Below, one piece after another: positions 1 to 64,000 of a DNA stretch of 64,000 nucleotides. This stretch comes from Thermus sediminis (lineage in GTDB: Bacteria > Deinococcota > Deinococci > Deinococcales > Thermaceae): contig NZ_QURO01000004.1 in NCBI RefSeq assembly GCF_003426945.1, positions 620,001-684,000 on the forward strand. The letters run 5' to 3'. Positions within the stretch are counted from its first letter, which is position 1; every line of letters begins with the position of its first letter. The notes beneath the pieces were generated by a model. That model was not told the origin of the DNA. It did not search any database and saw only the letters and a list, made by a program, of their open reading frames with translations. A program made the position numbers and the translations under genes.

Positions 1-366
1 TGGAAGATCGTCCTCGAGGGGACGGCGGTGGGGGCCCTCACCGGCTTCGTGGGCGTGGGCGGGGGCTTTTTGATCGTGCCCGCCCTGGTCCTCCTGGGAG
101 GGCTTCCCATGCACCTGGCCGTGGGCACCAGCCTCCTCATCATCGCCATAAAGTCCTTCGTCGGCTTCTACGCCTACCTCCACCTCCTCCCCGCCCTAGG
201 GCTTTCCGTGAACCTCTCCACCGCTGGGCTTTTCATCCTGGCAGGGGCCTTGGGAAGCCTCCTTGGAGGGAGGCTGGCCCTGAGGCTTCCCCAGGAGGCC
301 TTGAAGCGGGGCTTCGCCCTCTTCCTGGTGGGAATGGGGGCCTACATCGTGGTCCAGAACCTGTAA
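1..366 (+). CDS. TauE/SafE-family membrane permease, C-terminal part
   Basis: The reading frame is already open at base 1, so the gene starts left of the window. The visible 121 residues are strongly hydrophobic and carry the repeat typical of the TauE/SafE (formerly DUF81) family: a glycine-rich GFVGVGGGFLIVPAL segment followed by a membrane helix with the GTSLLII motif. About four membrane segments remain. Members export or import small sulfur-containing or organic anions across the inner membrane; the substrate cannot be told here. The stop codon TAA overlaps the TAAACT hexamer that probably serves as -10 for the next gene. Family call firm, substrate unknown. Confidence 0.85.
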   Translation, partial: WKIVLEGTAVGALTGFVGVGGGFLIVPALVLLGGLPMHLAVGTSLLIIAIKSFVGFYAYLHLLPALGLSVNLSTAGLFILAGALGSLLGGRLALRLPQEALKRGFALFLVGMGAYIVVQNL

Positions 367-376
367 ACTCTAGGGC

Positions 377-1225
377 GTGCCCTTCCGCACCTTCTTGGCG
401 GTCCAGGCCGAGGCCAGGCCGGAGGCCTACTGCACGGAGGGGGCCTTCCGGGAGCGGGTCTTCGCCCTCCTCAAGCCCCTGGAAGGCACCCCAGCCCCCA
501 GGCTCGCCGCCTTCCCCGAGCTCTTCGGCCTCCCCCTCCTCCTCCACCTGGGGGGGGAGTTCCGCCCAATGGAACTCCTCCGGGACCCCCTCCTCCCTTG
601 GCGGCGGGCCCGGCGGGCCTACGGGGTCTTCCACCGGGTCATGGCCGAGGCCGCCCGGGCCTTTGGCACCTACCTCCTTTCAGGCACCCTCCTCTCCCCT
701 CCCTACGAGGAGGAGCTTTCCCGGGGGCGGTTTGCCCGCACCTTCCTCTTCCAAAACCTGGCCCTCTTCTATAACCCCGAGGGCCGCCTCCTGGCCCAGG
801 TGCCGAAGATGGAACGCACGCCTCCCGAGCGCTGGCTGAGGCCCGGGCGCTTCGGCCCCCATCTGGTGGAAACCCGGGCCGGGCGGGTGGGCCTCCTGAT
901 CTGCCTGGACGGCTTTTTTGAGAAGCACCTCTCTCGCCTGGACGCCCTGGGGGCGGAGGTCCTCCTCCAACCCTCCGCCAACCCCGCCTCCTGGGAGAGG
1001 CCCTGGCCCTGGGACCCGGGCCGGAAGGAGGGGGAGGTCTGGCTGGCCTCGGCCCGGGAGAGGCTTCTAGGCCGGGAGAACCTCAAAATCCTTCTCAACC
1101 CCATGCTGAACGGCAGGATCCTCTCCTTTTCCTTTGAGGGGCAAAGCGGGATCTACGCCCCCGGGGAGGCCCTTCGCCTGGCCCAAAACCCCAGGGGGGA
1201 CGAGGCCCTCCTCCTCACCCTATAG
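377..1225 (+). CDS. Nitrilase/carbon-nitrogen hydrolase family protein
   Basis: A 282-residue protein of the carbon-nitrogen hydrolase superfamily, which hydrolyses nitriles, amides or N-carbamoyl compounds with a Glu-Lys-Cys triad. All three candidates are visible: Glu48 in AAFPELFG, Lys144 in VPKMERTP and Cys176 in LLICLDGF. Length is normal for a single-domain member. The GTG start at 377 is chosen because TAAACT lies at 364-369, seven bases upstream, with no ribosome-binding site, matching the leaderless pattern seen throughout the window. The 3' end overlaps the convergent parvulin gene by six bases. The substrate is not predictable; the FFEKHLS after the Cys differs from the usual CYDxxFPE of characterised amidases. 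Confidence 0.85.
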   Translation: MPFRTFLAVQAEARPEAYCTEGAFRERVFALLKPLEGTPAPRLAAFPELFGLPLLLHLGGEFRPMELLRDPLLPWRRARRAYGVFHRVMAEAARAFGTYLLSGTLLSPPYEEELSRGRFARTFLFQNLALFYNPEGRLLAQVPKMERTPPERWLRPGRFGPHLVETRAGRVGLLICLDGFFEKHLSRLDALGAEVLLQPSANPASWERPWPWDPGRKEGEVWLASARERLLGRENLKILLNPMLNGRILSFSFEGQSGIYAPGEALRLAQNPRGDEALLLTL

Positions 1226-2134
1226 GCGTAGGCGCTCGGGAAAGAGCCGAATGGGGATGGAGCGGACGAGGGCCTGGGCCAACTTCTCCCAGGCCTTGGC
1301 CTTCAGGAACCTTTCCAACTCGGGGGCCACCTGCTCCAAGGGGTAGCGGCCCGGGGGGAGAACCCTTTCCAGGAGGATCAGGTGGAAGCCGTACTCGGTC
1401 TTCACCGGAGCGGAAACCTGGCCGGGCCTCAGGAGGAGGGCCCTTTCAAAAGCGGGGATGTAGGTGCCCTCGGGCTCGCACCCCAGGTCCCCACCCGCCT
1501 CCTTGGAGCCCGGGTCCTGGGAAACCTCCTGGGCCACCTTGGCGAAGGCCTCTCCCCCATTCAGGCGGGCCAGGGCAGCCTCGGCCTCCTCCAGGGTGGG
1601 CAGGAGGATGTGCCGGGCGCAGTAGAGGGTCCCGTGCCGGTACTCCGGGGAAAGGAGCCAGAGGATTTTGAGGGCGGCAGGGGACACAGCCAGCTTGGCC
1701 TGGTAGTGGCCCTCGAGGGCCTCCAGGGCCATGGCCTCGCTCAGGAGGGCACGGTAGGCGGGGAGGTCCGGCACCCCCGCCCCCTTGAGGGCCGAAAGGA
1801 GGGCCTCCTCGCTGGGGAAGGCAGCCTTGAGCTCCCCCACCCGGGCCTCCACCCGGTCGGGGCGGGGCCAAAAGCCCTGGGCCCGGGCCACCTGAAGGAG
1901 GGCCCGCTCCTCCGCCAGGGCCTCGAGGTAGGGGGCCCGGTACTGGGCCAGGAGGCTGAGGGTTTCCTCCGACTCGGAGAGGCCGAGCTGCCTCAGGGCG
2001 CCCTTGGCGAAGAGGCCGAAGCGGAGGTCAAACTGGCTTCGGGTGACGGCCTCCTCCCCCACCTGGGCCACCACGGGGTCCTCCTGGGCCAGGGCGGGAA
2101 GGCCCAGGGCCAGGGCCAAAAAAAGGGCGCGCAT
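1220..2134 (-). CDS. Exported parvulin-type peptidyl-prolyl isomerase (SurA/PrsA-like)
   Basis: About 304 residues. A signal peptide (MRALFLALALGLPALAQ) is followed by a SurA-like helical region with the VAQVGEEAVTRSQFDLRF opening common to SurA/PpiD/PrsA, then a rotamase core around residues 190-280 with the CARHILL and GGDLGCEPEGTYIPAFERAL motifs of PpiC domains. It should act outside the inner membrane as a chaperone and prolyl isomerase for exported proteins. The ATG at 2134 is preferred over upstream starts because the signal peptide begins there and a TAGCAT -10 (opposite strand of 2140-2145) lies five bases before it. It is divergent from hemE, sharing that -10 region. Confidence 0.88.
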   Translation of the reverse strand: MRALFLALALGLPALAQEDPVVAQVGEEAVTRSQFDLRFGLFAKGALRQLGLSESEETLSLLAQYRAPYLEALAEERALLQVARAQGFWPRPDRVEARVGELKAAFPSEEALLSALKGAGVPDLPAYRALLSEAMALEALEGHYQAKLAVSPAALKILWLLSPEYRHGTLYCARHILLPTLEEAEAALARLNGGEAFAKVAQEVSQDPGSKEAGGDLGCEPEGTYIPAFERALLLRPGQVSAPVKTEYGFHLILLERVLPPGRYPLEQVAPELERFLKAKAWEKLAQALVRSIPIRLFPERLRL

Positions 2135-2139
2135 GCCCC

Positions 2140-2149
2140 ATGCTAGCAT
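2140..2149. promoter_or_regulatory. Palindromic shared -10 region between parvulin gene and hemE
   Basis: ATGCTAGCAT is a perfect 10-base palindrome. Read on the plus strand it offers TAGCAT seven bases before the GTG of hemE at 2157; read on the minus strand the same hexamer lies five bases before the ATG of the parvulin gene at 2134. No Shine-Dalgarno sequence is seen on either side, so both mRNAs would be leaderless. Promoter activity is inferred from sequence only. Confidence 0.55.
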
Positions 2150-2156
2150 GGAGGGC

Positions 2157-3173
2157 GTGAACGACCTCATCCTGCGGGCGGCCCGGGGGGAGCCCACCCC
2201 CAGGCCCCCCGTCTGGTTCATGCGCCAGGCGGGCCGCTACCAGAAGTCCTACCAGGAGATCCGGAAGCGCTACACCCTGCCCGAGATCGTGCAGAACCCC
2301 GAGGTGGCGGCGGAGGTCACCCTGCTGCCCGTGCGGGAGCTTGGGGTGGACGCCGCCATCCTCTTCGCCGACATCACCACCCCCCTTTACGGCATGGGGG
2401 TGGACCTGGACCTGGTGGAGGGCAAGGGGCCCGTGATCCACCGCCCCATCCGGGACCGGGAAGGGGTGGAGGCCCTGAGGCCCCTGGAACCGGAGGAGGA
2501 CGTGCCCTTCGTCCTGGAGGCCATCCGCCTCCTAAAGAAGGAGCTGGAGGTCCCCCTCATCGGCTTCGCCGGGGCCCCCTTCACCCTGGCGAGCTACCTC
2601 GTGGAGGGGGGGCCAAGCCGCCGCTTCTTGGAGGTCAAAGGCTTCATGTACCGGGAAGAGGCCCTGTGGCACCAGCTCATGGAAAAGCTCACCGAGGCCA
2701 TGGCCCGCTACCTGAGGGCCCAGGCGGAGGCGGGGGCCGACCTCCTCCAGGTCTTTGACTCCTGGGTGGGGGCGCTTTCCCCCGCGGACTACCGCCGCTA
2801 CGTGAAGCCCCACATGGGGAGGCTCTTCCAGGCCCTGAAGCCCCTAGGGGTCCCGGTCATCCACTTCGGCGTGGGCACCATGGGCTTCCTCCAGGAGATG
2901 CGGGAGGCAGGGGGGGACGTCCTGGGCCTGGACCACCACACCCCCCTCCCCTGGGCCCGGGAGGTCTTGGGGAGGACCCCGGTCCAGGGCAACCTGGACC
3001 CCGCCGTCCTCTTCGCCCCCAAGGAGGTGATAAGGCGGGAGGTGAGGCGCATCCTGGAGGAGAACGCCGGCCGAGCGGGGCACATCTTCAACCTGGGCCA
3101 CGGGATCCTGCCCGGAACTCCACACGCCCACGTGGCCTACGTGGTAGAACTCGTGAAGGAGGTAGCGGCGTGA
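2157..3173 (+). CDS. hemE: Uroporphyrinogen decarboxylase
   Basis: Converts uroporphyrinogen III to coproporphyrinogen III in heme synthesis. The 338-residue product has the family signature near its start (PVWFMRQAGRYQ), the catalytic Asp region ILFADITTPLYGMG and the conserved GHGILPGTPHAHV near the C terminus. GTG 2157 (MNDLILRA) is preferred to ATG 2148 because TAGCAT at 2144-2149 then lies seven bases upstream, and the protein begins as I remember the T. thermophilus enzyme; ATG 2148 would add three residues. First gene of a hemE-hemH-hemY operon whose members overlap by 4 and 19 bases. Confidence 0.95.
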   Translation: MNDLILRAARGEPTPRPPVWFMRQAGRYQKSYQEIRKRYTLPEIVQNPEVAAEVTLLPVRELGVDAAILFADITTPLYGMGVDLDLVEGKGPVIHRPIRDREGVEALRPLEPEEDVPFVLEAIRLLKKELEVPLIGFAGAPFTLASYLVEGGPSRRFLEVKGFMYREEALWHQLMEKLTEAMARYLRAQAEAGADLLQVFDSWVGALSPADYRRYVKPHMGRLFQALKPLGVPVIHFGVGTMGFLQEMREAGGDVLGLDHHTPLPWAREVLGRTPVQGNLDPAVLFAPKEVIRREVRRILEENAGRAGHIFNLGHGILPGTPHAHVAYVVELVKEVAA

Positions 3174-4129
3174 ACGTGCTCCTGATGGCTTACGGCACCC
3201 CCTACATTCCCGAGGAGATCGCCCCCTACTACACGGACATCCGCCGGGGCAAGCCTCCGCCGGAGGAGCTTTTGGAGGAGCTCTCCGGGCGCTACGAGGC
3301 GATCGGCAAAAGCCCTTTGAACGAGATCACCCTGGTCCAGGCCATGCGCCTCCAGGCCCTTTTGAACCTCGAGGCCCCCCCCTACCCCAAGCGCCTCCAA
3401 GGCCCCTTCGGCCCCCGCACCCCCCAGGGCCCAGCCCGGGTCTACGTGGGCACCAAGCACTGGCTCCCCTCCATCGGGGAGGCCGTGGCCGCCATGCACG
3501 AGGACGGGGTGCGGCGGGCGGTGGCCATCGTGGCCGCCCCCCACTACTCCCTAAGGAGCGTGGCCGAGTACCAGGAGAAGGTGGAGGCCGCCCTCAAGGC
3601 CCTCCCCGAGCCCATAGACTTCCTCTGGGTGGAGAGCTACGAGGCCCACCCGGGCCTCATCGCCGCCTACGCCCGGCGGCTGGAGGAGGCCATCTGGCGG
3701 CTCAAGGACCCCAGGCGGGCCGCTTACGTCTTCACCGCCCACTCCATCCCCCTCCCCGCCGTGGAGCGGGGGGACCCCTACCCCAGGCAGGTGGAAAGGA
3801 CGGCGGAGCTCATCGCCAAGAGGCTCTCCCTGCCCCGCCACTTCGTGGCCTACCAGTCGGCGGGAAGGACCCCCGAGCCCTGGCTTGGCCCCGACATCAA
3901 CGAGCTTTTGCGGGAGCTTAGGGAACAGGGCTTTGAGGAGGCCGTGGTCCAGGCGGTGGGCTTCCCCGCCGACCACCTGGAGGTCTACTACGACCTGGAC
4001 CTCGAGGCCCAGGCCACGGCAGGGGAGGTGGGGCTGCGCCTCCTCCGGGCCCGGAGCCTCAACGCCGATCTGGACTACATCCAGGTCCTCAAGGACCTGG
4101 TGGAGGCCGCGTGGCTCAGGCCGTTGTGA
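3170..4129 (+). CDS. hemH: Ferrochelatase (probably coproporphyrin-type)
   Basis: Inserts ferrous iron into the porphyrin ring. The 319-residue protein begins MNVLLMAYGTPYIPEEIAPY, typical of ferrochelatases, and holds the TAHSIP motif with the metal-handling His near residue 200, plus QSAGRTPEPWLGPDI. It starts with GTG overlapping the hemE stop (GTGA) and is overlapped by the next gene, so expression is translationally coupled. T. thermophilus also has a chlorite-dismutase-like HemQ protein, which implies the coproporphyrin-dependent route, so the substrate here is more likely coproporphyrin III than protoporphyrin IX. That last point is inference from the genus, not visible in this window. 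Confidence 0.93.
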   Translation: MNVLLMAYGTPYIPEEIAPYYTDIRRGKPPPEELLEELSGRYEAIGKSPLNEITLVQAMRLQALLNLEAPPYPKRLQGPFGPRTPQGPARVYVGTKHWLPSIGEAVAAMHEDGVRRAVAIVAAPHYSLRSVAEYQEKVEAALKALPEPIDFLWVESYEAHPGLIAAYARRLEEAIWRLKDPRRAAYVFTAHSIPLPAVERGDPYPRQVERTAELIAKRLSLPRHFVAYQSAGRTPEPWLGPDINELLRELREQGFEEAVVQAVGFPADHLEVYYDLDLEAQATAGEVGLRLLRARSLNADLDYIQVLKDLVEAAWLRPL

Positions 4130-5466
4130 TCGGCGGAGGGTGGGCGGGGCTTGCCGCCGCCTTGGCCCTGGGGGAGGCCGGGGTGGACTTCCTCCTCCTG
4201 GAGGCGGCCCCCAGGCTTGGGGGCAAGGTGCGCACCCTGGGACAGGGAGGGTTCCTGGTGGAGGGGGGGCCCGACGCCAGCGTCCGCTACAAAGGGGAGG
4301 TCCTGGAGCTGGCCCAAAGGTTTGGCCTGGAGTCCATCGGCACCCTGCCGCAAAAGCCCTCGGCCCTCATCCTGAAGGGGGGAAGGGCCCATCCCCTCCC
4401 CGAGGGGCTCATGCAGGTGATCCCCGGGGACCTCAAGGCCCTGGCCAGGACCCCGCTCCTCTCCCTCTCCGGGAAGCTCCGGGCCCTTATGGACCTCGTG
4501 CTTCCCCGGGGGAAGAAGGAGGACGAGAGCCTAAGGGAGTTCGTGGAGCGCCGCCTGGGCCCCGAGGTCTACGCTGCCCTGGTGGCCCCCCTGGCGGGGG
4601 GAATCTACGGGGGCGAGCCCGAGGGGCTTTCCATGAAGGCCGCCTTCCCCCAGCTCCTGGAGCTGGAAAAGGGGCACCGGAGCCTCCTCCTGGGGGCCAT
4701 GCGGGCGAGGAAGGCCCGGGGAAGCCGGGAGGGGGGAAGCCTCTTCTTCTCCTTCCCCAAGGGGCTTTCCGCCCTCACCCAAAGGATGGCCGAGGCCCTG
4801 GGGGAAAGGGTCCGCCTCCTCTCCCCGGTGGTGGGGGTGGAGCCCGTGGGGAGCCGGTACCGCCTCCACACCCCCAAGGGGGCCCTGGAGGCGGAGGCGG
4901 TGATCCTCGCCACCCCCGCCCCCCAGGCGGCAGCCCTCCTCAGGCCCTTCCTCCCCGAGGCCACCGCCCTTCTAAAGGGCATCCCCCACACCCAGGCAGC
5001 CACGGTGAGCCTGGCCTTCCCCGAACCCCTACCCGTGGTGGGCCACGGCCTCCTCATCGCAAAGGGGGAGGGCTTTCGGGTCAGGGGCTTCACCTGGGCC
5101 CACCAGAAGTGGCCGGGGCGGGCCCCCGAGGGGCATAGCCTGGTCCGGGCCTACCTCTCCGGGGAGGCGGCCCGGCTTGCGGAGGCCGAGCTGGCCAAGG
5201 TCGCCCTGGAGGACCTCCGCCGCTTCCTGGGTCGGGAGGTGCGCCCCAGCCACACCTTCGTCTTCCGCTTCCCCGAGGGGATGCCCGCCTACCAGGTGGG
5301 CCACCTGGAGCGGCTTGGCCGCCTGGAGATGGCCCTCCTGAAGGCCCCGGGGGTCTTCCTGGCGGGGAACTACCTGGAGGGGGTGGGCCTCCCCGAGGTG
5401 GTGCGCTCGGGGAAGAGGGCAGCAAGCCGGGCCCTGGCCCACCTGGCCCTGGCCCCCACCCCTTAG
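4111..5466 (+). CDS. hemY: Coproporphyrinogen III/protoporphyrinogen oxidase, HemY type
   Basis: An FAD-dependent six-electron oxidase of about 451 residues. The N terminus carries the dinucleotide-binding motif VVIGGGWAGLAAALAL with LLLEAAPRLGGKVRT; the C terminus has VFLAGNYLEGVGLPEVVRSG, the conserved FAD-contact segment of this family. It overlaps the end of hemH by 19 bases, so it is the third gene of the heme operon. In the coproporphyrin-dependent pathway this enzyme (CgoX) acts before the chelatase. Start GTG 4111 is the only one close to the glycine-rich motif. Substrate, coproporphyrinogen or protoporphyrinogen, is inferred from pathway context. Confidence 0.92.
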   Translation: MAQAVVIGGGWAGLAAALALGEAGVDFLLLEAAPRLGGKVRTLGQGGFLVEGGPDASVRYKGEVLELAQRFGLESIGTLPQKPSALILKGGRAHPLPEGLMQVIPGDLKALARTPLLSLSGKLRALMDLVLPRGKKEDESLREFVERRLGPEVYAALVAPLAGGIYGGEPEGLSMKAAFPQLLELEKGHRSLLLGAMRARKARGSREGGSLFFSFPKGLSALTQRMAEALGERVRLLSPVVGVEPVGSRYRLHTPKGALEAEAVILATPAPQAAALLRPFLPEATALLKGIPHTQAATVSLAFPEPLPVVGHGLLIAKGEGFRVRGFTWAHQKWPGRAPEGHSLVRAYLSGEAARLAEAELAKVALEDLRRFLGREVRPSHTFVFRFPEGMPAYQVGHLERLGRLEMALLKAPGVFLAGNYLEGVGLPEVVRSGKRAASRALAHLALAPTP

Positions 5467-5581
5467 GGGGGTCCCGGAGCCCGACCAGGAGGCGGGCCCA
5501 ACCCCTCGGGGAGGGGCGTCGCCACCGGCCCAGGGGGGAGCAGGGACCGGGCCAGGGGCGGGGCAGCATAGAATAAGCCGG

Positions 5582-7822
5582 ATGTCTATATCCTATCCGG
5601 CCATCGCTCTGGCCTCCTTCCTGGTGGGGGTGCTGATGGGGCTTCTGGGCTACGCTAGCGCCCACATCCTCCCCTGGTTTATGGTCTCCGTGGCCCTCGT
5701 GGCTAGCCTCTACGGCCTTCCCTGGGGACTCCTGGCCATCCTTCCCGCCACCCTCATCCTCCTCTATTTTCCCGGCTTCAACCTGGTGGCCCTGGCCCTC
5801 CTCCTCCTCTCCGCCCTCCTGGCCCACGGGGTGGGGGAAAGCCTCAGGCGGGCCCACCGGAGGGCCAAGGCCCTGGCCAGGAGCCTGCGCCTCATCGCCA
5901 TGGCCCTCGAGGCCCTCCCCCAGGCCGAAGGCCGGGAGGCCCTCCTCCAAAGCCTTCCGGAGCGCCTGGCCGCCCTAGGGGAGGGAGGGCACGTGGGGGT
6001 CTGGGTCCCCGCCCCCGGGGGCCTTAACCTCCTTGCGGCCCATCCCCCCATGAGCCTCTCCTGGATCCCCGATAGCGGCGTGGTGGGCCGGGCCTACCGG
6101 GAAGGCCAACCCCTCCACATCCCCGACGTGAGGAAGGAACCCAGCTACATCCCAGACCCCGCCATCCCCACCCTCTCCGAGCTGGCCCTGCCCCTTTGGG
6201 AGAGGGGGGAGGTGGTGGCCGTCCTCAACCTGGAACGCCCCGGGCCCTTCCTCCCCGAGGAGGTGGAAGGCCTGATCCGCTTCGCCCAGGCGGCGAGCCT
6301 CCACCTGGACCGTCTGGCGGACCTGCAGGAAAGGGCCCTCCTGGCCGGGCTTTCAGAGAAGCTGCAAAGCGCCAAGACCCTGGGGGAAGGGGCGCAGAAG
6401 GCCCTGGCCTTCCTGGTGACCGCCTTGGGCCTTCAGGCTGGGGCCCTCTGGGAGGCCCGGGGGGGACGGATGGGGGCCCTGGCCCACTTCGGGGTGGAGG
6501 AGGAAAGCCTGAAGCGGGTCCTAGAGGAGGGCCTTCCCTACGGCGTGGGCCTGGCCTGGCGGGTCTACGAGACGGGAAGCCCCCTCTTCACCGCCCGCTA
6601 CGCCGAGGAAAGCCAGGGGGTTCCTGCCCTCCAGGCCCTGGACTGGCGCACCCTCGCCGCCCTGCCCGTTCCCTCCCCGGGCGCCCCGAGAAGCCGGAGG
6701 GTCCTGGTCCTGGGCCAGCGGGAGGCGCGCCCCTGGCGCAGGGCGGAGGTGGACCTCCTCCTCTCCGCCTGCCGCACCCTGGCCCTGGGGCTTGAACGCC
6801 TCCAGGAGAAGGCCCGGCACCAGGCGGTGAACCGCCTCTTCCTGGAGCTTTTGGAAAGGCCCCCGGAGGGACTCTACCAGGAGGTCCTAGAGGAGGCCAT
6901 CCGCCAGGTTCCAGGGGCAGAGGCGGGAAGCCTCCTTGTCCTGGAGGAGGGGACCTACCGCTACCGGGCGACGGCGGGGTACGACCTGGAAAGGCTCCGG
7001 GAGGTGGCCTTTAGCGCGGAGGGCCAGCTCCTCTGGTACGGCTTGGACCAGGAGGGGGCCAGGAGGGGGGAGCCCAGGATCCTCAGCGCCGAGGCCCGTC
7101 CCATCGCCGAGATCAGCCACCAGACCGCCCCGCCCGAGGTTATGGACGCTGCGGGAAGGGCCCGGGAGATCCAGGCCAACCTCTGCCTCCCCATCCCCTA
7201 CAAGGGGGAGGTGCTCGCCTACCTCAATCTGGACAACCTCCACGATCCCCGGGCCTTCGGGGAGGACAGCCTCGAGGCCGCCCGCTTCTTCGCCGCCCCC
7301 CTGGCCACCCTCCTCCACGAGGCCAGGACCCGGAGGCTCCTGGAGGAGGCCGCCTTCACCGACCCCCTCACGGGCCTCCCCAACCGCCGGGCCTTTGACA
7401 GGGCCTTCCTGGAGGAGCTAAGGCGGGCCGAGCGCTACGGCTACCCCCTCTCCCTGGCCGTCTTGGACCTCAAGGGCTTCAAAGCCATCAACGACCGCCT
7501 GGGCCATGCCCAAGGGGACCTGGCCCTCATCCGCGTGGCCCAGGCCCTCTCCAAAGAACGTCGCAACGGGGACCGGGTCTTCCGTTGGGGGGGCGACGAG
7601 TTCGCCGCCCTCTTCCCTCACACGGGGAGGGAGGGGGCCATCAGGGCCGCCTTCCGCTACGCCCGGGCCATTGAGAAAATCTGTCTGGAGGGCCTTTGCC
7701 TAGGGGTGAACATCGGGCTCGCCAGCTACCCCGAGGACGGGCAAAGCCCAGACGAGCTCCTTTCTGTCGCCGACACCCGCATGTACGGGGCCAAGGCCCA
7801 GGGGGTCACGGTCCTCGCCTGA
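5582..7822 (+). CDS. Membrane-anchored GAF-domain diguanylate cyclase
   Basis: A 746-residue c-di-GMP synthase. Residues 1-85 form about four membrane helices; roughly 95-240, 250-390 and 400-570 look like three GAF-type sensor domains; 575-746 is a GGDEF domain opening with AFTDPLTGLPNRRAFD. The active-site GGDEF is intact at residues 670-674, and RNGD lies five residues before it, forming the product-inhibition I-site. Expression is probably leaderless: TAGAAT at 5569-5574 is seven bases before the ATG. It is followed by a small hairpin terminator and, two genes later, by a second c-di-GMP enzyme, so this is a c-di-GMP locus. The signal sensed by the GAF domains is unknown. Confidence 0.92.
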   Translation: MSISYPAIALASFLVGVLMGLLGYASAHILPWFMVSVALVASLYGLPWGLLAILPATLILLYFPGFNLVALALLLLSALLAHGVGESLRRAHRRAKALARSLRLIAMALEALPQAEGREALLQSLPERLAALGEGGHVGVWVPAPGGLNLLAAHPPMSLSWIPDSGVVGRAYREGQPLHIPDVRKEPSYIPDPAIPTLSELALPLWERGEVVAVLNLERPGPFLPEEVEGLIRFAQAASLHLDRLADLQERALLAGLSEKLQSAKTLGEGAQKALAFLVTALGLQAGALWEARGGRMGALAHFGVEEESLKRVLEEGLPYGVGLAWRVYETGSPLFTARYAEESQGVPALQALDWRTLAALPVPSPGAPRSRRVLVLGQREARPWRRAEVDLLLSACRTLALGLERLQEKARHQAVNRLFLELLERPPEGLYQEVLEEAIRQVPGAEAGSLLVLEEGTYRYRATAGYDLERLREVAFSAEGQLLWYGLDQEGARRGEPRILSAEARPIAEISHQTAPPEVMDAAGRAREIQANLCLPIPYKGEVLAYLNLDNLHDPRAFGEDSLEAARFFAAPLATLLHEARTRRLLEEAAFTDPLTGLPNRRAFDRAFLEELRRAERYGYPLSLAVLDLKGFKAINDRLGHAQGDLALIRVAQALSKERRNGDRVFRWGGDEFAALFPHTGREGAIRAAFRYARAIEKICLEGLCLGVNIGLASYPEDGQSPDELLSVADTRMYGAKAQGVTVLA

Positions 7823-7835
7823 ACCCCTTGCCCAA

Positions 7836-7849
7836 ACCCCTTTCGGGGT
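7836..7849 (+). terminator. Short hairpin after the diguanylate cyclase gene
   Basis: ACCCC and GGGGT pair around a TTTC loop fourteen bases after the stop codon. No T-run follows, so termination is probable rather than certain. It separates the cyclase gene from the structured leader that begins about thirty bases later. Confidence 0.4.
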
Positions 7850-7881
7850 GTACCCTTGAGCTAGGGACGGTAAAGTTCCCA

Positions 7882-8015
7882 CAGGCACCTCGGAGGCGAG
7901 GAAGCCCGTCCTGCAATCTGGGCGCCTGGGACGGGTGGAGCCAGTGGCGCAACCGGCCGGACGCCATAGCTCGGCTATGCCGCCGACCCTTGCGCCACCT
8001 CCCCCAAGGAGGTGG
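7882..8015 (+). promoter_or_regulatory. Structured leader with competing hairpins; candidate riboswitch
   Basis: The leader of the small exported-protein gene holds an ordered set of perfect pairings: CCTCG/CGAGG around GAGG (7888-7901 region); CCCGTCC 7905-7911 with GGACGGG 7929-7935; CAGGC 7882-7886 with GCCTG 7924-7928, which crosses the previous stem and could form a pseudoknot; GTGGCGCAA 7944-7952 with TTGCGCCAC 7990-7998, enclosing CATAGC/GCTATG (7965-7979). Finally CCACCTCC 7995-8002 pairs perfectly with GGAGGTGG 8008-8015, which is the ribosome-binding site. The last two stems share bases 7995-7998 and exclude each other, the usual arrangement of a translational riboswitch. I could not match it to a known class, including c-di-GMP-I and -II. 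Confidence 0.6.
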
Positions 8016-8017
8016 GC

Positions 8018-8374
8018 ATGCGGCCGTGGATCCTAGCCCTCTTGATCCTCGTAGGGGGCGTGGCCCTGGCCCAAAGCGCCGCCAGCGTGGGCGTGGGCAT
8101 CCGCATCCCCGCGGTGGTGGGGCTCCGCCTGGCGGAGGCGGGAGGGCCCTTGGTCCCCACCCTGGAGCTTGGGCCCGGGGTCCACACCCTAAGGCTCGTG
8201 GCCAACACCCGGTGGGAGCTTCGGGTGGAGGTGGAAGGCCAGGCCTTCCTGGCCTCTTTCCCGCTCCAGGCGGGCAGGCACGTCTTCTCTGGCCGGGGGG
8301 GACTGACCTTTACCCTGGAGGTATCCCCGGGAGGCCGGGTGCGCCTCGAGGTGGGCCTGCCCGGAGCTCCCTAG
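8018..8374 (+). CDS. Small exported protein of unknown function
   Basis: A 118-residue protein with a clear signal peptide (MRPWILALLILVGGVALAQS) and a mature part of about 98 residues rich in beta-forming, glycine-rich stretches, such as IRIPAVVGLRL and HVFSGRGGLTFTLEV. I do not recognise the family. ATG 8018 is chosen over the in-frame GTG 8012 because a strong AAGGAGGT (8006-8013) sits at correct spacing. That binding site is part of a perfect 8-bp hairpin, so translation is probably switched by the leader RNA. Its place between two c-di-GMP enzyme genes suggests an envelope or surface role linked to c-di-GMP, but this is inference only. Confidence 0.75.
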   Translation: MRPWILALLILVGGVALAQSAASVGVGIRIPAVVGLRLAEAGGPLVPTLELGPGVHTLRLVANTRWELRVEVEGQAFLASFPLQAGRHVFSGRGGLTFTLEVSPGGRVRLEVGLPGAP

Positions 8375-8415
8375 AACCCCGACCCCTTAGGGTGTAGACT
8401 AGAGGGGATTCGGTC

Positions 8416-11004
8416 ATGGACCGGGCCCAGATCCTCCCGTGGTCCGCCCCTGTCCTATCCCTCCTGCGGCGGGGCCTCTCGGGGCTTCCCGAGGCCCTTG
8501 GGGCCCTGGCCGAAGCCCTAGAGGCCCACCGCGCCTACCTCTTCCGCCTGGAGGAGCGGGAGGGGCGCTGGTACACCTCCCAGCTGGCGGAGTGGGCGGG
8601 CCCCGGAGTGACCCCCCAGATCCAAAACCCGAGCCTCCAGAACGTGCCCATGCGGGAGGCGGGCTACGGCCGCTGGCTGGAGGCCTTTCTGCGGGACCAG
8701 GCCATCGGGGGACCGGTGCGCTCCTTCCCTGAGGAGGAAAGGCCCCTCCTCCAAGCCCAGGAGATCCAAAGCCTCCTGGCGGTCCCCATCTGGGTGGAGA
8801 GCAGGCCTTGGGGCTTCCTAGGGGTAGACGATTGCGAGCGGGAAAGGGCCTTCACCCCCGAGGAGGAGGGCCTCCTCCGGGGGGTAGCCGAGGTCCTGGC
8901 CCGCACCCTGGAACTCTTTGAGGTCCACCGCTTTACGGAGCGCCTCCTGGAGATTTCCCCCTTCTACGTGGCCCGGCTGGACCCAGAAGGCAGGCTCCTC
9001 TGGACTAACGCGGCCTTCAAGGGGGCCTTCCCTCAAAGGGTCCCCTTCCCCCTGGAAGAGGCCTTGGCCCAGCCTGGGCGGCCCATCATGGCCACCACCT
9101 CTGGGGAAGCCCCGGCGGAGTGGACCCTCCTGGCCGTGCCTGGCCCGGGAGGGGAGGCCCTGGAGATCCTGGCCTTGGGCCTGGACCTCAGGGAACGCCT
9201 TCGCGCCCAGGATCAGGAGGCCCGCTGGAGCGCCTTCCGCAAGAACCTCCTCCGGGTCTACGAGACCCTAATGGCCGAGGGGTTTTCCGACTCGGTCTTC
9301 AGCCTCATCCTCGAGGCCGCCTTGGACACAGTGCCCGCAGCCCAGGCGGGGAGCGTCACCGTGCTCAAGGAGGACGGCTACTACCACTTCGTGGCCGCCA
9401 AGGGGTACGACCTGGAGGCGCTGCGCCAGATCCGCCTTCACCCAGAAGAGCCCCTCTCCCTCACGGGGCACAAGGAGGCCCAGGTCTTCACCCAAGGGGA
9501 CCTGGAGCGCTTCAACCAGGGCCTGGACCCCAAACGGAAGGAGGTGATGGAGGGAGCGAGGCGGGTGAGGGAGATTCGGGCCGTCCTGGCCGTGCCCGTC
9601 TACCTCTCCGGGGAGCGCAAGGCCTTCTTGTACCTGGACAACCTGGAAAGGGAGGATGCCTTCGCCCCCTTGGACCTGGAGTTGGCCCAGGCCTTCGCCA
9701 GCCAGCTGGGCCTCCTCCTGAGGCGGCTGGAGCTGGAGGGGCGGCTAACCCACCTGGCCTACCACGACCCCTTGACCGGCCTGCCCAACCGCCTCTTCTT
9801 CCTGGAGAAGCTGGCCCAGGCCCTCAAGGAGGACCCCAGGCTGGCCGTGCTGTACCTGGACCTGGACGGGCTGAAGCTGGTGAACGACCTGGAGGGCCAC
9901 GCCCTTGGGGACGAGGTCATCCGCGCCATCGGCGCTCGGCTCCGCGCCGCCCTGAGGCCCCGGGACCTGGTGGCCCGCCAGGGCGGGGACGAGTTTCTGG
10001 TCCTCCTCACGGGAATCCGCAGGGCGGAGGAGGCCATCCAGGTGGCGGAAAGGCTTCTGGAGGTGGTGCGCCTTCCCCTGCCTCTGGGCGAGCGGGTCTA
10101 CCGCCTCACCACCTCCATCGGCATCGCCCTGGGTGAAGGGGGGCTCTCCCCTGGGGAACTCCTGCAGCGGGCCGACCTGGCCCTCTACCGGGCCAAGGGC
10201 GAGGGCAAGGACCGCCTGGCCTTCTACGAGCCCAAGTTCCAGGAGGCCTTGCGCCGGGAGATGGCCCTGGTGGAGGCCCTGCGGGAGGCCCTGGCCCGGG
10301 AAGAAGAGGGGCTTACCCTCTTCTACCAGCCCCTTGTGGACCTGGGCACGGGAAGGCCTGTGGCCCTCGAGGCCCTGATCCGCTGGCCCGAGGCCTCCCC
10401 GAAGGAGTTCATCCCCATTGCGGAGCGGCACCGCCTCATGCCTGAGCTCGGGGCCTGGGTCCTGCGCCGCGCCTGCCGGGAGCACTCCCGCCACGGCCTC
10501 CCCGTGCACGTGAACGTGAGCCCCCAGGAGCTCCTCCATCCCAGCTATCCCAGCCTGGTGGCCCAGGCCTTGGAGGAGGCGGACTGCCCCCCGGAAGCCC
10601 TGGTTCTGGAGGTCACGGAAACCGCCCTGATCCCCGACGAAAGGGGGCGGGACGCCACAGAAACCGTACGGGCCTTACGGAGGCTTGGGGTTAGGGTCTT
10701 CCTGGACGACTTCGGCACCGGATACTCCAGCCTGGAGCGCCTGGCAGCCCTCCCCGTGGACGGGCTCAAGCTGGGCCAGGCCTTTACAAAGGCCCTGGGA
10801 AGCCCCCCGGACCCCCAAAGTCCCCCCGCCCGGCTGGTGGCCGCCGTCTTGGCCCTGGCCCAGGCCTTGGGGCTCGCTGCCGTGGCCGAGGGGATAGAGG
10901 ACGAGGCCACCCTGGCCTACCTGCGGGGCCTGGGGTTCACCTTGGGGCAGGGCTACCTCCTTGGCCGCCCAAAACCCCTGGGCTACCGTGGGGGGCAAGG
11001 GTGA
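8416..11004 (+). CDS. GAF-PAS-GAF-GGDEF-EAL c-di-GMP signalling protein
   Basis: An 862-residue soluble protein. An N-terminal GAF domain (about 20-165) is followed by a PAS-like segment (SPFYVARLDPEGRLLWTNA), a second GAF (about 285-440), a GGDEF domain and an EAL domain. GGDEF is intact at 523-527 with the I-site RPRD five residues earlier. The EAL domain keeps EAL at 652-654, NVSPQEL, LEVTETAL, DDFGTGYSS and a late AEG glutamate, but the usual K-x-D metal-site motif reads K-L-G at 785-787, so a conserved aspartate is lost. Cyclase activity is likely; phosphodiesterase activity is doubtful. TAGACT lies 15 bases before the ATG. Confidence 0.92.
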   Translation: MDRAQILPWSAPVLSLLRRGLSGLPEALGALAEALEAHRAYLFRLEEREGRWYTSQLAEWAGPGVTPQIQNPSLQNVPMREAGYGRWLEAFLRDQAIGGPVRSFPEEERPLLQAQEIQSLLAVPIWVESRPWGFLGVDDCERERAFTPEEEGLLRGVAEVLARTLELFEVHRFTERLLEISPFYVARLDPEGRLLWTNAAFKGAFPQRVPFPLEEALAQPGRPIMATTSGEAPAEWTLLAVPGPGGEALEILALGLDLRERLRAQDQEARWSAFRKNLLRVYETLMAEGFSDSVFSLILEAALDTVPAAQAGSVTVLKEDGYYHFVAAKGYDLEALRQIRLHPEEPLSLTGHKEAQVFTQGDLERFNQGLDPKRKEVMEGARRVREIRAVLAVPVYLSGERKAFLYLDNLEREDAFAPLDLELAQAFASQLGLLLRRLELEGRLTHLAYHDPLTGLPNRLFFLEKLAQALKEDPRLAVLYLDLDGLKLVNDLEGHALGDEVIRAIGARLRAALRPRDLVARQGGDEFLVLLTGIRRAEEAIQVAERLLEVVRLPLPLGERVYRLTTSIGIALGEGGLSPGELLQRADLALYRAKGEGKDRLAFYEPKFQEALRREMALVEALREALAREEEGLTLFYQPLVDLGTGRPVALEALIRWPEASPKEFIPIAERHRLMPELGAWVLRRACREHSRHGLPVHVNVSPQELLHPSYPSLVAQALEEADCPPEALVLEVTETALIPDERGRDATETVRALRRLGVRVFLDDFGTGYSSLERLAALPVDGLKLGQAFTKALGSPPDPQSPPARLVAAVLALAQALGLAAVAEGIEDEATLAYLRGLGFTLGQGYLLGRPKPLGYRGGQG

Positions 11005-11720
11005 GCCTTAGCGCCGCCGGGAAGATCACCCTAGCTTGCGCGCTTTCCTCCCACTCCTTCGCATGCCACTTGATCTGGGCTCCTGGGGTGTGAGAAAGGA
11101 GGGAGTGCTATGCGTCTAGGGGGCAACCACCCCCAGAACATGGCCTTCGGCCAACCTACCACCCCGGCGCACAGGGCCTCGTTAAGCCGCGCGAACGCGC
11201 ACCTTGGGGCCACCTGCCCACCCAGGCTACCCAAGGCCCCCTCCTTGCCCCACCCCTCCCCTTTCTGCAGGGTCCTCCCAGGGTCCTCCAAAGGGCCCGC
11301 CCGGCGGTGCACCTCTCCGGGGCAAAAGGCCTTCTGCAAGGGGTGGACTTCAAACCCATCCCCCTGGTTCACGGCCACCGGGTCCACGGCCTCAGCCACA
11401 GGCTACGGGCTCCGCCCGCGACCCTCGAGGCCGCCGTGGGGTAGGCCCCCTGGGCGCCCTCGGCAGGTGCGCGCCCATGCGGGGGACGAAGGAGGATACG
11501 CCGAAGGGCAGTCCGTTGGGTCCGGTCGGAGCGGGAGAAGCCCGCTCCCCCCTGGGGCCCGGTGGCCCGGGCGAACCCCATCTCGCTGGTCCACAAGCCC
11601 GTTCGGAGCCGGGTCTTGCCCAGGATGGCCGGACCGGAGTTATGGGGTAGCACACGGAGGGACCTTTTCGCCCCCCTTCCGGCCCCTGTACCCCAGGACG
11701 GCCCAAACGGCGAAAAAGAC
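11005..11720. other. Gene-poor stretch without a convincing gene
   Basis: About 700 bases between the GGDEF-EAL gene and the tRNA terminator. Open frames exist but none starts well, has family features or stays within plausible limits; the longest plus-strand one runs through the tRNA and is excluded. One plus-strand frame is open from 11094 to 11444 with G/C-rich third positions and a protein-like end (FKPIPLVHGHRVHGLSHRL) but lacks an ATG and a binding site, so it may be a gene remnant. I looked for RNase P RNA, tmRNA and SRP RNA hallmarks on both strands and saw none. Confidence 0.5.
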
Positions 11721-11752
11721 GATGGGAAAGGGCCCTTATGCCCTTTCCCATC
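11721..11752 (-). terminator. Strong intrinsic terminator of the tRNA gene
   Basis: A perfect 13-bp inverted repeat, GATGGGAAAGGGC with its complement, around a 6-base loop. On the minus strand it is followed by GTCTTTTTC, giving a U-run. It lies six bases beyond the CCA end of the tRNA, so it terminates that single-gene transcript. Confidence 0.88.
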
Positions 11753-11757
11753 CCCCC

Positions 11758-11834
11758 TGGTGGCGGCGGTGGGACTCGAACCCACGACACCACGATTATG
11801 AGTCGTGTGCTCTGACCACCTGAGCTACGCCGCC
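11758..11834 (-). tRNA. tRNA with CAU anticodon (tRNA-Met, elongator, or tRNA-Ile2)
   Basis: Read on the minus strand the sequence folds as a normal cloverleaf: acceptor GGCGGCG pairing with CGCCGCC, a D-arm GCTCAG...GAGC, anticodon stem CACGA/TCGTG with loop CTCATAA giving anticodon CAU, and a T-arm with GGTTCGAGTCC. CCA is encoded (11758-11760). It is not the initiator tRNA by its acceptor and D-arm, but a CAU anticodon can belong either to elongator tRNA-Met or to tRNA-Ile2 whose C34 becomes lysidine; the sequence alone does not decide. A consensus promoter and a strong terminator flank it. Confidence 0.95.
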
Positions 11835-11852
11835 CAGCGCCAGGCAAAGCCC

Positions 11853-11881
11853 ATCATAGGAGAGAAGGGGCTAAGGGTCAA
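11853..11881 (-). promoter_or_regulatory. Promoter of the CAU tRNA
   Basis: On the minus strand TTGACC (11876-11881) and TATGAT (11853-11858) are separated by exactly 17 bases. Transcription should begin about twelve bases upstream of the mature tRNA 5' end, giving a short leader removed by RNase P. Confidence 0.85.
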
Positions 11882-11954
11882 GGTTCAACCCGATGCCCAT
11901 CCCGCCCCAGACGTCCCCCTCCTCGCCCGCGCAGGCCCGGCCGAAGGGGTGGAC

Positions 11955-13067
11955 CTAGACAATGCTCCGCTCCCCGATGAGGCTTCCCCTATGGAAGCGC
12001 TCCAGGCGAAAGGGCGTGATGTCCAGGCTCTTGGCCCGGCCGAAAAGGACCTCCTCCGCCAGCAAGCGGCCCACCATGGCCGCTTGCTGCACCCCGTGGC
12101 CGGAAAAGCCCGCCGCCAAAAGAAGCCCCTCCCCCACGAAGCCCAGGATGGGGTTGTGGTCCGGGGTGACCTCGTAGTAGCCCCACCAGCTGGCCCTCCG
12201 GTCTAGGGAAAGCCCCTCTAGGAAGGGAAAGCGGGCGAGGCCCGCCTCGAGGGTGGGCCCCAGCCAGGCCCAATCCATGCCCTCCCGGAAGCCGGGGGGC
12301 TCATGGGGGTTGGAGCGGCCAAAAAGGAGGCGCCTTCCCTCGGAGCGCAGGTAGAAGCCCGTCCCCAGGTCAACGGTGAGGGGAAAGGCGTGGGGGAAGG
12401 GCGCGGGGGCGGTGGCAAAGACCATGCGCCGCACGGGCCAGATGGGGATCTCCAGGCCAAGCGTCTTCCCCACTTCCCCCGTCCAGGCCCCCGTGCAGAG
12501 GAGAAGGAAGGGGGCCTCGTACCACCCCTTGGGGGTCTCCACCCGCCACAGGCCCCCTCGGCGCTCAGCGAAGAGAAGGGGTTCGGAGAAGCGCACCTCG
12601 GCCCCAAGCCGCCTGGCCTCCCTGAGGTAAAAGGCCGTGGCCCCGTGGGGGTCCATGACCCCGTCCATGGGGCCAAAGGTGGCGAAGGCGAGGCCCTCCT
12701 CCCTGAAGGGCACCTTCTCCCTGGCCTCCCCCAGGGTGAGCCGCTCCACGGGGACCCCCAGGGACCTTTGCGTCCTCAAGGCCTCCTCCTGATCCCCGGC
12801 CAGGGCCTCGGGGACCAGGAAGAGGTAGCCGATGGGCCGGTAGCCCGCCTCGGGGATCCCCTGGTATTCCAGGATGGAGTGGTAGGAGAGGAGGATGTTG
12901 AGGGGCTCGGAGAACTGCACCCTTACCCCTGCGGCGCTCCTGCCCGTGGACCCTTGGGCGAAGGTGGCCTCCTTCTCTAGGACCAGGACCCCTAGCCCCG
13001 CCTCCGCCAGGCGGTAGGCCGAGGCCGCGCCTAGGATCCCTGCCCCCACCACGATGGCCCGGGCCAC
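11955..13067 (-). CDS. FAD-dependent amine/amino-acid oxidoreductase, DAO family
   Basis: A 370-residue flavoprotein of the D-amino-acid oxidase fold (sarcosine oxidase beta, glycine oxidase, proline dehydrogenase relatives). It opens with a Rossmann motif AIVVGAGILGAASAYRLA and VLVLEKEATFAQGSTGRSA, the usual flavin-contact segment, and ends with a glycine-rich GEGLLLAAGFSGHGVQQA. It would oxidise a secondary or primary amine of an amino acid; substrate unknown. GTG 13067 is preceded by TAGACT at six bases with no binding site, so it is probably leaderless. Transcribed away from icd and towards the tRNA. Confidence 0.88.
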   Translation of the reverse strand: MARAIVVGAGILGAASAYRLAEAGLGVLVLEKEATFAQGSTGRSAAGVRVQFSEPLNILLSYHSILEYQGIPEAGYRPIGYLFLVPEALAGDQEEALRTQRSLGVPVERLTLGEAREKVPFREEGLAFATFGPMDGVMDPHGATAFYLREARRLGAEVRFSEPLLFAERRGGLWRVETPKGWYEAPFLLLCTGAWTGEVGKTLGLEIPIWPVRRMVFATAPAPFPHAFPLTVDLGTGFYLRSEGRRLLFGRSNPHEPPGFREGMDWAWLGPTLEAGLARFPFLEGLSLDRRASWWGYYEVTPDHNPILGFVGEGLLLAAGFSGHGVQQAAMVGRLLAEEVLFGRAKSLDITPFRLERFHRGSLIGERSIV

Positions 13068-13138
13068 GCCCTGAGTCTACCAGGCCTTCGACGTGGTGTA
13101 GTGTAAAAGAGGGTGTCCCTACCCCAGGAGGTGAGGCC

Positions 13139-14629
13139 ATGCCCTTGATCACCACGGAAACCGGCAAGAAGATGCACGTCCTCGAGGACGGGCGCAAGCT
13201 CATCACCGTGATCCCCGGAGACGGCGTCGGCCCCGAGTGCGTGGAGGCCACCCTGAAGGTATTAGAGGCGGCCAAAGCTCCCCTAGCCTACGAGGTACGA
13301 GAGGCGGGGGCCAGCGTCTTCAAGAAGGGCATCGCCTCTGGGGTTCCCCAGGAGACCGTGGAGTCCATCGGCAAGACCCGGGTGGCCCTTAAGGGTCCCC
13401 TGGAGACCCCGGTGGGCTATGGGGAGAAGAGCGCCAACGTCACCCTGAGGAAGCTCTTTGAAACCTACGCCAACGTGCGCCCCGTGCGAGAGTTTCCCAA
13501 CGTCCCCACCCCCTACGCGGGCCGGGGGATAGACCTCGTGGTGGTGCGGGAGAACGTGGAGGACCTTTACGCCGGGATTGAGCACATGCAGACCCCCGGC
13601 GTGGCCCAGACCCTGAAGCTCATCTCCTGGAAGGGCTCGGAGAAGATCGCCCGCTTCGCCTTTGAGTTGGTCCGGGCCGAGGGTCGGAAGAGGGTCCACT
13701 GCGCCACCAAGTCCAACATCATGAAGCTCTCCGAAGGGACCCTGAAGCGGGCCTTTGAAAAGGTGGCCCAGGACTACCCCGGGATCGAGGCCCACCACAT
13801 CATCGTGGACAACGCCGCCCACCAGCTCGTGAAGAGGCCCGAGCAGTTTGAGGTGATCGTCACCACCAACATGAACGGGGACATCCTCTCGGACCTCACC
13901 TCGGGGCTCATCGGCGGCCTGGGCTTCGCCCCCTCGGCCAACATCGGGGACGAGGTGGCCATCTTTGAGGCCGTCCACGGCTCCGCCCCCAAGTACGCCG
14001 GGCAAAACGTCATCAACCCCACCGCGGTCCTCCTCTCCGCGGTGATGATGCTCCGCTACCTGGAGGAGTTCGCCACCGCTGACCTCATCGAAAACGCCCT
14101 CCTCTACACCCTCGAGGAGGGCCGGGTCCTCACGGGGGACGTGGTGGGCTACGACCGAGGGGCCAAGACCACGGAGTACACCGAGGCCATCATCCAGAAC
14201 CTGGGGAAGATCCCAAAAAGGGCCCGGGTGCGGGAACACAAGCCCTTCCGCCTGCCCAAGGTGGACGGGGCCATCGCCGCCGTCGTCCCCAAAAGCCGCC
14301 GGGTGGTGGGGGTGGACGTCTTCGTGGAGACCGACCTCTTGCCCGAGCCCCTGGGGAAGGCCTTGGAGGCGTTGGCGGAGGGCACCCCCTTCCGGCTCAA
14401 GATGGTCTCCAACCGGGGCACCCAGGTCTACCCGCCCACCGGGGGGCTGACCGGATTGGTGGACCACTACCGCTGCCGCTTCCTCTACCGGGGGGAGGGG
14501 GAGGCAGGGGACGAAGAGATCCTGGACCTGGTCCGCCGCGTGGCCAGCCGCTTCCGTTGGATGCACCTGGAAAAGCTCCAGGAGTTTGACGGCGAGCCCG
14601 GCTTCACCAAGGCTCAGGGGGAGGACTAG
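13139..14629 (+). CDS. icd: NADP-dependent isocitrate dehydrogenase
   Basis: TCA-cycle enzyme oxidising isocitrate to 2-oxoglutarate. The 496-residue product matches my memory of T. thermophilus IDH almost throughout ([46 protein letters not shown]), including the extra C-terminal domain of about 140 residues that is characteristic of the Thermus enzyme. Start ATG 13139 follows an AGGAGGTGA binding site, so unlike many neighbours it has a true leader. Its stop overlaps the stop of the convergent nuclease gene by four bases. Confidence 0.97.
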
Positions 14630-16422
14630 ACCAGGGCGAAGCGGGCCTCGAGGGCAGGCAGGTCCGCCTCCAGGAAGCGGAGGCGGGCCTCGGCGTTTAG
14701 GGGAAGGGGCCGGGAGAGGGCCGCCTGGGCGCTGAGCCCGAGCTCAGGGAGGAGGAAGACCCCCTGCCCCCCCCGCCTCTCCACCAGGACCCCGGGACCC
14801 TCGTACCCCTTCTCCAGCAGGTAAAGAAGGGTCCAGTGGAGCTTGCTCCGCCTCTCCCCCTCCCGCACCAGGTCGGCCACGGCCTCCGCCGCCCCCACCC
14901 GCTCCAGGACCTCCCCTTGGGCGAGGGGCCTCTCCCCCTTGAGCCAGGCCCTGAGCTGCTGGTGGGCCACCAGGTCCAGGTAGCGCCTCAAGGGGCTCGT
15001 CACCTGGGCGTAAAGGGGAAGGCCTAAGCCCTTGTGGGGGGCGGGGACCGCCTTGAGCTGGGCCCGCCGGAGGGCCTTCCTCTGCTCCCACATGGCGGCC
15101 AGGCCCTCCCCCTCGGCCCGATGGGAGGGGGCCTCCTGGGTGGCGAAGGGGAAGGGGAGGCCCTCCCTCAGGGCGAGGTGGGCGGCGGCGTAGCCCGCAA
15201 GGAGCATGGCCTCCCGCACCCAGACCCGGCTCGCGTAGGGGGGAAGGGGGGTGATCCGGATCTCCTCCCCCTCCACCCGCACCTTCACCTCGGGGAGGCT
15301 GAGGTCCAGGGCCCCTTGGGCCAGGCGCCTCTGGAGGAAAACCCCCGCCAGCTCCTTGAGGGGGGCGAGGGCCTCCACCCCTAGGGCCTCCCGGTAGGTG
15401 AGGCGCCCCACCCGCACCCAGGAGGGGAAGACCCTCTCCTCCAGAAGCTCCCCTCCTTCGGAAACCAGGAGTTCAAAGGTAAGGGCCGGGGAGACCTCCT
15501 TCAACCCCAGGCCCAGGGCTTCGGTGACCGCCGGGGGAAGCATGGGCACCGTGCCCTCGGGCAGGTAGAGGTTGGCCCCCCGGCGGAGGGCCTCCCCGTC
15601 CAAGGGGCTTCCTGGGGCCACCAGCGCGGCCACGTCCGCCACGTGCACCAGGAGGCGGAAGCCCCCCTCCACCCTTTCGGCGTAAAGGGCATCGTCCGGG
15701 TCCTGGCTCCCCTCGTCGTCGATGGCGAAGGCAAGGAGGTGGGTGAGGTCCACCCGTTCCTCCTCCGGAAGGGGGGGTACGGGGAGGTCCGGAGGAGCCA
15801 GGGGGAGCCCAAGCCGCCTGGGATGGGGGTTTTCCCGCCGCCAAACCCCAAGGCGCAGGAGAAGGGCGTGGGCGGCCTCGGGGGTTTCGGGAAGGCCCAG
15901 GGCCTTCAGGACCTGGCTCTCCCGCCGCTCCCCATAGGCCAGGGCCTCCACCTCGGCGAGAAGGGGGCGGTCCTCGAGAAGGGGCCTCCCCTCCCGAAGG
16001 CGCCCCAGGGCCTCCCCGAAGGCCCGCTCCCTCTCCTCCTTGCGCCTCCTGGCCTCCTCCAGAAGGGCCAGCTCCTCCCGGGTGCGGGCCCGGGCCTCGC
16101 CCCCCTCCAAGACGAACCTCTCCCCCTTCTGGGCCAGGAGGTAGGCCCCATAGGCGGCCTCAGGGGTATAGGCGCCATAGACCAGCTCGGCAAGCTCCCG
16201 GAGGCTCACCCTCTGGCCCTCCAGAAGCTCCCAGGCCGCCTCCTCCTCCCCCTCGAGCACCCTCAGGTCCAGGCTAGCGGGGCCGGGGTGGAGGAGGAGC
16301 ACATCCTTGGGGCGGACCTTGAGCCTCTCCCCCCCTTCAAGGGTGAGCTCCAAGCGGTCCCCCTTTTCCTCCGCCAGAGCGGGCTTGCCCTTGTAGACGA
16401 CCAAGGCTTTCTTGACAAGCAT
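14626..16422 (-). CDS. RNB-domain ribonuclease (RNase II/R family)
   Basis: A 598-residue 3'-5' exoribonuclease. An N-terminal region (1-220), with a charged coiled stretch at about 115-150, precedes the RNB catalytic domain with AIDDEGSQDPDDAL, the Asp cluster that binds magnesium, at about 235-248, and the later HVADVAALV and REAMLLAGYAA motifs. A short basic C-terminal part may be an S1-like fold (EKGYEGPGVLVERRGGQGVF). It is shorter than E. coli RNase R and lacks clear cold-shock domains. ATG 16422 is preceded by AAAGGAG at good spacing. It converges on icd with overlapping stop codons. Confidence 0.9.
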   Translation of the reverse strand: MLVKKALVVYKGKPALAEEKGDRLELTLEGGERLKVRPKDVLLLHPGPASLDLRVLEGEEEAAWELLEGQRVSLRELAELVYGAYTPEAAYGAYLLAQKGERFVLEGGEARARTREELALLEEARRRKEERERAFGEALGRLREGRPLLEDRPLLAEVEALAYGERRESQVLKALGLPETPEAAHALLLRLGVWRRENPHPRRLGLPLAPPDLPVPPLPEEERVDLTHLLAFAIDDEGSQDPDDALYAERVEGGFRLLVHVADVAALVAPGSPLDGEALRRGANLYLPEGTVPMLPPAVTEALGLGLKEVSPALTFELLVSEGGELLEERVFPSWVRVGRLTYREALGVEALAPLKELAGVFLQRRLAQGALDLSLPEVKVRVEGEEIRITPLPPYASRVWVREAMLLAGYAAAHLALREGLPFPFATQEAPSHRAEGEGLAAMWEQRKALRRAQLKAVPAPHKGLGLPLYAQVTSPLRRYLDLVAHQQLRAWLKGERPLAQGEVLERVGAAEAVADLVREGERRSKLHWTLLYLLEKGYEGPGVLVERRGGQGVFLLPELGLSAQAALSRPLPLNAEARLRFLEADLPALEARFALV

Positions 16423-16481
16423 GGCACTCCTTTGCTACGGTAAAGCTACCAGGCCGGGAACTGCGTAGCGGGTCCCCGGCC

Positions 16482-17216
16482 CTACCTTTTTGGAAACACC
16501 ACTAAACCATACCCCAGGTACCCGTCAGGCCCTCGGCGGAGCTTTTGGGCGACAATCCCCCAATCTACCTTTGCGGGCTTACCCAAGTATCGTCGGCCTA
16601 TAGGACTCGCCACCAGGTCAGCCGGCTGAACCCCAGCTTCGTTATCCCACTTCTTCCTGAAAATCAGGCCCTCCACCCGTCCCCGCAACCTCTGAGCCCG
16701 CACATAATCCGTACCCTTTTCAATAAGACTTTCCCAAGTCCTTCTCAGGCGCTGGTCCAGACTAGCATTGCGGCTTTCGGCAATGATTCTCGCTCTGGCT
16801 CTTCGCTCCTCCGAAAGAAAAACCGGGCGCTCCACCAAAAAGCCCAGGGAAAGGTCGTATGGATCCCAAGCAGAACTTCCGTAGACCTCCAGAAGCCTAC
16901 GCTTGTCCACGACCACGCTCAAAACCGTGTAATCCCAGCGCTGCATTGCGGCGTTGAGCTCCCGATAGAACCTGGCCCGGAACCCGGGGTCTTTAAGACC
17001 CTCAAACCCGTTGCGATTCCGGGTTATGTCCGCCGTGCGCAAAACCAGGTCCGGCCTGCCAAAAAGCCTTCGCTTGAGCTCTTCCATTTCCGGCTGGATC
17101 ACGGAGGTATAGTGGCCCTCCTCCACCACCACCCCCGCCAGCACAAAGATGGGATAGTTGGGATCACCTCCCCCAAGAATGTGGTCCCCGGATTCGTCCA
17201 GAAAGCACAGCAACAT
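16482..17216 (-). CDS. DUF3800 protein, probably acquired
   Basis: A 244-residue protein starting MLLCFLDESGDH, the hallmark N-terminal motif of the DUF3800 family, whose acidic residues suggest an RNase H-like metal site; members are often found in mobile or defence regions. Further conserved elements are IIAESR, and the QPADLVASPIGR segment near the C terminus. ATG 17216 puts the motif at the start and lies eight bases from a TATACT hexamer. The gene is visibly less GC-rich than its neighbours, using codons such as AAA, ATT, GTT and TAT more often, which points to transfer. Function is unknown; it sits alone, with no recognisable partner gene. Confidence 0.82.
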   Translation of the reverse strand: MLLCFLDESGDHILGGGDPNYPIFVLAGVVVEEGHYTSVIQPEMEELKRRLFGRPDLVLRTADITRNRNGFEGLKDPGFRARFYRELNAAMQRWDYTVLSVVVDKRRLLEVYGSSAWDPYDLSLGFLVERPVFLSEERRARARIIAESRNASLDQRLRRTWESLIEKGTDYVRAQRLRGRVEGLIFRKKWDNEAGVQPADLVASPIGRRYLGKPAKVDWGIVAQKLRRGPDGYLGYGLVVFPKR

Positions 17217-17224
17217 CCCCAGGC

Positions 17225-17232
17225 AGTATACT
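17225..17232. promoter_or_regulatory. Palindromic -10 shared by DUF3800 gene and pepF
   Basis: AGTATACT is a perfect palindrome, so TATACT can be read in both directions. On the plus strand it ends eight bases before the ATG of pepF (17241); on the minus strand it ends exactly eight bases before the ATG of the DUF3800 gene (17216). Neither side has a binding site or a good -35. Confidence 0.6.
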
Positions 17233-17240
17233 AACCACCC

Positions 17241-18954
17241 ATGGAGTGGGACCTTTCCGACCTCTACGCCTCCCCCGAGGACCCCAGGCTTTTCCAAGAC
17301 CTCGAGGCCGCCCTGGCCCTGGCCCAGGGCCTGGACCCCAAGGACCTCCTCACCCCGGAGAAAGCAGGGGACCTCCTCGCCCGCTACGAGAAGGCCTTAG
17401 AGCTCGCCTATAGGCCCCTGAACTACGCCAGCCTCCACTTCGCCACCCGCACCCAGGACCCCGGGGCCAAGGCCCTCTTGGACCGGGTCAGGAACCGCTT
17501 CACCGAGGTAAGAAACCGCCTCGTCCCCCTGGAGGTGGCCCTGAGAAAGCTCCCCGAGGAGGCCTTCCAGGTCCTCCTTGCCCACCCGGGCCTTTTGGAC
17601 CTCCGCCACTTCCTGAAGAGGCAGCGGGCCTACGCCCCCCACACCCTTTCGGAGCGGGAGGAGGAACTCCTAAACCTCAAGGGGCTGGTGGGCAAAAGCG
17701 CCTGGAGCCAGTTCTACACGGAGTACACGGGCCGCTTCCGCTTCCACGTGGGGGGAAAGGAGCTCACGGAGATGGAGGTGCGGGCCCTGAGGCGGGACCC
17801 CAGCCCCGAGGTGCGCCGGGAGGCCCACCGAGCCCTTTACGGGAAGCTCCTTGAGGAAGCCCCCACCCTAAGCGCCGTCTTCAACGCGGTCTATCTGGAC
17901 TACCTACAGGACCTCCGCCTTAGGAACTACGGGAACCCCCTGGAGCCCGTGGCCCTAAGGGACGAGGTGGAGGTAAGGGACATCGAGGCCCTCCTTTGGG
18001 CCACGGAGGCCTTCTACCCCCTGGTGGCGCGCTACTACCTCTGGAAAGCCAAAAGGCTCGGCCTGGACAAGACCCCAAGCCAAGACCTCCTCGCCCCCCT
18101 AGGGGGGAAGCCCAAGGTGCCCTTTGCGGAGGCCAAGGAGATGGTCCTCGAGGCCTTCCGCCGCTTCTCCCCCGAGGTGGAGGCCATCGCCCGAGAGTTC
18201 TTTGAGAGGCGCTGGATAGACGTCTACCCAAGGCCGGGCAAGCGGGGCGGCGCCTTCTGCTCGGGCGGGCTTCCCTCCACCCACCCCTACATCCTCCTCA
18301 ACCACACGGATGACCTGGACAGCGCCCACACCCTGGCCCACGAGCTGGGGCACGGGGTGCACTTCTACCTGGCCCGGGGCCAGCGCCTCCTCAACTTCGG
18401 GGCCTCCACCCCTCTGGCGGAGACCGCCAGCGTCTTCGCCGAGATCCTCCTGGACGACCTCCTTCTGGAAAGGCTCTCCGACGAGGAAAGGACCCTCCTC
18501 CTGGCGGAGCGGGTGGAGGACGCCATCAACACCCTCTTCCGCCAGGTGATGTACACCTTCTTTGAAAGGCGGAGCCTCCTAGCCCGCCAAGAAGCCGCCC
18601 TCCCCCCCGAGGCCTTCCACCGGATCTGGCAGGAGGAGCAGGCGCGCCTTTACGGGGAAAGCGTGGCCTGGACGGAACTGGACCAAGCCGCTTGGGCCGG
18701 CATCCCCCACTTCGTCCACTACCGCTTCTACACCTTATAGCTACGCCTTAGGCTACCTGGTGGTCCTGGCCCTCTACGGCCGCTACCGGGAGGAGGGGAA
18801 GGCCTTTGTGCCTAAGTACCTGGAGGTGCTAAAGGCGGGGGAAAAGGCGAGTCCCAAGGAGATCCTGGCCCAAGCGGGGGTGGAGCTCGCCTCCGAGGCC
18901 TTCTTCCGCTACGGGTTCGGGGTCCTGGAGGACTGGATCAAGGCCCTTCCCTAG
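17241..18954 (+). pseudogene. pepF: Oligoendopeptidase F (M3B) with one frameshift
   Basis: A zinc oligopeptidase of the M3 family. The catalytic HELGH is intact at residues 367-371, preceded by the SGGLPSTHPYILLNH segment. The frame stops at 18740 after YRFYTL, but shifting by one base there restores YSYALGYLVVLALY and the rest of the family's C-terminal helices, which end at 18954. One extra T at 18735-18736 explains it. The total would be about 570 residues, normal for the family. Either the gene has decayed very recently, the base is a sequencing error, or a +1 frameshift occurs. ATG 17241 lies eight bases from the shared palindromic -10. Confidence 0.8.
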
Positions 18955-18968
18955 GCAAGAATAAGGGG

Positions 18969-20012
18969 ATGGACCTGGTCTTTCGCCCCGAGCGCTACCC
19001 CTTCCTGACCGCCGGGCTTCCCGGGGTGGGAGGGGTGATCCGCCTCCACCCCCAGGACTTCCAGGTGGAGGAGGTTCCCGCCTACTTGCCAAGCGGAGAG
19101 GGGGAGCACCTCTACCTCCTCCTGGAAAAGGAGGGCCTCACCACCCGGGAGGTCTTTGAGTTCCTGAGGGACGAGCTGGGCATACCGGAAAAGGAGATCG
19201 GGGTGGCGGGCCTCAAGGACAAGCACGCCCGCACCCAGCAGTGGTTCTCCATCCCGAGGCGCCACGAGAACGCCCTCTGCCTTCTGGAAAACCTAAGGGG
19301 GGTGAGGCTCCTCCACGCCGACCTCCACACCAACAAGCTCAGGACCGGCCACCTCAAGGGGAACCGCTTTAGGATCCTCATCCGGGAACCCCAAGGAGGG
19401 AAGGCAAGGGCGGAGGCCATCCTAAGGGCCCTGGAGCAAAGGGGCGTGCCCAATTACTACGGCCCCCAGCGCTTCGGCCTGGGGGGGGTGAACCCCGCGC
19501 GGGGGTACGAGCTGGTGAAAGGGGGCAAGGGCCGGGGAAGCCCCTGGCTGAAGCGCTTCCTGATCGGAAGCCTCCAAAGCCTCCTCTTCAACGACTGGGT
19601 GGCCCTAAGGATGGAGCGGGGCCTCTACGACCGGGTGATCCCCGGGGACTGGGCCAAGAAGCACGCCACAGGCGGGGAGTTTCTGGTGGAGGACCAGGGA
19701 GAGGCGGAAAGGGCCCTCCGCCTGGAGATCAGCGCCACCGGGCCCCTCTTCGGCCGGAAGTACCCCGAGGCGAAGGGGGAGGCCCGGGCCCTGGAGGACG
19801 AAATCCTGGCGCGCTACAACCTCGCTCGGGAAGAGTTTAGGGCCCGCCGGGGAGCCAGGCGGCCCATCCGGGTCCCCCTCTCCGAATGGCGGGTGGAGGA
19901 GGCCCCCAAAGGGCTCTGGCTTTCCTTCTTCCTCCCCAAGGGGAGCTACGCCACAAGCCTCCTCCGGGAGGTGATGAAGCAGGAGGTGGAAGCCCCGGAG
20001 GAAGAGGAATAA
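18969..20012 (+). CDS. truD: tRNA pseudouridine(13) synthase
   Basis: Makes pseudouridine at position 13 of certain tRNAs. The 347-residue protein contains the TruD signature GVAGLKDKHARTQQWFSIP with the catalytic Asp, and the second family motif VPNYYGPQRFG. An inserted TruD domain follows (about 150-300). ATG 18969 begins 14 bases after the pepF stop; AATAAG nearby could be a weak -10. It is followed by one copy of an inverted repeat and a GC-rich terminator. Confidence 0.94.
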   Translation: MDLVFRPERYPFLTAGLPGVGGVIRLHPQDFQVEEVPAYLPSGEGEHLYLLLEKEGLTTREVFEFLRDELGIPEKEIGVAGLKDKHARTQQWFSIPRRHENALCLLENLRGVRLLHADLHTNKLRTGHLKGNRFRILIREPQGGKARAEAILRALEQRGVPNYYGPQRFGLGGVNPARGYELVKGGKGRGSPWLKRFLIGSLQSLLFNDWVALRMERGLYDRVIPGDWAKKHATGGEFLVEDQGEAERALRLEISATGPLFGRKYPEAKGEARALEDEILARYNLAREEFRARRGARRPIRVPLSEWRVEEAPKGLWLSFFLPKGSYATSLLREVMKQEVEAPEEEE

Positions 20013-20026
20013 TACCACCCAGCAGA

Positions 20027-20067
20027 GGGTTCCTGGGAGGCTTTTCTAAGCTGGCAGAGCGAAGGAA
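20027..20067 (+). repeat. 41-base inverted repeat, copy 1
   Basis: Matches, on the opposite strand, bases 20962-21002 at 38 of 41 positions, and both copies continue into AAGGGTAT, though copy 2 has about nine extra bases first. The pair flanks the outer-membrane-type gene and the decayed hydrolase. It begins 14 bases after the truD stop. No transposase or duplicated target is seen. Confidence 0.75.
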
Positions 20068-20077
20068 AAGGGTATAA

Positions 20078-20101
20078 CCCCCCGCCCCAGGGGGCGGGGG
20101 G
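20078..20101. terminator. Bidirectional GC hairpin between truD and the outer-membrane-type gene
   Basis: CCCCCCGCCCC pairs with GGGGCGGGGGG around a tight loop. It lies between two convergent genes (truD ends 20012, the other at 20116) and could stop transcription from both sides. There is no T-run. Confidence 0.65.
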
Positions 20102-20115
20102 CTCCGCCTCCCAGC

Positions 20116-20556
20116 CTAGAAGCGGTAGCCCAGCTTGAGCTGGGCTGCCAAGGTGTTTCCAGCGAGGCCCAGGTCCCCGCCCAGGAAGAGGGGGCTACCC
20201 AGGGCGGCCTTCAGGTCGTACTCCAGATCGGCCCGGAAGTAGAGCTGGACATTGCCAAAGTTAAATCCCGGAACGCTCACTCCCAAGCCAGCCCCCGCCT
20301 TTAGCTCCTCGGCCAAGGGGTAGAGGTAGCGGAGAAGGAAAGCGCCGTTGAAATTTCCATTGACGTCATAGGCCAAGTCCAGGGCCGGGCGCACCTCCCC
20401 CACCGGGAGTTGGAAAAGCTGGCAGTGCCAGGAGATCTCCACCCCAAAACCCTGGGTACCGCCGATGGCTGCCAGGGAGGGCTTCAGGTCCTCCACGGCG
20501 AACTGGGCCGAGGCCATACCAAAAACGAGAAGGACCGCTGCCAATAGCTTCCTCAT
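20116..20556 (-). CDS. Small predicted outer-membrane beta-barrel protein
   Basis: A 146-residue protein with a signal peptide (MRKLLAAVLLVFGMASA) and a mature part of alternating polar and hydrophobic beta strands ending in LAAQLKLGYRF. A terminal phenylalanine after such strands is the usual signal for outer-membrane insertion. About six to eight strands are possible. I do not recognise a named family. The ATG follows AGGAGGTGAGG and overlaps the stop of the decayed hydrolase (ATGA), and a separate promoter lies just upstream. An imported, non-enzymatic envelope role is likely but unproven. Confidence 0.8.
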   Translation of the reverse strand: MRKLLAAVLLVFGMASAQFAVEDLKPSLAAIGGTQGFGVEISWHCQLFQLPVGEVRPALDLAYDVNGNFNGAFLLRYLYPLAEELKAGAGLGVSVPGFNFGNVQLYFRADLEYDLKAALGSPLFLGGDLGLAGNTLAAQLKLGYRF

Positions 20557-20946
20557 ACCTCACCTCCTGATTCCAAGTTACCATGACGCAACAGATTTGA
20601 CAAAGTTTCTGATAACTCCCCCTCCGTGGGGAGGATCCTAAGACCCATGGCCTCGAGGTGGGGTCCAGGGCCAGCCCTACCCCCCAGAGGAGAGCTGGAG
20701 GGTGCCCCAGGTTCGGCATGACCACGAAGGCGGCCACGTACGCGGCCATCTCCTCTGGGCTCATGGCAGGCCCCCCGTGCGGCCAAAGCCGGGGAGGTCC
20801 AGGAGGTAAAGGGTGTAGGGCGCCTCAAGCCCCTCCACCTCCGACCAGCGGGAGGCCTCCTCGGCCAGGAGGAGGATGGGGGGGCCCTTCCCCACCCTAT
20901 GAAAGACCAGATTGAGGCCGTAAAGGTGGATGAAGCCCCGCCTCAT
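20553..20946 (-). pseudogene. Small lid-less alpha/beta hydrolase with two frameshifts
   Basis: Starting at ATG 20946 the frame reads MRRGFIHLYGLNLVFHRVGKG and continues to LYLLDLPGFGRT, like the roughly 130-residue hydrolase-fold protein I remember from T. thermophilus (TTHA1544 type). It then breaks: a missing G in a run near 20770 is needed to continue into MSPEEMAAYVAAFVVM, and a second missing G near 20670 to reach PHLEAMGLRILPTEGEL and the stop at 20553-20555, which overlaps the next start. Two single-base losses suggest decay, or errors in G-runs. The nucleophile elbow of the family is not canonical (LLWGVG). Confidence 0.7.
20575..20603 (-). promoter_or_regulatory. Promoter for the outer-membrane-type gene
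   Basis: On the minus strand TTGTCA (20598-20603) and TAACTT (20575-20580) are 17 bases apart, about 20 bases upstream of the ATG. The promoter lies inside the end of the broken hydrolase frame, so the downstream gene can be expressed without it. Confidence 0.55.
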
Positions 20947-20961
20947 ACCCTTTCTTCCTGT

Positions 20962-21002
20962 TTCCTTCGCTCGGCCAGCTCAGAAAGGCCTCCCAGGAAC
21001 CC
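20962..21002 (-). repeat. 41-base inverted repeat, copy 2
   Basis: Reverse-complement partner of 20027-20067 with three mismatches. It lies just upstream of the start of the decayed small hydrolase and just after the terminator of the next gene. Confidence 0.75.
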
Positions 21003-21012
21003 CCTGCCAGGG

Positions 21013-21040
21013 CCCCATGCTGGCTTGGGCCAGCATGGGG
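21013..21040. terminator. 12-bp stem terminator after the alpha/beta hydrolase gene
   Basis: CCCCATGCTGGC pairs perfectly with GCCAGCATGGGG around a 4-base loop, six bases beyond the stop of the minus-strand hydrolase. It has no T-run. It shares the CCCC-N5-GGC-loop-GCC-N5-GGGG design with 51189-51216. Confidence 0.7.
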
Positions 21041-21045
21041 TGCTC

Positions 21046-21678
21046 TCATAGGGCGATCCCTCCGGGAAGGGGCTTGAAGGCTTCTCCCAGGAGGAAGTCC
21101 GCCACCAGGTCCCGAACCTCCAACGGGGCCTCCCAGGGGACCAAGTGGCCCGCTCCCTCCAGGGCAAAGCGCAGGGCCTCCCCCTTGGCGAAGTCCACCG
21201 CCTCCTTCCCGTAAAGGGGCGGGGTAAAGGCGTCCAGGGCCCCCTGGACCACCAGGACCCGGGCCTCGGTGCCCCTTAGCCAGCGCCGCTCGTCGCCCAG
21301 GCCTTCCATAAGGTCCAGCCAGGCCCAAAGGCCCTCCTCGCTGAGCCCCTCCTTCCAGGCGGCGAAGATTTCCTCGCTCCCCACGCTTAGGGGCCCGAAG
21401 AAGAGGGCCCGCCCCACCCGGGCGAACCCCTCCACCCCTCCCCTTTCTAGGCCGAAGCGGAGGGCAGAAAGCCGAGCGGCCAGGAAGGCGTCTTTGCGAA
21501 GGATGGGGGAAAGGAGGACCAGGCTCCTCGCCCCCTCCCGGAAGGCGGTCTTCAAACCCTCCAGGGCCCCTTCCCCAAAGGCGATCAGGTGAAGCCCCTC
21601 CTCGGAAGGAAGCCCCTCCAGGAAGGAAAACCCGGCGGGAGGGGCAAGGAGCCCCGGGAAAAAGCGCACCTCTCCCAC
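21046..21678 (-). CDS. Alpha/beta hydrolase-fold protein lacking the usual nucleophile
   Basis: About 210 residues with the general alpha/beta hydrolase layout: a nucleophile-elbow position (HLIAFGEGALEG), a helical lid, then RVLVVQGALDAFTPP with the acid residue and EGAGHLVPWEAP with the catalytic His. At the elbow the expected G-x-S-x-G serine is missing, so ordinary esterase chemistry is doubtful. GTG 21678 is chosen because TATAAA on the minus strand (21686-21691) lies seven bases upstream, mirroring the paaI promoter; ATG 21702 would also be in frame. It diverges from paaI. Confidence 0.75.
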   Translation of the reverse strand: MGEVRFFPGLLAPPAGFSFLEGLPSEEGLHLIAFGEGALEGLKTAFREGARSLVLLSPILRKDAFLAARLSALRFGLERGGVEGFARVGRALFFGPLSVGSEEIFAAWKEGLSEEGLWAWLDLMEGLGDERRWLRGTEARVLVVQGALDAFTPPLYGKEAVDFAKGEALRFALEGAGHLVPWEAPLEVRDLVADFLLGEAFKPLPGGIAL

Positions 21679-21685
21679 GCCCCCC

Positions 21686-21693
21686 TTTATACT
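21686..21693. promoter_or_regulatory. Overlapping divergent -10 hexamers (hydrolase and paaI)
   Basis: TATACT at 21688-21693 on the plus strand lies seven bases before the ATG of paaI. On the minus strand TATAAA (complement of 21686-21691) lies seven bases before GTG 21678. Four bases are shared, so two polymerases could not use both at once. Confidence 0.6.
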
Positions 21694-21700
21694 CCAGGGC

Positions 21701-22105
21701 ATGGACAAGGAAACCCTTCTGGCCAAGGAGACCCTGGACCAGACCCTGGGGGTGCACTACCTGAAGCTGGCAAAGGAAGAGGTGGTGGCCGAACTGGAGG
21801 TCTCCCCCAGGGTCCACCAGCCCTTTGGCTTCCTCCATGGCGGGGCCACGGTGGCCCTGGCGGAGAGCGTGGCCAGCCTGGGGGGGTTCCTGAACTGCCC
21901 CCCAGGGCACGCCGCCTTCGGCCTGGAGATCAACTGCAACCACATCCGAAGGAAGCGGGAGGGCACCCTCCGGGCCGTGGGCAAGCCCCTCCACGTGGGC
22001 CGCACCACCCAGGTCTGGGAGGTAAAGGTCTACGATGAAGAAGAGCGGTTGGTGGCAGCGAGCCGCTGCACCCTGGCCGTGGTCCCCCTAGAACCAGGCA
22101 CGTAG
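21701..22105 (+). CDS. paaI: PaaI-family hotdog-fold thioesterase
   Basis: A 134-residue acyl-CoA thioesterase of the PaaI group. The diagnostic FGFLHGGATVALAESVAS, containing the HGG motif and the catalytic acidic residue in the long helix, lies at about residues 43-62; the rest is the single hotdog fold (FGLEINCNHIRRKREG, VGRTTQVWEVKVYDEE). In Thermus this enzyme acts on phenylacetyl-CoA-type thioesters; no paa genes are adjacent, though a PaaK-like ligase is at 61086. Leaderless start as described for the shared promoter. The end overlaps the convergent peptidase gene by 18 bases. Confidence 0.92.
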   Translation: MDKETLLAKETLDQTLGVHYLKLAKEEVVAELEVSPRVHQPFGFLHGGATVALAESVASLGGFLNCPPGHAAFGLEINCNHIRRKREGTLRAVGKPLHVGRTTQVWEVKVYDEEERLVAASRCTLAVVPLEPGT

Positions 22106-23050
22106 CCAGGAAAGCCAGTTCCCGCCCAGAAAGCCCTCATCCCCTAGGGCCCAGAGGTCCCGGTGCCGGTCCAGGCCCTGGGGGAGGGCCTCGAGGCCAA
22201 ACCCCCCATCCCAGTCCGTGCCCAGGCCCACCCCCCTTGGGCCTAGGAGGGCCTCGGCGTGGGCCTTGTGCCTTAAAAAGGCGGCGAGGGAAAGCCTCGC
22301 CATCCCCCGCTTCCAGGCGGGGTCCAGAAAGGCGTTGAAGGGGACGAGGCCCAAGACCCCGCCCCTTTGGGCCAGGGCCAAAAGGGCCTCATCGGAAAGG
22401 TGGCGGGGCGTGGGGGTGAGGGCCTGGCAGTTGGCGTGGGTGGCGCAGACGGGCCCCCCGTAGGCCTCGAGGGCGGGAAAGAGGGCCTCGTCGGCCAGGT
22501 GGGAGAGGTCCAGGGCCACCCCTAAGGCCTCCATCCCCTCAAGGAGGGCGAGGCCCTTCTCGGTCAGGGGGCCGGGCTCGGCGTTCCCCCCGGCGTAGGC
22601 GTTCCCCGTGGCCCAGGTGAGGGAGAGGAGCCTCAGGCCCCTTTCCCGAAGGGGGCGGAGGTCCTCGGGATGCGGCAAGGGGTGGGCCCCCTCCAGGAGG
22701 AGGACGAGGCCCGGGACCCCGTCCTCTGGAAAGCGCTCCAGGTGGGCCTCTAGATCTTTCCCCTCCCTCAGGATCCGCACCAGGCCCCGCCGCTCCCAGG
22801 CCTCGTAGAGGGCGAGCTGGGCGTGAAGGGCCTCTTCCCAAGCCTCCAGGTGCCCCTCCCGGGGGTCCACGAAGAGGGTGGCGAAGGCCACGGCCACCCG
22901 GGCCTCCCCAAGGGAGGGAAGGGTCACCAGGGGGGTGTCAGGGTGGGGATCGCGCTGGCGGAGGACCTCGAGGGGCAGGGTCAGGTCCTGGCCCAAGACC
23001 AAGGCGTTATGGGCCAGGTCCAAATGGGCGTCCACTAGGAAGGCGGGCAT
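22088..23050 (-). CDS. Membrane dipeptidase-like metallohydrolase (peptidase M19)
   Basis: A 320-residue TIM-barrel amidohydrolase of the renal dipeptidase family. Metal-ligand motifs are visible in order: DAHLDLAHN at the N terminus, LLEGAHPL near residue 122, LDLSHLADEAL near 188 and ATHANCQAL near 207. It should cleave dipeptides, possibly with D-residues. No signal peptide, so it is cytoplasmic despite the family name. TAGACT on the minus strand (23057-23062) is six bases before the ATG, overlapping the uvrC -10. Confidence 0.88.
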   Translation of the reverse strand: MPAFLVDAHLDLAHNALVLGQDLTLPLEVLRQRDPHPDTPLVTLPSLGEARVAVAFATLFVDPREGHLEAWEEALHAQLALYEAWERRGLVRILREGKDLEAHLERFPEDGVPGLVLLLEGAHPLPHPEDLRPLRERGLRLLSLTWATGNAYAGGNAEPGPLTEKGLALLEGMEALGVALDLSHLADEALFPALEAYGGPVCATHANCQALTPTPRHLSDEALLALAQRGGVLGLVPFNAFLDPAWKRGMARLSLAAFLRHKAHAEALLGPRGVGLGTDWDGGFGLEALPQGLDRHRDLWALGDEGFLGGNWLSWLRAWF

Positions 23051-23056
23051 GGGAGG

Positions 23057-23066
23057 AGTCTACAAT
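23057..23066. promoter_or_regulatory. Overlapping divergent -10 hexamers (M19 peptidase and uvrC)
   Basis: TACAAT at 23061-23066 lies seven bases before GTG 23074 of uvrC. On the minus strand TAGACT (complement of 23057-23062) lies six bases before the peptidase ATG. They share two bases. Confidence 0.55.
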
Positions 23067-23073
23067 GGGAGGC

Positions 23074-24852
23074 GTGCGGCCTGAGGACCTCCCTCCCCTC
23101 CCCGAAGCCCCTGGGGTCTACCTCTGGAAGCGGGGAGAGGAGGTGCTCTACGTGGGCAAGGCCAGGAGCCTCAGAGCCCGGGTGCGGAGCTACTTCCACG
23201 CCGAAGGCAAGGCCCGGCGCACCGCCGAGGAGGCCACGGCCCTGGACTTCATCGCTACCCGGGACGAGGTGGAGGCCCTCCTCCTGGAGGCCAACCTCAT
23301 CAAGGCCCACCGCCCCCCCTACAACGTCCTCCTCAAGGACGACAAGCACTACCCCTTCCTCAAGCTCACCAACGAGCCTTTCCCTACCCTCCTCGTGGTG
23401 CGGCGGGTGGAGGAGGACGGGGCCAAGTACTACGGGCCCTTCCCCGAGGCCGGGGCCCTGAGGCGCATCAAGACCCTTATTGACCGCCTCTTCCCCCTAA
23501 GGAAGAACTCGGGCTACCCCATGAGGAGGAGGCGCTTCCCCTGCCTCAACCATAGCCTGGGCCGCTGCCTCGCCCCTTGCGTGGGCCTGGCGGACCCCGA
23601 GGCCTACGGGGAGGCGGTGCGCCAGGTGGAGGCGGTCCTCGAGGGCCGGGTGGAGGGGCTTCTGGAGGAGCTTGAGGCCAAGATGCGGGAGGCCGCCAGG
23701 AGGCTTGAGTTTGAGCGGGCGGCGGAGATCCGCGACCAGATGGAGGCCCTAAGGGCCTTCTTCTCCACCGCCCAGCAGGCCTTTGATCCCGAGCTTGGCG
23801 ACCTGGACTTCCTGGGCATGGCCCGGGCGGGGGCCCTCGCCGTGGTCCAACTCTACCAGGTGCGCTCCGGGCGCATCCTGGGCCGGATCAGCCGGGTAGT
23901 GGAGAAGGAGGAGGCCACGGACGAGGAGATCCTCTGGGCCTTCCTAAGGGACCACTACCTGGAGGCCTCCCCCCTCCCCCCCCTCATCCTCCTCCCCTTC
24001 CCCCTGGAGGACCTGGAGGGCCTGGCCGAGCTCCTAAAGCGGCGGGCGGGGAGGCGGGTGGAGCTTCGGGTTCCCAAGCGGGGGGAGAAGCAGAGGCTCC
24101 TTGAGCTGGCGGAAAAGAACGCCAGGCTGGCCCTGGAAAGCGAGCTCAAGCTTCTGGAAAGGCGGGGGGACCACCCGGGGCTTAAGGCCTTGCAGGAACT
24201 CCTGGGGCTTTCCCGGCGGCCTTTCCGCATAGAGGGCTACGACGTGAGCCACCTTCAGGGCCAAGCCCGGGTCTTCTCCATGGCGGTCATGGAGGGGGGA
24301 AGGCCCAAAAAGGCCGAGTACCGCAGGATGCGCCTTAAGGCGGGAAACGACGACTACGCCGCCATGGAGGAGGGGGTCTTCCGCCGCTTCACGGGAAGCC
24401 TCAAGGAGATGCCCCTCCCCGACCTCCTCCTCATCGACGGGGGCCTGGGCCAGGTGCGGGCAGCCCTAAAGGCCCTGGAGCGGGCGGGCCTCTCCCTCCC
24501 CCTGGTGGGCCTGGCCAAAAGGGAAGAGGTCCTCATCACCCCGGAAGGGCGGGAGCTCCGCCTCCCCCTCACCCACCCGGCCCTCCAGCTCCTCATCCAC
24601 CTCCGGGACGAGGCCCACCGGAATGGCCTCCGCTACCACCAAAGGAAGCGGCAGGAGGAGGCCTTCAAGGTCCTGGAGGGCATTCCCGGCATCGGAGAGG
24701 TGCGGAAAAGGCTTCTTCTGGAGCGCTACGGGGGGCTCAAGGCCCTGGAGGAGGCTCCCCTGGAGGAGCTGGCCCGCCTGCCTGGGATGAACCGAAAAGC
24801 GGCCCAGGCCCTCAAGGAGGGCCTCAAAGAAGGTACGCCCAATCAGATATGA
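23074..24852 (+). CDS. uvrC: UvrABC excinuclease subunit C
   Basis: Makes both incisions in nucleotide excision repair. Of about 592 residues, the first 90 are the GIY-YIG nuclease (GVYLWKRGEEVLYVGKARSL) for the 3' cut; a UVR helix pair (LEFERAAEIRDQMEAL) near 215 binds UvrB; the RNase H-like domain (GYDVSHLQG, DLLLIDGGLGQVRAAL) near 385-470 makes the 5' cut; tandem helix-hairpin-helix motifs (IPGIGEVRKRLLLERYGG) end the protein. GTG 23074 is chosen over ATG 23065 because it suits the leaderless spacing from TACAAT and gives the expected RPEDLPPLPEAPGVYLW beginning. Confidence 0.95.
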   Translation: MRPEDLPPLPEAPGVYLWKRGEEVLYVGKARSLRARVRSYFHAEGKARRTAEEATALDFIATRDEVEALLLEANLIKAHRPPYNVLLKDDKHYPFLKLTNEPFPTLLVVRRVEEDGAKYYGPFPEAGALRRIKTLIDRLFPLRKNSGYPMRRRRFPCLNHSLGRCLAPCVGLADPEAYGEAVRQVEAVLEGRVEGLLEELEAKMREAARRLEFERAAEIRDQMEALRAFFSTAQQAFDPELGDLDFLGMARAGALAVVQLYQVRSGRILGRISRVVEKEEATDEEILWAFLRDHYLEASPLPPLILLPFPLEDLEGLAELLKRRAGRRVELRVPKRGEKQRLLELAEKNARLALESELKLLERRGDHPGLKALQELLGLSRRPFRIEGYDVSHLQGQARVFSMAVMEGGRPKKAEYRRMRLKAGNDDYAAMEEGVFRRFTGSLKEMPLPDLLLIDGGLGQVRAALKALERAGLSLPLVGLAKREEVLITPEGRELRLPLTHPALQLLIHLRDEAHRNGLRYHQRKRQEEAFKVLEGIPGIGEVRKRLLLERYGGLKALEEAPLEELARLPGMNRKAAQALKEGLKEGTPNQI

Positions 24853-24862
24853 TGGCCCCCTG

Positions 24863-26641
24863 ATGGTGCGCCGCGCCCTGGAAGAGGCCATCCACCACGC
24901 CCTCATGGAGATGGGCCTGGACCTCCGCCTCAAGGTGGCCAAGGCCCCCAAGGACAAGCCCGGGGACTACGGAATCCCCCTCTTCGCCCCCGCCAAGGAG
25001 CTAAGGAAGCCCCCCCAGGCCATCGCCCTGGAGCTCAAGGCCCGCCTCAGGCTTCCCCCCTTCGTGGAGGAGGCCATCCCCGTGGGGGGGTACCTCAACT
25101 TCCGCCTGCGTACGGAGGACCTCCTCAAAGAAGCCCTGCGCCCCAAAGGCCCCTTGCCCAGGCGGGAGGGCCTGGTCCTCATTGAGCACACCTCGGTGAA
25201 CCCCAACAAGGAGCTCCACGTGGGCCACCTCAGGAACATCGTCCTGGGGGACAGCCTGGCCCGCATCCTGGCCTTTTCGGGGCGGGAGGTCCTGGTCCTC
25301 AACTACATTGACGACACTGGCCGCCAGGCGGCGGAAACCCTCTTCGCCCTCAAGCACTACGGCCTCACCTGGGACGGGGAGGAGAAGTACGACCACTTCG
25401 CCGGCAAGGCCTACGTGCGCCTCCACCAGGACCCGGACTACGAGGGGCTTGCCGAGGGGATTGAGGAGGTCCTCCACGCCCTGGAACGGGGGGAACTCAG
25501 GGAGGAGGTGAACCGGATCCTCCTGGCCCAGCTCGCCACCATGCGCGCCCTCGCCGCCCACTATGACCTTTTGGTCTGGGAGTCGGACATCGTGCGGGCA
25601 GGCCTTCTGGGGAAGGCCCTGGCCCTCCTGGGGCGGAGCCCCCACGTCTTCCGGCCCACGGAGGGGAAGTACGCCGGAGCCCTGGTGATGGACGCTAGCC
25701 CCTTCATCCCGGGCCTCGAGGACCCCCACTTCGTCCTGGTGCGCTCCGGCGGGGCCGCCACCTACTACGCCAAGGACATCGCCTTCCAGTTCTGGAAGAT
25801 GGGCCTCCTGGAGGGCCTGCGCTTCCGGCCCTACGAGAACCCCCACTACCCGGGCCTCCGGACCAGCGCCCCCGAGGGGGAGGCCTACACCCCGAGGGCC
25901 AAGGAGACCATCAACGTCATTGACGTGCGCCAAAGCCACCCCCAGGCCCTGGTGCGGGCCGCCCTGGCCCTGGCGGGGCACCCGGAGCTGGCCGAGAGGG
26001 CCTTTCACCTGGCCTACGAGACCGTGCTCTTGGAAGGCAAGCAGATGTCCGGGCGGAAGGGGCTTGCCGTGAGCGTGGACGAGGTCCTGGAGGAGGCCAG
26101 GAGGCGGGCCCTAAGGGTTATAGAGGAGAAGAACCCCGAGCACCCCGACAAGGAGGAGGCCGCCCGGATGGTGGCCCTGGGGGCCATCCGCTTCGCCATG
26201 AGCAAGGCCGAGCCCAAAAGGCAGATAGACTTCCGCTACGGGGAGGCCCTCTCCTTTGAGGGGGACACGGGGCCCTACGTCCAGTACGCTCACGCCCGGG
26301 CCCACGCCATCCTGCGCAAAGCGGGGGAGTGGGGCCCCCCGGACCTGGCCCAGGCCACCCCCTACGAGAGGGGCCTGGCCCTGGCCCTTCTGGACTTTGA
26401 GGAGGCGGTCTTGGAATCGGCCGAGGAGAAGAGCCCCCACATCCTGGCCCAGTACCTCCTGGACCTCGCCGCCTCTTGGAACGCCTACTACAACGCCAAG
26501 GAGGAGGGCCGCCCGGCCACCCCCGTGCTCACCGGCCCGGAGGGCCTTAGGGAGCTCCGCCTGGAGCTGGTCAAGAGCCTCCAGGAGACCCTGAAGACCG
26601 GCCTCGGCCTCTTGGGCATCCCCGCCCCTGAGGTAATGTGA
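24863..26641 (+). CDS. argS: Arginyl-tRNA synthetase
   Basis: Class I synthetase of 592 residues, the same length as the T. thermophilus enzyme as I remember it. The HIGH motif appears as HVGHLRN after the family segment IEHTSVNPNKEL; the KMSK loop is degenerate (KQMSGRKG), as usual for ArgRS. An N-terminal Add-1 domain (1-110) and the C-terminal DALR anticodon-binding domain (about 460-592, with YVQYAHARAHAILRKAGE) are present. A TATGAT hexamer overlapping the uvrC stop lies nine bases before the ATG, so the gene can be transcribed separately. Confidence 0.97.
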   Translation: MVRRALEEAIHHALMEMGLDLRLKVAKAPKDKPGDYGIPLFAPAKELRKPPQAIALELKARLRLPPFVEEAIPVGGYLNFRLRTEDLLKEALRPKGPLPRREGLVLIEHTSVNPNKELHVGHLRNIVLGDSLARILAFSGREVLVLNYIDDTGRQAAETLFALKHYGLTWDGEEKYDHFAGKAYVRLHQDPDYEGLAEGIEEVLHALERGELREEVNRILLAQLATMRALAAHYDLLVWESDIVRAGLLGKALALLGRSPHVFRPTEGKYAGALVMDASPFIPGLEDPHFVLVRSGGAATYYAKDIAFQFWKMGLLEGLRFRPYENPHYPGLRTSAPEGEAYTPRAKETINVIDVRQSHPQALVRAALALAGHPELAERAFHLAYETVLLEGKQMSGRKGLAVSVDEVLEEARRRALRVIEEKNPEHPDKEEAARMVALGAIRFAMSKAEPKRQIDFRYGEALSFEGDTGPYVQYAHARAHAILRKAGEWGPPDLAQATPYERGLALALLDFEEAVLESAEEKSPHILAQYLLDLAASWNAYYNAKEEGRPATPVLTGPEGLRELRLELVKSLQETLKTGLGLLGIPAPEVM

Positions 26642-26645
26642 GGGT

Positions 26646-27695
26646 ATGGGCCGCCCACTCCTCCTTGGCCTCCTTCTCGCCTTGGCCCTGGTCCTGGGCC
26701 AGCGCCTCACCGCCCCCGAGGAGATCGCCCGGAGCCAGGTCATCCAAAGGGCCCTCCCCGCCGTGGTGCGCATCCAGGGCACCGCCCCCACCAGCGAAGG
26801 AGGGGCGGTGGGTACGGGCTTCTTCGTGAGCCCCTTTCGGGTGGTGACCAACTACCACGTGGTCCAGGACCTCACCGACCTCACCGTGCGCCTTCACGAC
26901 GGACGCACCTTCCCCGCGGAGCGCTTCGCCGTGGACCCGGGGATTGACCTGGCCCTCCTCACGGTGAGAGGGGTGCAGGCCCCTGGGGTCCTCGGTTTCA
27001 GCAGGGTGCCGGCCGCCAGCCTTCCCTTGGGGATGGGGGTCATCCTGGTGGGGTTCCCCTTCGGCCAGGGTCCCCTGGCCTCCTCCGGCATCCTGGCTGG
27101 GGTGGGCCCCCTCGAGGTCCCCACCCCCGACCCCAGCATCGGGGCCGAGGTGGGGGAGTACCTCTTCACCGACGCCCCCCTGACCGTGGGCAACTCGGGA
27201 AGCCCCCTCATGAGCCTCCAGGGGGAGGTGATTGGGGTAGTGGCGGACATGATCGGGGGGCCTTCGGGGTTGGGGGGGATCGGGGCCGCCATCCCTGCGG
27301 AGCTTTCGGCCCAGAGCGTGCAGGACCTGGAGCGCTTCGGCATCCCGCAACGGGGCTGGCTAGGGGCGAGCCTGGTCTCCTTGGAGGAGCTCCCCCCCGT
27401 TCTCCTCAGGGCCGTGGGCCTCACCACCACGCAAGGGGCCATGGTGGACCGGGTGGAACCGGGTAGCCCCGCCGCCCGGGCGGGCCTGAGGGGGGCGCAG
27501 CGGGACCCCCAGGGCCGCCTGGTGGCCCTGGGGGACGTGATCCTGGCCATCAACGGCAAGCCGGTGAAGGACAAGGCCGAGGTGGTGCGCCAGATCGCCC
27601 GCTTCCGCCCCGGGGACCGGGTGCGCCTCACGCTCTGGCGGGAGGGGCGGAGGCTGGAGGCCACCCTGGTCATGATGGCCCGCCCGAGGAGGTGA
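26646..27695 (+). CDS. HtrA/DegP-type serine protease with PDZ domain
   Basis: A 349-residue envelope protease. A signal or anchor sequence (RPLLLGLLLALALVLG) is followed by a trypsin-like domain whose triad is visible: His71 in VTNYHVV, Asp101 in GIDLALL and Ser184 in VGNSGSPL. A single PDZ domain occupies about 250-345 (GAMVDRVEPGSPAARAGL, VILAINGKPV). It would degrade or hold misfolded exported proteins. It starts five bases after argS stops and three bases before the next gene, so it belongs to the argS-to-murE run. Confidence 0.93.
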   Translation: MGRPLLLGLLLALALVLGQRLTAPEEIARSQVIQRALPAVVRIQGTAPTSEGGAVGTGFFVSPFRVVTNYHVVQDLTDLTVRLHDGRTFPAERFAVDPGIDLALLTVRGVQAPGVLGFSRVPAASLPLGMGVILVGFPFGQGPLASSGILAGVGPLEVPTPDPSIGAEVGEYLFTDAPLTVGNSGSPLMSLQGEVIGVVADMIGGPSGLGGIGAAIPAELSAQSVQDLERFGIPQRGWLGASLVSLEELPPVLLRAVGLTTTQGAMVDRVEPGSPAARAGLRGAQRDPQGRLVALGDVILAINGKPVKDKAEVVRQIARFRPGDRVRLTLWREGRRLEATLVMMARPRR

Positions 27696-27698
27696 GGG

Positions 27699-28303
27699 GT
27701 GTACCTGGCCGTGGAAGGCCCCATCGGGGCGGGCAAGACCACCCTGGCCCGGCTCCTTTCGGAGGCCCTGGGGGCTGAGCCCCTTCTGGAGGTGGTGGAG
27801 GAAAACCCCTTCCTCCCCCTCTTCTACCAGGACCGGCGGCGCTACGCCTTCAAGGCCCAGGTCTTCTTCCTCCTCTCCCGCTTCCGCCAGCTCGCCCCCT
27901 TGAGGGAGAGGCCCCTCTTCGGCGGGGTGGTGGCCGACTACCTCCTGGACAAGGACCCCATCTTCGCCAGCCTCAACCTCGAGGGCCCGGAGTGGGACCT
28001 CTACCTGGAGCTCTACCGGGAGCTGGCCCCCAAGGTGCCCCCGCCCGACCTCACGGTCTACCTAAAGGCCCCGGTCCCCGTCCTCCTGGAGCGCATCCAA
28101 AGGAGGGGGCGGCCCTTTGAGAGGGGGATGGACCCCGCCTACCTGGAGGCCCTCTCCGAGGCCTACGAGCGCCACTTCGCCCGCTACCCCCATCCCCTCC
28201 TCGTCCTGGAGGCGGAGGGGCTGGACTTCAGCCCAGGAGGCCCCCACCGGGAGGAGGTGGTGGCCCTGGTAAGGGCCCACCTGGCCAAGGAGGGAAGGCC
28301 CTG

Positions 28304-28304
<1 letters not shown>
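27699..28304 (+). CDS. Deoxynucleoside kinase, first of a pair
   Basis: A 201-residue P-loop kinase of the dNK family (deoxyguanosine/deoxyadenosine/deoxycytidine kinases). The Walker A motif is EGPIGAGKTTLA at the N terminus; EENPFLPLFYQD supplies the substrate-binding Glu, and RRGRPFERGM forms the lid arginines. It phosphorylates a deoxynucleoside in salvage. GTG start three bases after htrA. The second kinase overlaps its stop by one base. In Lactobacillus such pairs form a heterodimeric dAK/dGK enzyme; that is plausible here but not shown. The usual DRS motif is altered (VVADYLL), unlike its neighbour. Confidence 0.88.
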
Positions 28305-28908
<604 letters not shown>

Positions 28909-28912
<4 letters not shown>

Positions 28913-30372
28913 CGCTAAAGGAACTCTTCGCCCCCTTCGGGAAGGAAGCCCCGCCCCTTCCCGTGCGGGGCCTCACCCAGGACTCGAGGCGGGTGGAGCC
29001 GGGCTTCGTCTTCGTGGCCATCCCCGGTGTCCCCCTCCCCCACCGCAAGCCCCTGGACGGGCACGCGTTCATCCTCGAGGCCCTGGGGCGGGGGGCCATC
29101 GCCGCGGTGGGGGAGCGGGACCTCACCCTCCCCGTCCCCTATCTGAGGGTGGCGGACAGCCGAGAGGCCCTGGCCCTCCTCTCCCGGCGCTTCTATGGGG
29201 AGCCGGACCGCTCCCTCACCCTCTTCGGGGTCACGGGCTCCAAGGGGAAGAGCACCACGGCCTTCCTCCTCCACCACCTCCTGGAGGAGGCCGCCCTCCT
29301 TTCCACCGTGGGCCTGCGGCTGGGGAAGGAGGCGAGGCCTCCCGTGGGCCACTTCACCACCCCCGAGGCCCCCGAGGTCTACGCCTTCTTGCGGGAGGCT
29401 TTGGACCGGGGGCTCAAGAGGGCGGTGCTGGAGGTTTCCAGCCACGCCCTGGCCCTCAAGCGGGTGGAGGGGCTCACCTTCGGGGTGGGGGTGTTTGTGA
29501 GCTTCTACCCCGACGACCACCTGGACCTCCACGGCACCCCCGAGGCCTACTTCCAGGCCAAGGCCCTTTTGGTGGAGCGCTCGGAGCTGGCCATCCTGAG
29601 CGCGGGGCTTCCCCACCTGGACCGCCTCCGCAGGAGGCCCCACCTCCTCTTCGGCCCCGGGGGGGAGGTGTGGGCGGAAGGGGTGCGGGAAGGGGCGGAG
29701 GGCCTCCGCTTCACCCTTCACACCCCCTGGGGCAAGGGGGAGGCCTTCTTGCCCATGCTGGGGGTCTACAACGTGGAAAACGCCCTGGCCGCCAGCGCCG
29801 CCGCCCTGGCCCAGGGAACGCCCCTGGAAAGGGTTTTGCAGGGCCTGGCGGGCTTCCCCGGGGTGCCAGGGCGGATGGAGGTGGTGCAGGAAAAGCCCTT
29901 CCGGGTGGTGATAGACTTCGCCCATACGGGGAAGAGCCTCGAGGCCGCCCTCAAGACCCTGAGGGCCACCACCCAAGGGCGGCTTCTCCTGGTGGTGGGG
30001 GCGGCGGGGGAAAGGGACCCTAGGAGACGGGAAGATCTCGGCCGGGTGGCGGCCCGCCTGGCGGACAAGGCCTTCTTCACCGAGGAGGACCACCGCACGG
30101 AGGACCTTTGGGCCATCCTGGAGGCCCTGGCGGAGGCGGCCAGGGAGGAAGGCGGGGTTTTTGAGCTCGTCCCCCAGCGGGTGGAGGCCATCCTCAGGGC
30201 CATCCTGGAAGCCCAAGAAGGGGACACGGTACTCCTGGCGGGCAAGGGGCACGAGGGCACCCTGGAACGGGGAAGGGAGGCCCTTCCCTGGGACGAAAGG
30301 GAGGCGGCCCTGAAGGCCCTAAGGCTCAGGGCACAGGCTGAAGGCTCCTCACCCCGGGAAGGGGAGGCCTGA
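28909..30372 (+). CDS. murE: UDP-N-acetylmuramoyl-tripeptide synthetase (MurE-type Mur ligase)
   Basis: ATP-dependent ligase adding the third amino acid to the peptidoglycan precursor. Of 487 residues, the N-terminal UDP-binding domain carries VRGLTQDSRRVEPGFVFVA, the central domain the P-loop FGVTGSKGKSTTAFLL and the EVSSHALAL motif, and the C-terminal domain DFAHTGKSLEAAL. The segment that normally reads DNPR in DAP-adding enzymes is TEEDHRTED here. Thermus peptidoglycan is known to contain L-ornithine, which fits a different specificity motif. The last 47 bases overlap the convergent trmFO gene. Confidence 0.88.
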
Positions 30373-31663
30373 GGGCGGAAAGCCACCCGGCGAAGGCCTC
30401 TAAACCCCTCCGGTACATGGCCTGGCGCTTCTCCCTCTTGCCCATCCGCCCCTCTAGGGGTGGCACCAGGCCCCAGTTGGCGTTCATGGGCTGGAAGTTC
30501 TCCGGGTTGGCCGTGGCCAGGAAGCGGACCAGCCCCCCCAGCATGCTCGCCTCAGGGGGAGCAGTGGGCTCCAGGCCTAAGGCGCGCCGGGCGGCGTTTA
30601 ACCCCGCCAAAAAGCCGGTGGCGGCGCTTTCCAGATACCCCTCCACCCCCGCCAGGACCCCGGCGGCGAAGAGGCCCTCGGCCTCCTGGAACTCCAGGGT
30701 CTCCCGGAGAAGCCTCGGGGCGTTCAGGTAGGTGTTCCGGTGCATCACCCCGTAGCGGACGATCTCGGCGTTCTCCAGGCCGGGGATCATCTGGATGAGG
30801 CGCCTCTGCTCGGGCCACTTGAGCCCGGTCTGGAAGCCCACCAGGCTCCACATCCGCCCCGCCTTGTCCTCCTGGCGAAGCTGGACCACGGCGAAGGGCT
30901 CCTTTCCCGTCCTAGGGTCCACGAGCCCCACGGGCTTCATGGGGCCATAGAGGAGGGTCTGGTACCCCCTCCTGCCCAGCTCCTCCACGGGCACGCAGGC
31001 CTCAAAGAACTGGAGGTTCTCCCACTCGTGGGGGGTGTGCCGCTCCGCCGAAACCAGGGCCTCGTGGAACCGGCGGTACTCCTCCTCGGTCAGGGGGCAG
31101 TTGAGGTAGTCGGCGCTCTGGCCGTAGCGCCCGGCGCGGAAGCACTTGGAGAGGTCTATGCTCTCGTAGAGGACGATGGGGCTTGCGGCGTCGTAGTAGG
31201 CGAGGAAGTGGTCGCCAAAGCGCCCCCTTAGGGCCTCGGCCAGGCTCTCGGAGGTGAGGGGCCCCGTGGCCAGGACGGTGATCCCCTGGGGGATCTCCCC
31301 CGCCTCCTCCCGCACCACCTCGAGGAGGGGATGGGCCAGAAGCCTTTCCGTGATGCCCTGGGAAAAGAGCTCCCGGTCCACGGCCAAGGCCCCGCCCGCG
31401 GGCACCCGGGCCTCCTCCGCCGCCTCCATGACCAGGCTCCCCAAAAGGCGCATCTCCGCCTGGAGGAGGCCCTTGGCCTGGGTCTCCCCTTCCCCCCCTA
31501 GGGAGTTGGAGCAGACGATCTCGGCGAGGCGGTCCGTGGCGTGGGCCGGGGTCATGCGCTTAGGGCGCATCTCGTAGAGGCGCACGGGGATGCCCAGGCG
31601 CAAAAGGGTCCAGGCGGCCTCGCTCCCAGCGAGGCCCCCTCCCACCACGTTCACCCGTTCCAT
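30326..31663 (-). CDS. trmFO: Methylenetetrahydrofolate-tRNA-(uracil-5)-methyltransferase
   Basis: Folate- and FAD-dependent enzyme making m5U54 in the tRNA T-loop, the modification that is 2-thiolated in Thermus for heat stability. The 445-residue protein starts MERVNVVGGGLAGSEAAWTL, with an N-terminal FAD motif, and holds the family segments EIVCSNSLGGE (containing the catalytic Cys region), YYDAASPIV and GVEGYLESAATGFLAG. ATG 31663 is preceded by TACCAT at seven bases, so it is likely leaderless. It diverges from the Uma2 gene by 54 bases and overlaps the murE end. Confidence 0.95.
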   Translation of the reverse strand: MERVNVVGGGLAGSEAAWTLLRLGIPVRLYEMRPKRMTPAHATDRLAEIVCSNSLGGEGETQAKGLLQAEMRLLGSLVMEAAEEARVPAGGALAVDRELFSQGITERLLAHPLLEVVREEAGEIPQGITVLATGPLTSESLAEALRGRFGDHFLAYYDAASPIVLYESIDLSKCFRAGRYGQSADYLNCPLTEEEYRRFHEALVSAERHTPHEWENLQFFEACVPVEELGRRGYQTLLYGPMKPVGLVDPRTGKEPFAVVQLRQEDKAGRMWSLVGFQTGLKWPEQRRLIQMIPGLENAEIVRYGVMHRNTYLNAPRLLRETLEFQEAEGLFAAGVLAGVEGYLESAATGFLAGLNAARRALGLEPTAPPEASMLGGLVRFLATANPENFQPMNANWGLVPPLEGRMGKREKRQAMYRRGLEAFAGWLSALRPPLPGVRSLQPVP

Positions 31664-31717
31664 CCTCCAGATGGTAGCACCAGGAGGCCCTTGGGAAAAG
31701 TGGTCTATAATGGCCCC

Positions 31718-32251
31718 ATGGCGGTGCGGCACCGGTTCCGGGTGGAGGAGGTCCTGGCCCTGGCCAGCCTCCACCCCGAGGCCCGCCTGGAGCTTCTGGA
31801 CGGCGAGGTCTACGAGATGGCTCCCCCTTCCAGCCAGCACGCCGGCCTCCTGGACTGGCTCCTCCACGCCCTGGCTCCCAAGGTCCAGGGCCTGGCCCAG
31901 ATCCGGGTGCAAAGCCCCCTCTACCTCTCCGCCCACAGCCTGCCCCTCCCCGACCTCCTCCTCCTAAAGCCCCGGGAGGACTTCTACACCCAGGACCACC
32001 CCCGCCCCAAGGACGTTCTCCTCCTGGTGGAGGTGAGCCTCTCCACGGAGGCCTGGGACCGGGAAAAGAAGCTTCCCCTCTACGCCGAGGCCGGGGTTCC
32101 CGAGGTCTGGCTCCTCACCCGGGAGGCCCTTCAGGTCTTTAGGAGGCCGGAAGGGGGGGCTTACGGGGAGAGCTTTTCCGTGCTCAGGGGGGGAAGGGTA
32201 ACCCCCCTCCTCCTCCCCCAGGCCGAGCTCCTTTACCATCCCCCCTTATGA
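31718..32251 (+). CDS. Uma2-family (DUF820) predicted endonuclease
   Basis: A 177-residue member of the Uma2/DUF820 family, which has a PD-(D/E)xK nuclease fold and is widespread in cyanobacteria and Thermus; its role is unknown. Visible landmarks are [11 protein letters not shown] near residue 30, [11 protein letters not shown] near 85, [13 protein letters not shown] near 105 and [16 protein letters not shown]. The ATG at 31718 lies six bases after a perfect TATAAT (31706-31711), so the start is leaderless. The stop overlaps the hisF start (ATGA), an odd neighbour for a biosynthetic gene and perhaps only chance coupling. Confidence 0.88.
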
Positions 32252-33006
32252 GCCTGGCCAAGCGCATCATCCCCTGCCTGGACGTCCACAGAGGCCGCGT
32301 GGTCAAGGGGGTGAACTTCGTGAACCTCAAGGACGCGGGGGACCCCGTGGAGGCCGCCCGGGCCTACGACGAGGCGGGGGCGGACGAGCTCGTCTTCCTG
32401 GACATCTCCGCCACCCACGAGGAGAGGGCCATCCTCCTAGAGGTGGTGGCCCAGGTGGCGGAAAGGGTCTTCATCCCCCTCACCGTGGGCGGGGGGGTGC
32501 GCTCCCTGGAGGACGCCAGGCGGCTCCTCCTGGCTGGGGCGGACAAGGTGAGCGTGAACTCGGCGGCGGTGCGGCGCCCCGGGCTCATCGGGGAGCTCGC
32601 CGACCACTTCGGCGCCCAGGCCGTGGTCCTGGCCATAGACGCCAGGTGGCGGGGGGAGTTCCCCGAGGTCTATGTGGCGGGGGGGCGGATCCCCACGGGC
32701 CTCCACGCCGTGGAGTGGGCGGTGAGGGGGGCGGAGCTGGGGGCCGGGGAGATCCTCCTCACCAGCATGGACCGGGACGGGACCAAGGAAGGCTACGACC
32801 TCCGGCTCACAGAGCTGGTGGCCCAGGCGGTGAACGTCCCCGTGATCGCCAGCGGGGGGGCGGGGAGGATGGAGCACTTCCTCCAGGCCTTCCAGGCGGG
32901 GGCCGAGGCCGCCTTGGCCGCCAGCGTCTTCCACTTCGGGGAGATCCCCATCCCAGAACTCAAGGCCTTCCTGGCGGAAAAGGGCCTCCACGTGCGGCTA
33001 GACTAG
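32248..33006 (+). CDS. hisF: Imidazole glycerol phosphate synthase, cyclase subunit
   Basis: Cyclase half of the HisH-HisF enzyme in histidine synthesis, converting PRFAR with ammonia into IGP and AICAR. The 252-residue TIM barrel has the catalytic Asp in [16 protein letters not shown] (Asp11 type) and the second in [13 protein letters not shown] (Asp130 type), plus the VTVGGG-like LTVGGGVRS phosphate site. The partner hisH is elsewhere, at 63258-63854. It overlaps the Uma2 gene by four bases and is followed by hisIE four bases later. Confidence 0.97.
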
Positions 33007-33010
33007 GGGC

Positions 33011-33634
33011 ATGGACCTTTCGGCGGTGCGCTTTGACGAAAGGGGCCTGGTGCCGGTGGTGGTCCAGGACGCCCGCACGGGGGAGGTCCTGACCCTGGCC
33101 TACGCCAACCGGGAGGCCCTGGAGGAAACCCTGAGGACGGGGCGGAGCGTCTTCTATAGCCGAAGCCGCCAAGCCCTCTGGCGCAAGGGGGAGACCTCGG
33201 GGCACACCCAGGAGGTGGTGGAGGTCCTCCTGGACTGCGACGGGGACGCCGTGGTCTACCGGGTCCTCCCCCAGGGCCCCGCCTGCCACACGGGGGAGAG
33301 GACCTGCTTCCACCGCCCCCTTCTTTCCGGCAGAAAGGACCTGGGCTTTGTCCTGGGCCAGGTCTACGCCACCATCCAGGAGAGGCTTAGGACGCTTCCC
33401 CAGGGGAGCTACGTAGCCCGGATGCACCAGATGGGCCTGGACCGCATCCTGAAGAAGATCGGGGAGGAGGCGGGGGAGGTGATCCTCGCCGCCAAGAACC
33501 AAGACCCCAGGGAGGTCCGCCACGAGGCCGCAGACCTCCTCTTCCACCTCCTTTTGGTCCTGGGGGAGATGGGCCTCACCCTCGAGGACCTGGCGGAAAC
33601 CCTCTGGGAGCGGCACCGGCCCAAGGAGGGCTAG
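33011..33634 (+). CDS. hisI: Bifunctional phosphoribosyl-AMP cyclohydrolase / phosphoribosyl-ATP diphosphatase
   Basis: Two early steps of histidine synthesis in one 207-residue protein (HisIE). Residues 1-110 are the HisI cyclohydrolase with [16 protein letters not shown] and the metal-binding LLDCDGDA and [12 protein letters not shown]; residues 115-207 are the HisE pyrophosphohydrolase with [15 protein letters not shown] and [12 protein letters not shown]. It directly follows hisF. The last four bases overlap the small minus-strand frame. Confidence 0.95.
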
Positions 33635-33813
33635 CGGGAAAGCCAAAGCCGCCGAAGGAGCCGGCCCTCGAGGAGGCCCAGGCGCAGGAGGCCGAGGAGG
33701 TAGGGGAGAATCCCCCTCCTCCTCAGGCGGCGCAGGTACCTCTTCCGGAGGAGCCTGGCGTGGGCCTCGGGCCCCCCAGCATGAAGGGCTTCCATGCCCC
33801 TGGTGTAAAACAT
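33631..33813 (-). CDS. Small Arg/Leu-rich hypothetical protein
   Basis: A 60-residue frame, extremely rich in arginine and leucine ([12 protein letters not shown], then a hydrophobic [18 protein letters not shown]). It may be a small amphipathic membrane- or RNA-associated protein, or a chance frame in GC-rich DNA. Support for being real: it exactly fills the gap between hisIE and glpX, overlaps hisIE by four bases, and a TATACT hexamer faces it (33817-33822 on the minus strand). That hexamer is only three bases from ATG 33813, so the internal ATG 33795 could be the true start. Confidence 0.45.
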
Positions 33814-33816
33814 CCC

Positions 33817-33824
33817 AGTATAGT
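33817..33824. promoter_or_regulatory. Overlapping divergent -10 hexamers upstream of glpX
   Basis: TATAGT at 33819-33824 lies six bases before the glpX ATG on the plus strand. TATACT on the minus strand (complement of 33817-33822) points at the small Arg/Leu-rich frame. The two share four bases. Confidence 0.5.
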
Positions 33825-33830
33825 GGAAAC

Positions 33831-34799
33831 ATGGAAATTGAGCGCCGCTTGGTCCTGGAGGTGGTGCGGGTCACGGAGCAGGCCGCCCTGGCGGCGAGCC
33901 GCCTAGCGGGCAAGGGGGACAAGGAGGCCGTGGACGAGGCGGGCACCCAGGCCATGCGCCGGGTGCTCAACGAGCTTCCCATAAGGGGCACGGTGGTCAT
34001 CGGCGAAGGGGAGATGGACGAGGCCCCCATGCTCTACATCGGGGAGGTCCTGGGGGAGGGGGGCCTCGAGGTGGACATCGCCGTGGACCCGGTGGAGGGG
34101 ACCACCACCGCCGCCAAGGGCCTGCCCAACGCCGTCACCGTGATCGCCATCAGCGAGAGGGGCGGGCTCTTCCACGCCCCGGACATGTACATGGAGAAGC
34201 TCATCGTTCCCCCGCCCGCCGCCGGGCTCGTGGACCTCACCTGGCCCGTCTCCGCTAACCTCAAGGCCCTGGCCCTGGCCCTGCAGCGGGCGGTGGAGGA
34301 CCTGGTCATCGTGGTCCTGGACCGCCCCCGGCACGAGCGGCTCATCCGGGAGATCCGGGAGGCGGGGGCCCGGGTCAAGCTCATCTCCGACGGGGACGTG
34401 ATCGCCGCCCTGGCCGCGGCCATCCGGGGCACGGGGGTACACGCGGTCATGGGCATCGGCGGGGCCCCGGAAGGGGTCCTGGCGGCGGCGGCCCTCAAGT
34501 GCCTGGGCGGGGAGATCCAGGCCCGCTTCACCCCGCAGAACGAGGAGGAGCGGGAGCGCCTCAGGGCCATGGGGGGGGAGGAGGGGCGCATCTACCGCAC
34601 GGAGGACCTGGCCCCAGGGAGGGAGATCGTCTTCGCTACCACCGGCATCACCGACGGGGACATCCTCCAAGGGGTGCGCTTTTTCGGCGGGGGTGCCCGG
34701 ACCCACTCCATCGTCATGGGGTATGCCACCCGCACCGTGCGCTTTATAGACTCCATTCACCTGTTTGAAACGGGCGCCCGGGTCACCATCCGGGTATAG
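33831..34799 (+). CDS. glpX: Class II fructose-1,6-bisphosphatase
   Basis: Gluconeogenic enzyme removing the 1-phosphate of fructose 1,6-bisphosphate. The 322-residue protein has the class II signatures [17 protein letters not shown] and [11 protein letters not shown] (metal-binding acids), [28 protein letters not shown] and [10 protein letters not shown]. Length and all motifs are standard. The ATG is six bases from TATAGT, with no binding site, so the mRNA is probably leaderless. The hypothetical gene at 34807 follows closely but has its own -10. Confidence 0.96.
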
Positions 34800-34806
34800 T
34801 GAGGGC

Positions 34807-35469
34807 GTGCCCAGGCGCCCCCACCTCGAGGCCGAGGCGGAGAGGCTAGCCCTAGACTTCCTGGGGGGCGAGCTTCGGGCCTCGGTCTTCCCAGGGCGCT
34901 ACGGCCTTGGGGACCAGGAAGGAATCCCGGAGGCCACCCCGGAGGAGGCCCTGACGCTCACCCCCTCCGACGCCCACCCCGAGCTTTCGGACTCCCTCCA
35001 GGCCAAGACCGGCCCCGCCCGGAGCAGGGTCCGCCGCGCCAACATCTCCTTGGGGGCCACGGAGGCTTTCCTAGGGGCCGCCCTGGCGGACAAGCCCCGG
35101 GGGCTCCGCTTCCCCACCCCCAAGGAGGAGATCCGGGCCGAGGAGGCCTGGGAGGCCCCGGTGGCGGCCGCCTGGGAGGGCGCCGAGCCCGGCCTCCCCT
35201 TCTGGGACCCCATCCGCACCTGGACCAAGGCCCGGTACGGGGGGATGGAGGTGGTGGGGGTGAGTGTCTGCGGGGAGGTGCCCATGGAGGCCTATAGGGC
35301 CTGCAACCATGCGGACCAGAGCACCTCCTCCACGGCGACCCCCCCCCGGGAAACCCCCAAGGAGGTGGGGGAAAGGTTCTTCCTCACCGCCTTCCGGGAG
35401 GGAAGCCGGGTGGAGGTCACGGAGCCCCTGCTCCCCTTGGGGGCCTGCACCTTCTGCCAAACCGCCTGA
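34807..35469 (+). CDS. Hypothetical protein with C-terminal cysteines
   Basis: A 220-residue protein I do not recognise. Codon use is typical of Thermus genes, so it is probably real. The first half is acidic and alanine-rich (HLEAEAERLALDFLGGEL); the second half has an aromatic patch GLPFWDPIRTWTKARYGG, then VSVCGEVPMEAYRACNHAD, and ends GACTFCQTA. Four cysteines, two as C-x-x-C at the C terminus, could bind a metal. No signal peptide or membrane segment. GTG 34807 lies six bases after TATAGT (34795-34800), matching the leaderless pattern, so it is transcribed separately from glpX; DUF58 follows 11 bases later. Confidence 0.65.
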   Translation: MPRRPHLEAEAERLALDFLGGELRASVFPGRYGLGDQEGIPEATPEEALTLTPSDAHPELSDSLQAKTGPARSRVRRANISLGATEAFLGAALADKPRGLRFPTPKEEIRAEEAWEAPVAAAWEGAEPGLPFWDPIRTWTKARYGGMEVVGVSVCGEVPMEAYRACNHADQSTSSTATPPRETPKEVGERFFLTAFREGSRVEVTEPLLPLGACTFCQTA

Positions 35470-35480
35470 GCCCGCGAGAG

Positions 35481-36155
35481 ATGACCCGCTACCGCATCGC
35501 CTCCAGGCCCTACCTCCCCTACCCCGGGGAAAGGCTCGCCCGCAGGAAGGGCCTGGGAGGGGAGTTTTACGAGCTCAGGCCCTACGCAGAGGGGGACGAG
35601 ATCCGCCGGGTCCACTGGCGGGCCTACGCCAAGACGGGGAGGCTCTACACCCGCCTAGAGACCGCCCCAGAGAGGGCCCGCTTTCGCCTCTTTCTGGACG
35701 AAAGCGAGAGCATGCGCCTCCACGGCAAACTCCCCTACGCGGAGCGGGTGGCGGCCATCCTCCTCAAGATCGCCCGGCAGGAGGACCCCAGGGCCCGCCT
35801 GGAGCGGGGCCGCCCCCAGGACCTCCGCCCAGGGAAAGGGGTCCTGGTCCTGCTCACCGACGGCCTAGACCCCCTCCCCTGGGCCCAGTTCCTCCCCAAG
35901 AGGGTGGTCCTGGTGCAGGTCCTCTCCTCCCTGGAGCTGGACCCTCCCCTGGAGGAGGCCCTCCTCAAGGACGTGGAGACCGGGGAGGCCCTTCCGGTGG
36001 GGAAGGAGGAGATCCTGGCCTATAAGAAAGCCTTGGCCGAATACCTAAAGGCCCTCCGCCTCTTGGCCCTCCTCCGGGGGCGGTACGCCCTCCTCCGGGT
36101 GGGGGAGGCTCCCCTGCCAAGCCTCCTACGCCAGGGCGTTCTGGAACTCCTCTAG
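35481..36155 (+). CDS. DUF58-domain protein
   Basis: A 224-residue protein with the core DUF58 motif RPYAEGDEIRRVHWRAYAKTGRLYTRLE at about residues 33-60, followed by a von Willebrand A-like region (RFRLFLDESESMRLHG, then GVLVLLTDGLDPLPW). DUF58 proteins usually accompany a MoxR AAA+ ATPase and membrane vWA proteins in maturation or stress modules; no MoxR gene is seen here. It lacks the N-terminal membrane helices that many relatives have. The end overlaps the convergent oxidoreductase gene by 30 bases. Confidence 0.85.
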   Translation: MTRYRIASRPYLPYPGERLARRKGLGGEFYELRPYAEGDEIRRVHWRAYAKTGRLYTRLETAPERARFRLFLDESESMRLHGKLPYAERVAAILLKIARQEDPRARLERGRPQDLRPGKGVLVLLTDGLDPLPWAQFLPKRVVLVQVLSSLELDPPLEEALLKDVETGEALPVGKEEILAYKKALAEYLKALRLLALLRGRYALLRVGEAPLPSLLRQGVLELL

Positions 36156-37988
36156 CCCAAGGGTCCTAAGCCGCTTTGGGTCCACGCCCTCCTCCCAGCC
36201 CGCCAGGCGGCGGTAGGCCTTCAGGGCCTCCCCGAAGGCCTCCTTGTCCAAGCGGGCCTCGGGGTTCCCCCGGCGGAAGGACTGGAAGAAGCGTTCCGGC
36301 AGGCGGTCCTCCTCGGGAGAAATCCCCTCCCGCAGGTTGAAAAGCCGGGTGAGCTGGAGGGTCCTCTCCCCCACCGCAAGCATCTCCTCGGGAGTAAAGC
36401 GAAAGCCCGTGGCGGCGTAAAGGGCTTCCCGCCACTCCTCCGGGGTCCAGGGGACGAAGTCGCAGAGGACCAGGCTGTTCACAAAGCCCCGTTCCTGGGT
36501 CTTGGTCCAGAGCATGCGCACCTTGGCCTCGGAAAGGTCCTCCACGGGTAGGGGGGTAAAGGCCTCCCCGTAGAAGCGAAGCTCCGAGAGGGCCTTTCCC
36601 TCCTTGGCGTAGGCGGTGTCGTGGAGGTTGTGGTTGTGGTCCGCCCCCGTGGGGCTCACCGCATAGCCCACGCCCAAGGCCCGCTTGTACCGGGGGTCGT
36701 GCATGGGCACCTCCTGCCCCTTCACGTGCATGGCGAGCTCCGGGTGGCCGATGGCCTCCGCCAGGCGCCTGGCCCCGAGGGCCATGAGGGCCCCAAGCCG
36801 CCCCTCCTTCCGGGCCAGGCGCTCGATGGCGGCGAGAAGGGCGTCGCCGTTCCCGAAGCGGAGGCCTAGGCCCTCATCGTCCAAAAAGCCCTTTTCCACC
36901 GCTTCCATGGCGCAGGCGATGGTCACCCCCACCCCGATCACGTCCAGGCCGTACTGGTTGCAGAGGGTGTTGGCCTTGGTGACAGCGTAGGGGTCGGTGA
37001 CCCCGCACGTGGAGCCCAAGGCCCCCAGGCCCTCGTACTCCGGCCCCCCGTACTCGGGGCGGACGTCGTACCGGCCCGTGCCCTCGATCTTGACCACCTG
37101 CTTGCAGCGGAGGGCGCAGGCGTAGCAGGTGTCCCGGCCGATGCGGATGCCGAGGGCGTCCAGGCTGGTGCCATCCAGGGCCTCTGCCCCCTCGAGGAAG
37201 CCATCCAGGAAGTTGTGGCTGGGGAGGATCCCCCGGAGGTTGAAGGGCCGCACCGTGCCCACGGTGCCCATGGTCACTAGGCCCGCCGCCCGCTCCATGC
37301 GCTCCTTGGCCATGCGCCGGGCGAGCTCCTTGAGGAGGGCCGGATCGTGGTAGGGGGGAAGGGTCTCCTTCTTGGCCCGGGCGGAGACCGCCTTGAGCCC
37401 CTTGGCCCCCATGACCGCCCCCAGGCCCCCCCGCCCGGCGAAGTGGGCCAGGTCGTGGATCACGTTGGCCAGGAGGACCCCGTTCTCCCCGGCCAGGCCG
37501 ATCTGGGCGATGCGGGTTTGGGACCCGTGGACCTCCTTGATGAGGGCCTCCACCTCGAGGGGGTCCTTCCCCCAGAGGTGGGAGGCGGGGTGGATGGCCA
37601 CCTCCCCCCCCTCCACGTGGAGGTAGACGGGGCCCTCCGCCCTCCCCAGGACCACCAGGGCATCGAGGCCAGCGTTCTTCAGCTCGGCCCCGAAGAAGCC
37701 CCCACCCTCCGCGTCCCCGTACCCCCCGGTGAGGGGGCTCTTGGCGGCCACGGTGTTGCGCCCCGAGCCGGAGATGGGGGTCCCGGTGAGGACCCCGGGG
37801 GCGAAGACCAGGGCGTTCTCGGGGCCCAAGGGGTCCGCCCCCTTGGGCACGTGCCTCAGGAGGAGGTAGGCGGAAAGGGCCCGTCCCCCCAGGTACTTCC
37901 GCCAGAAAGCCTCCCCGTAGCTCTCGTACCAGACCTCTCCCCGGGAAAGGTCCACGAAGGCCACCCGGTCGTGGTATCCCTTGGGCAT
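36126..37988 (-). CDS. Aldehyde:ferredoxin oxidoreductase (tungstopterin enzyme)
   Basis: A 620-residue member of the AOR family, which binds tungsten (or molybdenum) through two pterins and one 4Fe-4S cluster. The N-terminal domain has FAPGVLTGTPISGSGRN and KSPLTGGYGDAEGGGFFG; cluster cysteines appear as GRDTCYACALRCKQ near residue 275 with another in LVLCDF near 505. It oxidises aldehydes to acids with ferredoxin as acceptor; which aldehyde is unknown. ATG 37988 is six bases from TATACT, so leaderless. No pterin or tungsten-uptake genes are next to it. Confidence 0.92.
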   Translation of the reverse strand: MPKGYHDRVAFVDLSRGEVWYESYGEAFWRKYLGGRALSAYLLLRHVPKGADPLGPENALVFAPGVLTGTPISGSGRNTVAAKSPLTGGYGDAEGGGFFGAELKNAGLDALVVLGRAEGPVYLHVEGGEVAIHPASHLWGKDPLEVEALIKEVHGSQTRIAQIGLAGENGVLLANVIHDLAHFAGRGGLGAVMGAKGLKAVSARAKKETLPPYHDPALLKELARRMAKERMERAAGLVTMGTVGTVRPFNLRGILPSHNFLDGFLEGAEALDGTSLDALGIRIGRDTCYACALRCKQVVKIEGTGRYDVRPEYGGPEYEGLGALGSTCGVTDPYAVTKANTLCNQYGLDVIGVGVTIACAMEAVEKGFLDDEGLGLRFGNGDALLAAIERLARKEGRLGALMALGARRLAEAIGHPELAMHVKGQEVPMHDPRYKRALGVGYAVSPTGADHNHNLHDTAYAKEGKALSELRFYGEAFTPLPVEDLSEAKVRMLWTKTQERGFVNSLVLCDFVPWTPEEWREALYAATGFRFTPEEMLAVGERTLQLTRLFNLREGISPEEDRLPERFFQSFRRGNPEARLDKEAFGEALKAYRRLAGWEEGVDPKRLRTLGLEEFQNALA

Positions 37989-37994
37989 GGGGCC

Positions 37995-38002
37995 AGTATA
38001 CC
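37995..38002. promoter_or_regulatory. Overlapping divergent -10 region (AOR and tsaB)
   Basis: On the minus strand TATACT (complement of 37995-38000) lies six bases before the AOR start. On the plus strand TATACC (37997-38002) overlaps it and points to tsaB; a CAAAAT at 38006-38011, eight bases before GTG 38020, is an alternative -10 for tsaB. Confidence 0.45.
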
Positions 38003-38019
38003 CTTCAAAATGGGTGGAC

Positions 38020-38556
38020 GTGTGGACCCTCACCCTGGACACGGCCACCCCTTACCTGGCCCTGGGCGTCTTCCGCAGGGAGGAAGGCCTGGGGCGGGTG
38101 GTGCGGGTGGAAAGGCGGCACGAGGAGGTGCTCTTTGGCCTCCTGGAGGAGGTCCTGCGGGAGGTGGGGGTAAGGGGGGAGGAGATCGGCGCCCTGGTCC
38201 TGGGGGAAGGCCCGGGTTCCTACACCGGCCTCCGCATCGCCCTGGCCGCAGGGCTCGGGCTGAGTCTAGCCCTGGGGGCGAAGGTCTACGGGATAAGCTC
38301 CCTCCTGGCGGCGGCCTGGCCCTTTCTGGAGGAGGGAAAGCCCCTCACTCCCCTCTTCACCGCCAGGAACCGCCTCTACTACGGGGCCACTTACCTGAAG
38401 GAAGGGGGCCGGCCCCGGGAGGTGGCACCCCCTAGGAGGATGCGCCCCGAGGAGCTTCCCCAAGAGGGGCTTCTCCTGGACGCTCCCCCCGACCCCAGGG
38501 CCCTCTATGAGCTCCTCCTCTTCGCCCGAGAAGGGGCGGAACCCCTCTACCTCTAG
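38020..38556 (+). CDS. tsaB: tRNA threonylcarbamoyladenosine (t6A) synthesis protein TsaB
   Basis: Partner of TsaD in making t6A37 on ANN-decoding tRNAs. The 178-residue protein starts with the ASKHA-fold segment MWTLTLDTATPYLALGVF and holds the family motif GEGPGSYTGLRIALAAGLGL near residue 60. Bacterial TsaB is a scaffold that keeps the fold but not catalysis. GTG 38020 is preferred because it begins just before the conserved strand and lies eight bases from a possible -10; GTG 38014 is equally in frame. The stop overlaps the convergent flavin-reductase gene by four bases. Confidence 0.9.
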   Translation: MWTLTLDTATPYLALGVFRREEGLGRVVRVERRHEEVLFGLLEEVLREVGVRGEEIGALVLGEGPGSYTGLRIALAAGLGLSLALGAKVYGISSLLAAAWPFLEEGKPLTPLFTARNRLYYGATYLKEGGRPREVAPPRRMRPEELPQEGLLLDAPPDPRALYELLLFAREGAEPLYL

Positions 38557-39203
38557 TCGGCCGCCACCCTAGGGTTGGATAGGGGCAGCGGGTAGCTGGG
38601 TAGGGGCTCCTGGAAGGGGGCCCCTTTCAGCCTCTCGGCCATGAGGACCAGGTTCTCCCCGGCGACGCGGGCGTCCTCCAGGACCTCGAGGTCCCCCTTC
38701 AGGCTGAGCTGCCCTCTGCGGTGGGCGTAGACCAAGCCCAAGGGGGCTAGGACGAAGCCCATGTAGCTAAGGGGCAGGAGCATCTGACCCAGGGCTCCCG
38801 AGGCTCCCTCCTCCTCGGCCACGGCCAGGAGGGCCATGGGCTTGCCCAGGTTGAGGAGGCCGTGGTTTTCCATGGAGGTCATCCGCTCCAGGAGGGCCTT
38901 CATCCGGGCGGAGACGCTGAACCAGTAGACCGGGGTGGCGAAGACCACAGCGTCGGCATTGAGGATCCGCTCCGCTATCTTGCCGAACCCGTCCCAGGGT
39001 CCCTGGACGCAGGTCTCGGGGCCGCAGGAGGCGGGGTCCAGGGAGTAGTTCCCCGCGCAAAAGGGGAAGGGGTGCCTCACCAGGTCCAGGCGCTCGCTGC
39101 TAGCCCCCTTGCGCCTGGCCGCCTCCAGGACCTCATCCAGAAGTTCCGCCGTAAATCCATCCGTTCGTGCCGATGCGTTGACGCCGAGCACGCGTAAGCC
39201 CAT
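38553..39203 (-). CDS. NADPH-dependent FMN reductase / flavodoxin-fold oxidoreductase
   Basis: A 216-residue flavodoxin-like protein. It opens LRVLGVNASARTDGFTAELL, the phosphate-binding loop for FMN in the NADPH-dependent FMN reductase family, and has ADAVVFATPVYWFSVSARMKALLER, the second flavin segment. Cysteines at FPFCAGNYSLDPASCGPETC are a mark of the iron-sulfur-flavoprotein-like subgroup, though the compact C-x-x-C-x-x-C cluster motif is not present. ATG 39203 follows GGTGAT, complementary to the 16S end; TATACT lies further upstream. Substrate unknown. Confidence 0.82.
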   Translation of the reverse strand: MGLRVLGVNASARTDGFTAELLDEVLEAARRKGASSERLDLVRHPFPFCAGNYSLDPASCGPETCVQGPWDGFGKIAERILNADAVVFATPVYWFSVSARMKALLERMTSMENHGLLNLGKPMALLAVAEEEGASGALGQMLLPLSYMGFVLAPLGLVYAHRRGQLSLKGDLEVLEDARVAGENLVLMAERLKGAPFQEPLPSYPLPLSNPRVAAD

Positions 39204-39248
39204 AAATATCACCCAGGCACTAAACCGCTTTTAGTATAGCATGCGCAG

Positions 39249-40235
39249 TTAAGGGCGAAAGGGCCCGGCCACAAACTCCCCCATCCCCCGGGCCCGTACG
39301 GGGTAACCTCCGTAAAAGCCTTCCCCGGCCACCGGGCCCTCCCAGTAGGCCACCCAGGTGGTGCGGGAGAGGATCTCCCCCTCCTGGAAGAGGGGCCTGA
39401 GGACGAGGTCTAGCTCTGGGCCCTTCAGCCGCCAGGCCAGGGTGTAGGTGCGCCCGGAGGGGCTCTCCCAGGCCTCGAGGGGGATGAAGACGAGCTCCAC
39501 CGCCTCCACCCGCCCCAAGGGGTCCACCCGGCTCCCCAGGACCTGGACCACCCGCCCCTCCCGGTCCTTCACCTGGTAGGCCATGAGCTCAGACCCATCA
39601 GAGAGGTGGAGGCCGAACCAGTCCCAAGTGGCGGAAAACCCGGAAAACTGCTCCCCCCACTGGTGGTCTAGCCAGGCCTCCCCCTCCACCTCCTCCCTAA
39701 GGATCTGGCCCCGGACCAGGGCCCGGGTGTAGGACTGGTAGTAGAGGCGCCCCGTCTCCTCCGTGCCCGAGTAGCCGGGAGGGTGGACCACGGGGGGCTT
39801 CAGGGGGAGGAAGAGGAGGTCCACCCCCTCGGCCTGGAGGCGGAACCCCGCTCCCTCTCGGAAGAGGCGCCAGCCGGAAACCTCTAGCCTGGGCCCGGGC
39901 TCCGCCTGGCCCCTTCTCGCGAAGAGGTCCTGGTCGGAAACCTCCAGGAAGCGCCTCTCCCCCGTGCGCAGGTCGGTGAGGGCCAGGTGGGCGGCGTGGA
40001 AGGCGCCGAAGAGGCTTCCCGGCAGGCCCAGGATGCGGAAGGAGGGCGGGGCGTAGGCCTTGAAGAAGGCGAAGTGGAAGGCGTAGGGGTAGGCCCAGCC
40101 GGAGGCGTACCACCACTCCAGGGGGGCGGGCTTGGGGTCCCAGTCCTCGGGGTCGGGAAGGCGCCTTGGGTCCACGCCTACGAGGACCGGGGCACAAGCG
40201 GCGAGGAGGAAAACCAGGAGGAAGGGGCGCTTCAT
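39249..40235 (-). CDS. CrtC/AttH-family lipocalin-like lipoprotein
   Basis: A 328-residue predicted lipoprotein: the N terminus FLLVFLLAACAPV has a lipobox whose Cys would be lipidated. The mature part has the paired lipocalin-like fold of the AttH / hydroxyneurosporene-synthase (CrtC) family, seen in PLEWWYASGWAYPY, EAWLDHQWGEQFSGF and WDWFGLHLSDGSELMAY. CrtC hydrates carotenoids; Thermus makes carotenoid glucoside esters, so a carotenoid or lipid ligand is possible, but AttH-type relatives have other or unknown roles. TAGAAT lies nine bases before the ATG. It diverges from tatD. Confidence 0.85.
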   Translation of the reverse strand: MKRPFLLVFLLAACAPVLVGVDPRRLPDPEDWDPKPAPLEWWYASGWAYPYAFHFAFFKAYAPPSFRILGLPGSLFGAFHAAHLALTDLRTGERRFLEVSDQDLFARRGQAEPGPRLEVSGWRLFREGAGFRLQAEGVDLLFLPLKPPVVHPPGYSGTEETGRLYYQSYTRALVRGQILREEVEGEAWLDHQWGEQFSGFSATWDWFGLHLSDGSELMAYQVKDREGRVVQVLGSRVDPLGRVEAVELVFIPLEAWESPSGRTYTLAWRLKGPELDLVLRPLFQEGEILSRTTWVAYWEGPVAGEGFYGGYPVRARGMGEFVAGPFRP

Positions 40236-40297
40236 ATTGGTATCATTCTACCCATAAGGCCTAGCCCCACCCTGGGGCCTGGGTTACAGTGGGGGCG

Positions 40298-41053
40298 ATG
40301 ACCGACACCCACGCCCATCTGGACTTCCTGGAGCCCGAGGAGCTTTCGGAGGCCAGGGCCCACCTCCCCGAGCTCAAAGCGGTCCTCACCCTGGGAGTGG
40401 ACCCAAGGCGCTGGGAGAGGACCCTGGAGCTAGCCCAGGGTAATGTCTACGCCGCCTTCGGCCTCCACCCCACCTCTGCCCACCTCCTCTCCCCCGAGGT
40501 GGAGGAGGCCTTGAGGCACTATGCCCGAGGGGAGAGGGTCCGGGCCATCGGGGAGACGGGGCTGGACTACTACTGGACCCCGGAGACCAAAGGGGCCCAG
40601 CTCAAGGCTCTGGACTTCCAGGCGGCGTTGGCCGAAGAGCTCGGGCTTCCCCTTGTCCTCCACGTGCGGAGCCGGGACGGGAGGGCGGAGGAGGATCTGG
40701 CCGCCTGGCTCCTCCTCCATAGGCCCAGGAAGGTGGTCCTCCACGCCTACGGGGGCCATCCGGCCCTGGAGGAGGCGGGGCTAGAGGTAGGGGCCTACTT
40801 CAGCTTCGCCGGGCCCCTCACCTACAAGAAGAACGAGGCCCTTAGGGAGGCGGCGAGGAGGCTTCCCCGGGAGAGGCTCTTGGTGGAAACCGACACCCCC
40901 TTCCTCCCCCCAGAGCCCCATAGGGGTAAGAGGAACCGCCCCCTCTACATGCGCCACACCTTGCAAAGGCTCGCCGAGGTCCTGAGCCTTCCCTTCCCTG
41001 AGGCCGAGGCCCTCACCGACGAGAACGCCAAGGCCTGTTTTGCTTGGGCCTAA
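40298..41053 (+). CDS. tatD: TatD-family metal-dependent deoxyribonuclease
   Basis: A 251-residue TIM-barrel hydrolase. Metal-binding motifs stand in order: DTHAHLDF at the N terminus, IGETGLDYYW near residue 85, LHVRSRDG near 125, LHAYGGHP near 150 and VETDTPFLPPEPHRGKRN near 200. TatD proteins are 3'-5' DNA exonucleases linked to repair and to quality control. ATG 40298 is preferred to the GTG-like start at 40289 because TACAGT (40285-40290) is seven bases upstream. The mgtE promoter begins ten bases after its stop. Confidence 0.93.
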   Translation: MTDTHAHLDFLEPEELSEARAHLPELKAVLTLGVDPRRWERTLELAQGNVYAAFGLHPTSAHLLSPEVEEALRHYARGERVRAIGETGLDYYWTPETKGAQLKALDFQAALAEELGLPLVLHVRSRDGRAEEDLAAWLLLHRPRKVVLHAYGGHPALEEAGLEVGAYFSFAGPLTYKKNEALREAARRLPRERLLVETDTPFLPPEPHRGKRNRPLYMRHTLQRLAEVLSLPFPEAEALTDENAKACFAWA

Positions 41054-41062
41054 TCCACAGGG

Positions 41063-41091
41063 TTGACAAAACCTCCCTCACCCCCTACCCT
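41063..41091 (+). promoter_or_regulatory. Promoter of the mgtE-like gene
   Basis: A perfect TTGACA (41063-41068) and TACCCT (41086-41091) are separated by exactly 17 bases. Transcription should start near 41098, about 230 bases before the mgtE start codon, which leaves room for the leader described next. Confidence 0.75.
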
Positions 41092-41097
41092 GAAAAG

Positions 41098-41329
41098 GGT
41101 GTGCGGAGAGGAGGTGAAACCAAGGTGCGAGAAGAAAGCCCGCGAAGTCACCCACGCCCTTGGGAAGCCTCCCCCTCCACCTGCCCTTCCCCCTAAAACC
41201 CCCAACCGGCTCTCCCAAGGGTGAGGCCAACGGCTAAAGTTGCCCCTAGGCGCCGTCCTCGTAGGTCGCGCTCGAGGGATATGGCCTGGAACGTCCGTTT
41301 AAATAAGGAAACCCTTGTGAGGTTGAGCC
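41098..41329 (+). promoter_or_regulatory. Long structured leader of the mgtE-like gene
   Basis: About 230 bases containing a leader-peptide frame (41125-41196) and inverted repeats: CCCTTGGGA (41157-41165) with TCCCAAGGG (41213-41221), ACGGC with GCCGT (41230-41254 region), and CCTCG with CGAGG further on. The first arm lies inside the leader-peptide frame, so a translating ribosome would prevent that pairing. I could not match the sequence to the M-box magnesium riboswitch. No T-run terminator is evident, so control could be at translation. Confidence 0.5.
41125..41196 (+). CDS. Proline-rich leader peptide upstream of mgtE-like gene
   Basis: A 23-codon frame starting with GTG and ending TAA. 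It has an excellent binding site, GGAGGTGA at 41110-41117, seven bases upstream. The peptide starts MREESPRSHPRPW, ends in SPSTCPSP and has six prolines in 23 residues. Enterobacterial mgtA has a proline-rich leader peptide, MgtL, whose translation senses magnesium and proline-tRNA levels; the resemblance in composition and position is notable, with no sequence homology implied. Too short for coding statistics; support is the binding site, the position and the promoter. Confidence 0.5.
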   Translation: MREESPRSHPRPWEASPSTCPSP

Positions 41330-42694
41330 ATGCCTTTGGTCTGCCGGAACCTCATGAGCCTGTTGGAGGAAGGAAACCTGCAGAGCGCCAAGCTCCTCCT
41401 GGGGCAAGCCAGCCTCCAGGAGATCGTGTTTTGCCTTAGGCTGTTGGAGTCCCCCCGCAGGGCCCTCGTCTTCCGCCTACTGGACAAGGAGCGGGCCCTG
41501 GCCGTCTTTGAGGCCTTGGACCGCTCCGAACAGGCCGAGCTGGTCAAGGCCATGGAGGACCCCGACCTCCTGCCCCTCCTGGAGGGCCTGGAGGTAGAGG
41601 AGCGGGTAAGGCTTTTTGAGGAGCTCCCCGCCAAGGTGGTCAAGCGGCTCCTGCAGGAGCTCTCCTCCGAGGCCCGGGAAGGGGTCAGCCTGCTCCTGGG
41701 CTACCCCGAGGGTAGCGCAGGCCGGGTGATGAACCCGGACTACCTGGCCCTCCCCGAGGAAACCACGGTGGAGAAGGCCTTGGAGCGGGTGGAAGACTCC
41801 CTCCTTCCCACAGAGAACCTGGAGGTGGTCTTCGTGCTGGGGCCGGGCAGGATTTACCAGGGCTACGTGCCCCTGGCCCGGCTCGTCAAAGGAGACCCCC
41901 AAACGCCCCTAAAGGACCTGGCGGTGGCCGGGGCCGCCGTCTCCGCCTACGACTCCCAGGACCAGGTGGCCGAGCTGTTCAAGCGCCACCAGTACCCCCT
42001 GGTGGCGGTGGTGGACAAGGAGGGGCGGTTGGTGGGGGCCATCGATGCCGGGCGCGGTGTGGAGCTGGTGGAGGAATACGAAGCCCAGCGGCTCACCACC
42101 TTTGGGGGCATCCTTCCCACAGGCGGCCCCGACGTGGACTACCTCAGGAGCCCTCTAGGCGTGCTCTTCCGGGCCCGGGTGGTCTGGCTGGCCCTTCTGA
42201 CCCTCTTCGGGGTCATCACCTCCACCTACGTGGCCCAACAGGAGGAGATCCTGGAGCGCGCCATCGTCCTCGCCGCCTTCATCGCCCCCATTATCGACAT
42301 GGGGGGGAATACGGGCAGCCAGGCGGCCACCCTGGTCATCCGCTCCCTGGCCCTGGGGCAGGTGCGGCCGCGGCTCAGGGACTACCTCCTCATCCTCAAG
42401 CGGGAGGTGCCCGTGGCCCTGAGCCTGGGTATCGCCATCGGCCTGCTGGAGGCCGTCCTGGCCTTCTTCTCCAAAGGCGTGGGGTGGGACATCCTGCTGG
42501 TGGTGGGTCTGGCCATGGCCACGGTCACCATCCTCGGGGGCTTGATCGGCTCTGCCCTTCCTGTCCTGGCTAAGCGCCTCGGCGCGGATCCCGCCACGCT
42601 AAGCGGCCCCGCCATCACCTCCATCATGGACCTCCTAGGGGTCTTCATGTACTTCGGCTACGCCTACCTCCTTCTGGGCCACCTGCTGGAGTGA
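41330..42694 (+). CDS. mgtE: MgtE-type magnesium transporter paralogue
   Basis: A 454-residue divalent cation channel/transporter. The N-terminal superhelical MgtE_N domain (about 1-125) is followed by two CBS domains (about 130-255; NPDYLALPEETTVEKAL, QYPLVAVVDKEGRLVGAI) and a C-terminal domain of five membrane helices with the hallmark DMGGNTGSQAATLVIRSL. CBS and N domains close the pore when magnesium is plentiful. The sequence differs clearly from the structurally studied T. thermophilus MgtE as I remember it, so this is a second type. GAGGT precedes the ATG; an in-frame ATG lies at 41354. Expression is probably leader-controlled. Confidence 0.9.
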   Translation: MPLVCRNLMSLLEEGNLQSAKLLLGQASLQEIVFCLRLLESPRRALVFRLLDKERALAVFEALDRSEQAELVKAMEDPDLLPLLEGLEVEERVRLFEELPAKVVKRLLQELSSEAREGVSLLLGYPEGSAGRVMNPDYLALPEETTVEKALERVEDSLLPTENLEVVFVLGPGRIYQGYVPLARLVKGDPQTPLKDLAVAGAAVSAYDSQDQVAELFKRHQYPLVAVVDKEGRLVGAIDAGRGVELVEEYEAQRLTTFGGILPTGGPDVDYLRSPLGVLFRARVVWLALLTLFGVITSTYVAQQEEILERAIVLAAFIAPIIDMGGNTGSQAATLVIRSLALGQVRPRLRDYLLILKREVPVALSLGIAIGLLEAVLAFFSKGVGWDILLVVGLAMATVTILGGLIGSALPVLAKRLGADPATLSGPAITSIMDLLGVFMYFGYAYLLLGHLLE

Positions 42695-42706
42695 GCAAGG
42701 GAGGCC

Positions 42707-42735
42707 TTGACCCGAGGGGCCAGGGCGCTTAGAGT
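42707..42735 (+). promoter_or_regulatory. Promoter of the aspS2 leader
   Basis: TTGACC (42707-42712) and TAGAGT (42730-42735) with a 17-base spacer. Transcription should begin near 42742, only a few bases before the leader-peptide ATG at 42746. Confidence 0.65.
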
Positions 42736-42745
42736 TGGACCTAAC

Positions 42746-42775
42746 ATGCGCCCTCGCCTAGGCAACGAAACCTAG
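42746..42775 (+). CDS. Leader peptide MRPRLGNET upstream of aspS2
   Basis: A nine-codon frame, ATG to TAG, beginning about three bases after the predicted transcription start, so it would be read leaderless. It contains one Asn codon (AAC, 42764-42766), followed by Glu and Thr, and its stop is two bases before the antiterminator arm. This is the geometry of a ribosome-mediated attenuator. The peptide is too short to judge by composition; confidence rests on the promoter and the downstream hairpins. Confidence 0.5.
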   Translation: MRPRLGNET

Positions 42776-42777
42776 AA

Positions 42778-42825
42778 GGGGGGCCAGGGCCTAGCCCCCC
42801 CGGCAAGCCGCGGCCGGGGGGGTTT
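42778..42825 (+). promoter_or_regulatory. Antiterminator/terminator switch before aspS2
   Basis: GGGGGGC (42778-42784) can pair with GCCCCCC (42794-42800). Alternatively CCCCCCCGGC (42795-42804) pairs perfectly with GCCGGGGGGG (42813-42822), followed by TTT, making a terminator-like hairpin. The two share the C-tract and exclude each other. A further arm, CGAAACC (42766-42772, inside the leader peptide), can pair with GGTTTCG (42821-42827). The free binding site AAGGAGG is at 42831-42837. Confidence 0.55.
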
Positions 42826-42842
42826 CGCGTAAGGAGGCAAAG

Positions 42843-44111
42843 ATGCGGGTTCTGGTCAAGGACTTGGCAAACCACGTGGACAAGGAGGTGGAGCTCTGGG
42901 GGTTCTTGCACTGGCGAAGGGACCTGGGCAAGGTGCAGTTCCTCCTCCTCCGGGACCGGAGCGGGGTAGTGCAGGTGGTCACCGGAGGCCTAAGGCTCCC
43001 CCTCCCTGAGTCCTCCCTAAGGGTTAGGGGGGCAGTGGTGAGGAGCCCCAAGGCCCCGGGGGGCCTCGAGGTCCACGCCAAGGAGGTGGAGGTCCTCTCC
43101 CCCGCCCTGGAGCCCACCCCGGTGGAGATCCCCAAGGAGGCGTGGCGGGCCCATCCCGACACCCTCCTGGAGTACCGCTACGTCACCCTGAGGGAGGAGA
43201 AGGCCCGCGCCCCTCTAAGGGTGCAGGCCGCCTTGGTACGGGGTTTCCGCCGCTACCTGGACCGGCAGGACTTCACCGAGATCTTCACCCCCAAGGTGGT
43301 TCGGGCCGGGGCCGAGGGGGGCTCGGGCCTCTTCGGGGTGGACTACTTCGAGAAGCGGGCCTACCTCGCCCAGTCCCCCCAGCTCTACAAGCAGATCATG
43401 GTGGGGGTCTTTGAACGGGTCTACGAGGTGGCCCCCGTGTGGCGCATGGAGGAGCACAACACCAGCCGGCACCTCAACGAGTACCTCTCCCTGGACGTGG
43501 AGATGGGCTTCATCGGGAGCGAGGAGGACCTCATGCGCCTGGAGGAGGAGCTCCTCCAGGAGATGCTGGAGGAAGCCCTCACGGCCGCAGGCCGGGAGGT
43601 CGCCCTCCTCAAGGCGGAGTGGCCCTCCCTCCCCGAGGAGATCCCCCGCCTGACCCACGCCGAGGCCCGAAGGATCCTCAAGGAGGAGCTGGGGTACCCC
43701 GCGGGCCAGGACCTCTCGGAAGAGGCGGAAAGGCTCCTCGGCCAGTACGCCAAGGAGCGCTGGGGCTCAGACTGGCTCTTCCTCACCCGCTACCCTAGGG
43801 CCATCCGCCCCTTTTACGCCTATCCCGAGCCGGACGGGACCACCCGGAGCTTTGACCTCCTCTTCCGCGGCCTGGAGATCACCTCCGGGGGGCAACGCAT
43901 CCACCGCCACGAGGACCTGTTGGCAAGCCTGGAGGCCAAGGGCATGGACCCGGAGGGCTTCCAAGGCTACCTCGAGGCCTTCAAGTACGGCATGCCCCCC
44001 CACGGCGGCTTCGCCATCGGGGCGGAAAGGCTCACCCAGAAGCTCTTAGGCCTCCCCAACGTCCGCTACGCCCGGGCCTTCCCCCGGGACCGGCACCGGC
44101 TCACCCCCTAA
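42843..44111 (+). CDS. aspS2: Aspartyl-tRNA synthetase 2, archaeal-type, non-discriminating
   Basis: A 422-residue class II synthetase, much shorter than the roughly 580-residue bacterial AspRS because it lacks the GAD insertion. An N-terminal OB-fold (DKEVELWGFLHWRRDLGKV) binds the anticodon; class II motifs follow (VYEVAPVWRMEEHNTSRHLNEY, GFAIGAERLTQKLLGL). T. thermophilus has both forms; this archaeal-like one charges tRNA-Asn with Asp, which the amidotransferase GatCAB converts to Asn-tRNA. So it makes asparagine as well as charged tRNA. Its leader carries an Asn-codon peptide and a switchable terminator, fitting that role. ATG 42843 follows AAGGAGG. Confidence 0.94.
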   Translation: MRVLVKDLANHVDKEVELWGFLHWRRDLGKVQFLLLRDRSGVVQVVTGGLRLPLPESSLRVRGAVVRSPKAPGGLEVHAKEVEVLSPALEPTPVEIPKEAWRAHPDTLLEYRYVTLREEKARAPLRVQAALVRGFRRYLDRQDFTEIFTPKVVRAGAEGGSGLFGVDYFEKRAYLAQSPQLYKQIMVGVFERVYEVAPVWRMEEHNTSRHLNEYLSLDVEMGFIGSEEDLMRLEEELLQEMLEEALTAAGREVALLKAEWPSLPEEIPRLTHAEARRILKEELGYPAGQDLSEEAERLLGQYAKERWGSDWLFLTRYPRAIRPFYAYPEPDGTTRSFDLLFRGLEITSGGQRIHRHEDLLASLEAKGMDPEGFQGYLEAFKYGMPPHGGFAIGAERLTQKLLGLPNVRYARAFPRDRHRLTP

Positions 44112-44120
44112 GAGCCCCGT

Positions 44121-44136
44121 CCTGGCCTAGGCCAGG
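44121..44136. terminator. Palindromic terminator between aspS2 and sdhB
   Basis: CCTGGCCTAGGCCAGG is a perfect 16-base palindrome lying between two convergent genes, nine bases after aspS2 and 18 bases from the sdhB stop. No T-run on either strand, so the strength is uncertain. Confidence 0.55.
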
Positions 44137-44153
44137 GTGGGACCCCGAAATCC

Positions 44154-44852
44154 TTAGAACCGGTCAAAGAGGATGGCCCGCTTGACCTCCTCGATCAGTT
44201 GGGTCACGGAGATCTCCCGGGGGCAGGCCTCGGTGCAGTTGTAGGCGGTGCGGCACCGCCAGACCCCGCTCCCCGAGCCCAGGGCCTGGAAGCGCTCCCT
44301 TTTCCCCCGGTCCCGGGAGTCAAAGAGGAAGCGGTGGGCCTGGACGATGGCCGCAGGGCCGATGTAGGTGCCGTTGGTCCAGAAGACGGGGCAACTCGTG
44401 GTGCAGGCGGCGCAGAGGATGCACTTGGTGCCGGTGTCAAACCGCTCCCTTTCCTCCGGGGACTGGAGCCTCTCCCTCTGGGGCGGGGGCTCGTCGTTGA
44501 TGAGGTAGGGCTTCACCGCCCGGTAGGCGGCGAAGAAGGGCTCCATGTCCACGATGAGGTCCTTCTCCACGGGGAGGCCGCGGATGGGCTCCACGGTGAT
44601 CACGCTTCCCACGTCCTTCACCAGGGTCTTGCAGGCCAGGCGGTTCCTACCGTTGATGAGCATGGCGTCGGAGCCGCAGATGCCGTGGCCGCAGCTCCGG
44701 CGGAAGGCCAGGGTGCCGTCCTGGTACCACTGCACCTTGTGCAGAAGGTCCAAGACCCGGTCCCAAGGCTCGGCCTCCACCTGGTAGGTGCGCCACTCGG
44801 GCTTCCCGTCCTTGCTGGGGTCAAACCGGAGCACCTTGAGGGTGACCTGCAT
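44154..44852 (-). CDS. sdhB: Succinate dehydrogenase iron-sulfur subunit
   Basis: Electron-transfer subunit of complex II, on the cytoplasmic face of the membrane. The 232-residue protein holds cysteines for all three clusters: SCGHGICGSDAM with a later NRLACKTL for the 2Fe-2S cluster, CILCAACTTSCP and later CRTAYNCTEACPREI for the 4Fe-4S and 3Fe-4S clusters. The second 2Fe-2S ligand position holds Cys-Gly-Ser-Asp, a known variation. Last gene of sdhCDAB. Confidence 0.97.
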   Translation of the reverse strand: MQVTLKVLRFDPSKDGKPEWRTYQVEAEPWDRVLDLLHKVQWYQDGTLAFRRSCGHGICGSDAMLINGRNRLACKTLVKDVGSVITVEPIRGLPVEKDLIVDMEPFFAAYRAVKPYLINDEPPPQRERLQSPEERERFDTGTKCILCAACTTSCPVFWTNGTYIGPAAIVQAHRFLFDSRDRGKRERFQALGSGSGVWRCRTAYNCTEACPREISVTQLIEEVKRAILFDRF

Positions 44853-44861
44853 GCCGCCTCC

Positions 44862-46595
<1,734 letters not shown>

Positions 46596-46596
46596 A

Positions 46597-46992
46597 TCAC
46601 CTCACCCCGAAATCGTGGTTGAAGAGGCTGAAGCTCCCCAAGACGAAGATGAAGGCCAGGAGGCTATAGCTCACCACCTTGGCCCAGAAGCGCTTGGCCG
46701 GATCCCGGACCCAGTCATCCAGCACGTAGCGAAGCCCATTGCCCCCGTGGAGGAGGGCCAGGGCCAGGATGAGCCAGTCGTAGATCTTCCAGGTGGTCTG
46801 GGAAAGCCTCTGGACCACGTAGTCGTAGTCGATCTTGTTCAGGTCCATTAGAATGGCGTTCATCCACATGTGCCCGATGATGAGGAAGACCAGCACCACC
46901 CCGGAGATGCGCATGAAAACCCACCAGTAGAGCTCCAGGTTGGAGCTAGCCTCGAGGCGGGCCTCCTGGTACCGCTTGGACTTAATCGCCAT
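46597..46992 (-). CDS. sdhD: Succinate dehydrogenase membrane anchor subunit D
   Basis: A 131-residue membrane subunit with three helices, carrying heme b and the quinone site with SdhC. Likely heme ligand and quinone-site residues lie in ALALLHGGNGLRYVLDDW. It overlaps the sdhC end by 11 bases, so the two anchors are translationally coupled. The sequence SNLELYWWVFMRISGVVLVFL is typical of the Thermus/actinobacterial type. Confidence 0.92.
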   Translation of the reverse strand: MAIKSKRYQEARLEASSNLELYWWVFMRISGVVLVFLIIGHMWMNAILMDLNKIDYDYVVQRLSQTTWKIYDWLILALALLHGGNGLRYVLDDWVRDPAKRFWAKVVSYSLLAFIFVLGSFSLFNHDFGVR

Positions 46993-47347
46993 GTCCGCCT
47001 CCCAGAATCCCGCCGCCGATCCTGATCACAAAGGGCAGGTAGAAGACCAAAAAGAGGACCCAGACCCCGTACCAAAGCGCCCGCTGGTGGCGCACCCCCC
47101 AGGAGGTGAAGTCCATGAGGATAATCCTCAGGCCATTGAACCCGTGGTAGAGCACCCCAGCGATGAGTACGAGGAGGCCCACCTGGAACACGGGCTGGTG
47201 GTAGAACTTCATCAGGGCATTGGACACCTCTGGGCCCCACATGGCGCTGGCGATGTTGGACACGTGGAGCACAAGGAAGACCAGGATGCCCAGGCCCGAG
47301 ATCCGGTGGAGGTAAAACGCCCACTGCCCTTCCCTTCCCCTGTACAT
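46982..47347 (-). CDS. sdhC: Succinate dehydrogenase cytochrome b556 subunit C
   Basis: A 121-residue three-helix membrane anchor and first gene of sdhCDAB. It starts MYRGREGQWAFYLHRISGLG, with the conserved H-R-x-S-G motif of SdhC, and has HVSNIASAMWG and GVLYHGFNGLRIIL with the heme-binding His. A strong AAGGAGGT precedes the ATG, and TATGAT lies about 20 bases upstream as a possible -10. The operon runs away from speD. Confidence 0.93.
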   Translation of the reverse strand: MYRGREGQWAFYLHRISGLGILVFLVLHVSNIASAMWGPEVSNALMKFYHQPVFQVGLLVLIAGVLYHGFNGLRIILMDFTSWGVRHQRALWYGVWVLFLVFYLPFVIRIGGGILGGGHGD

Positions 47348-47546
47348 GACACCTCCTTGCCAACTGCCATCATACCACCTCCCCTACGACCCCTGAGCGT
47401 TCCCTAGACCAAAAAGGCCACCATATACCCCGTTTCCGTATCTAAAGCCCACCAACACGGGGAAATCCTCCCCGATCCCCCACCCCCCACGCCCCGGGAG
47501 GTGCCTAGGGGAGGGAAGCCAGGGATTCCTGCGTCAGGACAAGGTA

Positions 47547-47574
47547 TTGACAGGGGGGGGAGGGGGGGGATAAT
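47547..47574 (+). promoter_or_regulatory. speD promoter with G-tract spacer
   Basis: TTGACA (47547-47552) and GATAAT (47569-47574) enclose a 16-base spacer that is G8-A-G7, followed at once by another run of G (47575-47580). The non-template strand therefore has three long G-runs across the promoter, enough to form a G-quadruplex. Confidence 0.65.
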
Positions 47575-47580
47575 GGGGGG

Positions 47581-47610
47581 CGTGCCGCAGGGGATACCCC
47601 GGGGGGCACG
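47581..47610 (+). promoter_or_regulatory. Hairpin at the 5' end of the speD mRNA
   Basis: CGTGCC (47581-47586) pairs with GGCACG (47605-47610), with an inner GGGG/CCCC pairing. It would begin at the predicted transcription start and end two bases before the AAGGAGGT of speD, so it may protect the 5' end or modulate ribosome access. Confidence 0.45.
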
Positions 47611-47627
47611 GGAAGGAGGTGGTCGCG

Positions 47628-48062
47628 GTGGAACTCTTCGGATTCGGTCCTCACCTGATGGTGGACGGCTACGACGCCAGTCCCGAGAAGCTCCAGGATG
47701 CCGCGCTGGTGCGGCGGGTCCTGGACGAGCTCCCCGAGGAGATGGGGATGACCAAGGTCCTGCCTCCCTTCGTCTATAGGTACGGCCGGGATGGGGAGGA
47801 CGGGGTCACCGGGGTCGTGATCATCGCCGAAAGCCACATCGCCATCCACACCTTCCCCAAGAAGCGCTTCCTCTCGGTGGACATCTTCTCCTGCAAGGCC
47901 TTTGACATGGCCCAGGTCTTGAGGCGGCTAGCCGAGACCTTTGACATCGGCCGCTACGCGACCTACATGATCCACCGGGGCAAGGAGTTCCCTAAAGACC
48001 CCGAGCTGGCCCAAAAGATCGTCCTGGGGGAGCGGGAGTACTTGGAGGCTCGGGTGGGTTAG
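47628..48062 (+). CDS. speD: S-adenosylmethionine decarboxylase proenzyme
   Basis: Supplies decarboxylated SAM for polyamine synthesis; Thermus makes many long and branched polyamines. The 144-residue proenzyme cleaves itself before a serine to form a pyruvoyl group; the site is in IIAESHIAIHTFP, Ser at about residue 69. GTG 47628 is preferred because AAGGAGGT (47613-47620) is seven bases upstream and the protein then begins MELFGFGPHLMVDGYDAS as in other bacterial SpeD; GTG 47619 is in frame but lies inside the binding site. Expression may be affected by the G-rich promoter. Confidence 0.94.
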   Translation: MELFGFGPHLMVDGYDASPEKLQDAALVRRVLDELPEEMGMTKVLPPFVYRYGRDGEDGVTGVVIIAESHIAIHTFPKKRFLSVDIFSCKAFDMAQVLRRLAETFDIGRYATYMIHRGKEFPKDPELAQKIVLGEREYLEARVG

Positions 48063-48142
48063 CCCTCCTCCCCCAGGGGCTACGGGCCCTTTTCATTGGA
48101 CGCTCATGGTTTGTGCCTAGCCTTGATGGAGGAGGCTTAGGT

Positions 48143-49288
48143 ATGTTGCGGAAACTGCTGACACTGGCCCTCCTAGCCCTCGGTCTAGCCCTGGCCCAAG
48201 GTTTTCGCGGCCTCTCCCTGGGAACCCCTTACCCCGAGATGGGCGTTCAGCCTGGGGAGAGCGTGAACCTCACCCTCACGGTGAAGAACCACGGCCTTTC
48301 CCCAGGGGTGGTGCGCCTGTCCCTGGCCGAGGTCCCCCAGGGCTGGCAGGCCAGCCTCGTGGGAGGCGGAAGGCTGGTCCGGGCGGTGTACCTGGCCCCA
48401 GATGGGGAGGCCACCGTGACCCTCAGGCTCCAGCCCCCTAGGGAGGTGAGCCCGGGAACCTACCGCTTCCTGGTGCGGGCTGAGGGCCTAGGCCAGACGG
48501 CCAGCCTGCCCATCGCTTTGGTGGTGGGCCAGGGCCTGCCCCAAAGGCTCGCCCTCGAGGCCGAGCTGCCCATCCTCAGGGGCCCACCCACGAGCGCCTT
48601 CCGCTACCGGGTTACCCTGAGGAACGAGTCCGACCGCGACCTTCTGGTCTCCTTGGAGGCCGAGGCCCCCCAGGGCTTCCAGGTCACCTTCACCCCCGCC
48701 TTCACCGGCCAGCAGGTGACCAGCCTGCCCATCCGGGCCGGGGAGAGCCGGGATCTGGACGTGGAGGTCTCCCTGCCCCGGGATACCCAGGCGGACACCT
48801 ACGGCCTAACCGTCCGGGCGGTGGCCGGGGAGACCAGGGCGGATCTGGGGCTTACCTTGGAGGTCACCGGCCGCCCGGAGGTGCGCTTCAGGCCCAAGGA
48901 GGGGCGGTTCTCCGGCCAGGTGACCGCCGGTAGGGAGAACGCGCTGAGGCTGGTCTTGCAGAACGAGGGGAGCGCTCCCGCCAGGAACCTCTCCTTCAGC
49001 GCTTTCGAGCCCTCGGGCTGGGAGGTGAGGTTCGAGCCCGAAAGGATAGACCTCCTGGAACCTGGTCAAGAGGAGGAGGTCACCGCCCGGGTCAAGCCCT
49101 CCAACAGGGCGGTGACGGGGGACTACATGCTGACCTTCTCCCTGAGGGGGGACGAGGGCCTCTCCACCACCATGGACTACCGGGCCACGGTGGTGCGCTC
49201 CACCCTCTGGGGCCTGGTAGGCGTGGGCCTCATGGCCGTGGCCCTCGTGGTCCTGGGCTTGGCCGTGAACCGGTTTGGCCGGAGGTAA
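48143..49288 (+). CDS. Exported NEW3/CARDB-like protein of an ABC cassette
   Basis: A 381-residue protein with a signal peptide ([20 protein letters not shown]), about three immunoglobulin-like beta domains and a C-terminal membrane helix ([16 protein letters not shown]) followed by RFGRR. Motifs such as [28 protein letters not shown] and [16 protein letters not shown] are typical of NEW3/COG1470 alpha-galactosidase-associated domains. The bulk would face outside, anchored by the last helix. It directly precedes an ABC ATPase and permease and so is probably their partner. TTGGAC and TAGCCT with a 16-base spacer lie upstream; GAGGAGG precedes the ATG. Confidence 0.82.
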
Positions 49289-49289
49289 C

Positions 49290-50213
49290 ATGGCGGTCAT
49301 CGCGACCCGGGGTCTCACCAAGCGCTACGGACAGGTGGTGGCGGTGGAGGACCTGGACCTGGAGGTGGAGGAGGGGGAGGTCTTCGGGCTCCTGGGACCC
49401 AACGGCTCAGGGAAGACCACCACCATCCTCATGCTCCTGGGCCTCACCGAGCCCACCTCCGGGGAGGCCCGGGTGCTAGGCCTGGACCCCATGCGGGAAC
49501 CCCTCAAGGTGAAGGCCCGGGTGGGCTACCTCCCGGACCAGGTGGGGTTTTACGGCGAGCTCACCGCATGGGAGAACCTGCGCTACACCACCAGGCTCCT
49601 GGGCCTCCCCGAGGCCGAGGCCAAGGCCCGCATGGAGGAGGTGCTGCGGCGCATGGGGCTTTGGGAGGTGAGGGACCGGCGGGTCTCCGCCTTTAGCCGG
49701 GGCATGCGCCAACGCCTGGGCCTGGCCGAGGTGCTCCTCAAAAGGCCAAAGGTGGCCATCCTGGACGAGCCGACCCTGGGCCTGGACCCGGAGGCAGCCC
49801 GGGAGTTTTTGGACCTCATCAAGGGCCTGAAGACTGAGGGGATCACCATCCTCCTCTCTAGCCACCTCCTCCACCAGGTACAGGAGATCTGCGACCGGGT
49901 GGGTCTCTTCCACAAGGGACGCCTGGCCCTCTTGGGCACGGTGGAGGAGCTCGCCGCCCGGGTCCTGGGTGGGGGGTACGAGGTCTTGGTGGAAGCAAGC
50001 CCCGGCCTGGCCGATTCCTTCCGTGGCGTGGAGGGGGTGGGCCGGGTGGAGGCCGAAGGGGGGCGGTACCGGGTCCTGGCCATCCGGGATGTGCGGGCCG
50101 AACTGGCCCGCATTGCTACCGACCACGGAGCCCTTCTAAGCCTAGCCCTAAGGAGGCCCAGTCTGGACGAGGTCTATGCGCACTACTTCAAGGAGGTAGC
50201 CTATGCGGCGTGA
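49290..50213 (+). CDS. ABC transporter ATP-binding protein
   Basis: A 307-residue ATPase of the CcmA/NatA group. Walker A is [10 protein letters not shown], the signature is [13 protein letters not shown], Walker B is [13 protein letters not shown], and the switch His is in [13 protein letters not shown]-terminal extension of about 90 residues ([18 protein letters not shown]) is typical of exporters of this type. The start is two bases after the preceding stop and the permease overlaps its end by 11 bases, so the three genes form one unit. Substrate unknown; exporters with NEW3 partners are often linked to envelope or copper/nitrous-oxide maturation functions, but nothing here decides. Confidence 0.9.
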
Positions 50214-51159
50214 GGGCTCCCCCTGGACTGGGCTTTGGGCGGTCTTTTTCAAGGAGATGGCCGACCACCTCTCGGGGCTCAGGATGCGGATCCTCGAGGT
50301 CCTTGTCCTCCTCTCCGCCCTGGCCGCCGTCTACACCGGCACCCAGATCCTGCGCCAGACCGTAGGCGAGGATCCCTACCTCTACCTCAAGCTCCTCACC
50401 ACCGCCCAGGACCCCCTCCCCTCCTTCGTGGGCTTCCTCTCCTTCTTCGTGCCCCTAGCGGCCATCGCCCTGGCCTTTGATGCGGTGAACGGGGAACACA
50501 ACCGCGGCACCCTCTCCCGGGTCCTTTCCCAGCCCATCTACAAGGACGCCCTCCTCTTCGGCAAGTTCCTGGCGGGGCTCGGTACCCTGGCCGTTCTCCT
50601 TTTGGCCCTCCTCCTTTTGGTCTTGGGTTTGGGGATCTTCACCTTGGGGGTGCCCCCCGGTGGGGAGGAGGTAGCCCGGATCTTCTTCTTCCTCCTAGCC
50701 ACTCTGGTCTACGCCGCAGGCTGGCTGGCCTTGGGCCTCCTCTTCTCCGTCCTCTTCCGCCAGCCCGCCACCGCCGCCCTGGCTGCCATTGGGGTCTGGC
50801 TCTTCTTCGCCGTGTTCTTCCCCATACTCACGGATATAGCCGCAAGCGCCCTCTTCCTCCGAGCGGATCCCCTAGACCCAGAAAGCCAGCTTAGGCAGGC
50901 CAACCTGGCCCTGTGGTTCTCCCGCCTCTCCCCCAACACCCTCTACGCCGAGGCCCTCACCGCCACCCTGAACCCGGCGGTGCGCTCCCTGGGGCCCATC
51001 CTCATCACCCAGCTGGAAGGAGCGATCCTGGGCACCCCCTTGCCTTTGGGCCAGAGCCTCCTCCTCATCTGGCCCCAGCTCACCGGCCTCTTCGCCCTGG
51101 CCGTCCTCCTCTTCACCCTGGCCTACGTGGCCTTCCAGCGCCAGGAGGTGAGGGCCTAG
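50203..51159 (+). CDS. ABC-2 type transporter permease
   Basis: A 318-residue membrane protein with six predicted helices and a large loop between helices 1 and 2, as in ABC-2/NosY-like permeases. The segment [40 protein letters not shown] is the classic motif of this group, where E-R-G-T-L-R-L-L-L is usual. It works with the ATPase overlapping it by 11 bases. A strong hairpin follows 30 bases after the stop. Confidence 0.9.
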
Positions 51160-51188
51160 CTCATTCGGTGCATATGCCCCTCTGGGGC

Positions 51189-51216
51189 CCCCACCACGGC
51201 CCAAGCCGTGGTGGGG
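51189..51216. terminator. 12-bp stem terminator between ABC permease and cupin
   Basis: CCCCACCACGGC pairs perfectly with GCCGTGGTGGGG around CCAA. It separates two convergent genes. Its design (CCCC, five variable pairs, GGC, 4-base loop) is the same as at 21013-21040 with different variable pairs. Confidence 0.75.
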
Positions 51217-51219
51217 TGC

Positions 51220-51588
51220 TCAGTCTAGCCACTCCGTGGCGTAGGCGCCCGTCTTGGGGATGATGCAGAGGAACTCCACGGGCTCCTCCCCTTCGTTGGC
51301 GTAGGCGTGGGGGGTTTCCGGGGGGATGAAGACCGCCTGTCCCGCGGAAACCTCCCGCACCTCCTCCCCCAAAACCACCTTCATGCGTCCGGAAAGCACG
51401 TACTGCTCGTGCTCGATGGTGGGGTGCTTGTGCTTGGGGATCCGCCCTCCGGGGAGCAGGGTGAACTTGCGCAGGACGAAGTGGGGGGCCCCCTCCTCGG
51501 GACCGATGAGGACCTGGATGAAGGCCTTCTCCCCCCGCTCCACGGGGCGGGCCTCGAGGCTCGCCACCTGCTTGACCACGGGCCTCAT
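51220..51588 (-). CDS. Cupin-domain protein
   Basis: A 122-residue single-domain cupin. Metal-binding His and Glu are in PKHKHPTIEHEQYVLSG (first motif), and the second motif lies in GQAVFIPPETPHAYANEG. Such small cupins bind a metal and act as dioxygenases, isomerases or sensors; no function can be assigned. The ATG at 51588 overlaps the stop of the phosphoribosyltransferase (ATGA). A TACAAT seven bases upstream, inside that gene, may let it be transcribed separately and leaderless. Confidence 0.88.
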   Translation of the reverse strand: MRPVVKQVASLEARPVERGEKAFIQVLIGPEEGAPHFVLRKFTLLPGGRIPKHKHPTIEHEQYVLSGRMKVVLGEEVREVSAGQAVFIPPETPHAYANEGEEPVEFLCIIPKTGAYATEWLD

Positions 51589-52211
51589 GCCGCCCATTGT
51601 AACAGAAGGGTCTCCACGTCCTCGTCCGTGACCTCGCCGAAGTCCATGTAGTAGGTCCCTACGGCGGCGAAGTCCGGGGGGGTGGAGAGGGCCAGAGCTT
51701 CCGCCCTTTCCTTTAGCCTCTCCACCGCCTCGGGGCTGGCCACGGGCACGGCCACCACCAGCCTCTTGGGCTCTTCGGCCAGGATGACGCTCAAGGCTGC
51801 CTCCACCGTGGACCCGGTGGCGATGCCGTCGTCCACCAAGACCACCTCCCTCCCCTTCAGGGGGACCTTAGGCCGCACCTTGCGGTAACGCTCGGCCCGC
51901 CTGCGGATCACCTCCTTCTGCCGGGCTGCCTCCCGTTCCAGGTAGCTCTGGTCCGCATACCGGAGGGCGTAGGGCTTCAGGACCGGTTCTCCCCTTTCCC
52001 CCACCGCTCCCAGGGCGAACTCCGGGTTGCCAGGGGCTCCCAATTTGCGCACCAGGACCACGTCCAGCTCGCCTCCTAGGCCTCGGGCCACTTCATCCGC
52101 CACCACCACCCCGCCCCGGGGGACGCCCAGGACCACGGGGCGCTCCAGGCCCAAAGGCTTCAGGGCCTCGCAAAGAAGCGAACCGGCGTGCCGACGATCG
52201 CGGAAGCGCAT
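51585..52211 (-). CDS. Phosphoribosyltransferase-family protein
   Basis: A 208-residue type I phosphoribosyltransferase fold. The PRPP loop is VVLVDDGIATGSTVEAAL near residue 118, and the N-terminal part VVLGVPRGGVVVADEVARGL is the pattern of the stand-alone PRT proteins common in bacteria, often found fused to dienelactone hydrolase. The base or acceptor is unknown. AAAAGGAGGT precedes the ATG. A TATACT facing this gene overlaps the fadD -10. Followed by the cupin with a 4-base overlap. Confidence 0.88.
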   Translation of the reverse strand: MRFRDRRHAGSLLCEALKPLGLERPVVLGVPRGGVVVADEVARGLGGELDVVLVRKLGAPGNPEFALGAVGERGEPVLKPYALRYADQSYLEREAARQKEVIRRRAERYRKVRPKVPLKGREVVLVDDGIATGSTVEAALSVILAEEPKRLVVAVPVASPEAVERLKERAEALALSTPPDFAAVGTYYMDFGEVTDEDVETLLLQWAA

Positions 52212-52255
52212 GGGAAACCTCCTTTTTCATGGTACACCCTCTGAGGCTTGAACTA

Positions 52256-52263
52256 AGTATAAG
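52256..52263. promoter_or_regulatory. Overlapping divergent -10 hexamers (phosphoribosyltransferase and fadD)
   Basis: TATAAG (52258-52263) on the plus strand faces fadD; TATACT (complement of 52256-52261) on the minus strand faces the phosphoribosyltransferase. Here both genes have leaders of about 35-45 bases with binding sites, unlike the leaderless pairs. Confidence 0.45.
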
Positions 52264-52297
52264 GCCTTTGGTAGGCTGTCGGGGAAGGAGGAGAGCT

Positions 52298-53971
52298 ATG
52301 GTGAGCCCCAAACCCTGGCTGGCCCACTACAACCCTGGCGTACCCCATGGGGTAGAAGTTCCCCCCACCCCCCTTTGGCGCCTCCTGGAGGAGAGCGCCC
52401 GCCGCTTCCCGGGGAACATAGCCCTGGAATTCCTAGGGAAGACCCTTACCTACAGCGAGCTCTGGGACCAGTCCCGGCGCTTCGCCCAGGGGCTGAAGGA
52501 CCTGGGGGTGAAGCCCGGGGACCGGGTGGCCATCGCGCTCCCCAACACCCCCCAGTTCGTCATCGCCTTCTTCGGCACCCTCCTCGCCGGGGGCGTGGGG
52601 GTGAGCGCGAACCCCCTTTACACCCCAAGGGAGCTTAGGCACCAGCTCCAGGACGCCGGGGCCGAGACCCTGGTCATCCTGGACCACCTCCTGCCTCGCT
52701 ACTTGGAAGTGGAGCGGGAAACCCCGGTAAAGCAGGTGGTGGTCACAGGGATCAAGGACTTCCTCCCCTTCCCCAAAAACCTCCTTTACCCCCTGAAGGC
52801 CAGGAGGGACAAGCTCCCCCTGGGTTTTCCCAAGCGGGAGGGCTTCCACGCCTTCACCGACCTCCTGAAGCGCCCCCCCGCCACCCCCCACGCTTCGGAC
52901 CCCGAGGACCTGGCCCTCCTCCAGTACACCGGCGGCACCACGGGGATTTCCAAGGGGGCCATGCTGACCCACCGGAACCTGGTGGCCAACGTGCAGCAGA
53001 TTGACGCCTGGGACCCCACCTCCAGGGAGCTCTTGGGCAAGGGGGTGATGCTGGGGGCCCTTCCCTTCTTCCACGTCTACGGCATGACCGTGGCCATGAA
53101 CCATGGCCTCTTCTCGGGGTACAAGATCGTCCTCCTACCCAGGCCCGAGATCCGCGCCATCGTGGAGGCCATTGAGAAGCACGGGGTGACCCACTTCCCT
53201 GGGGTCCCCACCCTCTACGTGGCCTTCAACACCTTCCCTGGCGTGGAGGGGCGCAACGTGAAGAGCATCCGCATCTGCCTCTCGGGGGCCGCGCCCCTGC
53301 CCGTGGAGGTGGCCAAGCGCTTTGAGGAGATCACCGGGGCCAGGCTCATCGAGGGCTACGGCCTCTCCGAGGCCAGCCCCGTGACCCACTCCAACCCCGT
53401 ACTGGGCGAGGTCAGGAAGGGGTCCATCGGCCTACCCCTGCCCGGCGTGGAGGCCAAGGTAGTGGACGAGGAGGGCCATGAGGTGCCCCTAGGCGAGGTG
53501 GGCGAGCTCATCGTCAAAGGTCCCAACATCATGAAGGGCTACTGGAACCGCCCGGAGGAGACCCAAAAGGCCCTCAAGGACGGCTGGCTCTTCACCGGCG
53601 ACCTGGCCCGGATGGACGAGGACGGCTACTTCTACATCGTGGACCGCAAAAAGGACATGATCATCGCCGGCGGGTACAACATCTACCCCCGGGAGGTGGA
53701 GGAGGTCCTCTACGGGCACGAGGCCGTCCAGGAGGCGGCCGTGGTGGGCATCCCCGACCCCTACCGCGGGGAGACCGTGGCCGCCTTCCTCGTCCTGAAG
53801 GAGGCCTACCGGGGCAAGGTCACGGAAAAGGACATAGAGGCCTTCTGCCGGGAGAACCTGGCCGCCTACAAGGTGCCCCGCATCATCCAGTTCCGGGAGA
53901 GCCTCCCCAAGTCCAGCGTGGGCAAGATCCTGAGGCGGGAGCTCAGGGACGAGTTCGCCAAGAAGGCCTAG
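52298..53971 (+). CDS. fadD: Long-chain fatty acid-CoA ligase
   Basis: Activates fatty acids to acyl-CoA through an acyl-adenylate. The 557-residue protein has the adenylate-forming motifs LQYTGGTTGISKGAMLTH near 210, YGLSEASPVTHSNP near 360, GWLFTGDLARMDEDGYFYI near 430 and the C-terminal catalytic Lys in LPKSSVGKILRREL near 545. The membrane-bound T. thermophilus ttLC-FACS is a close relative in type. AAGGAGGAG precedes ATG 52298. The stop overlaps the convergent cysteine desulfurase gene by four bases. Confidence 0.94.
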   Translation: MVSPKPWLAHYNPGVPHGVEVPPTPLWRLLEESARRFPGNIALEFLGKTLTYSELWDQSRRFAQGLKDLGVKPGDRVAIALPNTPQFVIAFFGTLLAGGVGVSANPLYTPRELRHQLQDAGAETLVILDHLLPRYLEVERETPVKQVVVTGIKDFLPFPKNLLYPLKARRDKLPLGFPKREGFHAFTDLLKRPPATPHASDPEDLALLQYTGGTTGISKGAMLTHRNLVANVQQIDAWDPTSRELLGKGVMLGALPFFHVYGMTVAMNHGLFSGYKIVLLPRPEIRAIVEAIEKHGVTHFPGVPTLYVAFNTFPGVEGRNVKSIRICLSGAAPLPVEVAKRFEEITGARLIEGYGLSEASPVTHSNPVLGEVRKGSIGLPLPGVEAKVVDEEGHEVPLGEVGELIVKGPNIMKGYWNRPEETQKALKDGWLFTGDLARMDEDGYFYIVDRKKDMIIAGGYNIYPREVEEVLYGHEAVQEAAVVGIPDPYRGETVAAFLVLKEAYRGKVTEKDIEAFCRENLAAYKVPRIIQFRESLPKSSVGKILRRELRDEFAKKA

Positions 53972-55086
53972 GCCCGGGCCCGGCGCACCGCTTCCCGGAA
54001 GGCCTCTATGGCCCGGTCCACCTCCTCTGGAGTGGTGAAGCGCCCCAGGGAGAAGCGCAAGGAGGCCCGGGCCTCCTCCCGGGAGCGGCCTAGGGCCAGG
54101 AGGACGTGGGAGGGCTCGAGGCTCCCCGCCGAGCAGGCGGAGCCCGAGGAGACCGCCACCCCCAGGAGGTCCATGGCGAGGAGCAGGGCCTCCCCGTCCG
54201 CCCCCTTCACCGTGACGTTCACCAGCCTGGGGAGGCGCCTCTCCGGGTGGCCGTTCAGCTCCACCCCCTCCACGGAAAGGAGCCCCGCCTCGAGGCGCCT
54301 CCTCAAGGCGAGAAGCCGCTCGCCCTCCTCAGGGAGGAGCCTGTAGGCCTTCTCTAGGGCTACCGCCAGGCCGTGGGCCAGGAGGGGGCTCTGCGTCCCC
54401 CCCCGCCTCCCCCCCTCCTGCTTCCCGGGGACCAAGGGGAAGAGCTCCACCCCCCGGCGCACCAGGAGGGCCCCGATCCCCTTGGGCCCGTAGAACTTGT
54501 GGGCGCTCAGGGAGACCAAATCCGCCCCCACCTCCTCCACGCGGAAGGGCACCTGGCCCACGGCCTGGACCGCATCCGTGTGAAAGAGGGCTCCCCCATT
54601 GTGGGCCACCTCAGCCATGGCCTTCACGGGGTAGAGGTTCCCGAGCTCATTGTTGGCGGCCATGACGCTCACCAGGAAGGTGTCGGGGCGGAGGGCCTCC
54701 GCCACCTGCTCCGGGTAGACCATGCCCAAGGGGTCGGGCCTGAGGTAGGTCACGGCGAAGCCCAGCCCCTCCAGAAGCCTCAGGGCCCCGAGAAGGGCGC
54801 TATGCTCCACCGCTGTGCTCACCACGTGTCCCTTCCCCCGGGCCAGGGCCACCCCCAGGATGGCCAGGGCATCCGCCTCCGAGCCCGAGGCGGTGAAGAC
54901 CACCTCCCGGGGGCGGACCCCAAGGAGGTGGGCCACCCGCTCCCGGGCCCCCTCCAGGATCCTCCGGGCCTCCTGGCCATAGCGGTGGACGCTATTGGGG
55001 TTGCCGAAGACCCCCTCCACCTCCCGCATGGCTTCCCCCACCTCGGGGTCTAGGGGCGTGGTGGCGGCGTAGTCCAGGTAGGCCAT
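53968..55086 (-). CDS. Cysteine desulfurase (NifS/IscS family)
   Basis: PLP enzyme of 372 residues that takes sulfur from cysteine for iron-sulfur clusters or tRNA thiolation. It begins AYLDYAATTPLDPEV; the PLP lysine is in LSAHKFYGPKGIG near residue 197, and the persulfide Cys is in SSGSACSAGSLEPSHVL near 320. The S-S-G-S-A-C-S context marks the group I (IscS/NifS) type with the mobile loop. It follows the Rrf2 gene with no gap, so it is likely under Rrf2 control. No iscU gene is adjacent. Confidence 0.95.
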   Translation of the reverse strand: MAYLDYAATTPLDPEVGEAMREVEGVFGNPNSVHRYGQEARRILEGARERVAHLLGVRPREVVFTASGSEADALAILGVALARGKGHVVSTAVEHSALLGALRLLEGLGFAVTYLRPDPLGMVYPEQVAEALRPDTFLVSVMAANNELGNLYPVKAMAEVAHNGGALFHTDAVQAVGQVPFRVEEVGADLVSLSAHKFYGPKGIGALLVRRGVELFPLVPGKQEGGRRGGTQSPLLAHGLAVALEKAYRLLPEEGERLLALRRRLEAGLLSVEGVELNGHPERRLPRLVNVTVKGADGEALLLAMDLLGVAVSSGSACSAGSLEPSHVLLALGRSREEARASLRFSLGRFTTPEEVDRAIEAFREAVRRARA

Positions 55087-55533
55087 TTAGCTAGCAGGCT
55101 GGAGCTGGATCAGGCGCCTGGCCTCAATGAGCTTCCTCTCCTCAATGAGGTCCTTCAAAGTGGTGCTCCCCAGGACGTGGCGCATGGCCTGGTCCACCCG
55201 CTTCCAGAGGAGCTCCGTAGAGCACTGCCCCACCTGGGCGCAGGACTCGGGGTCCTCGATGCAGGAGACGGGGGCCAGGCTCCCCTCCAGGGCCTCCACC
55301 ACCTCGAGGGCCGTCACCCGCTCCGGGGGCTGGGCCAGGCGGTACCCCCCCTTGGCCCCCCGCACGGAGCGGATGAAGCCAGCGCGGCGCAGTTGGGCCG
55401 CGATCTGCTCCAGGTAGTGCTGGCTGATGCCCTGGGCCTCGGCCACCTCCTTGAGGGGCACCGCCTTGGGGGCGCGGAGGCCAATCTCCACCAGGGCCCT
55501 CAGGCCGTATTGCGCCTTCGTGGAGACCCACAT
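55087..55533 (-). CDS. Rrf2-family regulator, probable iron-sulfur sensor
   Basis: A 148-residue winged-helix protein (STKAQYGLRALVEIG, EVAEAQGISQHYLEQIAAQL, RSVRGAKGGYRLAQPP) of the IscR/Rrf2 family. Three cysteines in VSCIEDPESCAQVGQCS, spaced C-x6-C-x5-C, are positioned like the cluster ligands of IscR (C-x5-C-x5-C). It should regulate cluster-assembly genes according to cluster supply, starting with the cysteine desulfurase right after it. ATG 55533 is chosen because TATACT (complement of 55540-55545) is six bases upstream; the longer frame to 55548 would start inside the promoter. Leaderless. Confidence 0.9.
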   Translation of the reverse strand: MWVSTKAQYGLRALVEIGLRAPKAVPLKEVAEAQGISQHYLEQIAAQLRRAGFIRSVRGAKGGYRLAQPPERVTALEVVEALEGSLAPVSCIEDPESCAQVGQCSTELLWKRVDQAMRHVLGSTTLKDLIEERKLIEARRLIQLQPAS

Positions 55534-55548
55534 GGGACCAGTATACAC

Positions 55549-56355
55549 CTATTTCCCGCCCGAGAATCTGGATTTTGCAAAGGCCAAGGCAAAGAGCAGG
55601 GCCTGGAAGAGGACCACGCTGGCCCCGCTGGGCCAGTCCAGGAGGAAGGAGGAGAAAAGCCCGCCAAAGGTGGAGAGGAGGGCGAGGAAGAGGGAGAGGA
55701 GGGTCATGCCGGCGAAGGTGCGGGCAAGAAGCCTCGCCGCCGCCCCGGGGATGACCAGAAAGGCGGCCACCAGGATCAGGCCCACCACCTTGACGGCCAG
55801 GACCAGGCTCACGGCCAGGAAACCGGAGAGGAGGTAGTTGTGCCAGACCACCGGAACCCGGTCCGCCAAGGCCAGCTCCCGGTCAAAGGTAGCGTAGGCC
55901 AGGGGGCCCCAGAAGGGCAGGAGGGCCAGGGCCAGGAGGACCATGAAGGCCACCGTCAAAAGGTCCCAAGGCCCCACGGCCAGGAGGGAGCCGAAGAGGT
56001 AGCCCATGACGTCCCCCACGTACCCCTTGGCCTTGGTCAAGAAGATGGCCCCTAAGGCCACGGACAGGGCGAAGAAGACCCCGATGGCCGTGTCCTCGGA
56101 AAGCTCGGTGCGCTCCTTGACAAAGGTGATGGCCAGGGCCACCAAAAAAGTGAAGGGAAGGGCGAACCAGAGGGGCTCCCCCCTGAGGAAGAGCCCCAAG
56201 GCCACCCCGGCGAAGGCAGCGTGGGCCAGACCATCCCCCAGGAAGGAGAGCCGCCTTTGCACCACCAGGGGGGAAAGGAAGCCCGAAAGGATGGCCAAAA
56301 GGACCCCCGCCAGGAGGGCCCGCTGGAAGAAGGGGTAGCCCAGGGCCTCAACCAC
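55549..56355 (-). CDS. znuB: Metal ABC transporter permease, ZnuB type
   Basis: A 268-residue inner-membrane permease of the ABC-3 family (zinc, manganese or iron). About eight helices; the motif SFLGDGLAHAAFAGVALGLFL near residue 37 is diagnostic, as is VKVVGLILVAAFLVIPGAAARLL near 190. GTG 56355 overlaps the ATPase gene by eight bases. The substrate-binding protein (ZnuA) is not in this cluster and must be elsewhere. Zinc is the most likely substrate but manganese cannot be excluded. Confidence 0.88.
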   Translation of the reverse strand: MVEALGYPFFQRALLAGVLLAILSGFLSPLVVQRRLSFLGDGLAHAAFAGVALGLFLRGEPLWFALPFTFLVALAITFVKERTELSEDTAIGVFFALSVALGAIFLTKAKGYVGDVMGYLFGSLLAVGPWDLLTVAFMVLLALALLPFWGPLAYATFDRELALADRVPVVWHNYLLSGFLAVSLVLAVKVVGLILVAAFLVIPGAAARLLARTFAGMTLLSLFLALLSTFGGLFSSFLLDWPSGASVVLFQALLFALAFAKSRFSGGK

Positions 56356-57088
56356 GGCCTCCCTCCAGGAAGAGGCCGTGGGCGTGGCCCACGTGGCCGT
56401 AGGCCTGGCGTAGGCAGGCCTCGGTGAGGGCCCTTTCGGGAGGACCGAAGCCCATCACCTTGCGGTTCATCACCAGGACGTGGGTGGCGTGGTGGGCGGC
56501 CTCCCAGTCGTGGGTGATCATGAGGACCGTGGCCTCTGAAGTTTTCTGGTACAAATCCAAGTGATGGTAGAGATCCACTTCCCCTACCCGATCCACCCCA
56601 GTAGCGGGCTCGTCCAGGAGGAGGAGGCGGGGCCTCCGGATGAGGGCCCGGGCTAGGTAGACCCGCTGCAACTCCCCCCCGGAAAGCCGCCCGAGGGGGC
56701 GGAAAGCCAAGTCCTCCGCCCCCACCTGCCCCAGGGCCCTCAGGCCTTCCTCCCGTTCGGAAGGGCCGATGCGGAAGGGCCAGCGCCGCCTGAGCCCGGT
56801 GAGGACCAGCTCCAAGGCCAGGGCGGGGAAGGAACGGTCAAAGGTCTTGATCTGGGGCACGTAGCCGAACCAAAAGGGGTCCGCTTGGGAAAGGGGCTGG
56901 TCAAAGACCCGCACCTCCCCGAGGAAGGGCACAAGGCCCAGCACCGCCTTCAAGAGGGTGCTCTTCCCCGCCCCGTTGGGCCCCACCACGGCCACGAAGG
57001 CCCCCTTGGGCACAGAGAGGCTTATCCCCTCGAGGGCCCAGAACTCCCCAAAGCGCACGGAGAGGTCCCGGATTTCCAGGGCGGACAC
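56348..57088 (-). CDS. znuC: Metal ABC transporter ATP-binding protein, ZnuC type
   Basis: A 246-residue ABC ATPase. Walker A GPNGAGKSTLLKAVLG, Q-loop YVPQIKTFDRSFP (the aromatic segment typical of zinc/manganese ABC systems), signature LSGGELQRVYLARAL, Walker B LLLLDEPATGVD and the His in MITHDWEAA are all present. A His-rich C terminus (YGHVGHAHG) may bind metal. GTG 57088 is seven bases from TACCAT, whose -35 TTGACG is 17 bases further, so a single promoter drives znuCB. Confidence 0.92.
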   Translation of the reverse strand: MSALEIRDLSVRFGEFWALEGISLSVPKGAFVAVVGPNGAGKSTLLKAVLGLVPFLGEVRVFDQPLSQADPFWFGYVPQIKTFDRSFPALALELVLTGLRRRWPFRIGPSEREEGLRALGQVGAEDLAFRPLGRLSGGELQRVYLARALIRRPRLLLLDEPATGVDRVGEVDLYHHLDLYQKTSEATVLMITHDWEAAHHATHVLVMNRKVMGFGPPERALTEACLRQAYGHVGHAHGLFLEGGRG

Positions 57089-57095
57089 ACCTGAG

Positions 57096-57124
57096 ATGGT
57101 ACTGGATTCTCAATATCCCGTCAA
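57096..57124 (-). promoter_or_regulatory. znuCB promoter with a dyad between -35 and -10
   Basis: On the minus strand TTGACG (57119-57124) and TACCAT (57096-57101) are 17 bases apart. The spacer holds an imperfect dyad, GGATATTGAGAATCC (57104-57118), placed where a Fur-family repressor such as Zur would block polymerase. The operator role is inference. Confidence 0.6.
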
Positions 57125-57174
57125 GGTAGGGCGCTGCCCCAAAGGCCGTGGTAAAATCCCGCCGGGAGGTTTGC

Positions 57175-57417
57175 ATGAGCGAGCAGGAGATCTTTGAAAA
57201 GGTGCGGGGGGTTATTGCGGACAAGCTCCAGGTGGAGCCGGAGAAGGTGAGCCTCGAGGCCCGCTTCATCGAGGACCTGGGGGCGGACAGCCTGGACACC
57301 GTAGAGCTCATCATGGGCCTGGAGGACGAGTTTGGCCTGGAGATCTCCGACGAGGAAGCGGAGAAGATCCGCACCGTCAAGGACGCCGTGGCCTACATCC
57401 AGACCAAGCTAGGCTAA
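57175..57417 (+). CDS. acpP: Acyl carrier protein
   Basis: The 80-residue carrier of growing acyl chains in fatty acid synthesis. The phosphopantetheine attachment Ser39 is in [19 protein letters not shown]; the protein is acidic and helical as expected. ATG 57175 follows GGGAGGT. TAAAAT at 57152-57157 is a plausible -10. A strong terminator separates it from fabF, which has its own leaderless promoter, so expression of ACP can far exceed that of the synthase. Confidence 0.97.
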
Positions 57418-57430
57418 CCCCGCTTATCCC

Positions 57431-57460
57431 GCCGGGCGGGAGCCTGGGTTCCCGCCCGGC
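57431..57460 (+). terminator. Intrinsic terminator after acpP
   Basis: GCCGGGCGGG (57431-57440) pairs with CCCGCCCGGC (57451-57460), followed by CCTTTCCTT. It ends the short acpP transcript 13 bases after the stop. Confidence 0.85.
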
Positions 57461-57487
57461 CCTTTCCTTCCAAGGTATACTGGCCCC

Positions 57488-58714
57488 ATGCAGCGCGTGG
57501 TCGTCACCGGCCTCGGGGCTCTCACCCCCATCGGGGTGGGCCAGGAGGCCTTTCACCAGGCCCAACTGGAGGGCAGGAGCGGGGTCAGGCCCATCACCCG
57601 CTTTGACGCCTCTCCCCTCCCCGTGCGCATCGCCGCCGAGGTGGACGTGGACCCCGAGGACTTTTTGGACAGGAAGGAGCTCCGCCGCCTGGACCGCTTC
57701 GTCCAGTACGCCCTGATCGCCGCCGAGCTGGCCCTAAAGGATTCCGGGCTGGAGCTGGAGGCGGTGGACCCCAGGCGGGTGGGCACCCTGGTGGGCACAG
57801 GGATCGGGGGGATGGAGACCTGGGAGACCCAGAGCAAGGTCTTCCTGGAAAGGGGCCCAAACCGCATCAGCCCCTTCTTCATCCCCATGATGATCGCCAA
57901 CATGGCCTCGGCCCACATCGCCATGCGCTACGGGTTCCAGGGGCCCTCCTCCACCACCGTCACCGCCTGCGCCACGGGGGCCGATGCCCTGGGAAGCGCC
58001 ATGCGCATGATCCAGCTGGGGGAGGCGGACCTCGTCCTCGCCGGGGGGACGGAGGCCGCCATCACCCCCATGGCCATCGGGGCCTTTGCGGTGATGCGGG
58101 CGCTTTCCACCAGAAACGAGGAGCCCGAGAAGGCCAGCCGCCCCTTTACCCTCTCCCGGGACGGGTTCGTCATGGGGGAGGGGGCCGGGGTCTTGGTCCT
58201 AGAGGCCTACGAGCACGCCAAGAAGCGAGGGGCGAGGATCTACGCTGAGCTTTTGGGCTTTGGCCGCAGCGCCGACGCCCACCACATCACCGAGCCCCAC
58301 CCCGAGGGTGTAGGGGCCGCCTTGGCCATGGAGCGGGCCCTGAGGGACGCCCGGGTGGACCCGGAGAGGATAGGCTACATCAACGCCCACGGCACCTCCA
58401 CCCCCATAGGGGACCGGGCGGAGGTCCTGGCCATCAAGCGGGTCTTCGGGGAACATGCCAGGAGGCTTATGGTCTCCAGCACCAAGAGCATGGTAGGCCA
58501 CCTCCTGGGGGCCGCGGGGGCGGTGGAGGCCATCGCCACGGTCCAGGCCCTCTACCACGGGGTCATCCCCCCCACCCTCAACCTCGAGGACCCTGACCCC
58601 GAGCTGGACTTGGACTTCATCCCCGAGCCCCGGGAGGCCCGGGTGGACTACGCCCTCTCCAACTCCTTCGCCTTCGGCGGGCAGAACGCCGTCCTCCTCT
58701 TCGGGCGGATCTAG
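57488..58714 (+). CDS. fabF: 3-oxoacyl-[acyl-carrier-protein] synthase II
   Basis: Condensing enzyme that elongates acyl-ACP. The 408-residue protein has the active-site Cys161 in [12 protein letters not shown], His in [13 protein letters not shown] near 303 and His in [18 protein letters not shown] near 338, the Cys-His-His triad of KAS II. TATACT (57476-57481) is six bases before the ATG, so it is leaderless. The stop is directly followed by the ATG of dgt, a tight junction that couples the two. Confidence 0.96.
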
Positions 58715-59842
58715 ATGCTCTTTGAGCGGGAAAGGCTTTTGGAACTGGAGGAAGGCCGCCTCGCCCCCTACGCCCAGAAGGCCAGGGACACCCGGGGGCG
58801 GGCCCACCCGGAGCCCGAGTCCCGCTACCGCACCCCCTACCAGAAGGACCGGGACCGGATCCTCCACACCACCGCCTTCCGCCGCCTGGAGTACAAGACC
58901 CAGGTCTTCCCCAACTGGGCGGGGGACTACTACCGCACCCGCCTCACCCACACCCTGGAGGTGGTCCAGGTGGCCCGCTCCATCGCCCGGGCCCTGGGCC
59001 TCAACGAGGACCTCGCCGAGGCCATCGCCCTCTCCCACGACCTGGGCCACCCCCCCTTCGGCCACACCGGGGAAAAGGTCCTGGACAGGCTCATGCGGGA
59101 ACATGGGGGCTTTGAGCACAACGCCCAGGCCCTCAGGATCCTCACCCACCTGGAGGAGCGCTACCCGGACTTTCGCGGCCTCAACCTCACCCACGAGGTC
59201 CTAGAGGGGATCGCCACCCACGAGACCGCCTACGCTCCGGGCTTCAAGCCCCTCTACGAGGGGCAGGGGACCCTCGAGGCCCAGGTGGTGGACCTGGCGG
59301 ACGCCCTCGCCTACGCCGCCCACGACCTGGACGACGGCCTCCGCTCGGGCCTCCTCGCCCCCGAGGAACTTTCCCAGGTCACCCTCCTCGAGGCCCTGGC
59401 CCAGGAGGAGGGGCTCGCCCTCTTCCCCCTCACCGAGCTGGGAAGGCGGGTCCTTGTCCGCCAGCTCCTGGGCTACCTGATCACCGAGGCCACGGAGGCC
59501 ACCCATAGGAGGGTGGAGGCGGCGGGGGTGGGGAGCGCCGAGGCCGTGCGCCGCCACCCCGAGCGCCTGGCGGGCCTCTCCCCCGAGGGGGAAAAGGCCC
59601 TGGGAGAGCTCAAGGCCTTCCTCATGGAAAGGCTTTACCGCCACCCCAGGGTCTTGGAGGAGAGGCGGAAGGCGGAGATCGTCCTCACGGAGCTCTTCCA
59701 GACCTACGCCCGCTACCCGGAGCTTCTCCCTCGGGAGGTCCAGGCGCGGATGGAGGCGGAGGGGCTAAGGGCCGTCTGCGACTACCTGGCGGGGATGACG
59801 GACCGGTACGCCCTGGAGGCCTACCGCCGCCTCTTCCCCTAG
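58715..59842 (+). CDS. dgt: Deoxyguanosinetriphosphate triphosphohydrolase-like protein
   Basis: A 375-residue HD-domain enzyme that removes triphosphate from dNTPs. Metal motifs appear as RTRLTHTLEVVQVARSIAR (first His) and IALSHDLGHPPFGHTGE (His-Asp pair) near residues 73-120, with DLADALAYAAHDLDDG (later Asp) near 195. Thermus has a studied member that needs mixed dNTPs as activators; this gene looks like its orthologue. It begins immediately after the fabF stop, with no spacer. Confidence 0.93.
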   Translation: MLFERERLLELEEGRLAPYAQKARDTRGRAHPEPESRYRTPYQKDRDRILHTTAFRRLEYKTQVFPNWAGDYYRTRLTHTLEVVQVARSIARALGLNEDLAEAIALSHDLGHPPFGHTGEKVLDRLMREHGGFEHNAQALRILTHLEERYPDFRGLNLTHEVLEGIATHETAYAPGFKPLYEGQGTLEAQVVDLADALAYAAHDLDDGLRSGLLAPEELSQVTLLEALAQEEGLALFPLTELGRRVLVRQLLGYLITEATEATHRRVEAAGVGSAEAVRRHPERLAGLSPEGEKALGELKAFLMERLYRHPRVLEERRKAEIVLTELFQTYARYPELLPREVQARMEAEGLRAVCDYLAGMTDRYALEAYRRLFP

Positions 59843-59864
59843 CCCTTAGGCGTAAACTGGTGGG

Positions 59865-61055
59865 GTGAAAACCCTAGAGTGGGATACCCTATTTGGCCAA
59901 GGCGCCGAGCGGATCCAGGCCTCCACCATCCGGGAGCTCCTCAAGCTCACCCAACGCCCCGGGGTCATCAGCTTCGCCGGGGGGCTCCCCGCCCCCGAGC
60001 TCTTCCCCAAGGAGGAGGCGGCCCTAAAGGCGGCGGGGATCCTCAGGGAGAAGGGCGAGGTGGCCCTGCAGTACGGCCCCACGGAGGGCTACCTCCCCTT
60101 GAGGGCCTTCGTGGCGGAGTGGCTTGGGGTAGGGGTGGAGGAGGTCCTCATCACCACGGGAAGCCAGCAGGCCTTGGACCTCATGGGCAAGGTCTTTCTG
60201 GACGAAGGGGCCCCGGTCCTCCTCGAGGCCCCCAGCTACCTGGGGGCCATCCAGGCCTTCCGGGCCTACGGCCCCCGCTTCCTCACCGTGCCCGCGGGGG
60301 AGGAGGGGCCAGACCTAGAGGCCTTGGCGGAGGTCTTCAGGGAGCGCCCCCGCTTCCTCTACCTCATCCCCTCCTTCCAGAACCCCTCGGGGGGCCTGAT
60401 GCCCCTTCCCGCTCGGGAGAGGCTTCTGGAGATGGTGATGGAGAAGGGCCTCCTCGTGGTGGAGGACGACGCCTACCGGGAGCTCTACTTTGGGGAAGGC
60501 CGCCTTCCGAGCCTCTTTGAGCTCTCCCGGGAGGCGGGCTACCCTGGGGTGATCTACCTCTCTAGCTTCTCCAAGATCCTGGCCCCAGGCCTCCGGGTGG
60601 CCTTCGCCGTGGCCCACCCCGAGGTCCTCCTCAAGCTCACCCAGGCCAAGCAGGGGGTGGACCTCCACACCCCGGCCCTCAACCAGATGCTGGTCCACGA
60701 GCTCCTGAAGGAGGGCTTCCAGGAGCGGCTTGAGCGGGTCCGGCAGGTCTACCGGGAAAAGGCCAGGGCCATGCTGGAGGCTCTGGAGAAGGAGATGCCC
60801 AAGGAGGTGGCCTTCACTAGACCCCAGGGAGGGATGTTCGTATGGATGAGGCTTCCCAAGGGGCTTTCCGCGGAGGCCCTGTTGTGGAAGGCCCTGGAGG
60901 AAAACGTGGCCTTCGTGCCGGGAGGGCCCTTCTTCGCCTTAGGGGGCGGGGAGAACACCTTGAGGCTCTCCTACGCCACCATGGATGGGGAGCGCATCGC
61001 CGAGGGGGTGCGCCGCCTGGGGAAGGCCCTGAGGGGCCTCCTCACCCCCGCCTAA
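59865..61055 (+). CDS. lysN: 2-aminoadipate transaminase
   Basis: PLP aminotransferase in the aminoadipate route to lysine used by Thermus, converting 2-oxoadipate to 2-aminoadipate; the enzyme also acts on other amino acids. The 396-residue protein matches my memory of T. thermophilus LysN along its length (RIQASTIRELLKLTQRPGV, FAGGLPAPELFPKEEA, ITTGSQQALDL). The PLP Lys is in YLSSFSKILAPGLR near 238. GTG 59865 is six bases from TAAACT, so leaderless. Other lys genes are not adjacent. Confidence 0.93.
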   Translation: MKTLEWDTLFGQGAERIQASTIRELLKLTQRPGVISFAGGLPAPELFPKEEAALKAAGILREKGEVALQYGPTEGYLPLRAFVAEWLGVGVEEVLITTGSQQALDLMGKVFLDEGAPVLLEAPSYLGAIQAFRAYGPRFLTVPAGEEGPDLEALAEVFRERPRFLYLIPSFQNPSGGLMPLPARERLLEMVMEKGLLVVEDDAYRELYFGEGRLPSLFELSREAGYPGVIYLSSFSKILAPGLRVAFAVAHPEVLLKLTQAKQGVDLHTPALNQMLVHELLKEGFQERLERVRQVYREKARAMLEALEKEMPKEVAFTRPQGGMFVWMRLPKGLSAEALLWKALEENVAFVPGGPFFALGGGENTLRLSYATMDGERIAEGVRRLGKALRGLLTPA

Positions 61056-61085
61056 GGGTATAATCCCCGCCAAAGGAGGCCTGGT

Positions 61086-62222
61086 ATGGAAAGGCTTTCC
61101 CGGCTGAGGGCGGTGCTCAAAGCGGCCAAGGACCACCCGGTCTACCGGGAGAAGTTCAAGGACCTGGACGCCGAGAAGGTGACCCTGGAGGACCTCGAGG
61201 ACCTCCCCCTCACCACCAGGGAGGAGTGGGTGGCCTTCCTCAAGGAAAACCCCAGGCCCCCAGAAGGGGCGAGCCTCATGCACCTCACCCCAAGCCCCCT
61301 CCTGGGCTGGATGCCCGAGTACCTGTCCCAAGAGGACCTCCGCTACCAGGCCGAGGCCCTGGCGGAGCACTACCGCCGTCTGGGCCTCGTGGGCAAGAAG
61401 GTCCTGGTGGCCTTCAGCTACCACGTCCTCGCCGGGGGATGGCTCTTCCACCAGGCCCTCTGGCGGGCGGGGAACCTGGTCTTTCCCCACGGGCCCGGGG
61501 AGGCCTCCCGCATCGCCGAGCTCGCCCAGGCCTACGGGTTTGACGTCCTGGTCACCAACCCCTCCTTCGCCCTCAAGGTGGGGCAGGCGGGGGGGCGCTT
61601 CCCCCTCCTCCTCGCCGGGGGGGAGCCCTTCACCTCGGTGCCGGGCTTCCGGGAGCGGGTGGAGGCCGCCTTGGGCGGGGTGGCCCTGGACGCCTACGGG
61701 ACCAGCGAGCTCGGCATCGTGGCCGGGGAGCGGCTGGAGAAGGACGGGCTTTGGGAGGTCCCGGAGATGGCGGTCCTCGAGGTCCTAGACCCCGAGACCC
61801 TAAGGCCCGTGGCCGATGGGGAGAAGGGGGAGCTGGTGGTCACCGCCCTAAGCCGCACCCTGATGCCCATGGTGCGCTTCCGCACCGGGGACCTGGCCAT
61901 CGCCCTTAGGCGGGAAGGCCTCACCGTCCTGCCCCGGGGGGTGTTCGGCCGCACGGACGCCATGGTCAAGGTCAAGGGGGTGAAGCTCTACCCCACGGAG
62001 CTCGCCCCCATCCTGGCGGGCTTCGGCCTGGACCCCAAGGGCTTCCAGGTGGTGGTGGAGCGCAAGCTGGAGGGGACCGATAAGCTCATCCTCCGCCTCA
62101 AGGCGGAGAAGGTGCCCCCGGACCTTCTGGAGGCCATCGGCAAGGCCACCGGCCTCAAGGTGGACGAGGTGGAGCTGGCGGGGGAACTCGAGGGCGGCCT
62201 GGTCCAGGACCGGCGGTTCTAA
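61086..62222 (+). CDS. PaaK-like adenylate-forming ligase
   Basis: A 378-residue AMP-binding protein of the phenylacetate-CoA ligase family. Motifs include MHLTPSPLLGWMPE (the phosphate loop position, here degenerate), AYGTSELGIVAGE near 200, VVTALSRTLMPMVRFRTGDLA near 258 and GRTDAMVKVKGVKLYPTELAPIL near 297. It is about 50 residues shorter than PaaK, and its P-loop lacks the usual SSGTTG, so activity on phenylacetate is uncertain. TATAAT (61059-61064) and AAAGGAGG precede the ATG. A terminator follows. Confidence 0.83.
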   Translation: MERLSRLRAVLKAAKDHPVYREKFKDLDAEKVTLEDLEDLPLTTREEWVAFLKENPRPPEGASLMHLTPSPLLGWMPEYLSQEDLRYQAEALAEHYRRLGLVGKKVLVAFSYHVLAGGWLFHQALWRAGNLVFPHGPGEASRIAELAQAYGFDVLVTNPSFALKVGQAGGRFPLLLAGGEPFTSVPGFRERVEAALGGVALDAYGTSELGIVAGERLEKDGLWEVPEMAVLEVLDPETLRPVADGEKGELVVTALSRTLMPMVRFRTGDLAIALRREGLTVLPRGVFGRTDAMVKVKGVKLYPTELAPILAGFGLDPKGFQVVVERKLEGTDKLILRLKAEKVPPDLLEAIGKATGLKVDEVELAGELEGGLVQDRRF

Positions 62223-62231
62223 GCGTCCCTA

Positions 62232-62265
62232 CAAGCCCCCAACCCCGCCCTCGGGTGGGGGCTTG
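62232..62265 (+). terminator. Intrinsic terminator after the PaaK-like gene
   Basis: CAAGCCCCC (62232-62240) pairs with GGGGGCTTG (62257-62265), followed by TTAAT. Nine bases after the stop codon. Confidence 0.75.
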
Positions 62266-62366
62266 TTAATCCCCTCTCATGAGGGGAGGGTATACTCTTG
62301 GCTAAAGCAAAGGGGCCCTTGCGGTATAGTGAGGGCAAACCCTGTCCTTGGGCAGAAGGAGGCATG

Positions 62367-63287
62367 ATGCGGTTTTTCGTGTTGGGCGATGTTTCCGTGG
62401 ACCTGCTCTTCTTCGTGGAGCGCATCCCCGAACCCGGGGAGGAGCTCCCCTCCCGTAGGGCCCTCATGAAGCCGGGAGGGGCTGGGGGAAGCCTGGCGGC
62501 CCAGCTTTCCAGCCTGGGCCACCGGGTCTACCTGGCGGGCCGGGTGGGCCAGGACCCCTTTGCCGAGCTAGCCCTGAGCCGGGTGCGGGAGGTGGGGGTG
62601 GACCTGCGCCATCTCCAGGAAGACCCGGAGCGCACCACGAGCTCGGTGCTCATCCTCGTGGTCCCGGGAGGAGAAAGGGCCATGGTGAGCACGGAAGGGG
62701 CAAGCCGCTATCTAGACCCCTCCCTCTTCAAGCCCCGCTTCCTGGACCAGGCAGATGCCCTCGTCCTCTCCGCCTATGCCCTGGTGGGGGGGCCTTCCCG
62801 GAGCTACGCGGCGGAGGCCCTCGAGGCCGCCAGGAAGCGGGAGATGCCCATCTTCGCCGACCTGGGCACGGGGGCGGTGCGGGTGGCGGGGAAGGAGCTC
62901 CTCAAACACCTCAGGGGGGTGAGCTGGCTCCTCATGAACCAGACCGAGCTCCTGGCCCTCACCGGGGCCCCCTCCCTCTCCGAGGGGGTGGCAAGGTTAC
63001 GAATAGAGGGCTTCGCCCACCTGGCCATCAAGGTGGGGGCCATGGGCTCCATCGTGGTCACCCCGGAAGGGGAGGAGCTCGTGGACCCCTACCCGGTGGA
63101 GGACATCGTGGACTCCACCGGGGCCGGGGACGCCTACACCGCCGCCTTCGCCCACGCCATCCTCTCGGGGAAGAAGCCCGTGGAGGCAGCCCGCCTGGCC
63201 AACCTGGCGGGGGCCCTGGCGGCCACGGGCCTGGGGGCCCAGGGGAGGCTGATCCGGCTAGAGGACCTGGAAGTGGCCTCGGGCTAG
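62367..63287 (+). CDS. PfkB-family carbohydrate or nucleoside kinase
   Basis: A 306-residue ribokinase-like sugar kinase. PfkB signature 1 appears as MKPGGAGGSLAAQLSSLGHRVYLAGRVGQDPFAE and signature 2 as DSTGAGDAYTAAFAHAIL, containing the catalytic Asp; the anion hole G-A-G-D is intact. The sugar is not clear; ribose, 2-keto-3-deoxygluconate, fructose or adenosine are all possible in this family. The second of two adjacent ATGs (62367) is chosen for spacing from AAGGAGG (62356-62362). The 3' end overlaps the convergent hisH by 30 bases. TATAGT lies about 40 bases upstream. Confidence 0.88.
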   Translation: MRFFVLGDVSVDLLFFVERIPEPGEELPSRRALMKPGGAGGSLAAQLSSLGHRVYLAGRVGQDPFAELALSRVREVGVDLRHLQEDPERTTSSVLILVVPGGERAMVSTEGASRYLDPSLFKPRFLDQADALVLSAYALVGGPSRSYAAEALEAARKREMPIFADLGTGAVRVAGKELLKHLRGVSWLLMNQTELLALTGAPSLSEGVARLRIEGFAHLAIKVGAMGSIVVTPEGEELVDPYPVEDIVDSTGAGDAYTAAFAHAILSGKKPVEAARLANLAGALAATGLGAQGRLIRLEDLEVASG

Positions 63288-63854
63288 GGCCAGGAAGGCC
63301 AGGCCCGCCCGCCCGCTCTTCTCCGGGTGGAACTGGGGGGCGAGGAGGTTTTCCTTGGCCAGGAGGGCGGTGAAGGGGGTGCCCTCGTACTCCCCGGTCC
63401 CCAGGGAATGGGGGGTCAGGGGGCCGTAGTAGGAGTTGGCGAAGTAGAAGTGGCGGCCCGATAGGGCGGAAAAGGGGCCTTCCAGCCTGACCCGGTTCCA
63501 GCCCATCTGGGGCACCCGCCCCCGGGGGAAGCGGCGCACCACCCCGGGGAAGAGGCCGAGGCCCCTCACCCCAGGGGCCTCCTCGCTCTCCGCGTAGAGG
63601 ATCTGCATGCCCACGCAGATGCCCAAGAAGGGGAGGCCCCTTTCTATGTGCGCCAGGACCCTTTCCACGAAGCCCGAGGCCCGGAAGGCGGCCATGACCT
63701 GGCCGAAGTGCCCCTGGCCCGGGAGGACCAGGAGGCTCGCCTCCGGGCTGGCCCTGGGGTCCAAGGAGACCGTCACGGCGAAGCCCGCGGCCTCGAGGGC
63801 CTTGGCGGCGCTCCGCAGGTTCCCCGAGCCGTAATCTATGAGGAGGGCCTTCAT
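63258..63854 (-). CDS. hisH: Imidazole glycerol phosphate synthase, glutaminase subunit
   Basis: Releases ammonia from glutamine for HisF. The 198-residue class I amidotransferase has [17 protein letters not shown] at the N terminus, the nucleophile Cys in [18 protein letters not shown] near residue 81 and the His-x-Glu in [11 protein letters not shown] near 178, completing the triad. The start overlaps the hisB stop (ATGA). Its partner hisF is about 30 kb away at 32248, an unusual separation of the two subunits. Confidence 0.96.
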
Positions 63855-64000
63855 AGCACGCCCTTGGTGCTGGGAAGCCCCTCCCCGGTGATCCGGGTGG
63901 CCCGGTGGAGGGCCCGGGCCAGGGCCTTGAAGCTAGCCTCCACCACGTGGTGGGCCTCCCGCCCCGAGAGGAGCCTCAGATGCAGGGTGAGCCTTCCATG
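63851..64000 (-). CDS. hisB: Imidazoleglycerol-phosphate dehydratase, C-terminal part
   Basis: The gene continues beyond the window. The visible 49 residues on the minus strand include [19 protein letters not shown], the second His-rich metal motif of IGP dehydratase, and end in [11 protein letters not shown], the conserved C terminus. The stop overlaps the hisH start, so hisB-hisH form an operon. Confidence 0.93.

Follow-up and report, generated by a model that had tools for sequence, protein, structure and literature searches.

The aspS2 locus and its product

We analysed a window of 64,000 nucleotides corresponding to contig positions 620001-684000 of the 2.16-Mb Thermus sediminis genome. 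Within it, mgtE (41330-42694) is followed, after a gap of 12 nt, by a promoter, a short leader frame, three G/C arms, and aspS2, in that order. The coordinates given by an earlier sequence-only reading were exact, base for base. The features are listed below.

42707..42735, + strand: promoter TTGACC-17-TAGAGT (TTGACC at 42707-42712, TAGAGT at 42730-42735)
42742..42745, + strand: region of the predicted transcription start (~42742-42743), placed from the -10-to-ATG distance
42746..42775, + strand: leader frame MRPRLGNET* including its stop (ATG at 42746-42748, TAG at 42773-42775)
42764..42766, + strand: control codon AAC (Asn), the sole Asn of the frame, 14 nt upstream of arm 1
42778..42784, + strand: arm 1, the 5' antiterminator arm GGGGGGC, 2 nt past the stop codon
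42794..42800, + strand: arm 2 of the antiterminator, GCCCCCC, which doubles as the terminator 5' arm and whose pairing co-varies between clades
42795..42825, + strand: terminator hairpin of 10 bp (42795-42804 with 42813-42822) and its tail, TTT at 42823-42825
42832..42837, + strand: aspS2 Shine-Dalgarno AGGAGG, assigned by inspection
42843..44111, + strand: aspS2, nondiscriminating archaeal-type aspartyl-tRNA synthetase of 422 aa, identified by NCBIfam and PDB match

The promoter was the sole one found in 900 bp (shuffle mean 0.0), and its position was the same in 27/27 Thermus genomes, with the form TTGACC/G-17-TA[AG]A[CG]T and the ATG exactly 10 nt past the -10 box. Across all detected leaders the distance from -10 box to ATG was 7-11 nt. 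The RNA is thus predicted to be near-leaderless, with a 5' leader of ~3-4 nt and no Shine-Dalgarno sequence ahead of the leader frame. In many Thermus genomes (L005, L006, L009, L016, L031, and others, by inspection) the -10 box TAAACT seems to include the TAA stop of the upstream gene, so that the promoter and the end of that gene overlap.

AspRS2 exceeded the NCBIfam cut-offs for aspartate--tRNA(Asn) ligase (NF003483, 556.6 bits against a cut-off of 353; TIGR00458, 394 against 368.4), and PDB entries 1n9w and 3kfu, which hold the nondiscriminating archaeal-type AspRS, were its best match. For T. thermophilus, PMC6523644 describes the second AspRS as nondiscriminating. The genome also encodes an asparaginyl-tRNA synthetase (above cut-off) and GatB. 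When the genome was searched for the Asn_synthase domain PF00733 and for AsnA, both were absent, and AspRS2 with GatCAB is therefore the sole visible asparagine route. The product had been called an archaeal-type AspRS2 serving as the only route to asparagine through GatCAB, and both the database identity and the missing synthetases agree with this. In the comparison set, aspS2 was split into two overlapping matches in three cases (G008:C1:1161561-1162825, covering L029/L030; G003:C3:1485547-1486811; and G020:C35), each of which is a frameshift or sequencing error.

Leader peptides and codon spacing across the order

We compared the aspS2 upstream regions of 72 genomes, all from one order; searches widened to the class and the phylum yielded genomes of this order only. 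Leaders were called from the promoter-like site nearest the gene with an ATG 7-11 nt past the -10 box, and peptide content was left unfiltered. A short closed leader frame was found in 27/27 Thermus, 23/23 other Thermaceae, and 10/10 members of family f4, and Asn was present in all 60 of these leaders. Among the 12 genomes of families f2, f3, and f5, eight passed the same rule and 11 had recognisable versions. Leaders were recovered in L078 and L086 under looser promoter or start rules (MRAAARNFNDNNDRLRAA* and VQVFNVDSRDDDNF*, respectively), L080 is cut by the contig end with a visible frame that ends LNRDDDNRGLGA* by inspection, and L088 had no leader.

All 44 distinct peptides from the first three groups held Asn; over 2000 trials, nucleotide shuffles without in-frame stops reached at most 18, averaging 7.7. 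Asn accounted for 20% of leader codons vs 1-2% of residues in three window proteins, and the two other frames of the leader stretch contained 1 Asn codon in 932. AAC as well as AAT was used. Peptide length and the residues besides Asn/Asp varied freely (MRPRLLNNG, MRLPQGNDA, MWPYSRNDA, MCPRSLNNA, MLRTDNNS, MLWLANC, MRGLLNNDR), and selection therefore acts on the meaning of the codons and not on the peptide. Within Thermus, mean identity to the window was 70% for the element vs 56% for the 100 nt upstream of the promoter. The conservation of the frame in 60 genomes could also be read as that of a small functional peptide unrelated to aspS2 regulation, an idea to which we attach almost no credence, as conservation is limited to Asn/Asp and the link between frame and RNA arms is kept.

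The lone Asn codon of the window is unusual, with Asn-Asn or Asn-Asp found in most Thermus. Asp codons stood beside Asn in 10/27 Thermus, 21/23 other Thermaceae, 7/10 f4 genomes, and 8/8 f5-type genomes; Asp-tRNA-Asp is the other product of AspRS2. Asn had been proposed as the control codon before any comparison was made, and this is supported by its presence in 60/60 leaders, but control by Asn alone does not describe most lineages, which add Asp.

The control codons and stop were held at a narrow distance from the RNA arms. In 60/60 genomes the Asn/Asp codons preceded the first G-run past the stop by 9-17 nt and the stop itself preceded it by 3-7 nt, and the first Asn was at 14 or 15 nt in 25/27 Thermus. 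In three Thermus leaders that are one codon longer, the stop touches the G-run and the Asn codons are still at 15 and 12 nt. Arm 1 of family f5 lies within the end of the frame, with the nearest control codons ~11-24 nt ahead of it. Judged on these distances, the spacing fits the requirement that arm 1 would be exposed while a ribosome sits on the control codon and hidden when one sits on the stop. Six members of f5 (L077, L079, L081, L083, L084, L085) also carry a conserved block, GGGGCnTA(A)GCGTCG, past arm 1 and just after the leader stop, which exceeds antiterminator needs.

Leader genes are common near structural genes, and many have been proposed to raise downstream translation by reinitiation, for which the distance peak is ~10-16 nt (PMC4833913). 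The aspS2 frame could act in this way with no amino-acid sensing, although its stop, ~65-100 nt from the aspS2 start, is far off that peak, and reinitiation leaves the invariant Asn and the three-arm RNA unexplained; we consider this very improbable.

Competing helices and terminator tails

Arm 2 is common to the antiterminator and terminator helices, making them mutually exclusive. Terminator pairs were standard in 46/46 distinct hairpins from Thermus, other Thermaceae, and f4 at the central positions, seven or more in number, and several others changed on both sides: +2 (G-C/A-T/C-G), +3 (T-A/C-G/G-C), and +4 (C-G/A-T/T-A). We made these counts from the hairpins themselves because the MAFFT cross-genus alignment places the third arm off by one column. 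The counted hairpins were picked by complementarity, with shuffles as the control; the best-hairpin score was reached by 2/1440 (Thermus), 6/1380, 5/600, and 5/540 shuffles in the four groups. The arms themselves have changed between families. Arms 1 and 2 of f4 are GGGGGAA(G)/(C)TTCCCCC, and the arms of f5 are CTCGGGG/CCCCGAG/CTCGGGG. These sequences differ yet pair, so three-way complementarity survives sequence change. Comparison of leader and stems among relatives had been suggested as a check of the sequence-only reading, and it was run here: order-wide conservation, with covariation, extends to the frame, its Asn codon, the place of the stop, and the two pairings. The whole-leader fold z-score of the window, -2.0, would on its own allow meaningless hairpins and a meaningless frame produced by composition in a G/C-rich region, a possibility that is excluded by the comparative data and has practically zero weight.

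Each leader was folded at 65 °C as far as the terminator loop, and the nucleotides under a ribosome were kept from pairing. For a ribosome placed on the Asn codon, mean arm1:arm2 pairing in the four groups was 0.49, 0.79, 0.58, and 0.80, against 0.00-0.02 for one placed on the stop. The corresponding values for the window were 0.91 and 0.00. Some Thermus sequences formed the specific arm1:arm2 register with a probability of only 0.2-0.4. The order of peptide, antiterminator, and terminator had been likened to classical attenuation, and the arms, spacing, and ribosome-masked folding all agree with that description. Even in ribosome-free RNA the antiterminator formed almost as readily at 65 °C on average, so low expression would require prompt, efficient translation of the leader, which a near-leaderless start would favour. 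A protector or pause hairpin, which trp-type attenuators have but not all attenuators do, could form in the window at 37 °C, and no conserved one was evident across leaders. The terminator loop of Thermus, TCCCCCATGG, is strongly conserved in many members of the alignment, and its C-run could offer arm 1 an alternative partner.

Similar leaders occur elsewhere in the genome. The pattern TTGAC-N17..19-TAnnnT-N6..11-ATG had 18 matches in the genome and 0 in the reversed control. Besides aspS2, five of these (L091, L093, L101, L102, L105) have a short frame and, after it, a G/C hairpin with a T tail, and their codons suit the next gene: ILLPL ahead of leuC, a Leu/Val/Ile-rich peptide ahead of acetolactate synthase (tail TTT), EKK (Lys-Lys) ahead of homocitrate synthase, a single Lys ahead of lysJ, and FGFY (Phe, Phe, Tyr) ahead of DAHP synthase. 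The design of near-leaderless leader-peptide attenuation thus recurs in this genome, with these five as likely examples. Inspection of the regions upstream of AspRS1, AsnRS, and GatB found no such leader. Another genomic DNA match (L002) was coding-looking G/C-rich sequence with no leader anatomy and was rejected as chance.

The run of T past the aspS2 hairpin is 0-3 in Thermus (3 in the window) and 3-6 in the other, Meiothermus-like Thermaceae genera and f4. By standard rules the Thermus runs are weak; Thermus stems are much stronger, with a mean of -18.8 vs ~-12 kcal/mol at 65 °C. The hairpin of the other genera and f4 is, as far as its sequence tells, a standard intrinsic terminator. A simple terminator scan of the window did not flag the hairpin because its T tail is short. 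The terminator-like stem and TTT described for the window are present as stated, but a real U tract is absent in most Thermus. The same sensor could accordingly have another output in this genus, with the hairpin, once formed, impeding ribosome loading at the aspS2 Shine-Dalgarno (translational attenuation) or favouring Rho. T runs of merely 0-3 and a hairpin that ends 16-23 nt upstream of the aspS2 start codon are compatible with this; the Shine-Dalgarno, however, is outside both arms, the same hairpin in other genera is followed by 3-6 T and lies 21-53 nt ahead of the start codon, which is the intrinsic-terminator pattern, and equally short tails occur elsewhere in the genome, such as the TTT of the acetolactate synthase leader. 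We regard a translational or Rho-dependent output as unlikely. Given the other leaders with similarly short tails and the stronger Thermus stem, transcription termination is kept as the likely output in Thermus.

A model of aspS2 attenuation and its relation to known systems

Directly observed anatomy, conservation, covariation, codon identity, and spacing, together with consistent thermodynamics, make us highly confident in proposing that the aspS2 leader acts as a ribosome-mediated transcription attenuator. Asparagine shortage would very probably be sensed by ribosome stalling, after which more enzyme would be made. From these features we infer the transcription start, leader translation, termination, and the asparagine response, as follows. 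RNA polymerase would start ~3-4 nt ahead of the leader ATG and a ribosome would load at once. With ample Asn-tRNA-Asn (plus Asp-tRNA-Asp in most relatives), the ribosome would reach the stop and cover arm 1, leaving arm 2 to pair with arm 3 in a terminator that would halt transcription upstream of aspS2. When Asn-tRNA is short, the ribosome would stall at the Asn codon, 14 nt upstream of arm 1, and the free arm 1 would capture arm 2 before arm 3 is made; no terminator would form and aspS2 would be transcribed. AspRS2 would then make Asp-tRNA-Asn, which GatCAB would amidate to Asn-tRNA-Asn, the cell's asparagine synthesis. A model of hyper-sensitivity names two sources, one of them a regulatory codon that is rare in bulk mRNA (PMC1183508), and the low Asn frequency in the sampled window proteins would fit that source.

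With moderate confidence we further suggest that the attenuator predates the split of Thermaceae from the more distant families of the order, that it reads both Asn and Asp codons, that a tRNA synthetase serving as an amino-acid biosynthetic enzyme thereby answers to the pool of charged tRNA of its own making, and that hot-living Thermus use a very strong, nearly U-less terminator.

A cmscan of 41500-44500 gave no T-box match even at E<=1, and the only Rfam match, a flavivirus stem-loop (21.4 bits against a cut-off of 38.3), was dismissed as chance. T-boxes control asnS, asnA, and aspS in Firmicutes, where the T-box RNA binds tRNA directly. The aspS2 leader would respond to the same signal, uncharged tRNA-Asn, and has related targets, but unlike those RNAs it matches neither the T-box nor any other credible Rfam family.

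Biosynthetic operons of Thermus have leader-peptide attenuators, including those of trp and leu and the Lys leader of homocitrate synthase. These share with the aspS2 leader the genus, the near-leaderless start, the G/C-rich hairpin, and the short T tail; they serve biosynthesis enzymes and read other residues, whereas the biosynthetic enzyme behind the aspS2 leader is a tRNA synthetase. The trpL attenuator of Sinorhizobium meliloti is leaderless as well, with Trp codons controlling the trp operon in alpha-proteobacteria. It resembles the aspS2 leader in a leader peptide that begins at or near the RNA 5' end and in classical competing hairpins, and differs from it in codon, target operon, and lineage.

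Attenuators of synthetase genes are known from pheST of gamma-proteobacteria and from trpS and leuS of Streptomyces (PMC1262725). Like these, the aspS2 leader combines codons of the synthetase's own amino acid with mutually exclusive antiterminator and terminator and a synthetase target. Unlike them, it has Asn/Asp codons, is near-leaderless and order-wide in the Thermus lineage, and has as its target an AspRS that is nondiscriminating and makes a mischarged product for GatCAB to convert. The sequence-only reading knew of no such attenuator for AspRS2, and in the open-access full text searched we likewise found no description of an aspS2/AspRS attenuator or of a leader-peptide attenuator with Asn codons. 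Set beside these systems, the aspS2 leader is classical leader-peptide attenuation with a new target and a new residue.

For bacteria whose only asparagine synthesis takes place on tRNA, the aspS2 leader offers a direct and testable explanation of how the pathway is adjusted: the sensor, Asn codons read by the ribosome, would measure the pathway's end product, Asn-tRNA-Asn. It also points to near-leaderless leader peptides as a recurring regulatory design in Thermus, and its versions across the order, some having a U tract and some lacking one, form a naturally occurring set of terminators in which termination at high temperature can be studied.
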